64,000 bases of DNA from Oscillospiraceae bacterium. Lineage in GTDB: Bacteria > Bacillota > Clostridia > Oscillospirales > Ruminococcaceae. The stretch covers positions 248,001-312,000 of the forward strand of contig CADBXK010000001.1 in NCBI GenBank assembly GCA_902798695.1, given 5' to 3'. Shown here in pieces: positions 1-64,000 of this stretch. Numbering within the stretch: the first letter of the stretch is position 1; each line of letters begins with the position of its first letter. The position numbers were made by a program, and so were the translations under genes. The notes under the pieces are model-generated. The model did no database searches and was not told where the DNA came from. It was given only the letters and a program-made list of their open reading frames with translations.

Positions 1-533
1 TGCGGAACAACCAATGCTATAACTATTCCTAACAATGCACCACCCAAAACTTCTAATGGGGTATGTCCCAATTTTTCTTTCAATTTTTTCATATCTTCAT
101 CATCTTCTTCAGCATCTTCAAAATTATCAGGTTTTCTGCTAAAAATTTTAAGTTTGTTTTTTATTTCTCTTTGTTTTATATCTGAAATATCTAAAACATC
201 TACAATTCTATTTATAACTCTCGCTTGTTCTCCAGAAGACCTTCTAACACCAGTTGCATCATACATAACTACAACAGCTAAAACTGCCGCTATAGCAAAC
301 ATCGGAGAATCGACCCCACATTCTCTACTAACTGCAATAGCTAACGAACACACAGTAGCAGAATGAGCACTTGGCATTCCACCAGCTCCAAATAAACGTT
401 CTGCATCAAAACGTTTTTCTGATATAAAAACAAACAAAGTCTTTAAAATCTGTGCAATAATCCATCCCACAAACGCACAAATCAAACAATAATTATAAGA
501 AAAAAATTTACTAGCTACGTTAATTAATTCCAT
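1..533 (-). CDS. YuiD-like divergent PAP2 family membrane protein (DUF212), 3' end cut by window
   Basis: The reading frame starts at an ATG and runs off the window edge after about 177 codons. It holds the family landmarks GAGGMPSAHSATV near residue 50 and YDATGVRRSSGEQA near residue 90, followed by an acidic insert and LGHTPLEVLGGALLG. These match the divergent PAP2 (YuiD/DUF212) integral membrane proteins of Firmicutes, which resemble lipid phosphatases but whose reaction is not established. Hydrophobic stretches at the start, middle and end fit several membrane spans. The gene begins 32 bp after the ispA stop on the same strand, so it is probably the distal gene of the nusB-xse-ispA operon. 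The very C-terminus is not visible. Confidence 0.85.
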   Translation of the reverse strand, partial: MELINVASKFFSYNYCLICAFVGWIIAQILKTLFVFISEKRFDAERLFGAGGMPSAHSATVCSLAIAVSRECGVDSPMFAIAAVLAVVVMYDATGVRRSSGEQARVINRIVDVLDISDIKQREIKNKLKIFSRKPDNFEDAEEDDEDMKKLKEKLGHTPLEVLGGALLGIVIALVVP

Positions 534-565
534 ATATTTCTCTCCATAAAGCCACAACTTTTAAT

Positions 566-1450
566 TTAATGATCTCTATTTAATAAAAATTTAGTTAAAT
601 TCATAAGAAATTGATTATTAGGCAATTTATTTAACTCGGAAATGGCATTTTCAGTATATTTCTTAGCTTTCATTTTAGCTTTTTCTAATCCTAATAAAGA
701 AACACTATTTACTTTATTTTCTTCTATATCACTTCCCACCGGTTTTCCTAATATATTCTCAGTTCCAGTAACATCCAATACATCGTCACAAACCTGAAAA
801 GCTAAGCCTAATGATAAAGCATAGTTATTTAAAATTTCAAAATAATTATCATTAACCCCAGCGGCAACTCCTCCTAAACAACAAGCAGCCTGTATTAATG
901 CAGCTGTTTTTCTTTGTTGCATAACTTCAACCATGCTTTCATCTGCTCCATTTTGTTCAATAAACATGTCCATGGTCTGTCCACCAACCATTCCATCAAT
1001 CCCAGACATTTTGCTCAACAAGTCACATGCTTTTAACATATCAGATTCATTAACGCCAAACTTTTTAGCCAATAACAATATTTCAAATGCTGAAAAGAAA
1101 AGTCCATCACCAGCTAAAACAGCCGTTGCCTCATCATATTTAATATGACAAGAAGGTTGTCCTCTACGTAAGTCATCATCATCCATACAAGGTAAATCAT
1201 CATGTATTAAAGACCCTACATGAATAAATTCTACAGCACAGGCAAACGGAATTGCTTTTTGAATATCACATCCAAACATTTCGCATACTGACAAAGTCAA
1301 AACTGGTCTTATTCGTTTGCCACCAGCCATGAGGCTATATTTCATAGCCTCACAAACACGCGTCGACATAGTATGCGTTGATGGTAAAATATTTTTTAAT
1401 TCACTATTAACCATATCAACATACATATTATATTTTTCTTTAAAACTCAC
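566..1450 (-). CDS. ispA: Polyprenyl diphosphate synthase (farnesyl/geranylgeranyl type)
   Basis: This is a trans-isoprenyl diphosphate synthase of 294 residues that condenses IPP with allylic diphosphates to make the precursor of undecaprenyl phosphate and quinone tails. The first Asp-rich motif DDLPCMDDDD is at residues 84-93 and the second, DDVLD, lies in the C-terminal third. GKRIRP near residue 44 is the conserved IPP-binding segment. The start is GTG with a strong AAGGAG ribosome site inside the end of xseB. The residue five positions before the first Asp motif, which limits product length, is Gly79 rather than the Tyr or Phe of bacterial farnesyl synthases, so the product may be longer than C15. 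The overall family is certain; the product length is not. Confidence 0.93.
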   Translation of the reverse strand: MSFKEKYNMYVDMVNSELKNILPSTHTMSTRVCEAMKYSLMAGGKRIRPVLTLSVCEMFGCDIQKAIPFACAVEFIHVGSLIHDDLPCMDDDDLRRGQPSCHIKYDEATAVLAGDGLFFSAFEILLLAKKFGVNESDMLKACDLLSKMSGIDGMVGGQTMDMFIEQNGADESMVEVMQQRKTAALIQAACCLGGVAAGVNDNYFEILNNYALSLGLAFQVCDDVLDVTGTENILGKPVGSDIEENKVNSVSLLGLEKAKMKAKKYTENAISELNKLPNNQFLMNLTKFLLNRDH

Positions 1451-1454
1451 AAAA

Positions 1455-1664
1455 CTACTCCTTCGTTTTTTTGTTGCTCAAATATTCTATTTTTAGTTTA
1501 GCATTATCTAATTCATTTTTACACTTTGAATACAACTCCACACCTTTAGAATATAATTGCAAGTTATTTTCTAATGTTTCATTGCCACTTTCTAATTTTT
1601 CTAATATTGTTTCTAATTGTTCAAAAGCTTCATCAAAAGACATATTCTCCAATTTAGAATTCAT
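1455..1664 (-). CDS. xseB: Exodeoxyribonuclease VII small subunit
   Basis: A 69-residue helical protein with the family pattern FDEAFEQLETILEKLESG followed by an amphipathic helix and LYSKGVELYSKC. XseB binds in several copies to XseA to form exonuclease VII, which degrades single-stranded DNA. I chose the ATG preceded by TTGGAGA at 7 nt, not the in-frame TTG six codons upstream, because that TTG overlaps the ribosome site. It follows xseA and its end carries the ribosome site of ispA, so the three are translated from one message. Confidence 0.92.
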   Translation of the reverse strand: MNSKLENMSFDEAFEQLETILEKLESGNETLENNLQLYSKGVELYSKCKNELDNAKLKIEYLSNKKTKE

Positions 1665-1706
1665 TATTAAATCTCCAATCAAATTTCAAAATGTTAAACA
1701 AACATT

Positions 1707-2897
1707 CTACAATTTTTTAACCAACTTAACACTACATTCACCATTAATAAATTTGACCTTAAAAACATCTCCCAACGACAGTTTGTCCACAGAATTAACA
1801 ATATTGTTTTTGTCATCAACCACTATTGAATACCCTCTTTCTAAAACGCTAAAAGGATTCAAGCTGTTTAACAAAATTTTTTTCTCTATCAATTTATGAT
1901 CATTTTTTTCTATGATTTTACAAATTGAAAAATCTAGTGCTTTTGATAACTGATCTATTCGCTCGTATAAACGCAATACTCGAGAATACGGAGATAAATA
2001 ATTAAGTCTATTTTTCAAATCTAATACATTAACAGAATATCTATCAACTATATTTTTCATACATATTTCAATACGATTCATGACACTATCTACCTGATTT
2101 TTAATTTCTCTAATATCTAAACACACTAACTCAGCAGCAGCGGAAGGCGTAGGAGCTCTTAAGTCGGCAACCAAATCCAACAAACATCTATCCGTTTCAT
2201 GCCCCACCGCAGATATAACAGGAATGTCCAACTTGTAGACTTCTCTAACCACAATTTCACTGTTAAAAGCACTCAAATCTTCAGAAGATCCTCCACCTCT
2301 TCCAATAATTAAAACGTCAGGACGGTCAACAGCTACGAGTTTCAACGCATTCACAATAGAATCTACTGCCTCTTTTCCTTGAACCAAAGCAGAATATACT
2401 TTTATTTTTAACACGGGCATACGCCTAGACAACACTTGTATTATGTCTTGCAAAGCAGCACCACCTGGTGAAGTAATAACTCCTATTTCTTTTGGCTTTT
2501 CAGGAATAGGTCGTTTTTTATCCGAATCAAATAGACCCTCATTCATCAGTTTTAAAGTTAAATCGTCCAAATCTTTTTTTATCGACCCACATCCATCCTC
2601 AGTCATATTTACAACATAAATTTGATATATTCCATCTCTCTCATATACTCCAATATTACCTTTAACAACAACAGACATCCCATTTTCTGGAAAAAACGTC
2701 ACTTTATCTGCTTGTTCATGAAACATAACACATTTAATGGATGTATTTTCATCTTTCAATGTAAAATACATATGCCCAGATTTGTGGTATATAAAATTAG
2801 ATATTTCGCCCCTAACAGATATATTGCCAAACATCTCTTCGTAGGAAAAAATTTGCTTTATAAATTTATTAACATCAGAAACTGTATAACAAATCAT
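1707..2897 (-). CDS. xseA: Exodeoxyribonuclease VII large subunit
   Basis: The catalytic subunit of exonuclease VII, 396 residues, close to the family norm of about 400-450. An N-terminal OB fold for single-stranded DNA binding (about residues 5-100) is followed by the catalytic domain with GVITSPGGAALQDI, IIGRGGGSSEDL and VGHETDRCLLDLVADLRA, then a charged coiled-coil region for XseB binding and a short C-terminal beta segment with LERGYSIV. The product cleaves single-stranded DNA from both ends and acts in mismatch and recombinational repair. It lies between nusB and xseB on the same strand, the usual Clostridia order. Confidence 0.95.
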   Translation of the reverse strand: MICYTVSDVNKFIKQIFSYEEMFGNISVRGEISNFIYHKSGHMYFTLKDENTSIKCVMFHEQADKVTFFPENGMSVVVKGNIGVYERDGIYQIYVVNMTEDGCGSIKKDLDDLTLKLMNEGLFDSDKKRPIPEKPKEIGVITSPGGAALQDIIQVLSRRMPVLKIKVYSALVQGKEAVDSIVNALKLVAVDRPDVLIIGRGGGSSEDLSAFNSEIVVREVYKLDIPVISAVGHETDRCLLDLVADLRAPTPSAAAELVCLDIREIKNQVDSVMNRIEICMKNIVDRYSVNVLDLKNRLNYLSPYSRVLRLYERIDQLSKALDFSICKIIEKNDHKLIEKKILLNSLNPFSVLERGYSIVVDDKNNIVNSVDKLSLGDVFKVKFINGECSVKLVKKL

Positions 2898-2936
2898 TTT
2901 CTGTCCACCACATAAAATAAATAATAATCCACAAAT

Positions 2937-3341
2937 TTAATTTGCTGATTCAATAGATCTCACAAAATTACCAAGAACACCATTAACAAAAGCAGGTCCA
3001 TCATCAGCAAAATATTTTTTAGCAAATTCTACCGCTTCATTTATTGAAACTGGTGGATCTACATCCTCAACGTATAATATTTCATAAACTGATATTTCCA
3101 ATATTGCACGTAAAATACTAGATATTCTATTTATTTTCCAATTTTTCAAAAACGGCGTAATTTTTTCATCCAACTCTTCTCTATGCTGCAAAACACCAGA
3201 GACAATTTTCTTTACATATCCGTTAACATGTATCTCATCTACTTCATCTGCCAAACTAATTAATTCATCAACCTCCAAATCCAAAAAAAAAGATTCAAAC
3301 ACCAATAAAAAAGCATTTTCTCGTGCCCTATGTCTGTTCAT
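2937..3341 (-). CDS. nusB: Transcription antitermination factor NusB
   Basis: A 134-residue all-helical protein with the NusB landmarks RHRARENAFLLVFE at the N-terminus, ISSILRAILEISVYEILY in the middle and PVSINEAVEFAKKYFADDGPAFVNGVL at the end. NusB with S10 (NusE) binds boxA RNA and supports antitermination on rRNA operons. It is the second gene of the asp23-nusB-xseA-xseB-ispA block. Confidence 0.95.
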   Translation of the reverse strand: MNRHRARENAFLLVFESFFLDLEVDELISLADEVDEIHVNGYVKKIVSGVLQHREELDEKITPFLKNWKINRISSILRAILEISVYEILYVEDVDPPVSINEAVEFAKKYFADDGPAFVNGVLGNFVRSIESAN

Positions 3342-3383
3342 AAATTTTTAACCATTACCTTTCTAACATTAATGTAAAATAAA

Positions 3384-3734
3384 CTATTCGGTACACAAAC
3401 CAACAGCATATATATTTACACAAGACACAACCAAATTTGTCATGTTTTGAACAACATTCTTAACTTGAAGCTGCACCTCTTCGCAAACTTTTTTTACAGA
3501 GTAACCAATTTTTATACTAATAGCACAATTTATCTCAACAGTCCCACTATTCATTTCAAAATGAATTTTACTAACATTACTTCTTTTTAAAATATATTGT
3601 TTAAAATCAAAAGGTAGGTTAGCTAACCCCTTAACACCTTTTATTTCCGATATATTCTTTTCAATTATTGTCTCGAGCGCTTTTGCAGAAATATTTAAGT
3701 TTCCAATAACTTTACCGTTATTTTTCAGTTCCAT
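3384..3734 (-). CDS. Asp23/Gls24 family envelope stress protein
   Basis: A 116-residue member of the Asp23/Gls24 family (YqhY/YloU-like). The visible marks are the early segment GNLNISAKALETII, the central EIKGVKGL, and alternating beta and helix with a hydrophobic core. Family members are linked to envelope stress and to control of lipid synthesis; the YqhY branch sits, as here, just upstream of nusB. The ATG after GTAGAGGAGG is chosen because a longer in-frame start would lie upstream of the predicted transcription start of the promoter at 3773-3801. It is the first gene of its operon. Confidence 0.85.
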   Translation of the reverse strand: MELKNNGKVIGNLNISAKALETIIEKNISEIKGVKGLANLPFDFKQYILKRSNVSKIHFEMNSGTVEINCAISIKIGYSVKKVCEEVQLQVKNVVQNMTNLVVSCVNIYAVGLCTE

Positions 3735-3772
3735 TGTCTTAAAATCCTCCTCTACAAAATAACATATAGAAT

Positions 3773-3801
3773 ATTGTATCACATCATAAAATTTATTACA
3801 A
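3773..3801 (-). promoter_or_regulatory. Sigma-A-type promoter of the asp23-nusB-xseAB-ispA operon
   Basis: Reading the minus strand, TTGTAA and TACAAT are separated by 17 bp, 38 bp before the chosen asp23 start. The spacing is ideal; each hexamer differs from consensus by one or two bases. Confidence 0.55.
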
Positions 3802-3836
3802 CTAAAAATATATTATATAGTACAAATAAATAACGA

Positions 3837-5672
3837 TTAAATCAACTTTTCATCATTTTGAATAAAACTTAATATTTCGTGAGCTTTTTCCAATCCAACA
3901 CCAGCAACTTTTGATATTTCCAAAGCATCTGCATATAGCAACTCATTTTTAGATCTAAAATGTTTTAAAATTTTAAGTGCCCTCTTTTCCCCTATACCGT
4001 CAATACGCATCAACTCAATTTCAAAACTTGTTTTTTTTCTAACTTTTCTTTGATAAGATATAGTATATCTGTGAACCTCATCTTGGATTCTAGTTAATAA
4101 CGAAAAAGCATTTTTAAAAGATGTTATAGAAATTTCTCCTCCAAGTCCACTAATCGCCCTAGTTTTATGCTTACTATCCTTTACTATTCCAAAACACGGA
4201 ACATTAAATTTTTCTTTTTCTAAAACTTCTTTAACAGCTGTAATATGTCCTTTACCTCCGTCAATTAAAATCAAATCTGGAATAATCTTAAAACTTTCAT
4301 CATTTTTTTCTTTGTATTCTTTTATTCTTCTGTATATCATTTCTTTCATAGCACCATAGTCATTTCTAATATTAATAGTTTGAATTTTAAATTTTCTATA
4401 TAATTTTTTAACTGGTAATCCATTTTCAAACACAACCATTCCTCCAACAATACCCGTATTTCCTAAATTAGAAATATCATATGCTTCTATGTGCATTGGT
4501 GGATTTTTTAATTTTAGCAATTCTGTTAATTGTTGCAGCGCTTGTATCTCTCTAGATTTATATTTTAAACGAGATGCTAAATATTCAGTTGCGTTTGAAT
4601 ATGCCATATCAACAAGTTTTTTCTTATCTCCTCTACGCGGAACTATTATTTTAACGTTTTTTCCAGTTGTAGTTTCTATATAATTAGAATACAAATCTAA
4701 ATCCAATTCATTATAATCTATCAAAATAATATCTGGTATATCAATGTTATTTTCCGAGTAGTAGCTAGCAATAAAATTACCAAACAAACTATCCAATTCA
4801 CTAATATTATTAAAAATATGACTATCTTTATCTACAATGTGCCCCATTCGAAATTTTAAAATAACAAAACAAATATTATTTTTAGTAACTGCAAAAGAAA
4901 TAACGTCAATACTTCTATTATCATTTAAATATATTTTTTGAGATTGGTTTATTTTTTCAATTGCATTTATTCTATCTCTAAATTTTATTGCTTTTTCAAA
5001 ATCCAACTCCTTAGAAGCTTTTTCCATCTCACGTTTCATATTTTCTAAAGAAGAAACGCTTCCCTTTTTAAGATATTTTATTGCACTATCTACAATCTCA
5101 CCATATTCTTTTTCAGATATATTTTTACAACAAACACCCATACATCTTTTTATATAGTAATTAAGACATGGACGACTATTCATTTGGTGTTCACCCAATT
5201 TTTTTGAGCAGGTAGGCAACATAAAAATTCTATTAACTTCATCAATAGTTTTTTTTACTGAAAACGAACTAATATAAGGACCAATATATTGTGATCCATC
5301 CGAATCTTTTCTCATAGCTAAAGTTATTTTAGGAAACTTTTCATTTGAAATTTTAATATAATGATAACCTTTATCATCCTTAAGCAAAATGTTGTATTTA
5401 GGATTATATTGTTTTATTAAACTACATTCTAAAATTAAAGCCTCAAATTCAGAATCAGTTAATATAAAATCAAAGTCTTCAACATTCGACACCATTTTTT
5501 TTACTTTTTCATTTTGTGACGAAAAATTCCTGAAATAACTAACTACTCTATTTTTCAACACCTTAGCCTTGCCAACATATATCACTTTACCGTTAACATC
5601 TTTCATTATATAAACTCCGGGACTTTTAGTTAATCGGAGCGCTTTCTGTTTCAATCTTTCTATATCATTCAT
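3837..5672 (-). CDS. uvrC: UvrABC system protein C (excinuclease)
   Basis: The dual-incision nuclease of nucleotide excision repair, 611 residues and full length. The N-terminal GIY-YIG domain shows SPGVYIMKD and VIYVGKAKVLKNRV (residues about 18-45). A cysteine cluster (CSKK, CLNYYIKRCMGVC) and a UvrB-interacting UVR segment (KASKELDFEKAIKFRDRI, near 220) follow. The RNase H-like C-terminal nuclease has IEAYDISNLGN and LILIDGGKGH, and the tail carries tandem helix-hairpin-helix motifs (MRIDGIGEKRALKIL, ISKVAGVGLEKAHEIL). uvrA and uvrB are present at 26-31 kb, so the whole UvrABC pathway is encoded here. Confidence 0.97.
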   Translation of the reverse strand: MNDIERLKQKALRLTKSPGVYIMKDVNGKVIYVGKAKVLKNRVVSYFRNFSSQNEKVKKMVSNVEDFDFILTDSEFEALILECSLIKQYNPKYNILLKDDKGYHYIKISNEKFPKITLAMRKDSDGSQYIGPYISSFSVKKTIDEVNRIFMLPTCSKKLGEHQMNSRPCLNYYIKRCMGVCCKNISEKEYGEIVDSAIKYLKKGSVSSLENMKREMEKASKELDFEKAIKFRDRINAIEKINQSQKIYLNDNRSIDVISFAVTKNNICFVILKFRMGHIVDKDSHIFNNISELDSLFGNFIASYYSENNIDIPDIILIDYNELDLDLYSNYIETTTGKNVKIIVPRRGDKKKLVDMAYSNATEYLASRLKYKSREIQALQQLTELLKLKNPPMHIEAYDISNLGNTGIVGGMVVFENGLPVKKLYRKFKIQTINIRNDYGAMKEMIYRRIKEYKEKNDESFKIIPDLILIDGGKGHITAVKEVLEKEKFNVPCFGIVKDSKHKTRAISGLGGEISITSFKNAFSLLTRIQDEVHRYTISYQRKVRKKTSFEIELMRIDGIGEKRALKILKHFRSKNELLYADALEISKVAGVGLEKAHEILSFIQNDEKLI

Positions 5673-5726
5673 ATTCTTTATTATCTCCTATTTTTACATA
5701 ATGAAATAAACACAAACTTTAAATAT

Positions 5727-5754
5727 ATTATACTACAATATAGAAAAATAACAA
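5727..5754 (-). promoter_or_regulatory. Probable promoter of uvrC
   Basis: On the minus strand TTGTTA and TATAAT are 16 bp apart, 55 bp upstream of the uvrC ATG. The promoter directly follows the terminator of the upstream secreted-hydrolase gene, which makes uvrC a separate unit. Confidence 0.5.
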
Positions 5755-5788
5755 AAAGACTCTCTTAATAAACATTCTGAGAGTCTTT
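5753..5788 (-). terminator. Intrinsic terminator of the first secreted hydrolase-like gene
   Basis: Perfect 10-bp arms (AAAGACTCTC and complement) enclose a 14-nt loop. On the minus strand the stem is followed by a T tract, 23 bp after the stop of the hydrolase-like gene. Confidence 0.85.
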
Positions 5789-5810
5789 AAAAATATAAAT
5801 ATAATTAAAA

Positions 5811-7475
5811 CTATGCAGCTTTTCTTGATCCATTCAAAACAAAATTATCCGAAATATGCTTCATTTGATCTAAATATGAAATTTTGTTATTTTCATCTTT
5901 ATTTATTAAGGTAGCTAAGCATATCTCTGGTTCATGCATTGCAATTATATTGTCAATATTTTTAATGAAAATATAGAAATATCTATAATTGGCAATTTTA
6001 TTAACCGATATCAATAAATCATTAATGCCTTTTTCTAACTCATCTACTTCTTCTCTGCTAACTTGCTTAGCAGGATCTATTTTACTTTGCTTCAAATTGT
6101 ATTCTAAAAAAGTGCTTTCAACAACACTTCTAACTATTTTTTTTAACTTAGAATTACTAATTGCCGCCTTTCCAACTAAAGCCGATTTACTATTTTCATC
6201 TAAAAATATCTCTAAAACATTACGCAATGCTTTCATAAATATTTCATCCGATTGAATAAGACCTACAAATCGAGCAACAACTTCTTCATGCTCAGAATAT
6301 GCTAATCGTTTATATTTCGCAATATTTGCAATACGCATACGTTTATCATTAGAGTATTTTTCAAAAATACTATTGGATATCATTTTGAAAAATTCATTTA
6401 AAAATTTAGACTGCGTACTGATATCCTCTGAAAACCAATTACAACCATATGTTTGAAACTTATCAGCTTTATACTCCACTTTATTTTTACCATGAATATT
6501 AACACACATTTTACTCAAAACATCTTTTACTTTTAAAATTTCTTCAGAATTTTTTTCTTCAAGAAGTTTATGGTCTATTCCTGGTCTTACAAATCCCCAT
6601 TCTCTTAACGCTAATTTAGTAACAAAATCATCATCATTAATTATATTATGAATATTATAATATTTTCCACACTTATTACTTATTACATCACTATAGCCCA
6701 TAGGTGCTTCAAATGTGTAAGTATATATATCATCTTGAGATATGTTTATGTTTTTATTATAGGAATCCAAAATTCCTTCACAATCATATACATTACAAGA
6801 ATCATTATATAACTTTCCAACCAACCCTGCTACTGCTCCACCTCTACTATATCCAACTATCCAAAATTTTACATTTTTTTCAATTCCTTCAGTACCATTA
6901 ATATAATTATCCACAAAATTTTTAACCACTCTAGCTGCATTGTCAAATCCACGATGATTACCAACAGAACCTATTAACATATTATTGGCCCACTCAGCTT
7001 CATATCCTCCTCCTCTAACTACAATAGGAATCAATGTATATTTTCTACCATCAATATATATTTGTTTATTAGCTGTTGCAACTCCAATAGTTTTGAGTGT
7101 AGGTTTTTTTTCAAAATCACTATTTACTTCTATATTTTTAAAACCTATATCTTTAAGCAACTTTTTTACATTTTTACTTTGATTTTTATAATCAGTTCCC
7201 AAACTTCCTTTATTAGCAAATGCGGAAAGTTCTAGACAAAGTGACATTGTAGCCAAACTTGAATTATATTGCGTTGCAGAATCTTTAAAATATAAATCAC
7301 TATAAACATACGGTAGTTTGTTATATGTGTCAGATTCTTTTTGAAACACACCAGAAATACTATAAAATTCAGGATAATTAGCATTTCCACAGCCATAAAC
7401 ATTAAAAAACATTGTAAAAATTAACATTAAAGAAATTACAAGAGAAAGGCAATTAATTGTTTTTGATTTTCCCAT
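5811..7475 (-). CDS. Secreted class 3 lipase-like serine hydrolase, possible lipoprotein (paralogue A)
   Basis: A 554-residue exported protein. The ATG after GTGAGGAG gives a basic start, a hydrophobic core (residues 10-27) and VYGC, a weak lipobox with Cys29, so it may be a lipoprotein. The hydrolase core has IVGYSRGGA with nucleophile Ser210, then NIINDDDFVT and RPGIDHKL, which I read as the acid and His of a class 3 lipase-like (Mbeg1-like) triad. The region from residue 50 on aligns with the downstream paralogue: YVYSDLYFKDSATQYNSSLA against the matching segment there, and IPIVVRGGGYE against IPVVIRGGGYE. The C-terminal 250 residues are helical and lack the repeats of the paralogue. Substrate unknown; a phospholipid or other ester outside the cell is the natural guess. 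It has its own terminator and is probably monocistronic. Confidence 0.7.
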   Translation of the reverse strand: MGKSKTINCLSLVISLMLIFTMFFNVYGCGNANYPEFYSISGVFQKESDTYNKLPYVYSDLYFKDSATQYNSSLATMSLCLELSAFANKGSLGTDYKNQSKNVKKLLKDIGFKNIEVNSDFEKKPTLKTIGVATANKQIYIDGRKYTLIPIVVRGGGYEAEWANNMLIGSVGNHRGFDNAARVVKNFVDNYINGTEGIEKNVKFWIVGYSRGGAVAGLVGKLYNDSCNVYDCEGILDSYNKNINISQDDIYTYTFEAPMGYSDVISNKCGKYYNIHNIINDDDFVTKLALREWGFVRPGIDHKLLEEKNSEEILKVKDVLSKMCVNIHGKNKVEYKADKFQTYGCNWFSEDISTQSKFLNEFFKMISNSIFEKYSNDKRMRIANIAKYKRLAYSEHEEVVARFVGLIQSDEIFMKALRNVLEIFLDENSKSALVGKAAISNSKLKKIVRSVVESTFLEYNLKQSKIDPAKQVSREEVDELEKGINDLLISVNKIANYRYFYIFIKNIDNIIAMHEPEICLATLINKDENNKISYLDQMKHISDNFVLNGSRKAA

Positions 7476-7556
7476 TTTAAACAACTCCTCACTCACAATA
7501 AAACACTTCAAATTAATTTTTAATATTAATTTAATTTTATCACTAATATATTGATA

Positions 7557-7581
7557 AAATATTAACAAATTGTTAATATTT
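7557..7581. repeat. 25-bp perfect inverted repeat upstream of hydrolase-like gene A
   Basis: Two 12-base arms, AAATATTAACAA and its exact complement, flank one central base, about 82 bp before the start codon. A second imperfect inverted repeat (ATTTTATCA with TGATAAAAT) lies nearer the gene. They could be an operator or a 5' mRNA hairpin. The region is very AT-rich, so some symmetry is expected by chance. Confidence 0.5.
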
Positions 7582-7640
7582 AGAAAATACGTAAATTTGC
7601 AATATATAAACCTGAGTATTTTTGTATATTTTAAACAAAT

Positions 7641-7672
7641 AAAAATCTCGTGTTTCCTAGCACGAGATTTTT
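7641..7672 (-). terminator. Intrinsic terminator of the second hydrolase-like gene
   Basis: Perfect 12-bp arms (AAAAATCTCGTG and complement) around an 8-nt loop, ending in a T run on the minus strand, 17 bp beyond the stop of the gene. It separates the two paralogues into different transcripts. Confidence 0.85.
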
Positions 7673-7688
7673 ATTGAACTATGATACA

Positions 7689-9983
7689 CTATTTAAACCA
7701 TCTTCTAATCTTATAGGCACCCCAATCTGTAGTTGTATCAATCATATTTTTAATTTCGTCGCGAGGAGAAAATACAAATCTAAATCCAGTCTTAACTCCT
7801 TTACCAACCGTACCAACAACTCTTCTAATAAAACCTTTTTTTGTTGCTTCTTCCTTTTCAGATCTTTGTTTTAAAAATGCCTCTGCTCTCTTAAGACCAT
7901 ATTCAGTATTATCTTTATCTACTTGCACAAAAGCATCTTTTTTCTTTACTTCATTTGCTTCTTCTTCCATATCTTCAAAGTTATTTATAAAATTAGAGTT
8001 TTTCTCTATCTCTCCTGTCAAATCTTCAAACTTATCTTTTTCCTTTATTTCATTTGCTTCTTTTTCCATATCTTCAAAGTTATTTATAAAATTAGAGTTT
8101 TTCTCTATCTCTCCTGTCAAATCTTCAAACTCATCCACAAACTCAGATTTTTTATCTTCTTTCTTTTCTTTACTTACTTTTTCAATTTCAGCATCATCAA
8201 AACAATCTTTCCAATCATCATTATCATTCATTAGTTCATCTATTTCATTTTGTATTTTGTTAATTTCATTAAAATAATCATTATTTATCTTTTTCATTTG
8301 TTCAATATATAGCGATTTGTTCTTATCTTTACTAATTAAAGTGGCTAAATGCAATTCAGGCTGATGCATTTTAAATGTTGCCGATGCATTAACAAAAGCA
8401 TAAAATAAAAATGGAAGTTCTGTATTGTGATCTAATCCTTTAGCAAGATCAAGTATTGCTTGTCTTTCTTCAGTACTAAGACTTATTTTCATATCTTTAC
8501 TGAATCTATCTACAATATTATTAAATGGTGCATCAATATAATTTGTATTAAAAGCTGCGCCTGCTCCTAATCTAGCAATATCCACTTTACAATTTCCCAA
8601 TATGTCATTTTTTGCGTTACTAAATTCTTGCTGTTTTGACATAATAGAAACAGCTAATTTCGATACAGTTTCCTGATATCTATCAGCAAAAAACGCTCTA
8701 TTGGTCTTATATTGCCAATCTTTGCTCAGTTTACTTCCACGTACCCTAGTCAATGCTCTATTGAAAATACCTGCCATATTATCGCCAAGTTCAGAATAGT
8801 TATTAATTCCCTGCAGTCTACTTGCATTAAGCTTATCTACATATCTAACTGCATACTCTTTACTTTTTTTCTTTTCTTCTTCACTTTTTTTGTCCCATTT
8901 TGCCTTACTTACTTTATTTATTAAAAATTCATGTAAAATAGCTTCCATGTTTTTAACATCACTATCTTTCCTGCCTTCTAACAATTTATGGTCTACTCCA
9001 GGTCTAGCAAATCCCCAATCTTTAGGTGCAACCTTAGTAACAAAATCATCATCATTTATTGTATTATGAATATTTTCATAAATTGCTTTATCACTTTTTT
9101 CTGATTTAGAATATGGTATATTTCCTTTATATTCTTTCAAACCAGACCCATTAATTATATTCATACCCATTGGAGCTTCAAAAGTATACACATACAAATC
9201 ATTAGGGTTCATTTCAATTTCGCTTCCATACTTGTTTAAAGTACGTTTTCTTTCTTTATTAACATAACTATTATAATAGTCTTCATTACTAAAGTTTTTA
9301 CTATCTTTGTCTAATTCATTTAATGTTGAAGTAAAATCATTATTATACTTAACACCTAGCAAACTAGCAGTTGCTCCACCTCGACTATATCCAACTATCC
9401 AAAGCTTTACTTTACCTTGAATTTTTTTATCTTTTATATAATCATCAACGAATGCTTTAGCTTTTGTTGCAGCTGTATTAAAGCCTTCATGGTCTCCCGA
9501 CTTTCCAACTTTAGCATTACCGCCCCACTCGTTTTCATATCCGCCGCCTCTTATAACTACCGGTATAAGAGTATATTCCTCATTATTTGATTTTATCTTC
9601 TTGCTAGCAGCCAAAACACCGATACTATCAGCTGTAGTTTTCTGTTTGTAACCATCATTTTCTTGTATGTCACCAAAGCCCAACTCGCCTAGTGCCTTTT
9701 TTGCATTCTTAGCCTGATCACTATAATCTAATCTGTCTGCAAAGCCAGATAATTCTAAAGCTAACGAAGCTGTAGCAAGTGATTCATTATATTCAAACGC
9801 ACTTTTATTAAAGTAATCATCATTATAAATCAATGGCAATTTCTTAAGATTTGATGATCCTATTTGAATAGTAATAGCTTTATTGCTTCCCCCATTAGCT
9901 GAAACAACTAAACCGGGCGTTAAACAAGTTGTAACAGATAAAACTGTAGCTATCATTCTTTTAACATTTTTTAACATTCTCAT
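7689..9983 (-). CDS. Secreted class 3 lipase-like serine hydrolase with C-terminal repeats (paralogue B)
   Basis: A 764-residue exported protein paralogous to the preceding hydrolase. Residues 1-29 form a signal peptide with likely cleavage after VSA. The hydrolase core matches paralogue A, with IVGYSRGGA (Ser200), NTINDDDFVTKVAPKDWGF and RPGVDHKLLEG, which resemble the Ser, acid and His region of class 3 lipases. It then carries a lysine-rich insert, a long helical region, and two near-identical 33-residue acidic repeats (residues about 617-678), and ends with a basic tail (GFIRRVVGTVGKGVKTGFRF). Acidic repeats plus a basic tail on a secreted enzyme suggest binding to a partner, perhaps host or cell surface, but this is inference. 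The ATG is preceded by TAGGAG at 10 nt. Confidence 0.72.
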   Translation of the reverse strand: MRMLKNVKRMIATVLSVTTCLTPGLVVSANGGSNKAITIQIGSSNLKKLPLIYNDDYFNKSAFEYNESLATASLALELSGFADRLDYSDQAKNAKKALGELGFGDIQENDGYKQKTTADSIGVLAASKKIKSNNEEYTLIPVVIRGGGYENEWGGNAKVGKSGDHEGFNTAATKAKAFVDDYIKDKKIQGKVKLWIVGYSRGGATASLLGVKYNNDFTSTLNELDKDSKNFSNEDYYNSYVNKERKRTLNKYGSEIEMNPNDLYVYTFEAPMGMNIINGSGLKEYKGNIPYSKSEKSDKAIYENIHNTINDDDFVTKVAPKDWGFARPGVDHKLLEGRKDSDVKNMEAILHEFLINKVSKAKWDKKSEEEKKKSKEYAVRYVDKLNASRLQGINNYSELGDNMAGIFNRALTRVRGSKLSKDWQYKTNRAFFADRYQETVSKLAVSIMSKQQEFSNAKNDILGNCKVDIARLGAGAAFNTNYIDAPFNNIVDRFSKDMKISLSTEERQAILDLAKGLDHNTELPFLFYAFVNASATFKMHQPELHLATLISKDKNKSLYIEQMKKINNDYFNEINKIQNEIDELMNDNDDWKDCFDDAEIEKVSKEKKEDKKSEFVDEFEDLTGEIEKNSNFINNFEDMEKEANEIKEKDKFEDLTGEIEKNSNFINNFEDMEEEANEVKKKDAFVQVDKDNTEYGLKRAEAFLKQRSEKEEATKKGFIRRVVGTVGKGVKTGFRFVFSPRDEIKNMIDTTTDWGAYKIRRWFK
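7951..8131 (-). repeat. Tandem 99-bp coding repeat (two copies)
   Basis: Two copies with a 99-bp period inside hydrolase-like gene B encode 33-residue units beginning FEDLTGEIEKNSNF and ending in acidic and lysine-rich residues. The DNA copies differ at only a few positions, so the duplication is recent or kept uniform. Confidence 0.9.
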
Positions 9984-10025
9984 AAGTTTTTAACTCCTAC
10001 TATATATTTCCAGATATACTCAAAA

Positions 10026-10049
10026 GTTATTGTTGAATTCAACAATAAC
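10026..10049. repeat. 24-bp perfect palindrome upstream of hydrolase-like gene B
   Basis: Two exact 12-base half-sites (GTTATTGTTGAA and complement) centred about 55 bp before the start codon. Its place suits an operator or a 5'-UTR hairpin. I found no clear -35/-10 pair to fix the transcription start. Confidence 0.6.
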
Positions 10050-10139
10050 ATGTACAACTATATATTTTTTTTTTTAACTATATATGAATAAGTTATAAAC
10101 TTTTTGTTAAAAATTATTAATAAATGATTAACAACAAAA

Positions 10140-10166
10140 AAGTTTTTGCAATAAATGCAAAAACTT
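10140..10166 (-). terminator. Intrinsic terminator after HPr
   Basis: An 11-bp perfect stem (AAGTTTTTGCA) with a 5-nt loop, followed on the minus strand by a T tract, 33 bp after the ptsH stop. It closes the ylxM-to-ptsH gene run. Confidence 0.85.
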
Positions 10167-10199
10167 AAAAACAAAAATATTCAAGCAAAACAATTTTTA

Positions 10200-10469
10200 C
10201 TATTCTTTAAATCCATTTTCAATCAATTCTACCAGAGCATCTAAAGCTTGTCTTTCATCTACCCCATCAGCAATAATCGTTATAGGGTTACCACCTATAA
10301 TTCCCAATGACAAAACACCCAACAAACTTTTAGCATTAACTTTCCTATTATCTTTTTCAACCCAAATCGCAGATTCAAATTCATTAGCTTTTTTTATAAA
10401 AAAAGTAGCAGGTCTTGCATGTAAACCAACCTGATTTTGAACAGAAATCTCTTTAATACACATACACAC
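10200..10469 (-). CDS. ptsH: HPr family phosphocarrier protein
   Basis: An 89-residue HPr fold. GLHARPAT carries the PTS phosphorylation site His17, and NAKSLLGVLSLG carries Ser48, equivalent to the HPr kinase site Ser46. Both sites are intact, so this is HPr rather than Crh (which lacks the His). HPr passes phosphate from enzyme I to sugar permeases and, when Ser-phosphorylated, acts in carbon catabolite control. No enzyme I, permease or HPr kinase is in the window. It follows trmD at 38 bp and may be read through from that operon. The first of two in-frame ATGs is used. Confidence 0.92.
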   Translation of the reverse strand: MCMCIKEISVQNQVGLHARPATFFIKKANEFESAIWVEKDNRKVNAKSLLGVLSLGIIGGNPITIIADGVDERQALDALVELIENGFKE

Positions 10470-10507
10470 ACCTCTTATTTAATTCTCAAAAAATAAAAAC
10501 AAAAATA

Positions 10508-11200
10508 TCACTTTTTTCTCAACATATCTGGTCTTTTAAAACGCGTAACTTCAATCGATTTTTTTTCTCGCCATTCCTTTATGTTAGCATGATGACCTGA
10601 TAAAAGTACCTCCGGAACTCTTCTCCCGTGCCAAACTTCAGGCCTGGTGTATTGAGGATATTCTAATAATCCATCAAAATGACTCTCATCTTCAAAACAT
10701 TCAGAAGAAGCTAAAACACCAGGTAACATTCTTACAACCGAATCTACCAAAACCAACGCAGACAACTCACCGCCAGTTAATACATAGTCACCAATTGAAA
10801 TTTCCTCATCTACTATCTCATCAATTACACGCTGGTCTATTCCTTCATAGTGTCCACATATTAAAAACAACGATGTGTTAAGTTTAGACAACTCCAGAGC
10901 TCTACTTTGAGTAAGTGTTTTTCCTTGGGGTGAAAGATAAATAACATGCATTTTTTTGGTTGATCTTATACTACACACATATTCATAACATCTAAAAATA
11001 GGATCTGCTTGCATTAGCATTCCTCTTCCCCCACCATAAGGGGCATCATCCACGCGTCTATGCTTATCTAAAGTAAAATCACGTATATCATATGTCTTGA
11101 TTGAAACTAAACCAGCCTTTCTAGCTCTACCCAAAATACTACAATTCAAAACAGTCTCACACATATCAGGAAACAAAGTGGCAATATCAATACTAATCAT
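10508..11200 (-). CDS. trmD: tRNA (guanine-N1)-methyltransferase
   Basis: TrmD methylates G37 of tRNAs reading CNN codons, which prevents +1 frameshifting. The 230-residue protein has the SPOUT trefoil-knot motifs YGGGRGMLMQADPI, CGHYEGIDQRVID and SIGDYVLTGGELSALVLVD in the right order, followed by the C-terminal RPEVWHGRRVPEVLLSGHH segment. Its start overlaps the rimM stop by 8 bp, showing translational coupling in the S16 operon. Confidence 0.97.
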   Translation of the reverse strand: MISIDIATLFPDMCETVLNCSILGRARKAGLVSIKTYDIRDFTLDKHRRVDDAPYGGGRGMLMQADPIFRCYEYVCSIRSTKKMHVIYLSPQGKTLTQSRALELSKLNTSLFLICGHYEGIDQRVIDEIVDEEISIGDYVLTGGELSALVLVDSVVRMLPGVLASSECFEDESHFDGLLEYPQYTRPEVWHGRRVPEVLLSGHHANIKEWREKKSIEVTRFKRPDMLRKK

Positions 11201-11711
11201 AAAACAGTCCTTCTAACGGTCTAATATAAATCAGATTGTTATCCAAATCCAAATCAATTACAACATCATATATAACTGGAACTAACCGTTCAACAGCATT
11301 ATCGTCAACAACTCTATAAACATCGTTAGCACCAGGTTGCAAAACATCTACTATTTTTCCATAATAAATATTTTTATTATCGACATCATAAACACGCATG
11401 CCAATCAAATCTTGAATAAAATATCTACCTTCTGATAGCACTATATCATCTCTATGCACATAAACAATATCTCCAACTATTTTCTGCGCACATTCCATAG
11501 AATTTATATCCGAAAATTTAACTATAACCGCATTTTTAGATTTTTTTACATTCTCGATATGCCTTACAAACTTACCTTCGCAATCAAAAAACAGATGCGA
11601 CAATCCTACTATAATTGAAGAATCATCGCACCAAGGTATTATTTTAACATCACCTTTAATCCCATGTGTTCTTACTATTTTCCCAATTTCCAAAAAATTT
11701 TTTTTACTCAT
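11193..11711 (-). CDS. rimM: Ribosome maturation factor RimM
   Basis: A 172-residue protein with the N-terminal RimM beta barrel (EIGKIVRTHGIKGDVKI) and a C-terminal PRC-barrel (GMRVYDVDNKNIYYGKI to VPVIYDVVIDLDLDNNLI). It binds S19 and helps assemble the head of the 30S subunit. The Cys, Asp and Ile content varies more than in most RimM proteins, but the motif order is normal. It lies between khpA and trmD as in most bacteria. Confidence 0.94.
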   Translation of the reverse strand: MSKKNFLEIGKIVRTHGIKGDVKIIPWCDDSSIIVGLSHLFFDCEGKFVRHIENVKKSKNAVIVKFSDINSMECAQKIVGDIVYVHRDDIVLSEGRYFIQDLIGMRVYDVDNKNIYYGKIVDVLQPGANDVYRVVDDNAVERLVPVIYDVVIDLDLDNNLIYIRPLEGLFYD

Positions 11712-11760
11712 AGGTCCAACTCACATTAAACATATATTAAAAAATACCGATGCCAAAAAA

Positions 11761-11994
11761 TTAATTTATTTCAACAATAACTCTATTTCCTAATCTATTT
11801 GCTGCTGCTCTCATAACAACTCTTATTGCTTTAGCTATTCTTCCTTGCTTACCAATAACGCGTCCTTTATCTTCTGTTGCAACCTCAAGATGATATACTA
11901 TTACTCCATCTTCATTAGGATCATCAACTGTTACACTAACTGCTTCCTTATTTTCAACTAATCCCTTAGCCATCTCAATTAATAAATCTTTCAT
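11761..11994 (-). CDS. khpA: KH domain RNA-binding protein KhpA
   Basis: A 77-residue single KH domain with the RNA-binding loop GKQGRIAKAIR and the segment RVVMRAAANRLGNRV. KhpA pairs with KhpB in Firmicutes and binds many RNAs; it affects division and translation. The gene sits between rpsP and rimM, its standard place. Confidence 0.93.
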   Translation of the reverse strand: MKDLLIEMAKGLVENKEAVSVTVDDPNEDGVIVYHLEVATEDKGRVIGKQGRIAKAIRVVMRAAANRLGNRVIVEIN

Positions 11995-12013
11995 GACAAA
12001 AAACCTCCAAACA

Positions 12014-12259
12014 TTAATTTTCTATATTATTTTCTTTAAATAATCTCTTTACAGTATCTGTAGGCTTCGCACCAGTATTAACCCAATATTTTACCTTATC
12101 TGAATCCACCTTAAATATAGATGGTTTCTTTGATGGATCATAAGTTCCAATTTCCTCAATAAATCTTCCATTACGTGAATACCTAGAATCTGCAACTACA
12201 ACCCTGTAAAAAGGAGCCTTCTTTGCACCCATTCTACGCAATCTTATTTTTACAGCCAT
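12014..12259 (-). CDS. rpsP: 30S ribosomal protein S16
   Basis: An 81-residue S16 with the signature [24 protein letters not shown] at the start (family pattern seen at residues 3-26) and the [14 protein letters not shown] segment near the end. It belongs to the body of the 30S subunit. A strong ribosome site (AGGAGG) precedes the ATG. Confidence 0.97.
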
Positions 12260-12321
12260 TATTTTCCTCCTATAAAATTTTTATTTAAACATAGTATAAT
12301 TTATTTTAAACAGCTTAATCA

Positions 12322-13662
12322 CTAAAACATTCCCAAGCCAGAAAACAAACGTTTTTTTCTACGCTTTCCATTTCCACCTAACTGTTTAAACATCTTTTGC
12401 ATTTGATCAAACTGCTTTAAAAGCTGATTAATATCAGTCACTGATGTTCCACTACCTGCAGCTATTCTTCTCTTTCTACGAGAATCTATTATTGACGGCT
12501 TTTCGCGTTCCTTATTAGTCATAGATAATATTATAGCTTGCATCTTAACTATTTTGCTTTCACCAGTTTCAATATCTCTATCTTTAATTTTGTTTGCTAC
12601 TCCAGGAATCATAGATACAATATCTCTTATAGAACCCAATTTTTTCATCTGATTCATTTGTTCCAACAAGTCATTCATATCGAACTTGTTCTTCTTCAAT
12701 TTCTTGGCTATTTTATCAGCATCTTTAACACTAATATTACTTTCTGCCTTTTCTATAAGAGTTAAAACATCTCCCATTCCCAATATTCTAGATGCCATCC
12801 TATCCGGTTGAAACAATTCCAAGTCTCCAAGTTTTTCTCCCATACCAACAAATTTTATTGGTTTTCCAACAACATCTAAAACTGATAAGGCTGCTCCTCC
12901 TCTGCTATCTCCATCAAGTTTTGTTAAAACAACTCCAGTTATATCAAGCTTTTTATCAAAAACCTCAGCAACATTAACTGCATCTTGACCAGTCATAGAA
13001 TCAACAACGAGCAATATCTCAGTAGGATTCACTTTATCTTTTATATTCTGCAACTCAGACATAAGTTCATCATCTATGTGCAGTCGACCGGCAGTATCTA
13101 AAATAACAATATCATGACCATAATCCTTGGCATACTTTAAAGATTCATTAGCAATAACTACAGGATTTGCATTTCCCATATCAAACACATGAGCGCCAAC
13201 TTGTTCTCCTACAATTTTCAACTGATCTATTGCAGCAGGCCTATATACGTCACAAGCGACTAAAAGTGGCCTATGTCCTTTACCAAGAAAATGCTTAGCT
13301 ATTTTAGCACAATGAGTTGTTTTACCACTTCCCTGCAATCCACACATCATAATAATACACGGTGGTTTAGACGGAAAATTAATTACACTTCCTTTACTTC
13401 CCATCAAAGAAGTAAGTTCCTCATTAACTATTTTTATTACCTGCTGCCCAGGAGTCAAACTATCAAGCACCACAGAACCAACTGCACGCTCAGTCAAGCG
13501 ATCAACAAACTTCTTAACCACCTTGTAGTTAACATCAGCTTCCAATAAAGCCAATTTAATCTCACGCATTGCAATTTTTACATCATTCTCTGTTAACTTT
13601 CCCTTTGAACGAAGCTTTTTAAAAACATTTGATAATTTTCCAGATAAACTCTCAAATAACAT
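12322..13662 (-). CDS. ffh: Signal recognition particle protein Ffh (SRP54)
   Basis: The SRP GTPase, 446 residues. The N domain is followed by the G domain with GLQGSGKTTHCAK (P-loop), DTAGRLHIDDELM and TKLDGDSRGGAALS, then the methionine-rich M domain with MNDLLEQMNQMKKLG and a basic SRP RNA-binding segment (SRRKRRIAAGSG). It binds signal sequences on ribosomes together with the SRP RNA encoded at 55.8 kb. I use the ATG after GGAGG rather than a start seven codons upstream. Only one base separates it from the ylxM stop, so the two are coupled. Confidence 0.97.
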   Translation of the reverse strand: MLFESLSGKLSNVFKKLRSKGKLTENDVKIAMREIKLALLEADVNYKVVKKFVDRLTERAVGSVVLDSLTPGQQVIKIVNEELTSLMGSKGSVINFPSKPPCIIMMCGLQGSGKTTHCAKIAKHFLGKGHRPLLVACDVYRPAAIDQLKIVGEQVGAHVFDMGNANPVVIANESLKYAKDYGHDIVILDTAGRLHIDDELMSELQNIKDKVNPTEILLVVDSMTGQDAVNVAEVFDKKLDITGVVLTKLDGDSRGGAALSVLDVVGKPIKFVGMGEKLGDLELFQPDRMASRILGMGDVLTLIEKAESNISVKDADKIAKKLKKNKFDMNDLLEQMNQMKKLGSIRDIVSMIPGVANKIKDRDIETGESKIVKMQAIILSMTNKEREKPSIIDSRRKRRIAAGSGTSVTDINQLLKQFDQMQKMFKQLGGNGKRRKKRLFSGLGMF

Positions 13663-13663
13663 C

Positions 13664-14011
13664 TTAATCCTCCGATCCTTCAATAATCTTATTCACAAGA
13701 TTACGTATTTGTGATAACTTTTCACAATCTTCAACACGCAAATCACTAAGCATATTTAAAATATCACAAGCTAAAGATCGTATTTTTTCATAAGTATGCT
13801 TCATTTTAAGTTTATCCTCAAACCCTAACAATAAAGCCTCTGTCCTCTTAACACTATCATGAATACCTTGCCGAGTAATGCCCTTAATTTCTGAAATTTC
13901 ACTCAAGGACAAGTCTTGATTATAATACATTTCAGCAAGATTATACTGAGTTTCACTCAACAAAGAACCATAATAATCCAACAACAATCCTATCTCTATA
14001 CGCTTACTCAA
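13664..14011 (-). CDS. ylxM: YlxM family helix-turn-helix protein
   Basis: A 115-residue protein with the YlxM/p13 pattern: LLLDYYGSLLSETQYNLAEM followed by a sigma-like helix-turn-helix (LSLSEISEIKGITRQGIHDSVKRTEALL). Family members are encoded with Ffh and are thought to modulate SRP assembly or GTPase activity. It is the first gene of the ffh operon, downstream of a consensus promoter. Confidence 0.93.
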   Translation of the reverse strand: MSKRIEIGLLLDYYGSLLSETQYNLAEMYYNQDLSLSEISEIKGITRQGIHDSVKRTEALLLGFEDKLKMKHTYEKIRSLACDILNMLSDLRVEDCEKLSQIRNLVNKIIEGSED

Positions 14012-14058
14012 GACAACACTACCCTTATCAAAATCAAAGTAACAAAACCCACCTATGT

Positions 14059-14087
14059 ATTATACAACCAGAAAGTAATGTTGTCAA
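14059..14087 (-). promoter_or_regulatory. Consensus promoter of the ylxM-ffh-rpsP-trmD operon
   Basis: On the minus strand TTGACA and TATAAT are perfect matches separated by 17 bp, about 48 bp from the ylxM start. The -35 box overlaps the last codons of the upstream Spo0A-like gene. Confidence 0.85.
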
Positions 14088-14899
14088 GATATTTTCTTGT
14101 CACCATCAAACTTTCTGCGCACACTAGGAAATGTCATGCTCATATCCTCAGCTATACACTTAACAAACTCAGAAACTGACGGTCTCATTTTATATACTCT
14201 ATCAGTATCTGGATAATATTTTTTCAAGCGTTCCATAGACGTATCTCTCCATACAATCTCAATAGCATGTCTCATACATCTATCAACACTAGAATATGTT
14301 GTTTTATATCTTTTGGCTAAAATCCAATATATATCTCGCGTTATGCCCAAACTAGGATCTTCAATACATAATTCTATCGCATCTACAACATACTTATATC
14401 CTGTTAAATTAAGTAACATCCCCATATTTTCTAATCTTGTAACAATTTGAAACCTAACCGATGAATACAAATGTTGTCTAAAAACAGGAAAAATTGAAGC
14501 CATCGAAAGACCTCTATATATTTTTTCAATCCAACTAATTACTAAATCATTACTATAATTATTATCATTATAATCAAAAAATTTAGACACATTATGAACT
14601 TTAAGATGTTCAACAAACCGACTAGGTTCTATTTTTACAACAGCCACAACATACGGTGAATTAAATGAACAATTATGCAATCTATATAATAAATCTACTG
14701 CCTTACCGTGTCTATCTTCTATTAGTAATACAACTATACAATTTCTATGATTAACCAAGAAGTTTCTCATTTGTTCAAATCCCATATTTCTTATTCTAGT
14801 AACAGTAGTATTTTTTAAACTGTGCAATTTACCGATTAAATCCCCATTTTTTTCAGGATTGTCCACCAAAAACAACAAATGATTTTTTTCAGAAACCAC
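14084..14899 (-). CDS. Regulator with degenerate receiver and Spo0A-type DNA-binding domain
   Basis: A 271-residue protein starting at GTG, 7 nt after a GGAGG site. Residues about 150-255 match the Spo0A C-terminal domain: GYKYVVDAIELC, ITRDIYWILAKRYKTT, SSVDRCMRHAIEIVW (recognition helix, very close to the Spo0A SRVERAIRHAIEVAW) and RPSVSEFVKCIAEDM. Residues 5-128 have the length and alternation of a response-regulator receiver, but the phospho-Asp position in VVLLIED is Ile60 and the Thr position is Val, so it should not be phosphorylated in the normal way. True Spo0A starts sporulation through phosphorylation; this one may be a constitutive or ligand-controlled derivative. It lies 62 bp after tsf and may be co-transcribed with rpsB-tsf, an odd location for a regulator. 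Confidence 0.8.
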   Translation of the reverse strand: MVSEKNHLLFLVDNPEKNGDLIGKLHSLKNTTVTRIRNMGFEQMRNFLVNHRNCIVVLLIEDRHGKAVDLLYRLHNCSFNSPYVVAVVKIEPSRFVEHLKVHNVSKFFDYNDNNYSNDLVISWIEKIYRGLSMASIFPVFRQHLYSSVRFQIVTRLENMGMLLNLTGYKYVVDAIELCIEDPSLGITRDIYWILAKRYKTTYSSVDRCMRHAIEIVWRDTSMERLKKYYPDTDRVYKMRPSVSEFVKCIAEDMSMTFPSVRRKFDGDKKIS

Positions 14900-14961
14900 A
14901 ATAATACCTCCAAAAATAAAACCACCATTAAAAAACAACAATACATTTAAACAATAATATC

Positions 14962-15867
14962 TTATTTAACCATATTAGCAATTTCTTCAGCAAAATTGTC
15001 AGAACGCTTTTCTATTCCTTCACCTTTTTCTATTCTAACAAACTCAACTATTTCTATATTTCCACCAAGATTTTTTGCTACTTCATTAGTATATTGAGTT
15101 ATTGTTAACTTATTATCTTTAACATACTGCTGATCTAACAAACAAACCTCTTTATAAAATTTATTAATCTTACCTTCAACAATTCTTGCTGCAACATTAT
15201 CAGGTTTTCCTGAATTGATAACCTGCTGTTTTAAAATTTCTTTTTCTTTTTCTAAAACTTCAGCTGGAACCTGTTCAGCATTTAGATACTGAGGACTTAC
15301 AGCAGCTACTTGCATAGCAATGTTCTTAGCATACTCATCAAATTCTGGTTTTCCATCTAAATTAGTATTAAATTTAATCATTACACCAATTGTTCCGCCA
15401 CCATGCACATAAGTAGATAAGCTACCTTCCATACGAACAAAACGACGTATTTGTATGTTTTCCCCTATAGACAACACTTTTTCTTGCAAAGCTTTTTCAA
15501 CAGTCAAATTACCATTAGATATTTCTAAAGCTTTTAATTCTTCTAAATCTTTAGGATTTTTTTCTAAAATAGTATCAGCAACAGCATTAACAAAACTTAC
15601 AAAATCACTATTTTTAGCCACAAAATCTGTTTCAGAGTTAACTTCAACAACAACTCCAACACCATTTTGAACTTTAGCAACAACAAGACCCTCTGCTGCA
15701 ACTCTACCTGCTTTTTTAGCAGCTTTTGCTATACCTTTTTCACGAAGAATCTCTATTGCTTTTTCCATATCACCATTAGCTTCGGACAAAGCATTCTTAC
15801 AATCCATCATTCCAACACCAGTTCTCTGGCGAAGTAATTGCACATCTTTTGCTGTAAATTCAGCCAT
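14962..15867 (-). CDS. tsf: Elongation factor Ts
   Basis: The nucleotide exchange factor for EF-Tu, 301 residues. The N-terminal UBA-like domain reads VQLLRQRTGVGMMDCKNAL (residues 9-27); the core has VAAEGLVVAKV, VEVNSETDFVAKN (contacts EF-Tu) and YVHGGGTIGVMIKF; the tail shows LGGNIEIVEFVRIEKGEG. It follows rpsB in the usual order. Confidence 0.97.
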   Translation of the reverse strand: MAEFTAKDVQLLRQRTGVGMMDCKNALSEANGDMEKAIEILREKGIAKAAKKAGRVAAEGLVVAKVQNGVGVVVEVNSETDFVAKNSDFVSFVNAVADTILEKNPKDLEELKALEISNGNLTVEKALQEKVLSIGENIQIRRFVRMEGSLSTYVHGGGTIGVMIKFNTNLDGKPEFDEYAKNIAMQVAAVSPQYLNAEQVPAEVLEKEKEILKQQVINSGKPDNVAARIVEGKINKFYKEVCLLDQQYVKDNKLTITQYTNEVAKNLGGNIEIVEFVRIEKGEGIEKRSDNFAEEIANMVK

Positions 15868-15909
15868 ATTAATTCCTCCAAAATTACATAATTTTTTTAA
15901 AAATATATT

Positions 15910-16686
15910 CTAATCAACATTTTCTTCTTTGTCGTTATCTTCTTGCGCTTCTTCAGCAACAACAGTCTCTGCAGATTCCTCTGCCATAACTTCTTCACCT
16001 TCAGCACCCTGTTTAGCAGCTAAAACAGCATCTGCCATAACACTAGAAATTAATTTAACTGCTCTTATAGCATCATCATTACCTGGTATAACATAATCGA
16101 TCTCATCAGGATCACAGTTAGTGTCAACTATTGCAACTATAGGAATACCTAATTTCTTTGCCTCAGCAACTGCAATTCTTTCTTTTTTAGGATCGATGAT
16201 GAACAAAGCTGCAGGTAATTTGTTCATATTTTTAATTCCACCTAAGAATTTTTCCAACTTTTCTATCTCAAGATTAAGCTTCATAACTTCCTTTTTAGGA
16301 AGAAGATCAAAAGTTCCATCTTCTTTCATTTTATTTAATTGTTCAAGACGATCTATACGAGTACGTATTGTCTTAAAGTTAGTCATCATTCCGCCCAACC
16401 AACGAGCATTAACATAATGCATATTACAACGTATTGCTTCTTCTTTGATAGATTCTCCTGCTTGTTTTTTTGTACCAACAAACAAAATCTCTCCGCCATC
16501 AGCAACTAACTTATTTACAAAATTGTATGCTTTTTCCAATTCTTTTACTGTTTTTTGCAAATCAATAATGTAAATCCCATTTCTTTCTGTAAAAATATAG
16601 CGACTCATTTTTGGGTTCCATCTTCTAGTTTGATGTCCAAAATGAACGCCTGCTTCTAACAATTGTTTCATAGATACTACTGACAT
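15910..16686 (-). CDS. rpsB: 30S ribosomal protein S2
   Basis: S2, 258 residues, with [22 protein letters not shown] at the start, [42 protein letters not shown] and the tail [21 protein letters not shown]. The last 30 residues form an acidic extension common in Clostridia. Two copies of GGAGGTATA lie ahead of the start; the nearer one is 7 nt from the ATG. A structured 5' leader precedes it. Confidence 0.97.
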
Positions 16687-16713
16687 TTTTATACCTCCAT
16701 TTGGTTATACCTC

Positions 16714-16774
16714 CACATATTTCTGTCAGTTGGGCCAATCGCTATATGCTAACCAGACCCAAATCAAATATGTG
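16714..16774 (-). promoter_or_regulatory. Structured 5' leader of rpsB-tsf (candidate ribosomal protein leader)
   Basis: In the transcript a 9-bp outer stem (CACATATTT with AAATATGTG) encloses a second 7-bp stem (TTGGGTC with GGCCCAA, two G-U pairs) and an apical part with the tracts GTTAGCATATAGCGATTGG. The outer stem ends at a GGAGG sequence 28 nt before the start codon. Position and shape suit autoregulation by S2, but no known Rfam element can be named from memory. Confidence 0.5.
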
Positions 16775-16805
16775 TGTGATTTAATTTTTTTATATGCTAC
16801 ATACA

Positions 16806-16853
16806 AAAATGCAACACTTTTGAATTATACCATATAATCAAAAATGTTGCAAA
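16806..16853 (-). terminator. Intrinsic terminator of gpsA, overlapping the rpsB promoter
   Basis: On the minus strand 19-base arms starting TGCAACATTTTTGA pair completely (one G-U pair) around a 3-4-nt loop, and the stem is followed by TTTTTG. It lies 17 bp after the gpsA stop. The inner right arm contains the TATAAT of the presumed rpsB promoter. Confidence 0.75.
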
Positions 16854-16854
16854 C
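16826..16854 (-). promoter_or_regulatory. Probable promoter of rpsB-tsf inside a terminator hairpin
   Basis: On the minus strand TTGCAA and a perfect TATAAT are 17 bp apart. The same TTGCAA-17-TATAAT pattern occurs ahead of the SRP RNA. The predicted start gives a leader of about 130 nt. Both boxes fall within the gpsA terminator stem. Confidence 0.65.
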
Positions 16855-16869
16855 AATTTTTTAATAAAA

Positions 16870-17889
16870 CTAATTATCAAACCAAAATTTTTCAGATTCA
16901 TGTTTTACAGGTCTACTCATTAAGCTATTTAATGCCTCTTCAATATTTCCATTTTCATATAAAACTTTATAAAGTTGTTCTGTTATAGGCATACATACAT
17001 TTTCTCTTTTACCCAACTCATAAGCTGCCTTAGTTGCAAAATAACCTTCAACTGTCATTCCAACTTCCTCTATCGCCTCACTTGAACTTTTGCCTTTACC
17101 AATTAATATTCCTGCTCTCCTATTTCTACTGTGCATACTTGTGCACGTTACTATTAAATCACCAATACCTGAAAGCCCTGCAAAAGTTTGATTTTTAGCT
17201 CCCATAGCAACTCCAAGTCTTCCGATTTCAGTTATACCGCGTGTCATGAGTGCTGCTTTAGTATTATCTCCTAAATTAAGTCCATCACATACTCCTACTG
17301 CAAGTGCTATTATATTCTTTAATGCACCTCCAAGCTCTACACCAACCAAATCCTCATTCACATACAATCTAAATATATTTGAATTCAATATATCTTGAAT
17401 TTGTTTAGCTGTATTTATGTTTTCGGAAGAAACTACAACTGTTGTAGGCACAGCACGAGCAATTTCTTCTGCATGAGAAGGTCCAGATAGAGCAACAAAC
17501 GGATGGCCTTTAATTTCTTCGCATATTACTTCAGACAACCTTTTTAAACTACCTTGTTCCAAACCTTTAGCAACATTAACAAGAACAGCACCTTCTTTTA
17601 TATAATCAGAAACTTGTTTTGCAACCTTCCTCACATAATTAGAAGCTACCGCAAAAATAACAATATCAGCACACAAAATATCTTCAACACATGTTGTTAG
17701 TTTAATACGATCAATATCTATATTAATTCCAGGAAGACATTTTTTGTTTTCCTTATCTCGAATAATGTTTTTTATTTCTTGATCAACAGCTGACCACAGC
17801 GTAATATCACAATCATTACGGTCACTTATTAACTTAGCCAAAGCAGTACCAAAACTACCTGCTCCTAAAACAGCAATTTTTTTTTTCAC
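16870..17889 (-). CDS. gpsA: NAD(P)-dependent glycerol-3-phosphate dehydrogenase
   Basis: Makes sn-glycerol 3-phosphate from dihydroxyacetone phosphate for phospholipid synthesis. The 339-residue protein has the dinucleotide motif VLGAGSFGTALAKLI at its start, VNVAKGLEQGSL, ALSGPSHAEEIARAVPT, the catalytic-Lys segment VELGGALKNIIALAVGVCDGLNLGDNTKAALMTRG (seen near residue 185-220) and MTVEGYFATKAAY. The GTG start is set by GAGGTG six bases upstream; a longer frame would overlap plsY. It lies directly after plsY, the next enzyme. Confidence 0.95.
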   Translation of the reverse strand: MKKKIAVLGAGSFGTALAKLISDRNDCDITLWSAVDQEIKNIIRDKENKKCLPGINIDIDRIKLTTCVEDILCADIVIFAVASNYVRKVAKQVSDYIKEGAVLVNVAKGLEQGSLKRLSEVICEEIKGHPFVALSGPSHAEEIARAVPTTVVVSSENINTAKQIQDILNSNIFRLYVNEDLVGVELGGALKNIIALAVGVCDGLNLGDNTKAALMTRGITEIGRLGVAMGAKNQTFAGLSGIGDLIVTCTSMHSRNRRAGILIGKGKSSSEAIEEVGMTVEGYFATKAAYELGKRENVCMPITEQLYKVLYENGNIEEALNSLMSRPVKHESEKFWFDN

Positions 17890-17899
17890 CAAAAACACC

Positions 17900-18544
17900 T
17901 CACATTTTAATTTTAGGCTCATTTCCATTTAATAGTCTTATTATATTAGCCCTATGCATAAAAACTATAATTAAAGAAATAATTAATGCGAAAAAAACAC
18001 ACATAATAAGATCAATTAGCGATTCACCTATAATTATACACTTAACAAATGTAAATATTGGATATGTTAACGCAGAAATTATCGAACTCAACGAGATTAT
18101 TTTAAACACTAAAAAAACTAAAATAAATATAAGAAGCACACACAAAAAAACAACCCAATCAACAGCTAACAAAACCCCTGCAGAAACCGAAACACCTTTT
18201 CCTCCTTTAAATTTGTAAAATATAGGAAAAACATGTCCCAACAAAGCACATATTCCAATCAACCCACTAGCATAAACTGGTGATTCTATCTTTAAAAACA
18301 CAGAAAATAAAATATTACATATAAAAATTGAAATCATACCTTTAGTAAAATCACCAATAAACGTTACAATCGCAGGAATCTTACCAAAAGTTCTAAACAC
18401 ATTAGTCATTCCAGCATTATTGCTCCCATAATTTCTTATATCTTTGCCATAAAAAACACTAGAAATCAAAATAGCAAAATTTATACTGCCCATAAAATAC
18501 GCAGAAACACAACACGCCAAAATTATCAATAATTCAAATTGCAA
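17900..18544 (-). CDS. plsY: Acyl phosphate:glycerol-3-phosphate acyltransferase PlsY
   Basis: An integral membrane enzyme of 214 residues that moves the acyl group from acyl phosphate to glycerol 3-phosphate, the first step of phosphatidate synthesis in most bacteria. Motif 1 SNNAGMTNVFRTFGK, motif 2 GHVFPIFYKFKGGKGVSVSAG and five or more hydrophobic spans are visible. The start is TTG, eight bases after GGGG. Its substrate comes from gpsA, the next gene. Confidence 0.94.
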   Translation of the reverse strand: MQFELLIILACCVSAYFMGSINFAILISSVFYGKDIRNYGSNNAGMTNVFRTFGKIPAIVTFIGDFTKGMISIFICNILFSVFLKIESPVYASGLIGICALLGHVFPIFYKFKGGKGVSVSAGVLLAVDWVVFLCVLLIFILVFLVFKIISLSSIISALTYPIFTFVKCIIIGESLIDLIMCVFFALIISLIIVFMHRANIIRLLNGNEPKIKM

Positions 18545-18556
18545 AATAGTCGCCCC

Positions 18557-19882
18557 TTAATTCTCGTTTTTTCGTTCTCTAACAATAATTCTCATTGGAG
18601 TTCCTTTAAATCCAAATGTTTCACGAATTTGATTTTCCAAATACCTTTGATATGAGAAATGAAATAAATCCTTATTATTAACAAAAATAACAAATGTTGG
18701 CGGTTTTGTGGAAGCCTGAGTAATATAATAAACTTTTAGTCTTTTCCCTTTATCCGAAGGCGGCTGAACTCTTGCAGTAGCATAAGAAAGCAATTCATTT
18801 AACGAACCAGTAGATATTCTTCTGTTATTTTGTTCATACACCGAATCAATTAAATTATATAACTCATTCAATCTTTGACCTGTCTTTGCAGACACATATG
18901 CAAACAAAACATAGGACATAAAAGAAAAATCATTTTTCAATTTTTTATTAAATTCATTCATAGTGTAAGAATCTTTTTTAATTAAATCCCACTTATTTAA
19001 TACAACTATGCTAGCCTTTCCTTTTTCATGCGCATACCCAGCAATTTTAGAATCCTGCTCCGCAAATCCCTCAGTAGCATCTATCATTATAATACAAACG
19101 TCTGCTCGATCTATAGCCATATGTGCACGCAAAACACTATAACGCTCAATGTTTTCTATAACCTTTGACTTTCTTCTTATACCAGCAGTATCGATAAAGG
19201 TATATTTTTCCCCATTATGTTCAACGGGCATATCAACAGCATCTCTGGTAGTTCCAGCAACATTCGAAACAATAACTCTATTTTCTCCTGTTAGCATATT
19301 CACTAATGATGATTTCCCTGCATTCGGTCTACCCACAATTGCAATCTTTATACTATCTTCACAAAAATCATTATTATTTTCTTCAGGGAAATATGATATT
19401 ACCTTATCTAATAAATCACCCAAACCATGCCCATGAACAGAAGAAACTGCAAATGGTTCTCCTTGTGCCAAATTATAAAACTCATATAATTCCATTGGAG
19501 GTTCCCCAACAGAATCACATTTATTAACACATAAAACTACAGGTTTATCCGTTTTTTGTAACATATTAGAAATTTCCATATCTGAAGAGGTAACCCCACT
19601 TCTTAAATCGGCAACAAAAATCACAACATCTGCACTCAATATAGCAATTTCTGCCTGCTGACGCATTTGTTCTAATATGGAATTATTCGTTTTATTTTCA
19701 AACCCACCCGTATCTATCAAAGAAAATCTTACTCCAGACCACTCACTTTCAGAATAAATCCTATCTCGAGTAACTCCGGGAGTATCATCAACAATAGACA
19801 TTCTCTTGCCTACTATTTTATTAAACAGCGTAGATTTTCCCACATTAGGTCTTCCTATTATAGCCACAACTGGCATAGACAT
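18557..19882 (-). CDS. der: Ribosome biogenesis GTPase Der (EngA)
   Basis: A double-Era GTPase of 441 residues for 50S assembly. GTPase domain 1 starts with VAIIGRPNVGKSTLFNKI and has DTGGF and NKCD; domain 2 has IAIVGRPNAGKSSLVNML, DTAGIRRKSK and NKWDLI; the C-terminal KH-like domain has VYYITQASTKPPTFVIFVN and RIIVRERK. The ATG seven bases after GGAGG is used; earlier in-frame ATG codons overlap or precede the ribosome site. Confidence 0.96.
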   Translation of the reverse strand: MSMPVVAIIGRPNVGKSTLFNKIVGKRMSIVDDTPGVTRDRIYSESEWSGVRFSLIDTGGFENKTNNSILEQMRQQAEIAILSADVVIFVADLRSGVTSSDMEISNMLQKTDKPVVLCVNKCDSVGEPPMELYEFYNLAQGEPFAVSSVHGHGLGDLLDKVISYFPEENNNDFCEDSIKIAIVGRPNAGKSSLVNMLTGENRVIVSNVAGTTRDAVDMPVEHNGEKYTFIDTAGIRRKSKVIENIERYSVLRAHMAIDRADVCIIMIDATEGFAEQDSKIAGYAHEKGKASIVVLNKWDLIKKDSYTMNEFNKKLKNDFSFMSYVLFAYVSAKTGQRLNELYNLIDSVYEQNNRRISTGSLNELLSYATARVQPPSDKGKRLKVYYITQASTKPPTFVIFVNNKDLFHFSYQRYLENQIRETFGFKGTPMRIIVRERKNEN

Positions 19883-19931
19883 AACCATGCCTCCCAACAC
19901 TAAAGAATACAAAATTTTCGCAACATGAAAA

Positions 19932-19955
19932 CAGACGAGGAAAGCACCTCGTCTG
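19932..19955 (-). terminator. Intrinsic terminator after rpmF
   Basis: A 9-bp perfect stem (CAGACGAGG and complement) with a 6-nt loop, followed by TTTTC on the minus strand, 13 bp after the rpmF stop. Confidence 0.8.
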
Positions 19956-19967
19956 AACTAATACTAA

Positions 19968-20150
19968 TTAAGCATCTTTTTCAATAATCTGAATGCCTTT
20001 GTAATAGCCACAATTTCCACATACTCTATGAGGAGTTTTCAATTCTCCACACTGAGTGCATTTCGAAAAACTTGGCATGCTTAACTTCCAAACATTTGAA
20101 CGTCTCTTATCGCGCCTAGCTTTCGAAGTTTTTCTCTTTGGTACTGCCAC
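19968..20150 (-). CDS. rpmF: 50S ribosomal protein L32
   Basis: A 60-residue L32 with the basic start MAVPKRKTSKARRDKRRS and a four-cysteine zinc ribbon (CTQCGELKTPHRVCGNCGYY). All zinc ligands are kept, so this is the C+ form. The DUF177 gene that often precedes rpmF is absent here; the gene stands alone between a promoter and a terminator. Confidence 0.97.
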   Translation of the reverse strand: MAVPKRKTSKARRDKRRSNVWKLSMPSFSKCTQCGELKTPHRVCGNCGYYKGIQIIEKDA

Positions 20151-20291
20151 CTTACAGCTCCTCCTTTAAAACACTATAAAATCAAATATAATAAACAAAA
20201 TTCAATGTAAATAAAATTTAACATAAAAACTATAAACATCGAACAAGTAATATTAAAAACATTAACAAAAGAACAAACCACTTACCTAACA

Positions 20292-20320
20292 AGTATATTA
20301 CAACTGAACTATTTTGTCAA
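20292..20320 (-). promoter_or_regulatory. Promoter of rpmF
   Basis: TTGACA and TATACT, 17 bp apart on the minus strand, about 140 bp ahead of the start codon. The rest of the 237-bp gap between rpmF and pgi shows no gene. Confidence 0.75.
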
Positions 20321-20387
20321 GAACATACGCAAAAATAGTAAACACAATTATTCAATACATAAACAACAAACAAATTAAGCTTTTATA

Positions 20388-21722
20388 CTATAATTTTTCC
20401 AAAAGTTCTTGACGCATATCCTCAAAACCAGGTTTACCCAACAAAGCAAACATATTTTTTTTGTAACTTTCCACCCCTGGTTGATTAAACGGATTAACCC
20501 CTAACAAATATCCTGAGATTGCACAAGCTTTTTCAAAAAAATATACTAAATACCCTATTTCATATTCATTGATTTCCGGTAATTCCAAGACAATATTAGG
20601 AACACCACCTTCAGTGTGAGCCAAAATAGTTCCTTCAAACGCCCTTCGATTTACCTGACTCATATTTTGATTAGACAAAAAATTTAACCCATCAAAATCA
20701 TTTTCATCTTCAAAAATATAAAAATCTTCTTTCGGCTTCTTTATATCCAAAACTGTCTCAAAAATAAACTTTGATCCATCTTGAATATATTGCCCAAGCG
20801 AATGCAAGTCCGTTGAAAACACAGCCGACGTAGGCAATATACCTTTGCCGTTCTTTCCTTCACTTTCTCCAAATAACTGCTTATACCACTCACTCATCAT
20901 TGTCATTGATGGTTCATAAGACACAAGCATCTCAACGTTTTTTCCTTTATTATATAAAACATTCCGTAAAGCTGCATATTTATAACAATCATTTTTATTG
21001 ATATCACAAACATTTAAATCCTCGCGTGCCTTTTTAGCACCACTCATTAAGCTAGCAATATCTAATCCAGCAACAGCTATTGGAAGCAATCCAACCGCAG
21101 TCAAAACTGAAAACCTGCCACCAACATCATCTGGAACTACAAACTGTTCATAACCATTTTTAATAGCTAATTCTTTCAATTTTCCCTTTTTAGCATCCGT
21201 TGTACAGTAAATTCTGTGCTTTGCTTCACCAACACCATATTTTTCTTCAAGCAATTTTTTAAAAACTCTAAATGCAATAGCTGGTTCAGTTGTTGTTCCA
21301 GACTTAGAGATAACATTAACAGAGACATCCTTACCATTGCAGAGGCTCAAAATTTCGTTTAAATATGTAGAGCTAATATTATTACCAACAAAATAAATTT
21401 TTGGTGCATCTTCTTTTAAAAGATTATACATTTGAGAATTCAAAGCCTCAATAACTGCTCTAGCCCCAAGATATGAACCACCAATCCCAATAACAACCAA
21501 AACATCAGAATCCTGTCTTATTTTTTCAGCAGCTAATTTTATTCTATTAAACTCTTCTATATCATAATTAATTGGCAAATCTAGCCATCCTAAAAATTCT
21601 TTACCCGCACCCGTTCTTTCATTTAAAGTCTCGTGAGCTGATCGAACCATAGGAAACATTTCAACCAATTCATTATCTGAAACAAATTTCTTAATATAGT
21701 TCGTATTTAAACAAACCGACAT
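20388..21722 (-). CDS. pgi: Glucose-6-phosphate isomerase
   Basis: Interconverts glucose 6-phosphate and fructose 6-phosphate. The 444-residue length is typical of the short Firmicute type. Seen are [18 protein letters not shown], the signature [29 protein letters not shown] and the C-terminal [20 protein letters not shown]. The chosen ATG follows GAGGTG at six bases; a longer frame would begin before the promoter-proximal leader. Its presence means sugars are still handled through upper glycolysis despite the nucleotide transporter. Confidence 0.96.
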
Positions 21723-21761
21723 ATTAAACACCTCAGTTAAATTTATTATATTCACCTTATA

Positions 21762-21790
21762 ATTTTACTTTAAAAATTCCAAAAAATCAA
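21762..21790 (-). promoter_or_regulatory. Probable promoter of pgi
   Basis: TTGATT and TAAAAT separated by 17 bp on the minus strand, about 40 bp before the start codon. Confidence 0.55.
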
Positions 21791-21850
21791 GAAAAATCCA
21801 ATCATTTTTTCACGCCAAATATGTAAAGAATCAAACAACACTTTGCTAAC

Positions 21851-23017
21851 TTATAGAACATTTTTCTCAGATACAAAAAAATCCTTCATCATAGATAACA
21901 ACAAAAAATTAAAATCCATTTCTTCAACATCATCATCTATAACTACCCTATTTGACGACAACTCTTTCCCCTCAAAAAAAAAGCTTACCTTTCCAACACA
22001 CATGCCTTTTTCTACCGGAGCCTCTACAAAATCCTGTATTTCTAGTTTGGTCTCAATTCCTCCAGAACTACCCTGAGGAACTAACACCGAACTAACATTA
22101 GACTCCATTCTAATGGTTGCAAATTTTTTCTTTCCATCGACAACATCAATAGAGTTTATGTTTATATTAGACAAATCCGGACTCACCAATTTCCATTCTG
22201 AAAAACCATAATCAAGTAAAGCTCTACACGTATTAAACCTTTCCTTAGACGTTTGAGATCCCATCGATACGGCAATTAATGTCATATTATTCCTAGTAGC
22301 TGTGCAACATAAGCAGGAACCCGCATTATCTGTTGTTCCAGTTTTTAATCCATTACACCCCTCATAAAATCTTACCATTTTATTTGTATTTACCAGTTCT
22401 GTTTTCCCATTTCTCAAGCTATCCATATATATCGAAGTATACTTAGTAATCATTGAATGTTTAAGTAATTCTTTCCCAACAATAGAAATATCTCTAGCCG
22501 TAGAAAAATGTCCATCCACATCTAATCCAGACGCATTGCAAAAATGACTATTAACCATTCCTAATTCATTTGCCCTTTTGTTCATAAGGTCAACAAACTG
22601 TTCTTCACTCCCAGCGACATATTCTGCAATCGCAACAGCAGCATCATTGGCAGAATTGACAGCAACAGCTTTTAGCAAATCTTCAACCGACATCTGTTCC
22701 CCAACGTTTAACCAAATTTGCGATCCACCCATAGAATTAGCATGTTTACTTACAGTAACCATATCAGTTAAAGATATTTTTTCCTGTTCTATCCTTTCAA
22801 CTAATAATAACATTGTCATTATTTTAGTCATTGACGCCGGCGACATTTTTTCATCAAGATTTTTCTCAGTCAAAATCTTCCCTGTACTAAATTCTACCAA
22901 AATATACGACTTTGCCGGTAAATCATTTATATTTTGTTTTTCAGCTCCCACAGGAATACAAATTATAAATAAAAACATAGACAACATAAAAACGCACAAA
23001 AATTTCTTAAAAAGCAT
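21851..23017 (-). CDS. dacF: D-alanyl-D-alanine carboxypeptidase (PBP5/DacF type)
   Basis: A secreted or membrane-anchored penicillin-binding protein of 388 residues that trims the terminal D-Ala of peptidoglycan stem peptides. A signal peptide (residues 1-26, ending VGA) precedes the transpeptidase fold with SPASMTKIM (Ser-x-x-Lys), NSANDAAVAIAE (Ser-x-Asn type) and KTGTTDNAG. The C-terminal beta-rich PBP5_C domain ends the protein; I see no strong amphipathic anchor helix beyond LLLSMMKDFF. It shows that the cell still has a wall to remodel. It follows the unknown membrane protein and gltA on the same strand. Confidence 0.92.
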   Translation of the reverse strand: MLFKKFLCVFMLSMFLFIICIPVGAEKQNINDLPAKSYILVEFSTGKILTEKNLDEKMSPASMTKIMTMLLLVERIEQEKISLTDMVTVSKHANSMGGSQIWLNVGEQMSVEDLLKAVAVNSANDAAVAIAEYVAGSEEQFVDLMNKRANELGMVNSHFCNASGLDVDGHFSTARDISIVGKELLKHSMITKYTSIYMDSLRNGKTELVNTNKMVRFYEGCNGLKTGTTDNAGSCLCCTATRNNMTLIAVSMGSQTSKERFNTCRALLDYGFSEWKLVSPDLSNININSIDVVDGKKKFATIRMESNVSSVLVPQGSSGGIETKLEIQDFVEAPVEKGMCVGKVSFFFEGKELSSNRVVIDDDVEEMDFNFLLLSMMKDFFVSEKNVL

Positions 23018-23115
23018 AAGTACACCTCTTAATTTATTAAATCAATGCCATTTTATGCTAACAATAATAAAATATTCCTAAATTTTTACCTAATCTATTT
23101 TCCTTTTCTAATATT

Positions 23116-23937
23116 TTATTTTTTTAATTTTAAAGCGTATGAAAACAAAAATACTAATATAAAAATTGACAATGCAAAATCCAACGAAGCTAAATCAGAC
23201 ACATTTAAATAGCAACTTTTAGCAAAACCACTACTAAACGATACTATATATCTAGGTAAAGCACTACAAAAAATTAAACACAACGAAAAAAAGCCAAACA
23301 CATTCATTCTCTTTGCAGTTGTTTTACAACAAAATCCAGCAAAAAATTTACTCATACAAAACAAAAATATACAAACAGAACATGTTTTTAAAACATTCAA
23401 TACATTCTCTTGCACGGAAAACATAATCATATTATTCAAAAATATGCTTATTAATCTAATACACGTCCACAAAACCGGAAACAAAAATAATATATCGCCA
23501 TATCCATGATCCTTACGTTGTCTTAATCTGAAAAACAAATATATAAATCCAACAGACAATAAAATATTGGCAATAAACAACAATATAGGAATCAGCATAT
23601 CCTTTATGCCATAACTTTTCCAACTAAACAATGTAAAAAATGAATACACAATAGAAAATATTGCAACAACCATTGATATAATTCTTAATAATAAATTGTC
23701 ACTCAGATCCAGTATATTATCATATCTAACAAAAAATGATAGTACAAACAGAACTAACAACAACAAAAATATTCCACCAAAAAAACAATAGTTCAAATAA
23801 TCTGGACCATTATAAAAACCCGTTTTATAATCAATAAAATTAGTTAGTTGATATGTTCTAATACTCACCAAGAACGTAGTAAACAGAAAACAAACAAGTA
23901 AATTTGAAGTCAAATAAAATTTTAATGACTTTTTCAC
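23116..23937 (-). CDS. Polytopic membrane protein of unknown function
   Basis: A 273-residue hydrophobic protein with about eight predicted membrane spans and short basic loops (RLRQRKDHGYGD, KTTAKRMN). The GTG start is fixed by GGAGGTG eight bases upstream. I recognise no family or catalytic motif. It lies between citrate synthase (24 bp upstream) and dacF, so it is probably in one transcript with them. Confidence 0.75.
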   Translation of the reverse strand: MKKSLKFYLTSNLLVCFLFTTFLVSIRTYQLTNFIDYKTGFYNGPDYLNYCFFGGIFLLLLVLFVLSFFVRYDNILDLSDNLLLRIISMVVAIFSIVYSFFTLFSWKSYGIKDMLIPILLFIANILLSVGFIYLFFRLRQRKDHGYGDILFLFPVLWTCIRLISIFLNNMIMFSVQENVLNVLKTCSVCIFLFCMSKFFAGFCCKTTAKRMNVFGFFSLCLIFCSALPRYIVSFSSGFAKSCYLNVSDLASLDFALSIFILVFLFSYALKLKK

Positions 23938-23960
23938 TAGAATCACACCTCCATATAAAA

Positions 23961-25334
23961 TCATCTTTCCGACAATGGTTTGTATGGTATTTCTTTAGTT
24001 ACAGATTTATAAGCAGGTCTGATGATTCTCCTGCCAGTCAATAATTCTTCCATCCTATGTGCGGCCCATCCTGCTATTCTAGCTGTCGCAAACAAAGGAG
24101 TATATAATTCAGAAGGTATTCCAAGCATTTGATATACCAAACCAGAATACATATCTACATTAGCTGATATAACCTTTTGCGCTTGTTTCTTTTCAGCAAA
24201 AACAACTGGTGACAGCCTTTCAATATTATCAATCAATTTAAACTGCGGTTCATATTCAGTACCCTCAGCTAAACTCATCGCACATTTTTTCAATATAACT
24301 GCCCTCGGATCAGATTTAGTATACACAGCATGCCCCATACCATATATCAATCCAGATCCATCTCCAGCCTTTTTATCTATGATCTTAGATAAATATGCCC
24401 TAATCTCATCCAAATCTTCCCAATCATTAACACCTTTTTGTATTTCTTTAAGCATAGACATAACCTTTCTATTAGCTCCACCATGCTTTGGCCCTTTTAA
24501 TGCCCCTATAGCTCCTGCATATGCCGAATATGCATCAGTTCCAGTAGATGTTAAACAACGACAAGTAAATGTAGAGTTATTACCTCCACCATGTTCTGCA
24601 TGAATCATAAGCATAATATCAAGGAGATGCGCCTCCTCAATAGTATACTTTCTATCCAATCTCAATGTAGATAAAATGCTCTGCGCAATACTCTCTTCCA
24701 GATTAATAGAATGAATAACCAAACTTTCCTTATTAAAAGCTTTACATTTAGCATGGTATGAAGAAATCATTATATTGGACAACTTTGCTATAATCTCAAT
24801 CGCTCTTCTTAATTCTTGTTCTATAGTTATAACATCAGCATAATCATCATAAGTATATAATGACAACAATGATGATTGCATCTTATTCATTATATTTTTT
24901 GAAGGCCTTTTCAATATAACATCTTCAACAAATCCATCTGGCAATTCTCTATACATTGCCAAAACACTTTTAAAGTAATCTATTTCCTCTTTTTGAGGAA
25001 GCCCTCCAAACAATAATAAATATATTACTTCTTCAAACCCAAAGCGTTTTGTCTTTATACAGTCATCCACAATATCATTTATATTATAACCCCTATAAAT
25101 CAAACGACCATCTTCAGGCTTTTTTTCTCCCTCATCTATAACATATCCATGTACATTACATATTCGCGTTAAGCCTGCCAAAACTCCCGTTCCATCTGCA
25201 TTTCTCAATCCTCTTTTTACATCAAGAGTTGAATACAAATCCGATTCTATATGATTATTTTGTTTAAATTCTCTACATAAAACATCTATAGCTTCTTTTT
25301 TTTTTGCACTATAATTTGGCGTCTTTTTTTTCAT
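23961..25334 (-). CDS. gltA: Citrate synthase
   Basis: Condenses oxaloacetate and acetyl-CoA to citrate. The 457-residue protein has the active-site segments MIHAEHGGGNNSTFTCR (His), KGPKHGGANRKVM (His) and GMGHAVYTKSDPRA, the Si-type set. The ATG preceded by TTGGAGTGG is used. Aconitase and isocitrate dehydrogenase are not in the window, so whether it feeds glutamate synthesis is open. It has its own promoter. Confidence 0.95.
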   Translation of the reverse strand: MKKKTPNYSAKKKEAIDVLCREFKQNNHIESDLYSTLDVKRGLRNADGTGVLAGLTRICNVHGYVIDEGEKKPEDGRLIYRGYNINDIVDDCIKTKRFGFEEVIYLLLFGGLPQKEEIDYFKSVLAMYRELPDGFVEDVILKRPSKNIMNKMQSSLLSLYTYDDYADVITIEQELRRAIEIIAKLSNIMISSYHAKCKAFNKESLVIHSINLEESIAQSILSTLRLDRKYTIEEAHLLDIMLMIHAEHGGGNNSTFTCRCLTSTGTDAYSAYAGAIGALKGPKHGGANRKVMSMLKEIQKGVNDWEDLDEIRAYLSKIIDKKAGDGSGLIYGMGHAVYTKSDPRAVILKKCAMSLAEGTEYEPQFKLIDNIERLSPVVFAEKKQAQKVISANVDMYSGLVYQMLGIPSELYTPLFATARIAGWAAHRMEELLTGRRIIRPAYKSVTKEIPYKPLSER

Positions 25335-25402
25335 TAGCAACCACTCCAAAACTAAATAAAAACTATTTATAATAAAATACGTATCATCTATAACAGAAAT
25401 TA

Positions 25403-25431
25403 ATTATACAATATTATCTCTCTAAAGTCAA
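25403..25431 (-). promoter_or_regulatory. Promoter of the gltA operon
   Basis: TTGACT and a perfect TATAAT, 17 bp apart on the minus strand, about 70 bp before the gltA start. It sits in the 199-bp gap shared with the divergent spoIID-like gene. Confidence 0.75.
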
Positions 25432-25533
25432 GAAAACCAATACTTTATGAGTATTACATAGTGTATATAACAATTTTCAAACTAGAATAAAATCAAACAA
25501 ACAAAACATATCGAAAGGATATAAAACACAAAC

Positions 25534-26481
25534 ATGAAAATCAAAAAAATTTTAATAGCAACTAGTATTTTAATGATAGTTCCATCGATTGGATGCATTT
25601 CATATAAAAAAAATAATGAACCATCATACCCATCAATTCAAAATACATATAATAAAAATATTTTGCAAGAAAAAGTCAAAATAATAGTAAACGATAATAT
25701 AAAAGAAATCACAATGGAAGAATATCTTATTGGAGTTATCGCTGCAGAAATATCACCAACATATCAAATTGAAGCAATAAAAGCTCAAGTTATAGCTGCT
25801 CACACATATGCATTAAATAGATACGGAGAAACCGGCCCTTTTCCAACAAATCCAAATATTTTTCAAGCATACATAAACAAAGAGCAAAGACAAAACAAAT
25901 ACAAAAATAATTTTGAAAAGTATGAGAACACTTTCCAAGATGCCGTTAATAGTGTTGCAAACAAAATAATCACCTACAATAATCTGCCAATAAAGGCTGT
26001 CTTTCACCATATGTCTGCAGGAAGAACTGAAAACAGCAATAACGTTTGGGGAGGTAATATTCCGTACCTAATTGAAACAGACAGCTCTCTTGAAACAAAT
26101 TTACAAAATTTCCACAAAACAGTAACTGTCAGTGTAAACGAATTATATAATAATATAAAAAAAGAATTTCCAAGTGCAACAATGTCAAATCTAAACCAAA
26201 ATGAAATTACAATATTATCAAAATCTCAATCAGGCTATGTTCAAAACATAAAAATTTTCAACATAGAATTATCCGGAACAAAATTGAGATCCATTTTAAA
26301 ACTTCCTTCCACTAGTTTTGATATATCAATTGAAAATAACAATGTTATATTTGATTGTAAAGGCATGGGTCATGGAGTAGGTATGAGTCAATGTGGCGCT
26401 AATGAATTAGCAAATCAAGGAAAAAATCACGAAGAAATATTAAAACACTATTATAGTGGCGTATCAATAACAACTCTATAA
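25534..26481 (+). CDS. spoIID: SpoIID/LytB domain protein, probable lipoprotein
   Basis: A 315-residue SpoIID-family protein. The N-terminus has a signal segment with Cys21 (PSIGC), perhaps a lipobox. The domain shows MEEYLIGVIAAEISPTYQIEAIKAQ (the AAE glutamate is the catalytic position of SpoIID) and the C-terminal GMGHGVGMSQCGANELA. SpoIID cuts glycan strands stripped of stem peptides during engulfment of the forespore; relatives also act in vegetative amidase control. Without spoIIP or spoIIM in view I cannot say that it serves sporulation. It converges on uvrA with only an 8-bp gap. Confidence 0.88.
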   Translation: MKIKKILIATSILMIVPSIGCISYKKNNEPSYPSIQNTYNKNILQEKVKIIVNDNIKEITMEEYLIGVIAAEISPTYQIEAIKAQVIAAHTYALNRYGETGPFPTNPNIFQAYINKEQRQNKYKNNFEKYENTFQDAVNSVANKIITYNNLPIKAVFHHMSAGRTENSNNVWGGNIPYLIETDSSLETNLQNFHKTVTVSVNELYNNIKKEFPSATMSNLNQNEITILSKSQSGYVQNIKIFNIELSGTKLRSILKLPSTSFDISIENNNVIFDCKGMGHGVGMSQCGANELANQGKNHEEILKHYYSGVSITTL

Positions 26482-26489
26482 CAATTATT

Positions 26490-29312
26490 CTAAATCATTC
26501 TTTTTAAATATTGCCCAGTATATGATTTTTCATTACTAGCAATTTGTTCTGGAGTTCCAACTCCAACAATTTTCCCACCCTTATCTCCACCATCAGGTCC
26601 AAGGTCTATTACATAATCAGCTACCTTTATTACATCAAGGTTATGTTCAATTAAAAGCACCGAATTTCCCAAATCAACCAATTTTTGTAATACACCAATT
26701 AATTTTTTGACGTCATCTGTATGAAGTCCAGTTGTAGGTTCATCTAAAATGTAAATAGTTTTACCTGTTGATCTCTTTGATAATTCAGTTGCAAGCTTAA
26801 CTCTTTGAGCCTCTCCACCCGACAAAGTAGTTGCGGACTGTCCTAATTTAATATACCCCAATCCCACATCAAAAAGAGTTTGCAGTTTTCTTTTTATTTT
26901 GGGATGGTGTTCAAAAAACAATATAGCCTCCTCAACTGTCATATTCAAAACATCATGTATATTTTTCCCTTTATATTTCACACGTAAAGTTTCCCTATTG
27001 TATCTTTTTCCTTTACAAACTTCACAAGGAACAAAAACATCAGGCAAAAAATGCATCTCTATTTTTACAATACCATCACCCTTACACTGCTCACATCTAC
27101 CGCCTTTAACATTAAAACTAAATCTACCCGCACTATAACCATACATTTTAGCATCATTTGTGTTTGCAAATAGTTCTCGAATGTCATTAAAAACTGATGT
27201 ATATGTTCCAGGATTAGATCTAGGAGTTCTTCCAATTGGACTTTGATCTATATCAATAACCTTATCCAGATTTTCAATTCCCTTAACTTTTTTAAACTTG
27301 CCCGCTTTAACCCTAGCTCTATTCAATTTAGCCGACAAATGCTTATGGATAATTCGATTTACAAGAGAACTCTTTCCAGAACCCGAAACTCCTGTAACGC
27401 ATGTAAAAGTCCCTAAAGGAATTTTTACGTTAATATTTTTCAAATTATTTTCACTACAACCAATAAATTCCAAAAATTTGCCATTTCCTTTTCTTCTTTC
27501 TCTAGGAATTTCTATAAATTTCTTTCCATATAAATACTGAGCCGTTATAGATTTTTCACACTTACTCATTTCTTCAATTGGTCCATTAAAAACAACTTCT
27601 CCACCATGCACACCAGGTCCTGGCCCTATATCAACAACCCAATCAGAAGATCTTATAGTGTCTTCATCATGTTCTACCACTATAAGAGTGTTTCCAATAT
27701 CTTTGAGTTTTTTCAAAGTGTCTATTAATTTATCATTATCTTTTTGATGTAATCCAATAGAAGGCTCATCCAATATATAAAGAACACCAATCAAAGAAGA
27801 CCCTATTTGTGTTGCTAATCTAATGCGCTGACTTTCACCGCCAGATAAAGTTGCAGATGCTCGAGACAATGTTAGATATTCTAAACCAACCGATTGCAAA
27901 AATTCTAATCTGCTTTTTATTTCTTTTATTAACAAATCGGATATAAACTTTTCTCTATCTGTTAAATTCAAATTCTTTAAAAATTTAATTGAATCTTTTA
28001 CACTCATATTTGTAAATTCGCTAATGTTTTTTCCACCAACAGTTACACTCAATATTATCTTATTTAATCTGTCTCCATTACACTCAGTGCAAACAACTTC
28101 ATCCATATATTGAGAAATATCGTTTTTAATCCATTCGCTATTACTTTCCTTATATCTTCGTTCTAAATTATTAATTATTCCTTCAAATGTCACATTATAT
28201 GTTCCATTAACATATTTAGTATTTCTTGAAATTTTTATCTTTTTCCCATTAGTTCCATATAACAAAATATTTTGAATCTTTTTGGGAAGCTCACAGTAAG
28301 GCGTTTCCAATGAAAAATTATATTCTTCAGACAAAGCAGTATAATACATGTTTGCGATACTGTCTTTTTTGCCATATGTCCAGCCAGTAGCAGTAATAGC
28401 CCCGTCTTTGATTGACAATTCTGCATTAGGCACAATTAATTCTGGATCTATCTTGGTAAATTTTCCAATTCCCATACATGATTTGCAAGCTCCATAAGGA
28501 CTATTAAACGAAAACATTCTGGGAGTAAGTTCTTCCACAGATACACCATGTTCTACACATGCATAATCCTGAGAAAACAAAACATCTTCCCCATCTTGCA
28601 CACTAATAACAATAAGTCCTTTAGACAATTTTGAAACAATTTCCAAGCTATCTGCCAATCTAGACCGTATATTTTTTCCTACAATCAATCGATCAACTAC
28701 AATATCTATATCATGTTTTTTGTTTTTTTCTAAATCAATTTCTTCCGAAAGATCATATAAAATTCCATCTATTCTTACTCGTATAAATCCATTTTGTCTA
28801 GCATCTTCAATTTCTTTAACATGCTTACCTTTTTTTCCACGAATAATTGGTGCTAAAACTTGAATTTTCGTTTTCTCTGGCATCTCTAATATTTTATCAA
28901 CTATTTGATCTATTGTTTGATGCACAATTTCTTTACCACAAATCGGGCAGTGAGGTATTCCTATCCTAGCATATAGCAATCTTAAATAATCATATATTTC
29001 TGTAACTGTTCCAACGGTAGATCTTGGATTTTTAGAAGTAGTCTTTTGGTCAATAGAAATTGCTGGAGATAGTCCCTCAATATCATCTACGTTGGGCTTT
29101 TCCATTTGTCCTAAAAATTGACGAGCATATGATGATAAACTTTCCATATATCTTCTTTGTCCATCAGCAAATATTGTATCAAAAGCCAATGAACTTTTTC
29201 CAGAACCAGAAACACCAGTAAAAACAATCATTTTATCTCGAGGTATCTCTAAATTTATATTTTTTAAATTGTTTTCTTTTGCTCCTTTTATTATTATTTT
29301 ATTTCTTGCCAT
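26490..29312 (-). CDS. uvrA: UvrABC system protein A
   Basis: The damage-recognition ATPase of nucleotide excision repair, 940 residues. Two ABC modules are complete: [14 protein letters not shown] and [12 protein letters not shown] in the first, [14 protein letters not shown] and [12 protein letters not shown] in the second. Zinc-binding cysteine pairs are present ([42 protein letters not shown]). It starts 11 bp after the uvrB stop on the same strand, forming a uvrBA operon. Confidence 0.98.
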
Positions 29313-29323
29313 TTTTTAGACTC

Positions 29324-31306
29324 CTATTTTTTATCAATCAATTTTTTTAACTCATCAATTTTATCCCTAATTTGAATTGCATATTCAAAATTTAACATTT
29401 GTGCAGCATCATTCATTTCGCTAGAAAGCTTTTCAATCAAAGTTCTTATTTCTTTCTTGTCTATCTTCTTGTGGTCTATAATTTCATTCAATTCTTCTTT
29501 TTGCGATATTTCAATAACATCTCGAACACTTTTTTTAATAGTTTTAGGCACTATACCATGTTGTTTATTATAATTCATCTGAATAGTTCTACGTCTCAAC
29601 GTTTCAGTTATAGCTCTTTCCATAGAACCCGTAACTTCATCGGCATATAAAATAACTTTTCCATTTTCGTTTCTAGCAGCCCTACCTATTGTTTGAATCA
29701 AAGAAGTCTCTGATCTCAAAAATCCTTCTTTATCCGCATCTAAAATAGCTACAAGTGAAACTTCAGGTATATCTAATCCTTCACGAAGCAAATTGATTCC
29801 TATCAGAACATCAAATTCACCCAATCTAAAATCTCGAATTATCTCCATTCTTTCCATAGTGTTTATATCTGAATGCATATATTTACATTTTATATCTACA
29901 TTTTCAAAAAACTCAGCCAAATCTTCAGCCATTTTTTTAGTTAAAGTTGTAATTAAAATTCTTTCTTTTCTTTCTACCCTGTTTTGTATTTCTGAAATAA
30001 GATCTTCAATTTGACCAGAAACCGGTTTAACCTCTATTTCTGGATCTAAAAGTCCTGTAGGCCTAATCACCTGTTCAATTATCGCTTTACTATGATTTTT
30101 TTCAAATTCGCTTGGCGTTGCACTTACATAAACAACTTGATTTATTTTGTCATAAAACTCATCAAAATTTAATGGCCTATTATCGTAAGCAGAAGGCAGG
30201 CGAAATCCAAAATCAACTAAAGTCTTCTTTCTAGCATGATCTCCAGCATACATCGCTCTAATTTGCGATAACATAACATGACTTTCATCGATAAACATTA
30301 AAAAATCATCAGGAAAATGATCTAAAAGAGTATATGGAACTGAACCAGCTCTACGTCTTGACAAAATTCTAGAATAATTTTCTATTCCTTTACAAAAACC
30401 CGTTTCTCTAAGCATTTCAATATCATACATAGTTCGCTGTCTTATTCTTTGTGCTTCTACCAACATTTCATTATCATTAAAATATTTTATTCTATCCTTT
30501 AATTCAGACTCAATATCTTCGATAGCAACATTTAGTCTATCTTTACCCACAATATAATGCGATGCCGGAAAAATAGCCACGTGTGATATTCTTTCCTTAA
30601 CATTTCCGGTTATTGCATTTATCATGCTAATCCTATCAATTTCATCGCCAAAAAATTCAACTCTCACCGCACTATCTGAAGAATATGCAGGAAATATATC
30701 CACAACATCTCCATGAACTCTAAATTTGTTACGACTAAAATTAACATCATTACGCTCATATTGCAGACTAACCAACTGATTTAACAAATCATCTCTATTT
30801 TTTTGCATATTCTGCCTTAAACTTATAACCATGCTACGATAATCGATAGGACTACCTAAACTATATATGCACGATACACTTGCGACAATTATTACATCTC
30901 TCCTTTCAGAAAGCGCACATGTTGCTGAATGTCTAAGTTTATCAATTTCATCATTTATAGAAGAGTCCTTTTCAATATACGTATCCGTTGAAGGAACATA
31001 TGATTCAGGCTGATAATAATCATAATATGAGACAAAATATTCAACCGCATTATTAGGAAAAAACTCTCTAAATTCGCTACAAAGTTGTGCGGCCAATGTC
31101 TTATTATGTGCTAAAACAAGTGTTGGTCTATTTAACTTAGCAATAACATTTGCCATAGTAAACGTTTTTCCAGAACCAGTAACGCCAATTAAAGTTTGTT
31201 CTCTGTTCCCGCTACATATACTATTCACCAATAAATCTATAGCCTGAGGCTGATCTCCAGTAGGTTTGTAGTTAGATTTTAATTCAAACTTATCCAAAAC
31301 AATCAC
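29324..31306 (-). CDS. uvrB: UvrABC system protein B
   Basis: The helicase-like damage verifier, 660 residues. P-loop [16 protein letters not shown], the beta-hairpin segment [23 protein letters not shown] (residues about 95-117), the motif DESHVML, helicase motif [11 protein letters not shown] and a C-terminal UVR domain ([14 protein letters not shown]) that binds UvrC. A GTG start follows AAGGA at four bases. It works with the uvrA and uvrC genes in this window. Confidence 0.98.
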
Positions 31307-31360
31307 TTATTCCTTTTTAAACTTAATAAGTTTCAAATAAAAATATATTATATTATTCCA

Positions 31361-32362
31361 CTAATATAAAGATTCGTATACTTTTTTTAATTTATCACCT
31401 ATAATTTTAAAATCACGTTGTTTAGCCACATCATAACCATTCTCTGTAACATCCTTAAGCTTACCAGAAAAAAATAATCTAATTTTAGATTCAAATTCGT
31501 CCACATCTTTAGCTTTATAAACGTTTTGACCATCAATCAACCACTCATCAAATATAGGAATATCTCTAATAATAGCATTTTGTTTACAGGCACACGCTTC
31601 TATTATAGGAATGCCTTCCGTTTCTTCTAATGTTGGAAACAAATATAAATCTGCTCCATTCATTGCTTCCTTTATTATATCTGGAGAAACATAACCTGCA
31701 AAAGTCAAATTACTAAGTCGCGTTTTTATAGCTTTTCTAACTCGCCTACCAGAAAAAATTAAAGGGCTATATCCAAACCAAATAAACTTATATTGTGGCA
31801 ATCTTTTTGCTAATTCAACAAAGTCCAAAATTCCCTTTCTAGCTATATAAAGTCCTATTCCAAACACAATTTTATCTTCATTTTTAAACTTAAATCTTTG
31901 TCTAAATTTTTTTCTTAGCGTTTCATCTTTTTTAAAAAAATCCAAATTGATCCCGTTAGATATATCGACTATCTTTTTACCTTTTAATCCTTTATATCCG
32001 CTCAATATTCTCTTTGAATATGGTGTAGGAGTTACTATAACATCTCCCAAAGAATAGCATTTCACAATCCACCACTTAAATATTTTTGATGTTATCTTGC
32101 TAAATATAAAACCGTTTCTATAGTCTTCCTCAGTAGAATGAGCATGGTATACAATTTTCTTTCCATTTTTCTTTGCTTTTTTTGCAACAAAATAAGATTT
32201 AGGAAAATATGTATTTATATGTAAAATGTCATAATCATCATTTTTGTTTAATGTATACTCAATTCCCGCCAAATCTAATGCTCTTATTTGATGTTTTATA
32301 GCCTTTCCTAACCCAGACTTTCCAACTAATTTTTCATTTTCAGTATACAATAATATTCTCAC
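31361..32362 (-). CDS. Family 4 glycosyltransferase, probable glycolipid synthase
   Basis: A 333-residue GT-B enzyme. The start MRILLYTENEKLVGKSGLGKAIKHQ and the C-terminal EETEGIPIIEACACK (GT4 EX7E motif) are clear; VFGIGLYIARKGILDFVELA marks the donor-binding half. Firmicute relatives with this N-terminus (LafB/BgsA-like) add a sugar to glucosyl-diacylglycerol. A partner glucosyltransferase is not visible, so the acceptor is uncertain. It sits between radC and uvrB on the same strand without obvious functional link. Confidence 0.82.
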   Translation of the reverse strand: MRILLYTENEKLVGKSGLGKAIKHQIRALDLAGIEYTLNKNDDYDILHINTYFPKSYFVAKKAKKNGKKIVYHAHSTEEDYRNGFIFSKITSKIFKWWIVKCYSLGDVIVTPTPYSKRILSGYKGLKGKKIVDISNGINLDFFKKDETLRKKFRQRFKFKNEDKIVFGIGLYIARKGILDFVELAKRLPQYKFIWFGYSPLIFSGRRVRKAIKTRLSNLTFAGYVSPDIIKEAMNGADLYLFPTLEETEGIPIIEACACKQNAIIRDIPIFDEWLIDGQNVYKAKDVDEFESKIRLFFSGKLKDVTENGYDVAKQRDFKIIGDKLKKVYESLY

Positions 32363-32415
32363 TACAGAACTCCTTTTTAACTCATTTTAAAATTTTATTT
32401 TTAAAAAATATGAAT

Positions 32416-33099
32416 CTATATTAATATGCCATATTCTCTCATAGAAATAGCCTCTCCATTTTTACCAAACACAAAATGGTCAACTAACGTCATATTTAAA
32501 ACTTTCAGTGCGGAAACTATCTCTTGAGTTTTTATTTTATCTTGAATAGACGGCGTTGCCACACCGTTAGGGTGATTGTGTGCTAAAACAAGTCTATCCA
32601 CATTCCATCTCATAGCAAATCTTATTATTGAATCACATGAAATACTCACTGTTTTTCTTCCCCCTTGGGAAACCAGCTCACAAGCAACAAACCTAGCAAA
32701 ATCATCAATTCCAGCTACAAATAATGCTTCGTTCGTTCTTCCGATAAATTTTGCCCTCAAAAATTCTTTCCACTTGTCCGGCGTGTCCATAGTTTCACCA
32801 TGTTTAGCCATATCTTCACTATATAATCTAAAAATTTGCGGTAATTGCTTTAAAAGAATGGCAGCATGTTCGCCTATTCCATTAACTTGAATTAACAATT
32901 CATATGGAGCATTCAAAACCCCAGCAATGGAACCAAAATTTTCTATTAAATCATGTGCTATTTTATTTGTATCACGCTTAGGTATTGCATAAAACAGCAA
33001 CAGTTCTAATGCTTCATGTGGCTCAAAACTATCCAAACCTGTTTTTAAAAATCTATTTTTCATTCTGCTTCTGTGTCCTGCATGTGAATGTTGAGCCAA
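32416..33099 (-). CDS. radC: RadC family JAB-domain protein
   Basis: A 227-residue RadC. A helix-hairpin-helix-like N-terminal half (residues 30-90, NGIGEHAAILL) is followed by the JAB/MPN domain with VLAHNHPNGVATPSIQD (metal motif H-x-H-P-x-G). Despite the name its biochemical role is not proved; it is widespread in Firmicutes. Confidence 0.92.
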   Translation of the reverse strand: MAQHSHAGHRSRMKNRFLKTGLDSFEPHEALELLLFYAIPKRDTNKIAHDLIENFGSIAGVLNAPYELLIQVNGIGEHAAILLKQLPQIFRLYSEDMAKHGETMDTPDKWKEFLRAKFIGRTNEALFVAGIDDFARFVACELVSQGGRKTVSISCDSIIRFAMRWNVDRLVLAHNHPNGVATPSIQDKIKTQEIVSALKVLNMTLVDHFVFGKNGEAISMREYGILI

Positions 33100-33141
33100 A
33101 ATAAATCCTCCTCAACAAAATAATAAATATACACCTTATTC

Positions 33142-33175
33142 ATTATACTATACTGAGTTAATTATACTATACTGA
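33142..33175. repeat. Two direct copies of ATTATACTATACTGA
   Basis: A 15-base sequence is repeated exactly with a 19-bp period between radC and tyrS. On the minus strand each copy contains TATAAT, so they may be alternative -10 boxes for radC or an operator. I see no -35 box at proper spacing. Confidence 0.6.
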
Positions 33176-33243
33176 ATTATAAAAATCTAGACCTCCCACC
33201 ACAAATACACAAATAGAAGGAATCAATAAATGTCTAAATAAGT

Positions 33244-33272
33244 TTGACTAAAAAAAATGTATATGTTAAAAT
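33244..33272 (+). promoter_or_regulatory. Promoter of tyrS
   Basis: TTGACT and TAAAAT, 17 bp apart, about 80 bp ahead of the tyrS ATG. The leader is too short for a T-box and no T-box sequence is present. Confidence 0.6.
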
Positions 33273-33352
33273 CAAGTACAGTGACATACAAGTAAATTTT
33301 AAGATAAAAATTAATAATATTCTACTTGTATAACAAAAAAGGAGCCAGATTG

Positions 33353-34576
33353 ATGACAGTTTTTGAAGAGTTAAAAAGACGTGGTTTGATCGCACAAACA
33401 ACACATGAAGAAAAAATAAAACAAATATTAGAAAATGAACAATGCAAATTTTATATAGGATTTGATGCAACAGCCGATAGTTTACATGTTGGTCACTTTT
33501 TACAGCTTATCGTTATGAAAAGGCTTCAACAAGCGGGCCACATTCCAATAGCGTTATTAGGAACTGGAACCACCATGATTGGAGATCCAACAGGCAGAAC
33601 AGATATGCGTCAAATGCTAAGCAAAGATGAAATAAATAGTAACGCAGAACGATTTAAAAATCAAATATCTAAATTTATAGATTTTTCAAATAACAAAGCC
33701 ATGGTTGTTCAAAATGGAAATTGGCTTTTAAATCTAAATTATATTGAATTTTTGCGCAAAGTTGGCAGATATTTTTCAGTAAATAAAATGCTAACTGCCG
33801 AATGTGTTAAATCAAGAATGCAAAATGGACTCTCTTTTTTAGAATTTAATTATATGATAATGCAAAGCTATGACTTTTTAAAACTCTATCAAGATTTTAA
33901 TTGCAAAATTCAATTAGGTGGAGACGATCAGTGGAGTAATATTTTAGGTGGAATTGATTTAATACGAAGAGTTGAACAAGAGGAAGCATACGGATTAACG
34001 TTAACTCTTTTAACAACCAAAGATGGTAAAAAAATGGGAAAAACTCAAAAAGGTGCTTTGTGGTTAGATCCCGAAAAATGCTCTCCATATGAATTTTTCC
34101 AATATTGGAGAAATGTTGATGATGCCGACGTAATAAAATGCTTAAAATTGTTGACATTTATACCTATTGAAGAAATTGAGTCTATGGAACAATGGGAAGG
34201 TTCCAAATTAAATGACGCTAAAGAAATGTTAGCGTTTGAACTTACAAAAATGGTTCATGGAGAAAAAGCAGCAAACGAATCACTTCAAACAGCTAAATCT
34301 TTATTTTCTAACAAAATTGATGATGAAAATATGCCAACAACTAATCTCAGTGATGATAATTTTGAAGATAATAATATAGGAATTCTTAACATGCTAGTTA
34401 TGTGTAATTTATGCAAATCTAATGGAGAGGCTAGACGGTTAGTAGTTCAAGGCGGTATATCAATTAACGGAGAAAAAATAACTGAACCTAAAACAATGCT
34501 AAATAAAAACCAATTCTTAAATGGTTTAACAATAAAAAAAGGAAAGAAAGTATTTCATCGAGTAACATTAAAATAA
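33353..34576 (+). CDS. tyrS: Tyrosyl-tRNA synthetase
   Basis: Charges tRNA-Tyr. The 407-residue protein has the class I HIGH motif as HVGHF (in FDATADSLHVGHFLQL), the tyrosine pocket segment MIMQSYDFLKLYQDFNCKIQLGGDDQW (near residues 170-196), the KMSKS loop as KMGKT and a C-terminal S4 domain (NGEARRLVVQGGISINGEKI). The ATG eight bases after AAGGAG is used. It is a single-gene transcript. Confidence 0.97.
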   Translation: MTVFEELKRRGLIAQTTHEEKIKQILENEQCKFYIGFDATADSLHVGHFLQLIVMKRLQQAGHIPIALLGTGTTMIGDPTGRTDMRQMLSKDEINSNAERFKNQISKFIDFSNNKAMVVQNGNWLLNLNYIEFLRKVGRYFSVNKMLTAECVKSRMQNGLSFLEFNYMIMQSYDFLKLYQDFNCKIQLGGDDQWSNILGGIDLIRRVEQEEAYGLTLTLLTTKDGKKMGKTQKGALWLDPEKCSPYEFFQYWRNVDDADVIKCLKLLTFIPIEEIESMEQWEGSKLNDAKEMLAFELTKMVHGEKAANESLQTAKSLFSNKIDDENMPTTNLSDDNFEDNNIGILNMLVMCNLCKSNGEARRLVVQGGISINGEKITEPKTMLNKNQFLNGLTIKKGKKVFHRVTLK

Positions 34577-34599
34577 CACATAAATATTTTATAAAAAAT

Positions 34600-34637
34600 A
34601 ATCAACTAGAACATCATGGTAAATACTCTAGTTGATT
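34600..34637. terminator. Bidirectional terminator between tyrS and trxB
   Basis: An 11-bp perfect stem (AATCAACTAGA and complement) with a 16-nt loop between the convergent gene ends, with T- and A-rich flanks. Confidence 0.75.
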
Positions 34638-34659
34638 ATAGTTTTATTGTTGTGTAATA

Positions 34660-35574
34660 TTAATTTTCGTGATTAATATATTCTGCGGCTGCTAAGGCAG
34701 CAATTGATCCATCCGAAGCAGCTGTAACTAATTGACGAACTTTTTTAGTTCTGACATCCCCAGCCACAAATACACCACTGGTTTTTGTTGTGCAATCTTC
34801 GCTCGCAACAATATATCCTTGTTCATCCAAATCAACCCATTTAGAAAAATCCTTGCTGTTAGGTATAGATCCTATTGCAACAAAAAGTCCATTTAATTTT
34901 AAACTTGTCTTTTCATTTGTATGTGTATCAGATAAAATTACATTATCCATTAAATTATTACCTTCTATGCTATCTACAACACTATTTAGCTTTAATGTTA
35001 TATTTTCTCTCTGCTTCATGAGTTCTACACTACGCCCAGAAGCTCTAAATCCATCTCTTCTGTGTATAACATAAACATGCTTACATATATTAGATAAGTA
35101 TATAGCATCGTCTACCGCCGTGTTTCCTCCACCAACTATTCCAACTACTTTATTTTGAAAGAATCTACCATCACATGTTGCACAATAAGTAACACCTCTA
35201 CCTCTAAACGATTCTTCTCCGTTACATCCTAACTCTCTTCTACGAGTTCCCGTAGCAATAATAACTGCTTTTGCATTATATTCACAATTGTCTGTAACAA
35301 TAATTTTATTTTTTTGTTCTAAATTCAATTGAGATATCTGTTCAGTTTTTATATCAACTCCCAATTCAACAGCCTGAGACTGTAATTTTTGAGAAAAATC
35401 TAACCCACTAATATTTTTAAAACCAGGATAATTTATTATATCAGACGTATTTACTATTTGTCCTCCGCATGTCTGATTTTCAATACATAAAACTTTTAAT
35501 CCAGAACAAGCAGCATATATTGAAGATGTTAGTCCTGCAATTCCTGACCCAATGATTATTAAATCGTAATTCAT
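34660..35574 (-). CDS. trxB: Thioredoxin reductase
   Basis: An NADPH-dependent flavoprotein of 304 residues. FAD motif IIGSGIAGLTSSIYAA, redox pair CATC (in GVTYCATCDGRFF), NADPH motif VGIVGGGNTAVDDAIYL and the C-terminal FVAGDVRTKKVRQLVTAASDG are in order. It reduces thioredoxin; no thioredoxin gene is in the window. Confidence 0.96.
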   Translation of the reverse strand: MNYDLIIIGSGIAGLTSSIYAACSGLKVLCIENQTCGGQIVNTSDIINYPGFKNISGLDFSQKLQSQAVELGVDIKTEQISQLNLEQKNKIIVTDNCEYNAKAVIIATGTRRRELGCNGEESFRGRGVTYCATCDGRFFQNKVVGIVGGGNTAVDDAIYLSNICKHVYVIHRRDGFRASGRSVELMKQRENITLKLNSVVDSIEGNNLMDNVILSDTHTNEKTSLKLNGLFVAIGSIPNSKDFSKWVDLDEQGYIVASEDCTTKTSGVFVAGDVRTKKVRQLVTAASDGSIAALAAAEYINHEN

Positions 35575-35589
35575 AGTTTACACCCCTCT

Positions 35590-35613
35590 ATCTTAATATT
35601 GTGTCATTAAGAT
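35590..35613 (-). promoter_or_regulatory. Small hairpin in the trxB leader
   Basis: Eight-base arms (ATCTTAAT and complement) around an 8-nt loop, placed at the predicted 5' end of the trxB message and just before its GAGGGGTG ribosome site. It could protect the message or control translation. Confidence 0.4.
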
Positions 35614-35614
35614 T

Positions 35615-35643
35615 ATTGTACTAGATTCAATCAATATATTCAA
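35615..35643 (-). promoter_or_regulatory. Probable promoter of trxB
   Basis: TTGAAT and TACAAT, 17 bp apart on the minus strand, about 40 bp ahead of the start codon. Confidence 0.6.
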
Positions 35644-35708
35644 CTTTTATATTTTAACAAACAAAAATTAAAGCAAAAAAATCAATAACATATTGTAGGA
35701 GTAAGTAT

Positions 35709-36350
35709 ATGACAAACAAACAAAAAATAAAAATTATAATTAAGCATTTAAAACTTAAATATCCTGAAGCAGCATGTTCTTTAGAATACGACCAACCGTA
35801 TAAACTACTAATTGCAACCAGACTAGCAGCACAATGCACAGATGCTAGAGTAAATGTTGTCACTAAAAAACTTTTCAAAGAATACCCAACCATGCAACAA
35901 TTAGCTGACGCAAATATAGATGATATTATAAATATAGTTAGACCTTGTGGACTGGGCAATACAAAAGGAAAAGATATAGTTAAAATTTGCCAACAGTTAA
36001 TAAATCAATTTAGTGGAAAAGTTCCAGATAATATGAAGGATCTGCTTTCACTATCTGGAGTTGGTAGGAAAACAGCAAATCTAATATTAGGGGACATATA
36101 TAAAAAACCTGCTATAGTAACAGATACACACCTTATTAGAATTTCCAATCGGTTAGGATTAGTTAACGAAAAATCTCCTAAAAAAATTGAAGATCAACTT
36201 TTACAAATAGTTCCTCCAAAGGAAAGTTCTGATTTTTGCCATAGGATTGTTGATTTTGGAAGGGATGTTTGCACAGCTAGGAATCCAAAATGCCACAACT
36301 GCGAACTTATAGATATTTGCACATATGATAATAAAACGCACAAATGCTAA
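35709..36350 (+). CDS. nth: Endonuclease III
   Basis: A base-excision repair glycosylase/AP lyase of 213 residues. The helix-hairpin-helix LLSLSGVGRKTANLILGD contains the catalytic Lys and is followed by the catalytic Asp in VTDTHLIRISNRLGL. The C-terminal iron-sulfur ligands are in CTARNPKCHNCELIDIC. It removes oxidised pyrimidines. Confidence 0.96.
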   Translation: MTNKQKIKIIIKHLKLKYPEAACSLEYDQPYKLLIATRLAAQCTDARVNVVTKKLFKEYPTMQQLADANIDDIINIVRPCGLGNTKGKDIVKICQQLINQFSGKVPDNMKDLLSLSGVGRKTANLILGDIYKKPAIVTDTHLIRISNRLGLVNEKSPKKIEDQLLQIVPPKESSDFCHRIVDFGRDVCTARNPKCHNCELIDICTYDNKTHKC

Positions 36351-36387
36351 TGTTCTTGCATAAACATTAGTATGAGGTGGTGGTTAT

Positions 36388-37092
36388 TTGACGTCATACA
36401 AAAAAAAGAAAAAAAAATTATCCCATAAATTTATAATATTAGGGATATTATTTTTAATATTAGCTTTTTTTCTGGATTTTCGTACCAGACCAACTATAAT
36501 TAGTATGTGCAACTACCATCTTGATCAATTCGCAACAACAAAAATAAACGAAGCAATAATAGAATCAACCAAAGAATTAAATTATGACTACACTGATTAT
36601 GCAACAATTCAAACTGGTGAAGAAGGAAATATATTAGCAGTGCATACTAATGCAAGACAAATAACAAATATGCATACCAATATAATGAAAAAGGTCGATC
36701 ATGCAATTGAACAATTCAACTCACAAACAGTAGATCTACACACAGGGTCACTTTCCGGTATAGTGTGGCTATCAGGATTAGGTCCCATAGTTTCTGTAAG
36801 AGTAACTCCAAAAGGTAAAGCTAGTTCGGAAATAATAAGTAGCTTAGAGGAAGCAGGAATCAATCAAACGTTACATCAAATTCGACTAAAAATCGTTGCA
36901 AACATAGCAGGCTTTATTCCTGGTTATTCAACCGAAATTCAGGTCAAATGCGAATATGTATTAGCAGAATCTTTAATTGTAGGGTCTGTTCCTAATCATT
37001 ACACTAAAATTATATCTAATGGCAGAGAAAACACATCAAACATGTATAAATATATCAATCCTAATTGCGAAGACAAATCAAAAGACGAATAA
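36388..37092 (+). CDS. yunB: Sporulation protein YunB
   Basis: A 234-residue protein with a lysine-rich start, one N-terminal membrane segment (residues 16-28) and an extracytoplasmic domain matching YunB: MCNYHLDQFATTKINEAI, LDFRTRP and VRVTPKGKASSEI. In Bacillus yunB is a mother-cell sporulation gene whose role is poorly defined. Start is TTG after GAGGTGGTGG. It follows nth by 37 bp and converges on mutS2 with a 5-bp gap. Confidence 0.85.
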   Translation: MTSYKKKKKKLSHKFIILGILFLILAFFLDFRTRPTIISMCNYHLDQFATTKINEAIIESTKELNYDYTDYATIQTGEEGNILAVHTNARQITNMHTNIMKKVDHAIEQFNSQTVDLHTGSLSGIVWLSGLGPIVSVRVTPKGKASSEIISSLEEAGINQTLHQIRLKIVANIAGFIPGYSTEIQVKCEYVLAESLIVGSVPNHYTKIISNGRENTSNMYKYINPNCEDKSKDE

Positions 37093-37097
37093 ATTTA

Positions 37098-39482
37098 CTA
37101 TTTCAGCCTAACAATTGTTACCCCATCTTCTCCTTCTCCAAAAACTCCCAATCTTTTTTCACAAACATTAGGATGCTTTTTTAAGTGACTATTAATAGCT
37201 TTCCGTAAAACGCCTGTTCCTTTTCCGTGTATTATGGTTATATTGTCTATGTTGGACAAAACACATTGATCTATAAATCTATCTAAACATATTATAGCCT
37301 CTTCAACATTTTGTCCACGTAAATCAATCTCTGTGCTAACATTTCTCTTAGCTTTGCTAACAATTGATTTTTTAACTCCTGAATGTTTCGATTTATTATT
37401 TCCTTGTTTAATAAGTCTTAAATTTTCTAGCGAAACTCTAACGCTCATTTGCCCCATTCCAACAAGAACATTTCCTTTTTTGTCTACTTCAGATAAAACC
37501 TTTCCTTTTTTATTTATATCATAAATTAAAACATCATCACCTATCTGCAACTCTCTTGGTAACTTATAATTTTCATTTTTTCTACTAATTACCGGATTAG
37601 CCTTTTCATACAAATTATCAACATTATTTTTTAAAATTGAATTTGTTCTTGAAATTAAATCATTTATATTTTCTTTTTCTTTTTTCTTTTTAATTTCTTT
37701 CAATTCTTCTAATATTCTATTTGATTCTACCCTAACACTATCTACAATATACCTTGCTTTATTTTGAGCATTATCTAAATCATTTTGAATTTGATTATCG
37801 ATCTTTTCTTGTTCTTGTTTCAATTTAAGTTTTATCTTTTCAATTTTATTCATTTCATCTCGCTGCACGCACAAATTATTTTCATATTCTTTCCGCAACG
37901 TTTCAAGTTTATTTGCAATTTTAGTAAAATTATTTTTTTGATTTGACAACAATCCTTTAGCCCTATTAATTAAACTATGCTTCAAACCAATTTTTTCAGA
38001 TATTTCAAAAGCATTCGACTGCCCAGGCACACCTATCATAAGGTTATAAGTTGGAGTAAGCGTGTCCATATCAAATTCAAAACAAGCATTTTCTACATTA
38101 TCGTGTTCCAAAGCATACATTTTAAGTTCAGTATAATGAGTTGTTGCGGCAAAGCAAGCATTTTTGTTAAGTATTTCTTCAATAATAGCTACTGCTAATG
38201 ATGCCCCTTCTTCTGGATCAGTTCCAGATCCCAACTCATCCATCAAGACCAATGACTTACTATTCACTATTTCTAAAACAGAAACTATATTTAACATATG
38301 CGAAGAAAATGTAGATAGCGAACTTTCTATACTTTGTCCATCACCAATATCAACTAATATATTATCAAAAACTGATATTTTACTATTCTCAGCAACAGGA
38401 ATCAAAAGGCCACACATAACCATTAATGTCAACAATCCAACAGTTTTCAGTGCAACAGTTTTTCCACCAGTATTAGGTCCTGTAATAATTAATCCTTTAA
38501 ATTTTTCACCAAACTCAATATTTATAGGAACAACTTTCTCACTATTTATAAGAGGATGTCTAGCTTTATTTAAGCATATTTCTCCATTATTAACTATTTC
38601 AGGCAATCTTGCGTCCATTTTAATAGCTAGTCTGGCTTTAGCAAATATTAAATCTAAACTTAAAATATTTTTATAATTTTCTTCAATAGTACCCAAAAAC
38701 TCTAAGCATTTATCAGTAAGTCTTTGTAAAATTTTACTTATTTCTTCAGCTTCCATAGCCAACATAAATCGCAAATCATTGTTAGCATTTACCACAGTAT
38801 TCGGTTCAATAAAAATTGTAGACCCACTAGCAGAAACGTCATGAACAAATCCAGGAATTTTACTTTTATGTTCAGATTTAACCGGTACAACATATCTACC
38901 ATTTCTAATGGTAATTATGCTATCTTGAAGATATTTTTGCTTAGAACCTCTAGTTAAATTTTCTAAAATATTTCTAATTTTTTGTTGTTGATTTCTTATT
39001 GAAATGCGTATACCTCTAAGTTCAACACTAGCATCATCTGAAACATTATCGTCAGATAAAATACTTTTAAATATTAACTTTTCTAGCTCAATATTTTCCA
39101 GTAAATTTTCAAAATAAAACTTTAAATATTTACAACTTTCTTGCCCATTCTCATAAAACTTTTTCAAAATTTTTGCTTGACGAAAAATAAAACCTATATT
39201 TAAAAGTTCACGTTGATTCATTGAGATTCCAGAGGAAGCACGTTTTAATTCTCTTTTAGGATTAGTTATATTAAAAATCTCAGGATCTCCAAAACGACAA
39301 GTCATAATAAACGCTTCATCCGTCTCATTAACAAGCTTCTTAACATGCTGTTCTTTACAAGAAGGGAACAAATTCAAAGCAAGATCTTTTGTTCCATCAC
39401 AACTTGTAAATTCCAACAGCATCTCTAAAACTTTATCCAACTCTAACATTCTGCAACACTTTTTTAAATTATACAATTTCAT
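37098..39482 (-). CDS. mutS2: Endonuclease MutS2
   Basis: A 794-residue MutS paralogue. The ATPase part reads ITGPNTGGKTVALKTVGLL (Walker A), LVLMDELGSGTDPEEGASLA (Walker B) and TTHYTELK; a long charged coiled coil (residues 500-640) leads to a KOW-like segment and the C-terminal Smr nuclease domain (TEIDLRGQNVEEAI, IIHGKGTGVLRKAI). MutS2 suppresses recombination or rescues collided ribosomes in Firmicutes. The ATG overlaps the recO stop by a few bases, so translation is coupled. Confidence 0.95.
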   Translation of the reverse strand: MKLYNLKKCCRMLELDKVLEMLLEFTSCDGTKDLALNLFPSCKEQHVKKLVNETDEAFIMTCRFGDPEIFNITNPKRELKRASSGISMNQRELLNIGFIFRQAKILKKFYENGQESCKYLKFYFENLLENIELEKLIFKSILSDDNVSDDASVELRGIRISIRNQQQKIRNILENLTRGSKQKYLQDSIITIRNGRYVVPVKSEHKSKIPGFVHDVSASGSTIFIEPNTVVNANNDLRFMLAMEAEEISKILQRLTDKCLEFLGTIEENYKNILSLDLIFAKARLAIKMDARLPEIVNNGEICLNKARHPLINSEKVVPINIEFGEKFKGLIITGPNTGGKTVALKTVGLLTLMVMCGLLIPVAENSKISVFDNILVDIGDGQSIESSLSTFSSHMLNIVSVLEIVNSKSLVLMDELGSGTDPEEGASLAVAIIEEILNKNACFAATTHYTELKMYALEHDNVENACFEFDMDTLTPTYNLMIGVPGQSNAFEISEKIGLKHSLINRAKGLLSNQKNNFTKIANKLETLRKEYENNLCVQRDEMNKIEKIKLKLKQEQEKIDNQIQNDLDNAQNKARYIVDSVRVESNRILEELKEIKKKKEKENINDLISRTNSILKNNVDNLYEKANPVISRKNENYKLPRELQIGDDVLIYDINKKGKVLSEVDKKGNVLVGMGQMSVRVSLENLRLIKQGNNKSKHSGVKKSIVSKAKRNVSTEIDLRGQNVEEAIICLDRFIDQCVLSNIDNITIIHGKGTGVLRKAINSHLKKHPNVCEKRLGVFGEGEDGVTIVRLK

Positions 39483-40240
39483 CACCCAAATTCACCAGTA
39501 AATTGATGATATATTTTCAACGTTACCAGTTCTTTTTCAACATAAATCATAACGCTTTTTTCAACTAATTTTGAAAGAAAATCTAATTGACTTGCTTCAA
39601 GTTTAAATTTAAAAATATCCTTATCGTCCTTATATATTATATATCTCATAGCATGAAGAACCGGTTTAGTAAGTTTAACTTCACTACCGTATTGGTTAAA
39701 TCTTAAGCAATCACTACAAATTAAAAATCCTTGACTCGGAACATAAAACATCTGTTCTTTTTCATAATTACAACAAACTTTACAACACACTAAATTTGGC
39801 ATATATCCAGAAAGTGATAATAACCTCAATTCAAAAACGCATTTTATAAATTTGTTCTCATAACAACCTTTTTGCAAAAGCCATAAAGAATTCAACAACA
39901 AATTTAAATGTCTAGATGCCCGTTGTTTAGATGGCACGAGTAAATATGTAAGTTCACAAAAATATTGAGCAAGTGCTAACTTTTCTGGATCATATCTTAA
40001 ATCAAAAAATTGTTCTATTGCCTCAGCGGAATCTACAACACAACCATATCTACCATCAAATATATTAAAATGATAATATCCTAAAACATTAATATTTCTA
40101 AAAACACTTTTATTTACCTGCCCAAAAACACGAACTCTAGCGTCTAAAAGACCTTTTTCAGGCGTTAACAAGGTCATATATTTTTGCTCATTGAGACAAC
40201 TCCTCTGTTTCAACACTATTCCCGTTGTCTTGAAATGCAT
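39482..40240 (-). CDS. recO: DNA repair protein RecO
   Basis: A 252-residue RecO: N-terminal OB fold (KTTGIVLKQRSCLNEQKYMTLLT), a helical core and a four-cysteine zinc finger (CKVC to CSDC). It works with RecR, encoded at 58 kb, to load RecA on gaps; recF is not in the window. The ATG after AGGAGA is used, placing the start inside the yqzL frame. Confidence 0.93.
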   Translation of the reverse strand: MHFKTTGIVLKQRSCLNEQKYMTLLTPEKGLLDARVRVFGQVNKSVFRNINVLGYYHFNIFDGRYGCVVDSAEAIEQFFDLRYDPEKLALAQYFCELTYLLVPSKQRASRHLNLLLNSLWLLQKGCYENKFIKCVFELRLLSLSGYMPNLVCCKVCCNYEKEQMFYVPSQGFLICSDCLRFNQYGSEVKLTKPVLHAMRYIIYKDDKDIFKFKLEASQLDFLSKLVEKSVMIYVEKELVTLKIYHQFTGEFG

Positions 40241-40334
40241 TTTTATTCTCCTGTTCAATTTTACAATATTGCAAATAATCTTTCACTAGCCCCGTTTTTT
40301 CAAAAATCTGCCATTTCTGTTCCTTCTCGTCCAT
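40188..40334 (-). CDS. yqzL: YqzL family small protein
   Basis: A 48-residue frame starting at ATG, seven bases after AGAGGTG. It begins MDEKEQKWQIFEKTGLVKDY and continues YLQYCKIE, the pattern of the YqzL family (tryptophan, F/T-G-x-x-x-x-Y-L) found between era and recO in Firmicutes. Its last 53 bases overlap recO in another frame, so recO translation probably depends on it. Function unknown. Confidence 0.82.
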   Translation of the reverse strand: MDEKEQKWQIFEKTGLVKDYLQYCKIEQENKNAFQDNGNSVETEELSQ

Positions 40335-40408
40335 AATTCATCACCTCTACAAGTTATTATTAGTAGAAAATGAATTTTTTATACAACTAAAAAGTATCAT
40401 CAGTAAAA

Positions 40409-41302
40409 CTAATCATTTGCAGATAAACCTAACATTTTTAAAACACTACTCTGATTCTTCCAATTATCTTTAACTTTAACCCAACACTTTAAATTCACCC
40501 TACACTTAAAAAATTTTTCCATATCTAATCTCGCTTGAGTGGCAATTTTTTTAAGCATACTTCCATTTTTTCCAATTATTATTCCCTTATGATTAAATCT
40601 ATAACAATATATTAAGCACTCTATATCTAAGCAATTTTTTCGTTCTTTCATTTTTTCTGTAAAAACTGCTACTCCATGCGGAATTTCATCACGAATATTC
40701 AACAATAATTTTTCTCTTAAAATCTCAGATGCTAAAAAACGTTCCGATTTGTCTGTAATCATATCATCTGGAAAAAAATGTTCACTTTCAATTTGATATT
40801 TTTTTATCTCTGCCATTAAATCCGATATACCTTCATTTAACATAGCTGATATAGGAACTATAGCATTAAAATCATATGCATTATTATATACTTCAATAAC
40901 TTTCATTATATCTGTTTTATCAGCAACTAAATCTATTTTATTTATTACTAAAACCACTGGTATATTTAATAATTTAAAACGCTCAATAAAATCTTCTTCT
41001 GCCTTAGATATTTTAGTAGTTGGCTCTACAACCATTAATATTAAATCCACATCATTAACACTATCTTTTACTATTTTTGTCATATTCTGCCCAAGCATAT
41101 CCTTAGCTTTAAACAAACCAGGTGTATCTAAAAAAACATACTGCTCCGGCCCGTGTGTAACAACACCAACTATTCTGTTTCTAGTTGTTTGTGGTCTATT
41201 AGAAACAATAGCTATTTTTTCACCGACTAAACTATTAATAAGAGAAGATTTCCCTACATTAGGTTTTCCAACTATAGCAACAAATGCTGTTTTTTTATCC
41301 AT
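40409..41302 (-). CDS. era: GTPase Era
   Basis: A ribosome assembly GTPase of 297 residues. G motifs VAIVGKPNVGKSSLINSL, DTPGLF and VINKID are followed by a C-terminal KH domain with KGIIIGKNGSMLKKIATQAR that binds the 3' end of 16S rRNA. The ATG four codons inside the longest frame is preferred; the ribosome site is weak (AAAGTGTG). Confidence 0.96.
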   Translation of the reverse strand: MDKKTAFVAIVGKPNVGKSSLINSLVGEKIAIVSNRPQTTRNRIVGVVTHGPEQYVFLDTPGLFKAKDMLGQNMTKIVKDSVNDVDLILMVVEPTTKISKAEEDFIERFKLLNIPVVLVINKIDLVADKTDIMKVIEVYNNAYDFNAIVPISAMLNEGISDLMAEIKKYQIESEHFFPDDMITDKSERFLASEILREKLLLNIRDEIPHGVAVFTEKMKERKNCLDIECLIYCYRFNHKGIIIGKNGSMLKKIATQARLDMEKFFKCRVNLKCWVKVKDNWKNQSSVLKMLGLSAND

Positions 41303-41327
41303 ATAAATCACACTTTACTAAAAAATA

Positions 41328-41870
41328 TTAAAATTTATTTTTTTTCTTTGGAGTATAAATTTTAACTTTATCAATTTTGGTTGATTTTTTAGGAAGTTTA
41401 AACTTAACCCCCTTAAAGACAAACAAAAATCCACCAACTAAAAAAATCAAAAACAAAACCACAAGCCAAGGACTACTACATATTTCTGAAAAAGCAACAA
41501 ATAATCGATCCGGTTGTCCAAATAACACCACACCTATTACAATTGCAATAATGGCAACAAGCAACACAGCTCCAGCCGCAACATCTTTGGCTATTCTAGC
41601 TAAATTGTGATATGCTGGAGATCCCAAATTCACCAAAGTTTCAATAGATGTGTTGATCATTTCACACAACAAAACAAGCCCAATAGCAATAAATAGCAAA
41701 CCATATTCCATTCTATCGAGTTTGTATATTAATGAAAATAATAATATGTTTGCCGCTACGGCAATGTGTATCCTCATATTTCGTTCATTTCCTATGCAAT
41801 ACACTACACCTCTAATTGCATAAGAAAAGCTTTTTTTCAAGCTACGAAATTCACTCCAACTAATTTTCAT
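41328..41870 (-). CDS. dgkA: Diacylglycerol/undecaprenol kinase family protein with extra C-terminal span
   Basis: A 180-residue membrane kinase. The DgkA core occupies residues 10-120: SFSYAIRGVVYCIGNERNMRIH, CEMINTSIETLVNL and AKDVAAGAVLLVA with the conserved glutamates and Asn. In Gram-positives this family phosphorylates undecaprenol rather than diacylglycerol. About 60 more residues follow with an additional membrane segment (WLVVLFLIFLVGGFLFVF) and a lysine-rich tail, longer than the 120-residue family norm. It overlaps ybeY. Confidence 0.88.
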   Translation of the reverse strand: MKISWSEFRSLKKSFSYAIRGVVYCIGNERNMRIHIAVAANILLFSLIYKLDRMEYGLLFIAIGLVLLCEMINTSIETLVNLGSPAYHNLARIAKDVAAGAVLLVAIIAIVIGVVLFGQPDRLFVAFSEICSSPWLVVLFLIFLVGGFLFVFKGVKFKLPKKSTKIDKVKIYTPKKKNKF

Positions 41871-42366
41871 CGTCAAAAATCACATATGTAGCATCACGAG
41901 TCAACCCTATTTTATTCAAAATTGTTTCCTCCTTTTCGCGCATACGGACAGCCTCAAGCCCTCCATTTTCATGTTCATAATTCAATAAGTGTAACATAGA
42001 ATGCACAGTTAAGTATGCTAATTCCCTAAAAATTGAATGATTATAATCATGTGCTTGCTTAACAGCTTTTTCAAACGAAATTACAATATCTCCTAAAATT
42101 ACCACACCTTCAGCATCTTTCTCATATTTGTCTCCTTCGCACATCTGAAAAGACAACACATCTGTTTCAACATCCTTATTTCTATATTCTGCATTTAATT
42201 TTTTTATTTGACTATTGTCAATAAAAGATACACTAACTTCAACATCATCGTTGAATTGTTCCATTTGCAAAACAGCTTTACAACAACGCTTTATCAAAAG
42301 CCTTATACCAGTAGGAACTTTACAAACATCTTGATTATTATTAATTAAAACCCTAAGTTTACCCAA
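41860..42366 (-). CDS. ybeY: rRNA maturation factor/endoribonuclease YbeY
   Basis: A 168-residue metalloprotein with the zinc motif HSMLHLLNYEH (H-x3-H-x5-H) and VLSFQM, VILGDIVIS motifs. It processes 16S rRNA 3' ends. The start is TTG nine bases from GGTGAG at the end of phoH; the stop lies inside dgkA, so the run phoH-ybeY-dgkA is translationally coupled. Confidence 0.94.
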   Translation of the reverse strand: MGKLRVLINNNQDVCKVPTGIRLLIKRCCKAVLQMEQFNDDVEVSVSFIDNSQIKKLNAEYRNKDVETDVLSFQMCEGDKYEKDAEGVVILGDIVISFEKAVKQAHDYNHSIFRELAYLTVHSMLHLLNYEHENGGLEAVRMREKEETILNKIGLTRDATYVIFDDEN

Positions 42367-42369
42367 CGT

Positions 42370-43377
42370 TTAATTCTCACCTTTCCAATTTTCGCCCACG
42401 AAATCTCTATCTGCAATATTGTTACAGCTCACGTTATAATTATCGTATGCATTAACAATATCTTGCACTAATCTATGACGAACAACATCTTCTTTTTTGA
42501 ATTCAATAAATTGTATTCCATCTATTCCTTTTAAAACTTTGTTTACCTCAACTAATCCAGACCTTTTATTTTTAGGAAGATCAATCTGCGTTATGTCTCC
42601 AGTAACAACAATCTTAGACCCAAAACCCAATCTAGTTAAAAACATTTTCATCTGTTCAGAAGTAGTATTTTGTGCTTCATCCAAAATTATAAAACTACTA
42701 TCTAACGTTCTTCCCCTCATATAAGCCAACGGAGCAATTTCTATATTACCTCTATCTACATTTTTATTAAAACTATCCGTTCCAATTATATCAAACAAAG
42801 CATCATATAATGGTCTAAGATATGGATCTACTTTACTTTGCAAATCTCCCGGTAAAAAGCCTAAATTTTCTCCAGCCTCAATAGCTGGCCGAGTCAAAAT
42901 AATTCTGTCAACTTTATTTTCTCTAAAAGCTTTGGCAGCCAACGCAACCGCCAAATATGTCTTTCCGGTTCCCGCTGGACCTATTCCAAAGGTTATGGTG
43001 TTCTCACGAATAGACTTCACATACTTCTTCTGAGAAAATGTCTTTGTCATAATAGATCTTCCTTTGCTAGTAACAAAAACACATTCCCCAAACGAATTTT
43101 TGACAACATTCATTTTTCCATTTTTCACATGAGATATTATATATCTCATTTTCTTGTCATCTAAAGTTTCATTGTTTTTTAAAGAGCATATCATAATCTC
43201 AATTATTTTTTTTACGTTTGAGACATCATCAACCTCTCCAAATATTTTTATATTCCCCCCTCTATTAATAATATTGACATTAAATTCTCTTTGAAGCAAC
43301 TTGATGTTTTCATCAAAACTACCAAACAAATCAACAATATCTTGCAAATCATCTGTATTGATAGATTGTTCTAACAT
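42370..43377 (-). CDS. phoH: PhoH family ATPase
   Basis: A 335-residue ATPase with an N-terminal KH-like region and the PhoH domain: TFGIGPAGTGKTYLAVALA (Walker A), RPAIEAGENLGFLPGD, FIILDEAQNTTSEQMKMFLTRLG (Walker B) and VTGDITQIDLP. Its partner YbeY is the next gene, and the pair is linked to RNA processing. Confidence 0.95.
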   Translation of the reverse strand: MLEQSINTDDLQDIVDLFGSFDENIKLLQREFNVNIINRGGNIKIFGEVDDVSNVKKIIEIMICSLKNNETLDDKKMRYIISHVKNGKMNVVKNSFGECVFVTSKGRSIMTKTFSQKKYVKSIRENTITFGIGPAGTGKTYLAVALAAKAFRENKVDRIILTRPAIEAGENLGFLPGDLQSKVDPYLRPLYDALFDIIGTDSFNKNVDRGNIEIAPLAYMRGRTLDSSFIILDEAQNTTSEQMKMFLTRLGFGSKIVVTGDITQIDLPKNKRSGLVEVNKVLKGIDGIQFIEFKKEDVVRHRLVQDIVNAYDNYNVSCNNIADRDFVGENWKGEN

Positions 43378-43465
43378 ATCAATCCATATTCCTCCATCTT
43401 ATCTAAAAATTAACACGATTTAAAAATATTGAAAAAATATTTTTAAACAAAAATTTGTTTAATAT

Positions 43466-43493
43466 ATTATAGCACAAAATATAAATAAACCAA
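43466..43493 (-). promoter_or_regulatory. Probable promoter of the phoH-to-mutS2 operon
   Basis: TTGGTT and TATAAT, 16 bp apart on the minus strand, about 90 bp before phoH and directly after the yqfD stop. Confidence 0.55.
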
Positions 43494-43506
43494 AGTTTTT
43501 TAAATA

Positions 43507-44670
43507 TTATTTTATATCAATAACATGTTTTTCTCCTATTGGTTGTTCAACCACAAGTTTAGATTTTAAAATCATGTCATTTTCAGATTCTTCATAAACA
43601 TAATCACGACATATAATTCGATATCCCATTAGCTCCTTCATTTCCCATTTCTTTTGATCATTCATCAACATTCGTTTTAATTGTTCCATATCATTTTCAA
43701 TTTTTATCTCATCATATACATCATATATATTATTTTGAACAAAAATTGGCAATCTTATGCCAAACAATTCAATTGGTTCTACATATTCCTCAATTTGCAC
43801 AGCATGCTCATCAATTTTTTCAAAAGTTATTGGAATTTTAAAACAAAATAACAGTAATGTTTTTTTATCTTGTTTTTCTCCTGTTTTTTGTGCCCTAGTA
43901 ATACATTTGGCACGTTTAATTTCATTATTTCTTTCTACTTTGGCGATTATTTTAGCATTTGCATGAGAATATATAACCTCACTACTATTTTCAATTTCAT
44001 GAACCCCACTAACCAAAAGTTGATTTTTCGTAACAACATCGCCCGCTTTAACTAAAGTTAGTCCTCCATATGGTTCAACAGACAAAATTTCACCATCAAA
44101 ACCCGCAACTATATTACAGGGTGTAGACTGATCAACAATATCCGGTTTTTTATTAGTTTCACTTACTTCTATAAAATACTTAGAAGCAACTCTATTTATA
44201 GAAATCCACGCTATTTGAGGAAATTCTCTTTTTAATTCAAATTCAATTTGGCTTTCATCAATATTATAAACTATATTACCTGAATGCAAGCCAAATTTAT
44301 CACATACTCTAAATATCTGTTCATCAGAAAGTTGAATGTTCCCACTAACTTCAACTTCCCAAACAAAAAAATTTGAAACAACCATTAACAACATAAACAC
44401 ACATAATCCTAATATTACACCCAATCTAAATCTATACTTTTTCAATATAGATATAAAACCACTTTCTCGAAATTTATTTAAAAAACAATTTTTTTGTTTT
44501 GCAATTTCGGATATATATCCGTAATCTTTAATTAAACATCTTGCAACTAAAACACCGTCCCGCTTACTTATTTTCCATATTTCTTTTTTCGTTGCATAAA
44601 AAAAAGATCCTATATTTCCTTCGATGGAAAATTCACACCACCCCAACATCCATCTCAACAACGATATCAC
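43507..44670 (-). CDS. yqfD: Sporulation protein YqfD
   Basis: A 387-residue membrane protein of the YqfD family: a short cytoplasmic N-terminal domain (FSIEGNIGSFFYATKK), one membrane segment at about residues 85-105 and a large extracytoplasmic domain (VWEVEVSGNIQLSDEQI, IAWISINRVASKYFIEV). GTG eight bases after GGGGG is the likely start, just past the yqfC stop. In Bacillus, yqfCD is made in the mother cell under sigma-E and is needed for engulfed forespore stability. Confidence 0.88.
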   Translation of the reverse strand: MISLLRWMLGWCEFSIEGNIGSFFYATKKEIWKISKRDGVLVARCLIKDYGYISEIAKQKNCFLNKFRESGFISILKKYRFRLGVILGLCVFMLLMVVSNFFVWEVEVSGNIQLSDEQIFRVCDKFGLHSGNIVYNIDESQIEFELKREFPQIAWISINRVASKYFIEVSETNKKPDIVDQSTPCNIVAGFDGEILSVEPYGGLTLVKAGDVVTKNQLLVSGVHEIENSSEVIYSHANAKIIAKVERNNEIKRAKCITRAQKTGEKQDKKTLLLFCFKIPITFEKIDEHAVQIEEYVEPIELFGIRLPIFVQNNIYDVYDEIKIENDMEQLKRMLMNDQKKWEMKELMGYRIICRDYVYEESENDMILKSKLVVEQPIGEKHVIDIK

Positions 44671-44675
44671 AAATT

Positions 44676-44963
44676 TTACCCCCTGCAATTTTCAAACTCT
44701 GTTGAACATATATTCCCCTCTACTATTAAAGCATCTTCCGACATTTCACATATTACTAAATTGCTCCCCATTATTCGTAACCTATTTTTTCCATTAGATA
44801 CTCGCAATATATTATCATCATACTCAAGGATTTTATTGTATCCATCAATAACCGCTTGATGCCCTCCATATACAGTAAAATTCAACTCGTTAGTTAAAAT
44901 ATCTGGTGAAAAATTTAAAAACTTCGAAACACTTCTTCCAATTTTATTAATCATATCTGACAC
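44676..44963 (-). CDS. yqfC: Sporulation protein YqfC (YabP/YqfC family)
   Basis: A 95-residue YabP/YqfC-family protein with ELNFTVYGGHQAVIDGYNKILEYD and LRIMGSNLVICEM. It starts at GTG seven bases after AAGGAGG and ends just before yqfD. The yqfC-yqfD-phoH-ybeY order is the standard one. Confidence 0.9.
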   Translation of the reverse strand: MSDMINKIGRSVSKFLNFSPDILTNELNFTVYGGHQAVIDGYNKILEYDDNILRVSNGKNRLRIMGSNLVICEMSEDALIVEGNICSTEFENCRG

Positions 44964-45059
44964 TTTTTTACCTCCTTAAATGAGATAATGCTATTTTTAA
45001 ATTAATTTATATTACAAAAGTACAAAGCATATACATATTTTATCGGAGGAATATTAATT

Positions 45060-46145
45060 ATGAAATCAAAACTAAAATTTATTGAAGGAATTATATCATT
45101 AGCAATCATTTTTATCATTCTGATATATTCTAAAGTAATTTCCATTCATGTAAAAAACGGACTACATATTTGTATGGACATATTAATTCCATCAATGTTT
45201 ATATTTCTAGTAATATCAGATTTTTGTCAAAAAACAGGCAGTTTAAATTTAATATTAAAACCTTTTAGTTATATATGTGGAAAATTATTTAAATTAGATT
45301 ATTCATTAGGACCAACACTGCTTTTTAGTTTAATATGTGGATATCCAGCTGGTATTCATCTAATATCAACGCTAGTTTTAAAAAATAAAATTGACAAAAA
45401 AACAGCAACACGAATGTTATATTTTTGCGTTAATTCAGGACCAGCATTTCTAATAGGTGGAATATCAATACCAATATTTAACAACATAATTCCAGGTATA
45501 ATACTTTTTATATCACAAATTATTACTTTTTTCATAATAGGCACTCTTTGTTCGATTAGAGCAAAACCCAAAAAAGTAAGTTTAGTTGTCACAGAGTCTC
45601 AAAAAATCAATGCTTTTATATTATCCGTAAAAAGTGCTGTCCACTCAATGATAATAATATGTAGTTTCACACTGTTTTTTTCTGGCATTATTGGTGTTAT
45701 AATGGAATTAAATATATTTAATATAAAAACAAATAAACATTTAAGTTCACTTTTTATCGGCTTGATTGAAATAACAAATGGAGTTATATATTGTAAACAA
45801 ATGAACGGACTAAGCATGTTTTTTATACTATCGATTATTACATCTTTTGGAGGCCTTTGTGTTCACTTTCAACTAAAATCTATAGCATCTAAAGCCAATA
45901 TATCATTTGGCAATTTCTATTTGTGGCGAATATTATATTGCTTCATCAGCACAAACATATCATGTTATCTGTTTTCCAAAATAAAAATACCTATTGATGT
46001 TTTTTCGAATAACATATCAACCAACACAAACATATCCACTCAAAATCCCATATCTTCACTCAGCTTAATAATTTTATCTATTGCACTATTGTGCTGTGAT
46101 AAAAAAATTGATATAATGAGAAAAAGCTTTAAACGCATAAAATGA
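45060..46145 (+). CDS. ylbJ: Sporulation integral membrane protein YlbJ-like
   Basis: A 361-residue polytopic protein with at least eight hydrophobic spans and the gate-type segment LICGYPAGIHLISTLVLKN followed by FCVNSGPAFLIGGI, as in YlbJ. In Bacillus ylbJ is a sigma-E gene needed for spore cortex or germination traits. An ATATT element 14 bp from CATATACA upstream (near 45011-45040) vaguely resembles a sigma-E promoter, but I would not call it. It is divergent from yqfC. Confidence 0.82.
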   Translation: MKSKLKFIEGIISLAIIFIILIYSKVISIHVKNGLHICMDILIPSMFIFLVISDFCQKTGSLNLILKPFSYICGKLFKLDYSLGPTLLFSLICGYPAGIHLISTLVLKNKIDKKTATRMLYFCVNSGPAFLIGGISIPIFNNIIPGIILFISQIITFFIIGTLCSIRAKPKKVSLVVTESQKINAFILSVKSAVHSMIIICSFTLFFSGIIGVIMELNIFNIKTNKHLSSLFIGLIEITNGVIYCKQMNGLSMFFILSIITSFGGLCVHFQLKSIASKANISFGNFYLWRILYCFISTNISCYLFSKIKIPIDVFSNNISTNTNISTQNPISSLSLIILSIALLCCDKKIDIMRKSFKRIK

Positions 46146-46158
46146 AAGGCTGTTATCA

Positions 46159-46371
46159 ATGAAAAATCTTTTTAATAAAAAAATTTTACCATCTTGCGGA
46201 TACTGTCATATGGGTAAAAAGTGTTTAGATAAAAATACAATATTATGCGTAAAAAACGGAGTAGTTGACTCATCTTATTATTGCAAAAAATTCAGATATG
46301 ATCCGTTAAAAAGAGTTCCTAAAATTTGCAACTATTCAAACAACTTTAAAAAAGATGATTTTAAAATTTAA
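46159..46371 (+). CDS. Small cysteine-rich conserved protein
   Basis: A 70-residue basic protein with six cysteines (13, 16, 22, 30, 42, 57). C-x2-C, LCVKNGVV, CKKFRYDPLKR resemble small uncharacterised proteins common in Oscillospirales, usually next to DNA metabolism or membrane genes. The pattern could bind zinc or iron-sulfur. It lies 13 bp after ylbJ and 39 bp before dnaD. Confidence 0.75.
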   Translation: MKNLFNKKILPSCGYCHMGKKCLDKNTILCVKNGVVDSSYYCKKFRYDPLKRVPKICNYSNNFKKDDFKI

Positions 46372-46410
46372 CAAATAAATTTAAGCTTATTAAGCTTAAG
46401 GAGAATTTAA

Positions 46411-47322
46411 ATGGAATACGAAATAAATCCAAAAAAAATTAGTAAACTTACAGCATTACCTTCAGAAATCAATAAATATATTAATGAAGTAAGTGGCGAA
46501 TCCTTAAAAGTTTTACTAACAATTTTTAGTGAAGAAAACCATCCTAATCCGTGTGAAATTGCAACCAAACTAGATTTAACTATTTCACAAGTAGAAGATG
46601 CATTTAGATTTTGGAAATCTAAAGAAATAATTAATATTTCTGAAAAAAAACAACCCCTTTCGTCTATAAAAAAACCATCAGCAGCTCAAATATCTTCTGA
46701 AGAATTAAAAACAGCTAGAAAAGAAAACAAATATGTCAACATGCTTTTTAAACAATCCGAACAATTATATTCGCGACCATTAAAGCCAATGGAAAGAAGA
46801 ACTCTTTTATACATATATGAATTTTATAATTTACCAATAGATGTTATTTTGATGGTTATTGATTTTTGTATCCGATACAACAAACCACCTAGACAAGTTC
46901 TGTCAATATGTGAAAAAATGTCAGACAATAATATAACAACTCATGAACAAGCTGAAAAGGAAATTCAATTATTAACAGAAAGATATACCATTGAAAGTCA
47001 AGTTCGCCACTGTTTTGGTATATATGATCGCAAATTATCTGTAAACGAAAAAAATCTAATAAATAAATGGTTTTCAGAATATAATTTTAAAATAAATATG
47101 ATAAGGCTAGCTTTCAATAAATGTATTGATTCTATTGGAAAACTATCATTTCAGTACATAAATAAAATATTATTCAACTGGAAAAAAGAAAATATTAAAA
47201 CACCAGAAGATTTGGAAAAATTTGAAAATGCTAAAAATAAAATTTCAAAAACAGAATCTAAAAACACATCATATAACTTAGATGAATTACTTACGAAAAG
47301 TGGATTATTTATTCCAGAATAA
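46411..47322 (+). CDS. dnaD: DnaD domain replication protein
   Basis: A 303-residue protein: an N-terminal winged-helix region (residues 15-75, NPCEIATKLDLTISQVEDAF) and one or two DnaD-like domains (PMERRTLLYIYEFYNLPIDVI; KLSVNEKNLINKWFSEYNFK). It starts the loading of the replicative helicase in Firmicutes. It is adjacent to the helicase loader gene, so the pair probably acts together at origins or restart sites. Confidence 0.88.
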   Translation: MEYEINPKKISKLTALPSEINKYINEVSGESLKVLLTIFSEENHPNPCEIATKLDLTISQVEDAFRFWKSKEIINISEKKQPLSSIKKPSAAQISSEELKTARKENKYVNMLFKQSEQLYSRPLKPMERRTLLYIYEFYNLPIDVILMVIDFCIRYNKPPRQVLSICEKMSDNNITTHEQAEKEIQLLTERYTIESQVRHCFGIYDRKLSVNEKNLINKWFSEYNFKINMIRLAFNKCIDSIGKLSFQYINKILFNWKKENIKTPEDLEKFENAKNKISKTESKNTSYNLDELLTKSGLFIPE

Positions 47323-47342
47323 ATGTTATGGAGAGTTAAAAT

Positions 47343-48347
47343 ATGTTGAGTAAAAAAGAAATATACAAACAAGCATACAAAGAACTCGAACATCGAAGAT
47401 TAAAAAGACAACTTGATAGAACCAATAACTTAAAAATAGCATCATCTATTTGCCCTGAGATTAAAATATTATCTACTAGTCTTAGTAAAACTGCTATTGC
47501 CTTATCAAAATCTATTTTATCTAACTCATCAAATCAATCTGAAATAATAAAAAGAATTCACGAAGAAAATGTCAAAGTTCAAAACCAAATAAATAAATTA
47601 CTAATAGAAAATGGTTTGCCACAAAATTTTTTGTCTCCACCACCAGTTTGCTCAAGATGTGAAGATTTTGGATTTGTTGACAATAAAAAATGTTCGTGTT
47701 TAATTAAATTAGTTAAAAAGATACTAACAAAAGATTTGCAAAAAAGCTCAAATTTTTATCTTACAAGCTTTAAAGATTTCAATTTGGACTATTATTCTAA
47801 AGAATACGATGCCAAATATGGAACATCCCCATACGAACATATGTCAAGCATATTTAAAATATGCAAAGAATTTGCAGATAATTTCCCAAACAGTTCAGAA
47901 GGCTTTGTCATGTGCGGATTAACTGGTCTCGGAAAGACTCATTTATCACTAGCTATTGCATCTGAAGTAATATCAAAAGGATTTGCCGTCATCTATTCAA
48001 CCGCATCGGAAATAACAAGAAACATGTCAGATCGTTACTTTCATCGTGAACAAAATAACGATATAGACTACTTAAAGTTAATAGTTGAAACCGATTTATT
48101 TATACTAGATGACTTAGGAACTGAGTTCGATTCAGCATTTAGCAAATCGGCAATATTCGACATAATTAATAGTAGAATTCCACTACATCGTCCCACCATT
48201 ATCAACACCAATCTATCCCCTCGTGATCTAGAAAAAAAATATGGAGAAAGAATAGTCTCTCGAATATTTTCCACATTAAACACTCTATCGTTTACAGGAA
48301 CCGACAATAGAAAACACAGTTTAATAAAAAAATTACCAAGACATTAA
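47343..48347 (+). CDS. dnaI: DnaI/DnaC-type helicase loader
   Basis: An AAA+ ATPase of 334 residues. The N-terminal part has a zinc-binding CSRCEDFGFVDNKKCSC cluster as in DnaI; then FVMCGLTGLGKTHLSLAIA (Walker A), DLFILDDLGTEF (Walker B) and SRIFSTLNTLSFTG (arginine-finger region). It loads DnaB-type helicase onto DNA with DnaD. It begins 20 bp after dnaD. Confidence 0.92.
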   Translation: MLSKKEIYKQAYKELEHRRLKRQLDRTNNLKIASSICPEIKILSTSLSKTAIALSKSILSNSSNQSEIIKRIHEENVKVQNQINKLLIENGLPQNFLSPPPVCSRCEDFGFVDNKKCSCLIKLVKKILTKDLQKSSNFYLTSFKDFNLDYYSKEYDAKYGTSPYEHMSSIFKICKEFADNFPNSSEGFVMCGLTGLGKTHLSLAIASEVISKGFAVIYSTASEITRNMSDRYFHREQNNDIDYLKLIVETDLFILDDLGTEFDSAFSKSAIFDIINSRIPLHRPTIINTNLSPRDLEKKYGERIVSRIFSTLNTLSFTGTDNRKHSLIKKLPRH

Positions 48348-48452
48348 CACTTAAAAGGGACGTTTTTCTTTAATATATTGAGCAAAAATGATTTTGTTAA
48401 CATATTATTTACTTTTTATTAATTTTTTATTAACAAAAATTTTTTATTCCTT

Positions 48453-48494
48453 AGTATAATGGCATTGCAAATATATTTGCAATGCCATTATACT
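48453..48494. repeat. 42-bp perfect palindrome before an exported protein gene
   Basis: The first 21 bases, beginning AGTATAATGGCATT, are followed by their exact complement without a spacer. Each half holds a TATAAT. It ends 22 bp before the start codon and overlaps no gene. It could be an operator over a -10 box, a 5' mRNA hairpin, or the dnaI terminator, though only three T residues follow the stem. Confidence 0.9.
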
Positions 48495-48516
48495 TTAAAA
48501 AGAAAGGTTTAATAAA

Positions 48517-49596
48517 ATGAATAAAAGTTTAAGAATTATATCATCATTTTGCGCATTAGTCATGTCAACATCTATTGTTGTGCCTGCTTACGCAGTTCCT
48601 TCAAAATCATGCAATAATCAATCATCAAATAATCAAAACTGTAACAATGCCGCCATAGATATAGTCAAAAATCGACTGCAGATATTTGAAAATCGTTTAA
48701 ATGAATATGCTTTCAATTCAAACGATTTAAATTTAATTAAATCTAATTTTTCTAAGATAAAAAACCATTTTAATTCAAGTGAAGCAGAATTATTGGCTTG
48801 CTCATCAGAAGATTTCAACACCAAATTATTAGAGTTTCATACCGATATTGATGAAATAAATAATGCTTTAGACGAAGAATATATACTAAATTTTAATGTT
48901 GAAAACAATAAAATAAATGCAAAATTGTTTAACATAGTTAATTCGGATATAGAAAGTCGAAAAAACAATATCAAAGATTTCCACAAAAAAGCTGAGTTGC
49001 GCCAATTTAAAGCTAGATTATGTCAATTAAGATGTCGCTTAGATTACTGTTTATTTCATTTAAAAAATGTAAAAAACAGACTAAGTTCTGATATGTTAAA
49101 TAGTTTAAATACAAAATTTGATAATATCAATGGAATGTTAAACTCAACTCTAGAAGATCTACATTTCAACGCAACTAAGTTAGATGATTTAACTACCTAC
49201 CACCAGGAAATCAACAAATTACATTCATTGATTGATAATTTAGAACAAGATTTAGAGACAATCTCAAATTCAAGCGATGAGCAGCTACAAAAACAAGATA
49301 TCATGAAAAAGTTGTCATCATTAACATTATATAATGTAAATAAAACGGCTAAGCAAATGAAAGAACTAGGTAAAAAAGCTGGTTACAATGGCTGGGATCA
49401 TCAAATAGAAAGTTTGGATGCGGACCTTGATGAATTTAAATCCGAATGCATCGATAAATACTTGAAAGGATATAAACACGGAAAAAGAAAATTAAAACGT
49501 GACAGATTTAACACACGTTATAGAAGAAATATAAGAAAGTATATACGTCCTGAAGAAATTATTAGAGAAGTTCCTGAACCATGTTCTATTCAATAG
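48517..49596 (+). CDS. Exported helical protein of unknown function with basic C-terminus
   Basis: A 359-residue protein with a clean signal peptide (residues 1-26, ending AYA). After an Asn- and Ser-rich linker the mature part is almost wholly helical with heptad-like leucines (residues 45-265), consistent with coiled coils. The end is strongly basic (KHGKRKLKRDRFNTRYRRN). I recognise no domain. Cysteines at several positions might form disulfides. It has its own terminator and a 42-bp palindrome just upstream, so it is a separately controlled single gene. Confidence 0.75.
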   Translation: MNKSLRIISSFCALVMSTSIVVPAYAVPSKSCNNQSSNNQNCNNAAIDIVKNRLQIFENRLNEYAFNSNDLNLIKSNFSKIKNHFNSSEAELLACSSEDFNTKLLEFHTDIDEINNALDEEYILNFNVENNKINAKLFNIVNSDIESRKNNIKDFHKKAELRQFKARLCQLRCRLDYCLFHLKNVKNRLSSDMLNSLNTKFDNINGMLNSTLEDLHFNATKLDDLTTYHQEINKLHSLIDNLEQDLETISNSSDEQLQKQDIMKKLSSLTLYNVNKTAKQMKELGKKAGYNGWDHQIESLDADLDEFKSECIDKYLKGYKHGKRKLKRDRFNTRYRRNIRKYIRPEEIIREVPEPCSIQ

Positions 49597-49610
49597 ACAA
49601 TATACATTCA

Positions 49611-49649
49611 AAAAACAGTCAACTTAGATTATATAGTTGACTGTTTTTT
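49611..49649 (+). terminator. Intrinsic terminator of the exported helical protein gene
   Basis: Arms of 13-15 bp (AACAGTCAACT with complement, extended by A-T pairs) around a loop of about 10 nt, ending in a T run, 14 bp after the stop. Confidence 0.88.
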
Positions 49650-49728
49650 ATTTATAAAATAAACTAATTATAATTTTGACTATATAAAGCACCTGATTCT
49701 CTAAAAATATTTAATAATTTATTCCAAC

Positions 49729-49755
49729 AAAAAAAGAGTTTCAGAACGAAACTCT
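49729..49755 (-). terminator. Intrinsic terminator of tRNA-Lys
   Basis: An 8-bp stem (AGAGTTTC and complement) with a 5-nt loop and a T run on the minus strand, 7 bp past the tRNA 3' end. Confidence 0.85.
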
Positions 49756-49762
49756 TCTAGTT

Positions 49763-49838
49763 TGGTGAGCCACCGGAGATTCGAACTCCGGACCCTTTGA
49801 TTAAAAGTCAAATGCTCTGCCAACTGAGCTAGTGGCTC
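49763..49838 (-). tRNA. tRNA-Lys (anticodon TTT)
   Basis: A full cloverleaf on the minus strand: acceptor GAGCCAC pairing with GTGGCTC, D arm GCTCAGTTGGCAGAGC, anticodon loop CTTTTAA giving UUU, T arm CGGAGTTCGAATCTCCG, discriminator A and an encoded CCA. A stand-alone gene with promoter and terminator. Confidence 0.97.
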
Positions 49839-49863
49839 AAACACTCACCTGACAACGGATATT

Positions 49864-49892
49864 ATTATATCAACTAGGCACATATTTGTCAA
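49864..49892 (-). promoter_or_regulatory. Consensus promoter of tRNA-Lys
   Basis: TTGACA and TATAAT, both perfect, 17 bp apart on the minus strand, 26 bp before the tRNA 5' end. Confidence 0.85.
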
Positions 49893-49926
49893 TACTTTTT
49901 TTATTTTTTTATAAAATTTTTATTTT

Positions 49927-50304
49927 TTATTTAAAAACTGCAATATTCTCAAAATGTTTTCTCAACTTTTCAAATGTTTCTTGACTCATAACATGTTCTA
50001 TTCTACATGCATCTTCTTCAGCAGTTTCATCGGATACTCCCAAAAATTTAAAACACTTAACTAAAAAGCAATGTCTCTCATATATTTTCTCAGCAATTAA
50101 TTTTCCAGATTCAGTTAATGTAATAAGGCCATCTTCATCCATAACTATATGTCCCGCTTTTTTTAATATCGACACTGCTCTAGAAACACTGGGTTTAGAA
50201 TACGATAGCTTATTAGCTATGTCTACCGATCTAATATATCCTCTTTCTTTATTTAAAATCAACATAACCTCAAGATAATTTTCTCCTGATTCATGAAGTT
50301 TCAT
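49927..50304 (-). CDS. DtxR/MntR family metal-dependent repressor
   Basis: A 125-residue metalloregulator: winged helix-turn-helix (residues 20-65, SVDIANKLSYSKPSVSRAVSIL) and a dimerisation domain. Candidate metal ligands are His78, Cys100, Glu103 and His104 in DACRIEHVMS. Cys100 replaces the Glu found in Bacillus MntR and matches the Cys of DtxR/IdeR, so iron may be sensed instead of or besides manganese. There is no third SH3-like domain. No transporter gene is nearby. Confidence 0.88.
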   Translation of the reverse strand: MKLHESGENYLEVMLILNKERGYIRSVDIANKLSYSKPSVSRAVSILKKAGHIVMDEDGLITLTESGKLIAEKIYERHCFLVKCFKFLGVSDETAEEDACRIEHVMSQETFEKLRKHFENIAVFK

Positions 50305-50351
50305 ATTTTCACCTGCCCTAAATGCTTTAAATTAAAATCCTATCACTACTA

Positions 50352-50380
50352 ATTCTACCATTATATTATCAAAATCTCAA
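50352..50380 (-). promoter_or_regulatory. Probable promoter of the DtxR-type gene
   Basis: TTGAGA and TAGAAT, 17 bp apart on the minus strand, about 50 bp ahead of the start codon. Confidence 0.55.
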
Positions 50381-50484
50381 CTATATTTAATAATATAATC
50401 AAAATATATGGTTTTTTTTAATATATAAATGTGTTAAAATAATTAAGTATGCTTTATAGAAGTGTAATTTTTACAATATGATAA

Positions 50485-52488
<2,004 letters not shown>

Positions 52489-52511
52489 TATACACCTTAA
52501 GGAGGATAATT

Positions 52512-52784
52512 ATGAATATGGACATAATGCACCTAGCAAAACTATGTAAAATCAAAATAGATGACGAATTAGCTGAAAAAATAAAAATTGATATTAGCAA
52601 AATATTAAAAAGTGTAGAGGATCTCCCAAATCCTAACAAAAACGACAGCTTTTTTAATCCTGATAATATAATGACTCTACGCAATGATAACGCAAAAGGC
52701 CAAGAATTTACTAGAGATGATATTTTAAAAAATGCACCTCAAATAAAAGCAGGATGCGCTGTTGTCCCTAAAGAAATTGACTAG
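52512..52784 (+). CDS. gatC: Asp-tRNA(Asn)/Glu-tRNA(Gln) amidotransferase subunit C
   Basis: A 90-residue GatC with HLAKLCKIKIDDE and MTLRNDNAKGQEFTRDDILKNAPQ. It holds GatA and GatB together. It starts 23 bp after ligA with a strong AAGGAGG site. Confidence 0.93.
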   Translation: MNMDIMHLAKLCKIKIDDELAEKIKIDISKILKSVEDLPNPNKNDSFFNPDNIMTLRNDNAKGQEFTRDDILKNAPQIKAGCAVVPKEID

Positions 52785-52799
52785 AAAGGAAATACTAAT

Positions 52800-54263
52800 A
52801 TGAATCTTTATGAAATGTCCGCAGCAAAACTATCTAAAATGATTAAATCAAAAGAAATTTCAGCGTTAGAATTAACTAATACTATTTTTTCACGAATTAA
52901 TTCGGTTGAGTCAAAAATACAATCATATGTAACACTATGTGAAGAAGATGCTGTTAAAACAGCAAAATTGGTCGATGAAAAAATATCCAAAGGTGAACAA
53001 ATATCTTCTTTGGCAGGCATTCCAATAGGAATTAAAGACAATATTTGCACTAAAAATATATTAACCACTTGTTCTTCTAAAATGCTTCACAACTTTATTC
53101 CACCATATGATGCAACAGTTATTAAAAAATTAAAAAATGCAAACGTCGTAATGACCGGAAAATTGAACATGGATGAATTTGCCATGGGTTCTTCAACAGA
53201 AACATCATACTTTAAAACAACAAAAAACCCATATAATATCAATTGTGTTCCTGGTGGTAGTTCTGGTGGTAGTTCAGCAGCTGTTGCCGCGGGAGAAGCT
53301 ATTATGTCTTTAGGATCGGATACAGGAGGATCTATACGACAACCAGCTTCTTACTGTGGAGTTGTCGGTCTAAAACCAACATATGGAGCAATATCGAGAT
53401 ATGGTTTGATAGCTTTTGCCTCTTCATTAGACCAAATTGGACCAATAACTAAATCTGTCGACGATGCTGCTTTATTATATTCAGTAATTAGCGGTCAAGA
53501 CCCTCTAGATGCTACCAGCCAAAAAATAAAACCTTTAAATTGGAATATTGATTTTTCAGATATATCAATGATTAAAGGTCTGAAAATTGCCATACCCAAA
53601 GAATATTTTAGTGATCAAATAAATGATGACGTTAAAGATGCTGTTTTAAATGTAGTAAAAATGTTAGAAAAAAATGGGGCAAAAATCTCAAAAATATCCC
53701 TTCCAAGTACGCCCCATGCTCTAAGTGCTTATTACATAATCTCTTCTGCAGAAGCTTCATCTAATTTAGCTAGATATGATGGTGTGCACTATGGCTATAG
53801 GTCTGAAAATTATTCAACACTAACTGAAATGTATGAAAATACTAGAACTGAAGGATTTGGAACTGAAGTTAAAACAAGAATAATGTTAGGAACTTATATT
53901 TTATCATCGGGATATTATGATACATATTATAAACGTGCAAAATTATTACAAAACAAAATAATTTCCGAATTTCAAGAAACATTTAAGGAATATGATGTTA
54001 TTTTAACTCCAACTGTACCAACTCCCCCATTCTACATAGGTGCAGAAATAAATGATTCAACAAAAATGCATTCTAATGATATGAACACAGTTTCATCTAA
54101 CATATCAGGTGTTCCTGCAATAAGCTTACCTTGTTGTCTTAATAAAAATGATCTTCCAATAGGTCTTCAACTAATATGCAATCACTTTGAGGAAGAAAAA
54201 CTATTCAAAATAGCAAAATGTTGTGAACTGTTAATTGGTGATATAAAATTACCAAATATTTAA
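52800..54263 (+). CDS. gatA: Asp-tRNA(Asn)/Glu-tRNA(Gln) amidotransferase subunit A
   Basis: The glutaminase subunit, 487 residues, amidase family. The catalytic triad is Lys79 (PIGIKDN), Ser154 (GGSSGGSSA) and Ser178 (GSDTGGSIRQPA), the same numbers as in Staphylococcus GatA. It supplies ammonia to GatB for making Gln-tRNA or Asn-tRNA from misacylated tRNA. Confidence 0.97.
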   Translation: MNLYEMSAAKLSKMIKSKEISALELTNTIFSRINSVESKIQSYVTLCEEDAVKTAKLVDEKISKGEQISSLAGIPIGIKDNICTKNILTTCSSKMLHNFIPPYDATVIKKLKNANVVMTGKLNMDEFAMGSSTETSYFKTTKNPYNINCVPGGSSGGSSAAVAAGEAIMSLGSDTGGSIRQPASYCGVVGLKPTYGAISRYGLIAFASSLDQIGPITKSVDDAALLYSVISGQDPLDATSQKIKPLNWNIDFSDISMIKGLKIAIPKEYFSDQINDDVKDAVLNVVKMLEKNGAKISKISLPSTPHALSAYYIISSAEASSNLARYDGVHYGYRSENYSTLTEMYENTRTEGFGTEVKTRIMLGTYILSSGYYDTYYKRAKLLQNKIISEFQETFKEYDVILTPTVPTPPFYIGAEINDSTKMHSNDMNTVSSNISGVPAISLPCCLNKNDLPIGLQLICNHFEEEKLFKIAKCCELLIGDIKLPNI

Positions 54264-54282
54264 AATCGGAGGGAAATACTAA

Positions 54283-55722
54283 ATGTTAAACAAATATGAC
54301 TTAATAGTAGGATTAGAAATACACGCCGAGCTATCTACAAATTCTAAAATATATTGCTCGTGTAAAAACGAATTTGGTCTAGAAGTAAACTCAGTGTGCT
54401 GTCCTATTTGCACCGGCATGCCCGGAACATTACCAACACTAAATAAAAAAGTTGTGGAATATGCAGTTAAGATGGGCTTAGCAACAAACTGTAAAATCAA
54501 TCAAATATCTAAACAAGATAGAAAAAATTATTTTTATCCCGACCTACCTAAAGCTTACCAAATTTCACAATCAGACATACCTCTATGTGAAGATGGTTAT
54601 TTAGACATATTACTAGAAGATGGTAAAACAAAACGCATAGGCATAACAAGAATACATATAGAGGAAGATGCCGGAAAATTGCTCAAAACTGATAAATTTG
54701 ATGGCACATTAATAGATTTCAATAGATGCGGGGTTCCCCTAATAGAAATCGTTTCTGAGCCAGATATAAGATCTGTCGAAGAAGCAAAAGCATATTTAGA
54801 AACTATAAAATCATATTTAAAATATTTAAATATATCTGACGCAAAAATGCAAGAAGGTTCAATTAGATGTGATGTTAATGTTTCTGTTAAACCCACATCA
54901 CAAAAAAATCTTGGCACAAGATGCGAAATGAAAAATGTAAACACTTTTAGCGGTGCAATTAAAGCTATAGAATTTGAATATCAAAGACAAATAGACATAT
55001 TAGAATCTGGCGGTACAATTAATCAAGAAACCAGGAAATGGGATGAAAAGTTATCCAAAACAATTGCTATACGTTCTAAAGAGAATGCTCAAGACTACAG
55101 ATATTTTCCTGAACCTGATTTAAAAAACATATTTGTAGATAATGATACCATAGAAAGAATATCCAACGACATTCCAGAAATGCCAAATCATAAAACTATC
55201 AGATATATAAATGATTTTAATCTTCCTCAAAATGACGCAAAATTAATAGCTAATAATATTCAACGAGCTACATTGTTTGAAAAAACATATGAATTAAACA
55301 AGAAATTAGATACAAAGTCAATTGCCAACTGGATCTTAACCACAATATCCGAACAAGTTAATAAAACATCTAAAAATCATTTAGAAATAATTACTCCGGA
55401 AAATTTAAATAAAATAATATCATATATACAAAGTGGATCTATTTCAACTTCTTCTGGCAAAAAAATATTTAAACAAATCGTGGCAAACAATTCTAAATCA
55501 ATTGATCAATTAATTACTGATCTAGGATTAGAACAAATTTCTAACACTGATGAGCTAGAAGACATTGTATTAAAAGTTTTAAAAGAAAATGAAAAATCTA
55601 TAAATGATTATAAAAATGGGAAAACAAACGCATTTGGATATTTAGTTGGACAGTGTATAAAAGCCACAAAAGGAAAAGGAAACCCATCAATTATAAAAGA
55701 ATCTCTTAAAAAGCATATTTAA
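54283..55722 (+). CDS. gatB: Asp-tRNA(Asn)/Glu-tRNA(Gln) amidotransferase subunit B
   Basis: The kinase/amidotransferase subunit, 479 residues. It starts YDLIVGLEIHAELSTNSKIYC and has cysteine pairs (CSCKNEF, CCPICTGMPGTLP), DYRYFPEPDL and the tail GYLVGQCIKATKGKGNP. The full gatCAB set implies that at least one of GlnRS or AsnRS is missing. Confidence 0.97.
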   Translation: MLNKYDLIVGLEIHAELSTNSKIYCSCKNEFGLEVNSVCCPICTGMPGTLPTLNKKVVEYAVKMGLATNCKINQISKQDRKNYFYPDLPKAYQISQSDIPLCEDGYLDILLEDGKTKRIGITRIHIEEDAGKLLKTDKFDGTLIDFNRCGVPLIEIVSEPDIRSVEEAKAYLETIKSYLKYLNISDAKMQEGSIRCDVNVSVKPTSQKNLGTRCEMKNVNTFSGAIKAIEFEYQRQIDILESGGTINQETRKWDEKLSKTIAIRSKENAQDYRYFPEPDLKNIFVDNDTIERISNDIPEMPNHKTIRYINDFNLPQNDAKLIANNIQRATLFEKTYELNKKLDTKSIANWILTTISEQVNKTSKNHLEIITPENLNKIISYIQSGSISTSSGKKIFKQIVANNSKSIDQLITDLGLEQISNTDELEDIVLKVLKENEKSINDYKNGKTNAFGYLVGQCIKATKGKGNPSIIKESLKKHI

Positions 55723-55773
55723 AAACATATAGTTTAATTATCAAAATACAAATTATAAAAACAAACATAATAC

Positions 55774-55802
55774 TTGCAAATATAAATAATATATGCTATA
55801 AT
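55774..55802 (+). promoter_or_regulatory. Promoter of the SRP RNA (and dnaX)
   Basis: TTGCAA and TATAAT, 17 bp apart. A second TATAAT nearer the RNA lacks a -35 box. Between gatB and dnaX the gap also holds an inverted repeat of 18-19 bp (55741-55758 and 55816-55834) that flanks the promoter. Confidence 0.7.
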
Positions 55803-55832
55803 GTCCTCACGTTGATTATAATTTTGTATTTT

Positions 55833-55952
55833 GACATGTGAGCATTTAGGCTCTGTGCGAACAAGCTCTATGAACCATGTCAGGCAGGGAACTGAGCAGC
55901 ATTAAGTAGATGTCTTTGTTGCGTCATAGAACTACCTGAGTGTTCACATGTG
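55833..55952 (+). ncRNA. ffs: Signal recognition particle RNA, small type
   Basis: The domain IV tip is clear: a CAG/CTG stem closes the GGAA tetraloop at 55888-55891, flanked by CAGG and AGCAGCA. The ends ACATGTGA and TCACATGT pair, as do GCATTTAGG and CCTGAGTGT, so the RNA is a single rod of about 120 nt without the Alu domain that Bacillus carries. It binds Ffh. Position ahead of dnaX is the usual Firmicute one. Exact ends are estimates. Confidence 0.88.
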
Positions 55953-56027
55953 AGATTATAAAAATAGTCTTGTTTACAGCGTGTATTTGGCACTAAATTA
56001 ACAAATGTTTTGGAGGTATCATTTTGC

Positions 56028-57587
56028 ATGTATGTTGCTCTTTATAGAAAATGGCGACCAAAAATGTTTGATGATGTTGTTTCTCAAATGCACATTACAT
56101 CTACTCTGAAAAATGAAATAAAAAATGAAAAAATAGCTCATGCATATCTTTTTACGGGATCTAGAGGAACTGGAAAAACAACTTGCGCTAAAATATTTTC
56201 TAAAGCTATAAATTGCTTGAACACTAAAGATGGCGAACCATGTTGTGAATGTTCAGTTTGTAAAGGATTAGATGACGGTAGCATTTTAGATGTTATTGAG
56301 ATGGATGGTGCTAGTAATAATAGTGTAAATGACGTAAGAATACTAAGAGATGAAGCTAGTTTTGTCCCCAGTTCTTGTCGTTATCGTGTATATATAATAG
56401 ACGAAGCTCATATGCTGTCTGTGAGTGCTTTCAATGCACTCTTAAAAATTATGGAGGAACCTCCTAAATATGTAGTCTTTATTCTAGCGACCACTGAAAT
56501 TCACAAAATTCCTATAACCATACTTTCTAGATGTCAACGCTTCGACTTTAAAAGAGTAAGCTATGAAGATATTCAAAATAGATTAATTCATATTTCTTCA
56601 AAGGAAAACTTTGAATTATCTGAGGAAGCTGCACACAAGATTTCTAGGCTTTCAGACGGATCAATGCGAGATGCCATTTCTGTTTTAGATCAGTGTGCGT
56701 CTATTACTAATAACATTACTTTAGAAACAGTTAACAATATATTAGGATTAATAGATAAAGCATATATATTAGAACTGCACAGGTATATATTAGACGGAAA
56801 TGCTGCAGAAATTATTAAAATTATTGATTTATTGTATCACAACTCAGTTGATATTCAATATCTTTGTTCTGAATTAACTCAGTTTTATCGCGAAGTTATG
56901 CTGTCCTTAGTTTTAGATTCAAATTCATATCAATCTTTGAGTTCTGATGAGTTTTTAGATGTGTCTCAACAAAGAATATCTAAAAACTTGAATGTATCTA
57001 AGATAATAAAAATTTTAGATGTTCTTCAGGGTTGCTCTGAAAATATTAAAAATTCATCAAATAAACGGTTGCTATTCGAAGTTTGTATTTTAAAACTTTG
57101 TTCGAGTCTTTCAGGTGACGCATCTTCCGAATCCAATGAAAATGTTTTGAGTGATGATAATAATGTGTCAAATTCTGTAAGTAATGGTTCAAAATTATTA
57201 GTTTCCAGTGATACAAAAGCTAAAAATAATAAAGAAACTGATAACAAGGAATTTAAGCAAAGCAACAATATTGTACCGTTGAACACTTGGCAAGATATCT
57301 TAGATGATATACGTAATAAAGATAAGAATGGTATGTTGTTTGGATTTTTGGTTGGATCTCAAGCTTTTGTTGTTGAAGACAAGTTATATATAAATTCTAA
57401 AAATTCTATTGTTGCAGAAAAAGTACTTGAAAAAAAAGCATTTATAAATGACATTATAAAATCCAGAACAGGAAAAGATTATCGTATATTTTTAAAGAAG
57501 ACAACAACTGTTAAACATAGTGAAAATAAGCTTAAAGACTTTTTACGATCAGCTGAAAAAGCTGGGATACCGATTGATGAAGAGTAA
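56028..57587 (+). CDS. dnaX: DNA polymerase III subunits gamma/tau
   Basis: The clamp loader ATPase, 519 residues. YVALYRKWRPKMFDDVVSQ starts the protein; FTGSRGTGKTTCAKIFSKAINC is the P-loop; a zinc module (CCECSVC) and IIDEAHMLSVSAFNALLKIMEEPP follow. The tail beyond residue 360 is polar and low-complexity, ending in a short tau-like domain. The ATG in MYVALYRK is used. Confidence 0.96.
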   Translation: MYVALYRKWRPKMFDDVVSQMHITSTLKNEIKNEKIAHAYLFTGSRGTGKTTCAKIFSKAINCLNTKDGEPCCECSVCKGLDDGSILDVIEMDGASNNSVNDVRILRDEASFVPSSCRYRVYIIDEAHMLSVSAFNALLKIMEEPPKYVVFILATTEIHKIPITILSRCQRFDFKRVSYEDIQNRLIHISSKENFELSEEAAHKISRLSDGSMRDAISVLDQCASITNNITLETVNNILGLIDKAYILELHRYILDGNAAEIIKIIDLLYHNSVDIQYLCSELTQFYREVMLSLVLDSNSYQSLSSDEFLDVSQQRISKNLNVSKIIKILDVLQGCSENIKNSSNKRLLFEVCILKLCSSLSGDASSESNENVLSDDNNVSNSVSNGSKLLVSSDTKAKNNKETDNKEFKQSNNIVPLNTWQDILDDIRNKDKNGMLFGFLVGSQAFVVEDKLYINSKNSIVAEKVLEKKAFINDIIKSRTGKDYRIFLKKTTTVKHSENKLKDFLRSAEKAGIPIDEE

Positions 57588-57620
57588 TCTCAATAATAAA
57601 AAAATTTAGGAGGAATAATT

Positions 57621-57959
57621 ATGAAATCTAGATTACCTAAAAATTTCAACAATAAACAAAGTGATATGACAGAAAAATTGCAAAATATGCAAGCAAAAAT
57701 GCAGGAAAGAACAGCTGAAATTGAAAAAATGACTTTTTCAGCACAGTCTGGCGGAGGTGCTGTTGAGGCAGTTGTTATGGGTAATAAAAGTTTACACTCT
57801 TTGAATATTAAACCAGATGTTGTATCAGGTGATGATATTGAAATGCTTCAAGACTTAATAATTAGTGCCGTTAACGAAGCTTTAAATCAAGTTGATGAAT
57901 ATACTGATGAAGAGATAGATAAAATAACAAAAGGCTTTGCTATTCCTGGGTTGTTTTAG
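57621..57959 (+). CDS. ybaB: YbaB/EbfC family nucleoid-associated protein
   Basis: A 112-residue DNA-binding protein with a helical start (KLQNMQAKMQERTAEIEKM), FSAQSGGGAVEAVVMGNKSL and LISAVNEALNQVDEYTDEEI. It lies between dnaX and recR as in most bacteria. Confidence 0.94.
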   Translation: MKSRLPKNFNNKQSDMTEKLQNMQAKMQERTAEIEKMTFSAQSGGGAVEAVVMGNKSLHSLNIKPDVVSGDDIEMLQDLIISAVNEALNQVDEYTDEEIDKITKGFAIPGLF

Positions 57960-57962
57960 GTC

Positions 57963-58562
57963 ATGAGTGAAGGATCAGTTACGCTAAAAAAATTGGCAGA
58001 ACAATTTGCTTCGTTGCCAGGAATTGGCAGAAAATCTGCTTGGCGACTTGCATTCCACATGCTCACATTGAATAAAGAACAAATTGAAATTTTCACAAAC
58101 ACTTTGTTAGATGCTCATGAAAACATACACAAATGTTCTGTTTGTCAAAATTTAACCGATTTAAATGTCTGTGAAATATGTTCGGATCAATCCAGAGACC
58201 ACAGTATTATCTGTGTAGTTGAAGAATCTAGAGATATAGTAGTTTTAGAAAAATCTAATAGCTTCAATGGATTATATCATGTCTTGCATGGTTTAATATC
58301 TCCTTTAGACGGTATTGGTCCAGATAATTTGACAATTAAACATTTATTAAAAAGAATTAACGGTAGCAAAATTAAAGAAGTTATATTAGCTACTAGCCCA
58401 ACTATTGAGGGTGAAGCTACTGCTATGTATATATCTAAATTATTAAAGCCAATGGAAATTGTTGTTTCACGTATCGCTTATGGTATGCCTGTTGGTGGTG
58501 AACTTAAATATGTGGATGAAATAACTATTTCTAAGGCTATAGAAAACCGAAACAAGTTATAA
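57963..58562 (+). CDS. recR: Recombination protein RecR
   Basis: A 199-residue RecR: helix-hairpin-helix (FASLPGIGRKSAWRLAFHML), four-cysteine zinc finger (CSVCQNL, CEIC) and Toprim domain (IICVVEESRDIVVLEKS, LHGLISPLDGIGPDN). It partners RecO. It starts three bases after the ybaB stop. Confidence 0.96.
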   Translation: MSEGSVTLKKLAEQFASLPGIGRKSAWRLAFHMLTLNKEQIEIFTNTLLDAHENIHKCSVCQNLTDLNVCEICSDQSRDHSIICVVEESRDIVVLEKSNSFNGLYHVLHGLISPLDGIGPDNLTIKHLLKRINGSKIKEVILATSPTIEGEATAMYISKLLKPMEIVVSRIAYGMPVGGELKYVDEITISKAIENRNKL

Positions 58563-58589
58563 TTACAGAAGGAATTGGTTTTTGTTATT

Positions 58590-59060
58590 ATGCGAAACAC
58601 ATCAAGAAAAATAATTTCTTTAAATAGAAAAGCCAAACACGATTATATCATTGAAAAATGTTATGAAGCTGGCATTGAGCTTTTTGGAACTGAAGTTAAA
58701 TCAATAAGACAAGGAAATTTAACCTTAAAAGATGCCTATTGTATGATAGAAGAAGGTCAAATTTATTTATTTAATATGCACATAAAACCATATGAGCATG
58801 GAAATATATTTAATAGAGATCCCTTACGTAAAAGAAGATTATTGTTACACAAAAAAGAAATTTTAAATTTGTATAGTGATGTTAAACGTCAAGGATATTC
58901 TATAATTCCCCTATCTGCTTACTTTATAAAATCTAAAGTTAAAATCGAGATAGGATTATGTAAAGGTAAAAAATTATATGATAAAAGAGCATCAATTGCT
59001 ACTAGAGACGCCAAACGACAAATTGAAAGAGAACTAAAACAAAAGTTAAAATATATTTAG
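58590..59060 (+). CDS. smpB: SsrA-binding protein SmpB
   Basis: A 156-residue partner of tmRNA in trans-translation, with SLNRKAKHDYIIEKCYEAGIEL, GTEVKSIRQGNLTLKDAYC, HIKPYEHGN and the tail RDAKRQIERELKQKLK. The ATG giving MRNTSRKI fits the family, although AAGGA is 15 bases away; a TTG five codons earlier has poorer spacing. The tmRNA gene follows at once; the stop codon shares its last base with the tmRNA 5' end. Confidence 0.94.
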   Translation: MRNTSRKIISLNRKAKHDYIIEKCYEAGIELFGTEVKSIRQGNLTLKDAYCMIEEGQIYLFNMHIKPYEHGNIFNRDPLRKRRLLLHKKEILNLYSDVKRQGYSIIPLSAYFIKSKVKIEIGLCKGKKLYDKRASIATRDAKRQIERELKQKLKYI

Positions 59061-59452
59061 GGGGCGTAAGGGATTCGACGGAGATAAAAGTGCATAATAA
59101 GCGAGTAGAGGAGATGTCATCTCTATAAAAGGCATATTTAAATTTTAAATGCAAAAAATAATGCAAATATAAGCTTTGTTAATAACAACAGAGCTCTTTT
59201 GGCAGCTTAATTAAAATTTTGCCAAAGCTGATATTCTAGTTTTACTGCGAACTGAATTCAGCTTCATTGATTTAGCAGTAGACAGTTCATAGAATATCTC
59301 AGTTCTTTGAACAGTGAATTAATGAGATACTCGATTTTATTGGTTTGCTTTTTGTCTATATTATCTGAGGAATTTTTAACAATTAGCTACACTCGTAGAA
59401 AATTATGTGTGATTACTTTCGGACAGGGGTTCAACTCCCCTCGCCTCCACCA
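59060..59452 (+). ncRNA. ssrA: Transfer-messenger RNA
   Basis: A one-piece tmRNA of 393 nt. The 5' GGGGGCG pairs with the 3' CGCCTCC followed by ACCA; GTTCAACTCCCCTCGCC forms the T arm. The tag frame at 59163-59210 encodes ANISFVNNNRALLAA and a TAA stop, if GCA is the resume codon. Rescues stalled ribosomes with SmpB. Confidence 0.93.
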
Positions 59453-59473
59453 CTATTAATATTCTTTAGACTA

Positions 59474-59504
59474 AAAAAACCGACTCAAATTGAGTTGGTT
59501 TTTT
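59474..59504 (+). terminator. Intrinsic terminator of ssrA
   Basis: An 11-bp stem (AACCGACTCAA with a G-U pair) with a 1-3-nt loop and a T run, 22 bp past the tmRNA. Confidence 0.88.
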
Positions 59505-59622
59505 CGTTTAAGCTATTTTGTTAGTTTAAAATTATAATTAAGAATAATTCGATATATATACCAAAAATTAAAAGCAATAGCATAATTTTTTATAAACTAT
59601 CTTCTCCCATTATAAAATATTC

Positions 59623-59651
59623 TTGACATTTTAAATTTAATGCATTATAAT
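59623..59651 (+). promoter_or_regulatory. Consensus promoter of the XRE regulator
   Basis: TTGACA and TATAAT, both perfect, 17 bp apart, 41 bp ahead of the likely start codon. Its -10 box overlaps the palindromic operator. Confidence 0.88.
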
Positions 59652-59678
59652 CAATGTAAAGTTAACTTTACATTGATT
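59649..59678. promoter_or_regulatory. 30-bp perfect palindromic operator
   Basis: Half-site AATCAATGTAAAGTT is followed directly by its exact complement. It covers the end of the -10 box and the transcription start, the place where an autorepressor would act; the adjacent XRE protein is the obvious candidate. Confidence 0.75.
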
Positions 59679-59691
59679 GGTCGGTGATATT

Positions 59692-59889
59692 TTGAATAAT
59701 AATATTGAAATACTTAGAAAATCAAAAAAAATTAGCCAATCGGAATTAGCTGAAACTCTTGGAGTTACAAGACAAACTATAAGCTCTCTAGAAACTGGGA
59801 AATACAATCCTTCTATCATTTTGGCATTTAAGATTGCTAATTTTTTCAATTTAACAATAGAAGAAATTTTTATTTATGAAGGTGATTAA
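59692..59889 (+). CDS. XRE-family helix-turn-helix regulator
   Basis: A 65-residue Cro/CI-type protein made of one helix-turn-helix domain: IEILRKSKKISQSELAETLGVTRQTISSLETGKYNPSI (segment at residues 5-42) and a closing helix. It belongs to the short YgzD-like regulators that pair with a membrane protein. The TTG start follows GGTGA by four bases; a second TTG five codons upstream lies in the operator. It is joined to the next gene (2-bp gap). Confidence 0.9.
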   Translation: MNNNIEILRKSKKISQSELAETLGVTRQTISSLETGKYNPSIILAFKIANFFNLTIEEIFIYEGD

Positions 59890-59891
59890 TT

Positions 59892-60308
59892 GTGAAACAA
59901 ACTAAATTTGTAAAAATAGTAAAATTCTTATGGATTGTAACATTTATTCTGTTTGTAATAGCTATTACTACCCAAATTTTTAACATTCAATTATACAGTA
60001 TGTTATATATTGCTAGTTTAAGTATTTTTGTAATCACTTGGATATTATCTATAATAGCTGCAAACAAAGATAAAGAACATTTAAAAAACATAGAATTAGC
60101 TAAAAACGATGAAAGACTTAAAAGTATAACCACTTTATCTAAGGCTAAAGCATTTGACATTTTAACTCCTATTTTCCCTATGGTAATAGTTTCTGCATTT
60201 CTGTTAAAAATAATTGACACTAACTCTTGTATTGTATTTGGCATACTATGCATGCTTCCGATAGTCTTACAACTTGGCTATTTCTTGAAATTTAGCAAAA
60301 AAATGTAA
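59892..60308 (+). CDS. Small membrane protein paired with the XRE regulator (DUF2178-like)
   Basis: A 138-residue protein with four hydrophobic segments in two pairs (residues 12-30, 36-54, 90-107, 112-130) and a charged loop with KNDERLKSITTLSKAKAFDI, which resembles the conserved loop of DUF2178 proteins. It starts 2 bp after the regulator stop, so the two are co-expressed. Role unknown; such pairs may sense membrane or drug stress. Confidence 0.75.
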   Translation: MKQTKFVKIVKFLWIVTFILFVIAITTQIFNIQLYSMLYIASLSIFVITWILSIIAANKDKEHLKNIELAKNDERLKSITTLSKAKAFDILTPIFPMVIVSAFLLKIIDTNSCIVFGILCMLPIVLQLGYFLKFSKKM

Positions 60309-60366
60309 TCCAATCATTAACTTCTTTAAATATTTCATAATGTCTAAATATTAACTAAAAATAATA

Positions 60367-60420
60367 AAACAGGAACATTTTAATCCTATATATAGTTTAG
60401 GAGTTAAATGTTCCTATTTT
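60367..60420. terminator. Bidirectional terminator between the membrane protein and Nudix genes
   Basis: A long hairpin with 10-bp outer arms (AGGAACATTT) and further pairs inside, flanked by A- and T-runs, in the gap between convergent genes. Confidence 0.8.
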
Positions 60421-60448
60421 ATTATTTAATATATAAATTCCTTTTATG

Positions 60449-60976
60449 CTATAATTGGTTAGGCTGCTTGTTTAAATCTAAACTTATAGTCCTTTCAGAA
60501 AATTTGCCATTTAAAATATCAGGTAAATATTCGGGTAAATCTATAGGATATATAATATCTGAACTATATTTTATTTCATTCAAGGAAAACCATTTAAATG
60601 ATTTTATACTTTCCTTTTCTTCATTAATTAAATTTTTTAAACTAATATTATTGTTTATGGCCTTAGCAACTATAAATTTTTGATTTATCGTAGTTTCTAT
60701 TCCGTGCATATTCAATTTCAAAATACCCTCCCAAACTACATTGGGATAAAATTCAACATCACATTCTTTCAAACCAGTTTCTTCAAATAATTCACGCTTA
60801 GCTGCTTGAAATATCTTTTCACCTTTCTCTATTTTTCCTCCTACTAACTGCCAAAATCTTCCATTATAATTACCATCTAAATTTTTTATTTTTTCATCAT
60901 CAGTAGACAAAAGCAATAGTTCTTTTCTATCATTTATCAATATTATTTTTACACTATTTCTTATTTCATTATTCAT
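60449..60976 (-). CDS. Nudix hydrolase
   Basis: A 175-residue pyrophosphohydrolase with a complete Nudix box (GKIEKGEKIFQAAKRELFEETGL). The beta strands before it (LLLSTDDEKIKNLDGNYNGRFWQLVGG) resemble nucleotide-sanitising or IDI-like members. Substrate not deducible. A Nudix gene next to a nucleotide transporter could hint at nucleotide clean-up, but the two have separate transcripts. Confidence 0.9.
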   Translation of the reverse strand: MNNEIRNSVKIILINDRKELLLLSTDDEKIKNLDGNYNGRFWQLVGGKIEKGEKIFQAAKRELFEETGLKECDVEFYPNVVWEGILKLNMHGIETTINQKFIVAKAINNNISLKNLINEEKESIKSFKWFSLNEIKYSSDIIYPIDLPEYLPDILNGKFSERTISLDLNKQPNQL

Positions 60977-61018
60977 ATGTTTAACCTATCCTTCAGTTCT
61001 TATCTTATTATAAAAAAT

Positions 61019-61061
61019 AAAAAGTTTCAGCGATAAATGTAATTAATCACCAAAACTTTTT
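61019..61061 (-). terminator. Intrinsic terminator of the nucleotide transporter gene
   Basis: A 16-bp stem (AAAAAGTTTTGGTGAT, with some G-U pairs in RNA) with an 11-nt loop, followed by a T run on the minus strand, 43 bp after the stop. Confidence 0.88.
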
Positions 61062-61103
61062 AGGGTAAATTTTACCTAACGCCAATCAAGCTTTCAAAAT
61101 ATA

Positions 61104-62453
61104 CTAACATACTATAGTGTTTGTATCGACAGCTTTCTTGTATGTTCTTCCAAGATATAGAGCGATAAGGAACCATGCAACAACAAACACAAATCCTAAA
61201 CCACTAGTAAGCAAACGATATGTTGCTGTTCCCAAAGCTGAGTATAACATGTTCACACCAGCTCCACCTTCTTTGGAAAATCTTGAGCCAAATGTCTCAA
61301 CCCAAGCCTGTGCTTTAGATTTTGCATCCTTACTTGTTGGTATGTATAACTGTTTAAGTGCTGGTCCACTCAAAGCATAGTTAATAGCTTTAGATGCAAT
61401 CATCAAACAGAATAAGAATGTCAAACTATTAATAGTTAAGAATCCAAATATTGCTAAACCAAACATTACAGGAACTAATGATAATGCAATGCCTATACCC
61501 AACTTCTTAGTAATATTACTAATTCCCAAAAGCAAGAATATCAAAGAAACTGTGTTTACACATGAACTATAAGTTGCTAAATATCCACTAAGTTCTACTC
61601 CACTATATACCTGACTAGCTGATAATTTAAAGTTGAAGTCAAAAACAGTAACTATAAACTCAAAAAAGAAGTTAACAGCAAACATTCCAAGTAAGTATTT
61701 ATGAGTAAATAACAACTTTAAACCTTCTGTAAATCCTGTTTTTTCTTTCTTTTTAGAACTATCATCGGTTTCTTCTTTAACAACTGACTCTAACAAATCA
61801 CTAGGCGTACTTCTTAAAAGATGTCTTACCAAAAGTGTAACAACTACAGTTAAAACTGCCAAAACAACTATAGATATAGCATCTGATTTTACTCCGATAC
61901 TTATAGGCAATTTAATAAGCAATAGAGGAAGAAGCACTCCACCTAACTGACCAAATGTATATATTAAAGGAAAACCTTGTTTAGCTGACTCAGCTTTAGT
62001 AATATCCGTTGCAAACGACCAAAACAAAGCAATTATTATCGAACCAAAACTTTCAACAAAGAAATACCAAAAATAACCAAGAACAACAGTCACAGTGCTA
62101 GGCTGAATACTTCCACTCTGGAAAGCCCAAATAAACACTGAATAAAGTAACATCACAGAACCAAAATAAACTGGTGGCATCAACGACAACAACTTAGACT
62201 TAGAAACAAAGTCCAAAATCTTAGTATAAATAGCCACAAAAAATATCATACAAATAAGCGAAACAGTCTTAGCATAAGGCTGATAAACTGCACCAACTAA
62301 TGAATTAAACAAAGAATCTTTAAGTGGTCTCATAGACCAATAAATTCCAATCAACATAAAAAAGATTGTACCCATACGCACAAATTTTCTAAATTCTCTC
62401 TCTTCGAATTTACCAAAATTAAACTTGCATATAGTCATTAAAAGCTTTATCAT
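61104..62453 (-). CDS. tlc: NTT-family nucleotide transporter (ADP/ATP translocase type)
   Basis: A 449-residue polytopic protein with about eleven or twelve membrane spans. Family marks: RPLKDSLF (Lys45), FFVESFGSIIIALFWSFATDIT (Glu134) and the C-terminal YIPTSKDAKSKAQAWVETFGSR followed by SKEGGAG. These correspond to the signature regions of Rickettsia Tlc, Chlamydia Npt and plant plastid NTT carriers, which exchange host ATP for ADP or import nucleotides. The position equivalent to the essential second Glu (K-E-M in the family) is Gln368, so substrate or counter-exchange may differ. The protein is about 50 residues shorter than Rickettsia Tlc1. It has a consensus promoter, a long leader and its own terminator. 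Horizontal origin is likely. Confidence 0.92.
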   Translation of the reverse strand: MIKLLMTICKFNFGKFEEREFRKFVRMGTIFFMLIGIYWSMRPLKDSLFNSLVGAVYQPYAKTVSLICMIFFVAIYTKILDFVSKSKLLSLMPPVYFGSVMLLYSVFIWAFQSGSIQPSTVTVVLGYFWYFFVESFGSIIIALFWSFATDITKAESAKQGFPLIYTFGQLGGVLLPLLLIKLPISIGVKSDAISIVVLAVLTVVVTLLVRHLLRSTPSDLLESVVKEETDDSSKKKEKTGFTEGLKLLFTHKYLLGMFAVNFFFEFIVTVFDFNFKLSASQVYSGVELSGYLATYSSCVNTVSLIFLLLGISNITKKLGIGIALSLVPVMFGLAIFGFLTINSLTFLFCLMIASKAINYALSGPALKQLYIPTSKDAKSKAQAWVETFGSRFSKEGGAGVNMLYSALGTATYRLLTSGLGFVFVVAWFLIALYLGRTYKKAVDTNTIVC

Positions 62454-62617
62454 TTAATTACCCCTCCGAAATTATATATTTAATTAAAATTTCAACAATA
62501 CACCAAAATGTAAAATTATCCCTCCAATCTACACACATTAAATTATGTTTTGAAGCATTGTTTCCAATAATAATTATAATATACAAAAACAATTATGTAT
62601 TAAAAAACACACAAAAA

Positions 62618-62646
62618 TTAGTATACTTAAAAATTAAATATACTAA
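62618..62646 (-). promoter_or_regulatory. Hairpin with T run in the transporter leader (possible attenuator)
   Basis: Arms TTAGTATA and complement with a 13-nt loop; on the minus strand a TTTTTG follows. It lies between the promoter and the transporter start. The stem holds a single G-C pair, so it is weak. Confidence 0.35.
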
Positions 62647-62683
62647 AAAACGAACACATCACTTCAATAAATTTTACTATGTA

Positions 62684-62712
62684 ATTATATCTAATTTACC
62701 GCAACATGTCAA
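62684..62712 (-). promoter_or_regulatory. Consensus promoter of the nucleotide transporter
   Basis: TTGACA and TATAAT, both perfect, 17 bp apart on the minus strand. The predicted leader is about 220 nt. The 299-bp gap to the next gene holds this promoter, the weak hairpin and no other gene that I can see. Confidence 0.85.
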
Positions 62713-62752
62713 GGTTAAAAACAAAATTTAAATAAATCATTTTATGTTTTAA

Positions 62753-63415
62753 TTATATTTCCAAAACATATCCACATTTTCGTACAGTTTTAATATATTT
62801 TTGAGCATATGATATTTTTTGTCTTAATCGCTTAATATGCGTATCAACTGTTCTGACATTACCTGTGTAATCTATTCCCCAAACCATTTTTAAAATCTGA
62901 TCTCTGCTTAAAATTTTCCCCTGATTTTCAATCAAACAACAAATCAAATCATACTCTTTTAATGTCAATTTGCATTTGTTATCATCAATATATACACTAT
63001 GTTCCTTACATATAACACGAATTTTTCCAATTTCAATTTCATTTTTATTTATCTTTCCAATTTTATTTAAAACCTCATTAATTCTACACAACAAAAACTT
63101 CATAGAAAATGGCTTAGTTATATATTCAGGTATATATTTTTTATACATTTCTATTTTTCTATAATCATTACCTTTCGTAGCAAGTAAAATCATCGATATA
63201 TTACGCTTCAAGCGAGTATACAAAACTATTTCATTTATACTCATATCCATCATATCTATGTCTAATATCAATAAATGATATGAATTTACATATAAGCTAT
63301 TTTTTAACTCTTTTACGTCAGACACTTCAGTTATATTATAACCTTCCTTCTTTAAACAACTATGCATTAACATTCTTAATTTCTGATTATTTTCAGCTAA
63401 TAATATATTTATCAT
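62753..63415 (-). CDS. OmpR/PhoB family response regulator with altered receiver
   Basis: A 220-residue two-domain regulator. The receiver has Asp52 (LLILD) and Lys101 (ITKPF), but the acidic pair is Glu8-Asn9 in place of two Asp and the conserved Thr/Ser is Ala79, so phosphorylation may be weak. The C-terminal winged helix is typical (LTLKEYDLICCLIENQGKILSRDQI, RTVDTHIKRLRQKI, VRKCGYVLEI). No histidine kinase is adjacent. Confidence 0.9.
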   Translation of the reverse strand: MINILLAENNQKLRMLMHSCLKKEGYNITEVSDVKELKNSLYVNSYHLLILDIDMMDMSINEIVLYTRLKRNISMILLATKGNDYRKIEMYKKYIPEYITKPFSMKFLLCRINEVLNKIGKINKNEIEIGKIRVICKEHSVYIDDNKCKLTLKEYDLICCLIENQGKILSRDQILKMVWGIDYTGNVRTVDTHIKRLRQKISYAQKYIKTVRKCGYVLEI

Positions 63416-63448
63416 TCACTCAAAAGCCTCCTCTTGGTGCCTCATAAA

Positions 63449-63664
63449 TCATTTACTAAACAAATCTTCTTGCATTTGATAAATCTCTCTTTTTTTTCTT
63501 AAAGTTTCACCACCATCAACAACACATGCATTATAATCTATATTCAAAACATCACCCTCACGTACATTTGGAGGAAGTTTATTTTTTAATATTTTTATTA
63601 TTTTAAAATCTTCACGTTCACAAATAGCAAAATTCCCTTCAAATCTGTCAACTGAAATGTACAT
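63449..63664 (-). CDS. DUF3006 family small protein
   Basis: A 71-residue acidic protein with VDRFEGNFAICERED, LPPNVREGDVLNIDY and a C-terminal charged helix, the DUF3006 layout. These proteins are usually encoded right after ComEC-like beta-lactamase-fold hydrolases, as here. The ATG six bases after AAAGGAAG overlaps the end of the upstream gene. Function unknown. Confidence 0.85.
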   Translation of the reverse strand: MYISVDRFEGNFAICEREDFKIIKILKNKLPPNVREGDVLNIDYNACVVDGGETLRKKREIYQMQEDLFSK

Positions 63665-64000
63665 GTTCTACTTCCTTTCTTTTTTGAGATTTTATATCAA
63701 AATCTTTACCATCAGTTGAAATTACAATTGTTCCATCACAATCTGTCCTATATATTTTAGCATCCTTTAATCTTTTCATAACCTCACCACTTGGATGCTT
63801 ATACATATTGTCTTTTCCAACTTCTATAATAAAAATTTTAGCACCAACAGCGTCTAATAATTTTTTTGTATTAGAAGTTTTACTACCGTGATGACTTAAT
63901 TTAAAAACATCAGATTTGATTAGTTGATTACTATTTAACAAATCTTTCTCCGCTTCTTTTTCCATATCGCCACAAAATAAAAAGGATCTATCCCTATATG
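63648..64000 (-). CDS. ComEC/Rec2-type metallo-beta-lactamase-fold protein, 5' end cut by window
   Basis: The last 117 codons of a hydrolase that continues beyond the window. FLFCGDMEKEAEKDLL (metal-binding Asp) and FKLSHHGSKTSN (His pair) match the hydrolase domain of ComEC-like proteins. The stand-alone form is a secreted hydrolase; the full ComEC form is a DNA-uptake channel. Which one applies cannot be told from the C-terminus alone. It overlaps the DUF3006 gene by 17 bp. Confidence 0.85.
   Translation of the reverse strand, partial: YRDRSFLFCGDMEKEAEKDLLNSNQLIKSDVFKLSHHGSKTSNTKKLLDAVGAKIFIIEVGKDNMYKHPSGEVMKRLKDAKIYRTDCDGTIVISTDGKDFDIKSQKRKEVEHVHFS

What the first reader, a model, noticed from the sequence alone, without database searches (positions are those of the whole stretch)
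61104..62453. NTT nucleotide transporter in a Clostridia genome: signature of an intracellular energy parasite
The protein carries the defining NTT regions (RPLKDSLF, FFVESFG, YIPTSKDAKSKAQ, SKEGGAG). Such carriers are known from Rickettsiales, Chlamydiae, plastids and a few other intracellular lineages. Here it sits in an otherwise ordinary Clostridia gene order, with consensus promoter and terminator. I recall one report of such genes in a clade of Clostridia endosymbionts of termite-gut protists, so this window may belong there or to a relative. It implies life inside a eukaryotic cell.
Basis: partly seen in the sequence, partly recalled or inferred. Interest (0 to 1): 0.92.

Follow-up and report, generated by a model that had tools for sequence, protein, structure and literature searches.

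The report
Clostridial carrier for stealing host nucleotides
A small-genomed, likely gut-dwelling Clostridia bacterium carries a gene of the carrier family that many intracellular bacteria use to swap ADP for host ATP, so it likely lives in a protist and would draw energy from it; two 2023 papers already reported such genes in related Clostridia, and the new details are that this species keeps many genes for making its own ATP and purines and that no such gene was found in three sister species.

Summary

It is not a first: a 2023 paper named 'Clostridia ATP/ADP translocase I' in a small-genome clade of Acutalibacteraceae, and another an NTT in Ca. Vesiculincola.

New here: the gene splits one genus into sister clades (5 species with it, 3 without any PF03219 found). 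This 1.18-Mb genome is less stripped than those published: it has a purine operon, most glycolytic enzymes, acetate kinase and a V-type ATPase. Its enolase is a degenerate remnant, but enolase is also undetected in larger-genomed relatives, so that loss does not mark parasitism. A separate reduced clade carries long-type NTTs.

ATP import from a protist host, probably as a supplement, is the best reading; NAD import is the main rival. Host and transport are untested.

The parts
61104..62453 (-). NTT-family (PF03219) carrier, 449 aa, short subfamily ('Clostridia ATP/ADP translocase I' type)
62684..62712 (-). consensus sigma-70-type promoter TTGACA-17-TATAAT, about 230 nt before the start codon
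62461..62467 (-). ribosome-binding-site-like GGAGGGG, 7 nt before ATG
   Evidence: read
60449..60976 (-). NUDIX hydrolase downstream on the same strand (127-nt gap); a counterpart lies next to the NTT in L009 only, of 12 loci searched; likely a neighbour, not a partner
62753..63415 (-). OmpR-type response regulator upstream of the NTT; no match in the 12 NTT loci searched
63648..63965 (-). C-terminal part of a metallo-beta-lactamase/ComEC-like protein (named by eye); homologue upstream of the NTT in 4 of 12 loci searched (L009, L011, L012, L017)
20388..21755 (-). glucose-6-phosphate isomerase, intact (context: upper glycolysis retained)

Best explanation
The gene encodes an NTT-family (PF03219) carrier that is predicted to sit in the cell membrane of a small-genomed Clostridia bacterium and likely swaps the bacterium's ADP (and phosphate) for ATP of a protist cell in which it would live. 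Shown: family, conservation of E134 and K394 (equivalents of E245 and K527 of AtNTT1) and of an acidic D272 at the E385 position, low dN/dS, presence in 5 of 8 species of the genus. Predicted: the NTT fold. Inferred: ATP/ADP exchange rather than net nucleotide import; the argument is that the genome keeps genes for eight steps of purine synthesis, while glycolysis is cut at enolase and the only ATP-synthase-type genes found are V-type, so the likely need is energy and not building blocks. Inferred: imported ATP supplements what acetate kinase and phosphoglycerate kinase could still make. Inferred: intracellular life in a gut protist, probably of ruminants.
Against: 20-23% identity to solved NTTs (19% for one entry) and 90.7 bits against a TIGR00769 cut-off of 387.2. 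All but three characterised NTTs fall in one subfamily, and the single characterised bacterial one outside it, PamNTT4, carries NAD (PMC5381601); a Protochlamydia strain (HS-T3, L050) has a protein in the short branch. K155's equivalent K62 is in register by HMMER but three columns off by MAFFT. Acetate kinase, PGK, PK, PPDK, PFK and GAPDH are present. No NTT was found in three sister species of similar size. Enolase is undetected in 4 of 10 relatives of at least 90% completeness outside the genus and is known to be lost in rumen bacteria (PMC6118326). No microscopy ties this species to a host.
Confidence: 0.5

Rival explanations
1. The carrier is not an ATP/ADP translocase but imports host NAD in exchange for ADP, as PamNTT4 of Protochlamydia amoebophila is thought to do (NAD transport from PMC5381601; the exchange with ADP is recalled).
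For: PamNTT4 is the single characterised bacterial NTT outside the main subfamily and groups with uncharacterised bacterial NTTs (PMC5381601); NTT4 as NAD carrier also in PMC8231866 (passage). The window's branch is far from the long type and includes Protochlamydia sp. HS-T3 (L050; strain named in PMC4319609). The species keeps its own ATP and purine genes.
Against: PamNTT4 itself was not available, so its place in this branch is not tested; PMC5381601 mentions other non-canonical groups with Chlamydiae and Alphaproteobacteria. NAD synthesis genes of this genome were not searched. The K527 equivalent, tied to ATP binding in AtNTT1, is kept.
Confidence: 0.22
2. The carrier imports nucleotides net (proton symport) for synthesis rather than for energy.
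For: Bacterial NTTs include symporters as well as exchangers (PMC5113988 passage); the published relatives lack de novo nucleotide synthesis.
Against: This genome has purE, C, F, M, N, an IMP cyclohydrolase-like gene, AICAR formyltransferase and purD (five of them named by eye) and CTP synthase (by eye). PurL, PurB, PurA and pyrimidine genes were not tested.
Confidence: 0.13
3. It is one more MFS carrier whose substrate is not a nucleotide (for example a sugar phosphate).
For: TIGR00893 (galactonate carrier) is hit weakly (0.00099; 8 of 20 rows of A1); some relatives also carry a PF07690 match.
Against: Profile and fold searches put NTTs first by a wide margin; residues critical in AtNTT1 are kept.
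Confidence: 0.05
4. The carrier serves a free or surface-attached gut bacterium that scavenges ATP or NAD released from lysed cells.
For: Retained glycolysis, acetate kinase and purine genes; sister species without the gene; NTTs occur in free-living bacteria (PMC5381601).
Against: In the two papers seen, the localised Acutalibacteraceae with an NTT were inside protist cells (PMC10579323, PMC10579272); genome of 1.18 Mb.
Confidence: 0.08

Closest known systems
'Clostridia ATP/ADP translocase I' of the Acutalibacteraceae small-genome clade (Ca. Improbicoccus, Ca. Paraimprobicoccus; PMC10579323)
   Same: Same NTT branch (63% identity to the Ca. Improbicoccus pseudotrichonymphae protein; one clade of 28 rows); small AT-rich genome; ruminant MAGs were part of that clade; no working enolase.
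   Different: The paper reports no net ATP source in its three genomes and no de novo purine genes in two of them; this genome has acetate kinase, PK, PGK, GAPDH, PFK and a purine operon. Its place relative to Ca. Improbicoccus in a species tree could not be tested.
Candidatus Vesiculincola pelomyxae (PMC10579272)
   Same: Acutalibacteraceae, about 1.4 Mb, NTT plus acetate kinase and V-type ATPase; its authors suggest that host ATP is an additional source.
   Different: Host is a free-living amoeba; full glycolysis and no de novo nucleotide synthesis are reported; its NTT sequence was not compared here.
AtNTT1 and C. pneumoniae NTT1 (PDB 9j3j, 9j3l-9j3o)
   Same: Predicted fold; E245 and K527 equivalents.
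   Different: About 20% identity; E385 is D here; shorter chain; motifs of the long type differ.
PamNTT4-like NTTs (NAD carrier of Protochlamydia amoebophila; PMC5381601)
   Same: Also outside the main characterised subfamily; a Protochlamydia strain has a short-branch protein.
   Different: Sequence of PamNTT4 not compared; shared branch is a guess.

Membership tests
NTT / TLC carrier family (PF03219) | profile match over curated cut-off | tested here: met
   86.6 bits against 21
NTT / TLC carrier family (PF03219) | predicted fold closest to solved NTTs | tested here: met
NTT / TLC carrier family (PF03219) | charged residues E245 and K527 of AtNTT1 | tested here: met
   E134 101/102, K394 102/102 short-branch rows; numbering by my offset of 84 on the 9j3j chain
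NTT / TLC carrier family (PF03219) | charged residues K155 and E385 of AtNTT1 | tested here: inconclusive
   E385 is D272 (102/102); K62 (101/102) aligns with K155 by HMMER but lies three columns off by MAFFT
NTT / TLC carrier family (PF03219) | measured nucleotide transport | not testable with these tools
   needs an uptake assay
NCBIfam TIGR00769 NTP/NDP exchange transporter | score over curated cut-off 387.2 | tested here: not met
   90.7 bits; the long NTT P0121 of another genus scores 448.4
PamNTT4-like (NAD) NTTs | groups with PamNTT4 in a tree | not tested
Small-genome clade of Acutalibacteraceae (PMC10579323) | type I NTT | tested here: met
   same clade as the Ca. Improbicoccus protein
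Small-genome clade of Acutalibacteraceae (PMC10579323) | genome 0.86-1.4 Mb, GC 30-39% | tested here: met
   1.18 Mb; window GC 30.1% (whole genome not measured)
Small-genome clade of Acutalibacteraceae (PMC10579323) | groups with Ca. Improbicoccus in a species tree | tested here: inconclusive
   Ca. Improbicoccus was not among the best 120 RpoB hits
Small-genome clade of Acutalibacteraceae (PMC10579323) | no net ATP-generating system (stated for its three endosymbiont genomes) | tested here: inconclusive
   AckA, PK, PGK, GAPDH present, enolase degenerate; PFOR, phosphotransacetylase and aldolase not tested
Small-genome clade of Acutalibacteraceae (PMC10579323) | no de novo purine genes (stated for two of its three endosymbiont genomes) | tested here: not met
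   purine operon
Small-genome clade of Acutalibacteraceae (PMC10579323) | intracellular in a protist | not testable with these tools
   needs FISH/TEM

The most novel reading that the evidence does not exclude
The carrier published as 'Clostridia ATP/ADP translocase I' is not an ATP thief at all: its branch imports host NAD, and the 'energy parasite' reading of this clade falls. That would explain why species with the gene still keep their own PFK, PGK and acetate kinase and a purine gene, why sister species of similar size do without the carrier, and why the protein is so far from the solved and measured ATP/ADP exchangers.
Probability: 0.22. Interest if true: 0.65.

Novelty: new member of a known kind. 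Interest (0 to 1): 0.43.

Why it matters
It extends NTT-bearing small-genome Clostridia to a genus whose named members here are RUG genomes (recalled: cow rumen), and shows a state in which the carrier coexists with the bacterium's own energy and purine genes. A genus split 5:3 by the gene is a natural comparison for whether NTT gain starts or follows genome reduction. The substrate of the short NTT branch, shared with Holosporales, other Alphaproteobacteria and Chlamydiae, decides whether 'energy parasite' is right, and one uptake assay would settle it. 'No enolase' and an automatic 'enolase' label both mislead here.

Tried and rejected
Contamination: rejected (825-kb contig, shared synteny). 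Enolase absence as proof of energy parasitism: rejected, because PF00113 is unmatched in 7 of 13 other family genomes, 4 of them at least 90% complete, and enolase loss is known in rumen bacteria (passages of PMC6118326). Intact enolase from the profile hit: rejected on residues. A degenerate PGI was suspected from a low Pfam score and rejected (621 bits to 3ifs). G156 match: by eye an unrelated sugar-type MFS carrier, dropped. First RpoB tree used wrong-strand ORFs in 5 of 34 rows; redone. Placing Ca. Improbicoccus by RpoB failed. NUDIX and response regulator as partners: not conserved.

Papers seen: PMC10579323 abstract, results part 1 of 2, metabolism, discussion and passages; PMC10579272 one section and passages; PMC11257099 one section and passages; PMC5381601 abstract and parts 1-2 of 4 of its text, plus passages; PMC4319609 abstract and the start of the text; PMC4256464, PMC3306366, PMC5113988, PMC6118326, PMC8231866 passages. 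Further work on such Clostridia in rumen protists: none seen in the listings (15 of 73, 12 of 77 and 10 of 26 papers; titles and abstract starts; open-access library only).

It names an NAD carrier as the only characterised bacterial NTT outside the main subfamily, so ATP/ADP exchange went from 0.66 to 0.5, an NAD rival was added, and the novel case was changed from 'ATP import came after genome reduction' (0.33) to the NAD reading.

Full report
OBSERVATION. The ORF at 61104-62453 is intact, 449 aa, on the minus strand. It matches PF03219 (TLC ATP/ADP transporter) at 86.6 bits, cut-off 21, and two solved NTTs (AtNTT1, 4.8e-16; C. pneumoniae NTT1, 5.8e-11). The quoted motifs are present. A perfect TTGACA-17-TATAAT lies about 230 nt upstream (4 exact copies in the window against 0.13 per 64 kb simulated) and GGAGGGG 7 nt before ATG. 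No terminator was found directly downstream.

WHICH BRANCH OF THE FAMILY. The best hits are 92-94% identical proteins from unnamed contigs, then 65-78%, then Ca. Improbicoccus pseudotrichonymphae at 63%. In a quick tree of 124 NTT rows (79 of the 80 loci, the frame-broken L017 dropped; 37 of the 240 proteins listed; 2 same-genus and 5 other loci; the window) the 28 clostridial rows of this type form one clade (SH-aLRT 99-100) among rows from Holosporales, other Alphaproteobacteria and Chlamydiae. This short branch (102 rows) is separated by a very long internal branch from the long NTTs (22 rows). The solved NTTs share the long-type motifs (by eye). The window protein scores 90.7 bits on TIGR00769, cut-off 387.2; 20 of 20 rows of A1 hit that model, but only the window's score was shown. 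A long NTT of another genus scores 448.4.

SUBSTRATE IS OPEN. PMC5381601 (parts 1-2 of 4 read) says that all but three characterised NTTs fall in one subfamily, that the single characterised bacterial one outside it is PamNTT4, an NAD carrier, and that NTTs are broadly distributed in free-living bacteria. One short-branch row, L050, is from strain HS-T3, described as a Protochlamydia (PMC4319609). The short branch may therefore be PamNTT4-like; PamNTT4 itself was not available, and the same paper mentions other uncharacterised groups, so this is a lead.

GENOME CONTEXT. The window is C1:248001-312000 of a genome of 1,183,915 bases, 99.16% complete. A PF03219 match was found in 5 of 61 genomes (the own one included), all in this genus (5 of 8), and in 0 of 14 control genomes; the A1 profile gave the same 5 of 21. 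Of 396 genomes of the family (unnamed in the held set), 11 match A1: the same 5, five with distant long NTTs in two other genera of 0.7-0.9 Mb (g92, g111), and one spurious carrier; long NTTs may be under-counted, because A1 models the short type. A quick RpoB tree of 34 rows puts the g92+g111 clade apart from this genus (one clade for all 13 rows: AU p 2.5e-5). In a four-gene tree (RpoB, PGK, AICARFT, AckA; 10 rows, AckA missing for G002 and G004) the 5 NTT carriers are a clade (99/98), sister to the 3 species without (100/100); pairing the latter with G002/G004/G006 instead has p-AU 0.012. RpoB alone gave weaker support for the carriers as one clade (79). Massilioclostridium coli is among the nearest named RpoB hits outside the genus and is probably G019, a 3.0-Mb genome.

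METABOLISM. Genomes with a match in this genus (of 8) and among 13 other family genomes: PGK 8 and 12, PFK 8 and 13, acetate kinase 8 (one partial) and 11, PPDK_N 8 and 11, AICAR formyltransferase 8 and 12, pyruvate kinase 2 and 11, enolase 2 and 6, ATP-synt_ab 8 and 13. In G000 the only two ATP-synt_ab genes are in a V-type operon. PGI is intact; GAPDH, iPGM, PK, acetate kinase, PurF and AICAR formyltransferase pass NCBIfam cut-offs; TPI was named by eye; aldolase, PFOR and phosphotransacetylase were not tested. The purine operon holds purE, C, F, M, N, an IMP cyclohydrolase-like gene, AICAR formyltransferase and purD (purE, C, M, N and D by eye); PurL, PurB and PurA were not tested. Other NTT carriers of the genus were tested only for the families counted above.

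THE ENOLASE. The two enolases of the genus (G000, G003) are open but degenerate: the SGASTG and GDEGG loops are deleted or changed, two metal-ligand aspartates are N, the catalytic lysine is N or S, the histidine is D (residue roles recalled). Their dN/dS is 0.30 (0.22-0.40) against 0.035-0.13 for seven other genes, the NTT at 0.06. The G000 protein still passes the TIGR01060 'eno' cut-off by half a bit (300.5 against 300), so automatic annotation may call it enolase. Enolase is also absent from a number of cultured rumen bacteria (PMC6118326 passages), so this lesion does not by itself show energy parasitism.

MECHANISM AND PRIOR ART. PMC10579323 reports type I and type II clostridial translocases, FISH inside termite protists, ruminant MAGs in the clade, one member without the gene, and gain of type I in the common ancestor. 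PMC10579272 reports an NTT in Ca. Vesiculincola pelomyxae with full glycolysis and acetate kinase. PMC11257099 infers NTT transfer among flagellate symbionts. The window gene is thus a new member of a known kind. I commit to ATP-for-ADP exchange with a protist host, as a supplement to own ATP production: purine genes speak against a building-block role, the enolase cut and the lack of an F-type synthase for an energy need. NAD import is the main rival. What differs from print is the degree of reduction and the clean split of the genus by the gene; whether the 3 species lost it or never had it is open, since Ca. Improbicoccus could not be placed in the species tree.

Noticed in passing
G000:C1 about 770.5-771.8 kb (L095:6519-7751 -) and L097:4661-5923 +: Degenerate but open enolase in two sister species, with relaxed but not neutral dN/dS (0.30); passes the TIGR01060 cut-off by 0.5 bit. 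Possibly a moonlighting or dying protein.
   Followed up: partly
G098, G255, G307, G117, G203 (L103-L107): A second reduced clade (0.7-0.9 Mb) in the same family with long-type NTTs and no short-type match; closest named hits outside Clostridia are Holosporales and Chlamydiales proteins (about 48-50%).
   Followed up: partly
G001, G005, G007: Three same-genus species (0.8-1.6 Mb, 95-97% complete) with no PF03219, enolase or pyruvate kinase match; their ATP source is unclear (acetate kinase, PGK and ATP-synt_ab matches present).
   Followed up: partly
window 5811-9983 (-): Two adjacent class-3 lipase-like proteins (585 and 764 aa; 193 of 472 aligned residues identical), each with a GYSRG motif; the larger has a signal-peptide-like N-terminus.
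   Followed up: partly
L100:9524-17972 (-) (G000:C1 about 740-749 kb): Cluster of exported-looking, lysine- and glutamate-rich proteins (up to 960 aa); three of them scanned, no Pfam match; candidates for host interaction.
   Followed up: no
G014, G017, G018, G020: Larger-genomed relatives (2.3-3.4 Mb, at least 91% complete) without a PF00113 enolase match.
   Followed up: no
L017 / G004:C135: NTT copy with a frame break (326 + 126 aa); sequencing error and decay cannot be told apart.
   Followed up: no
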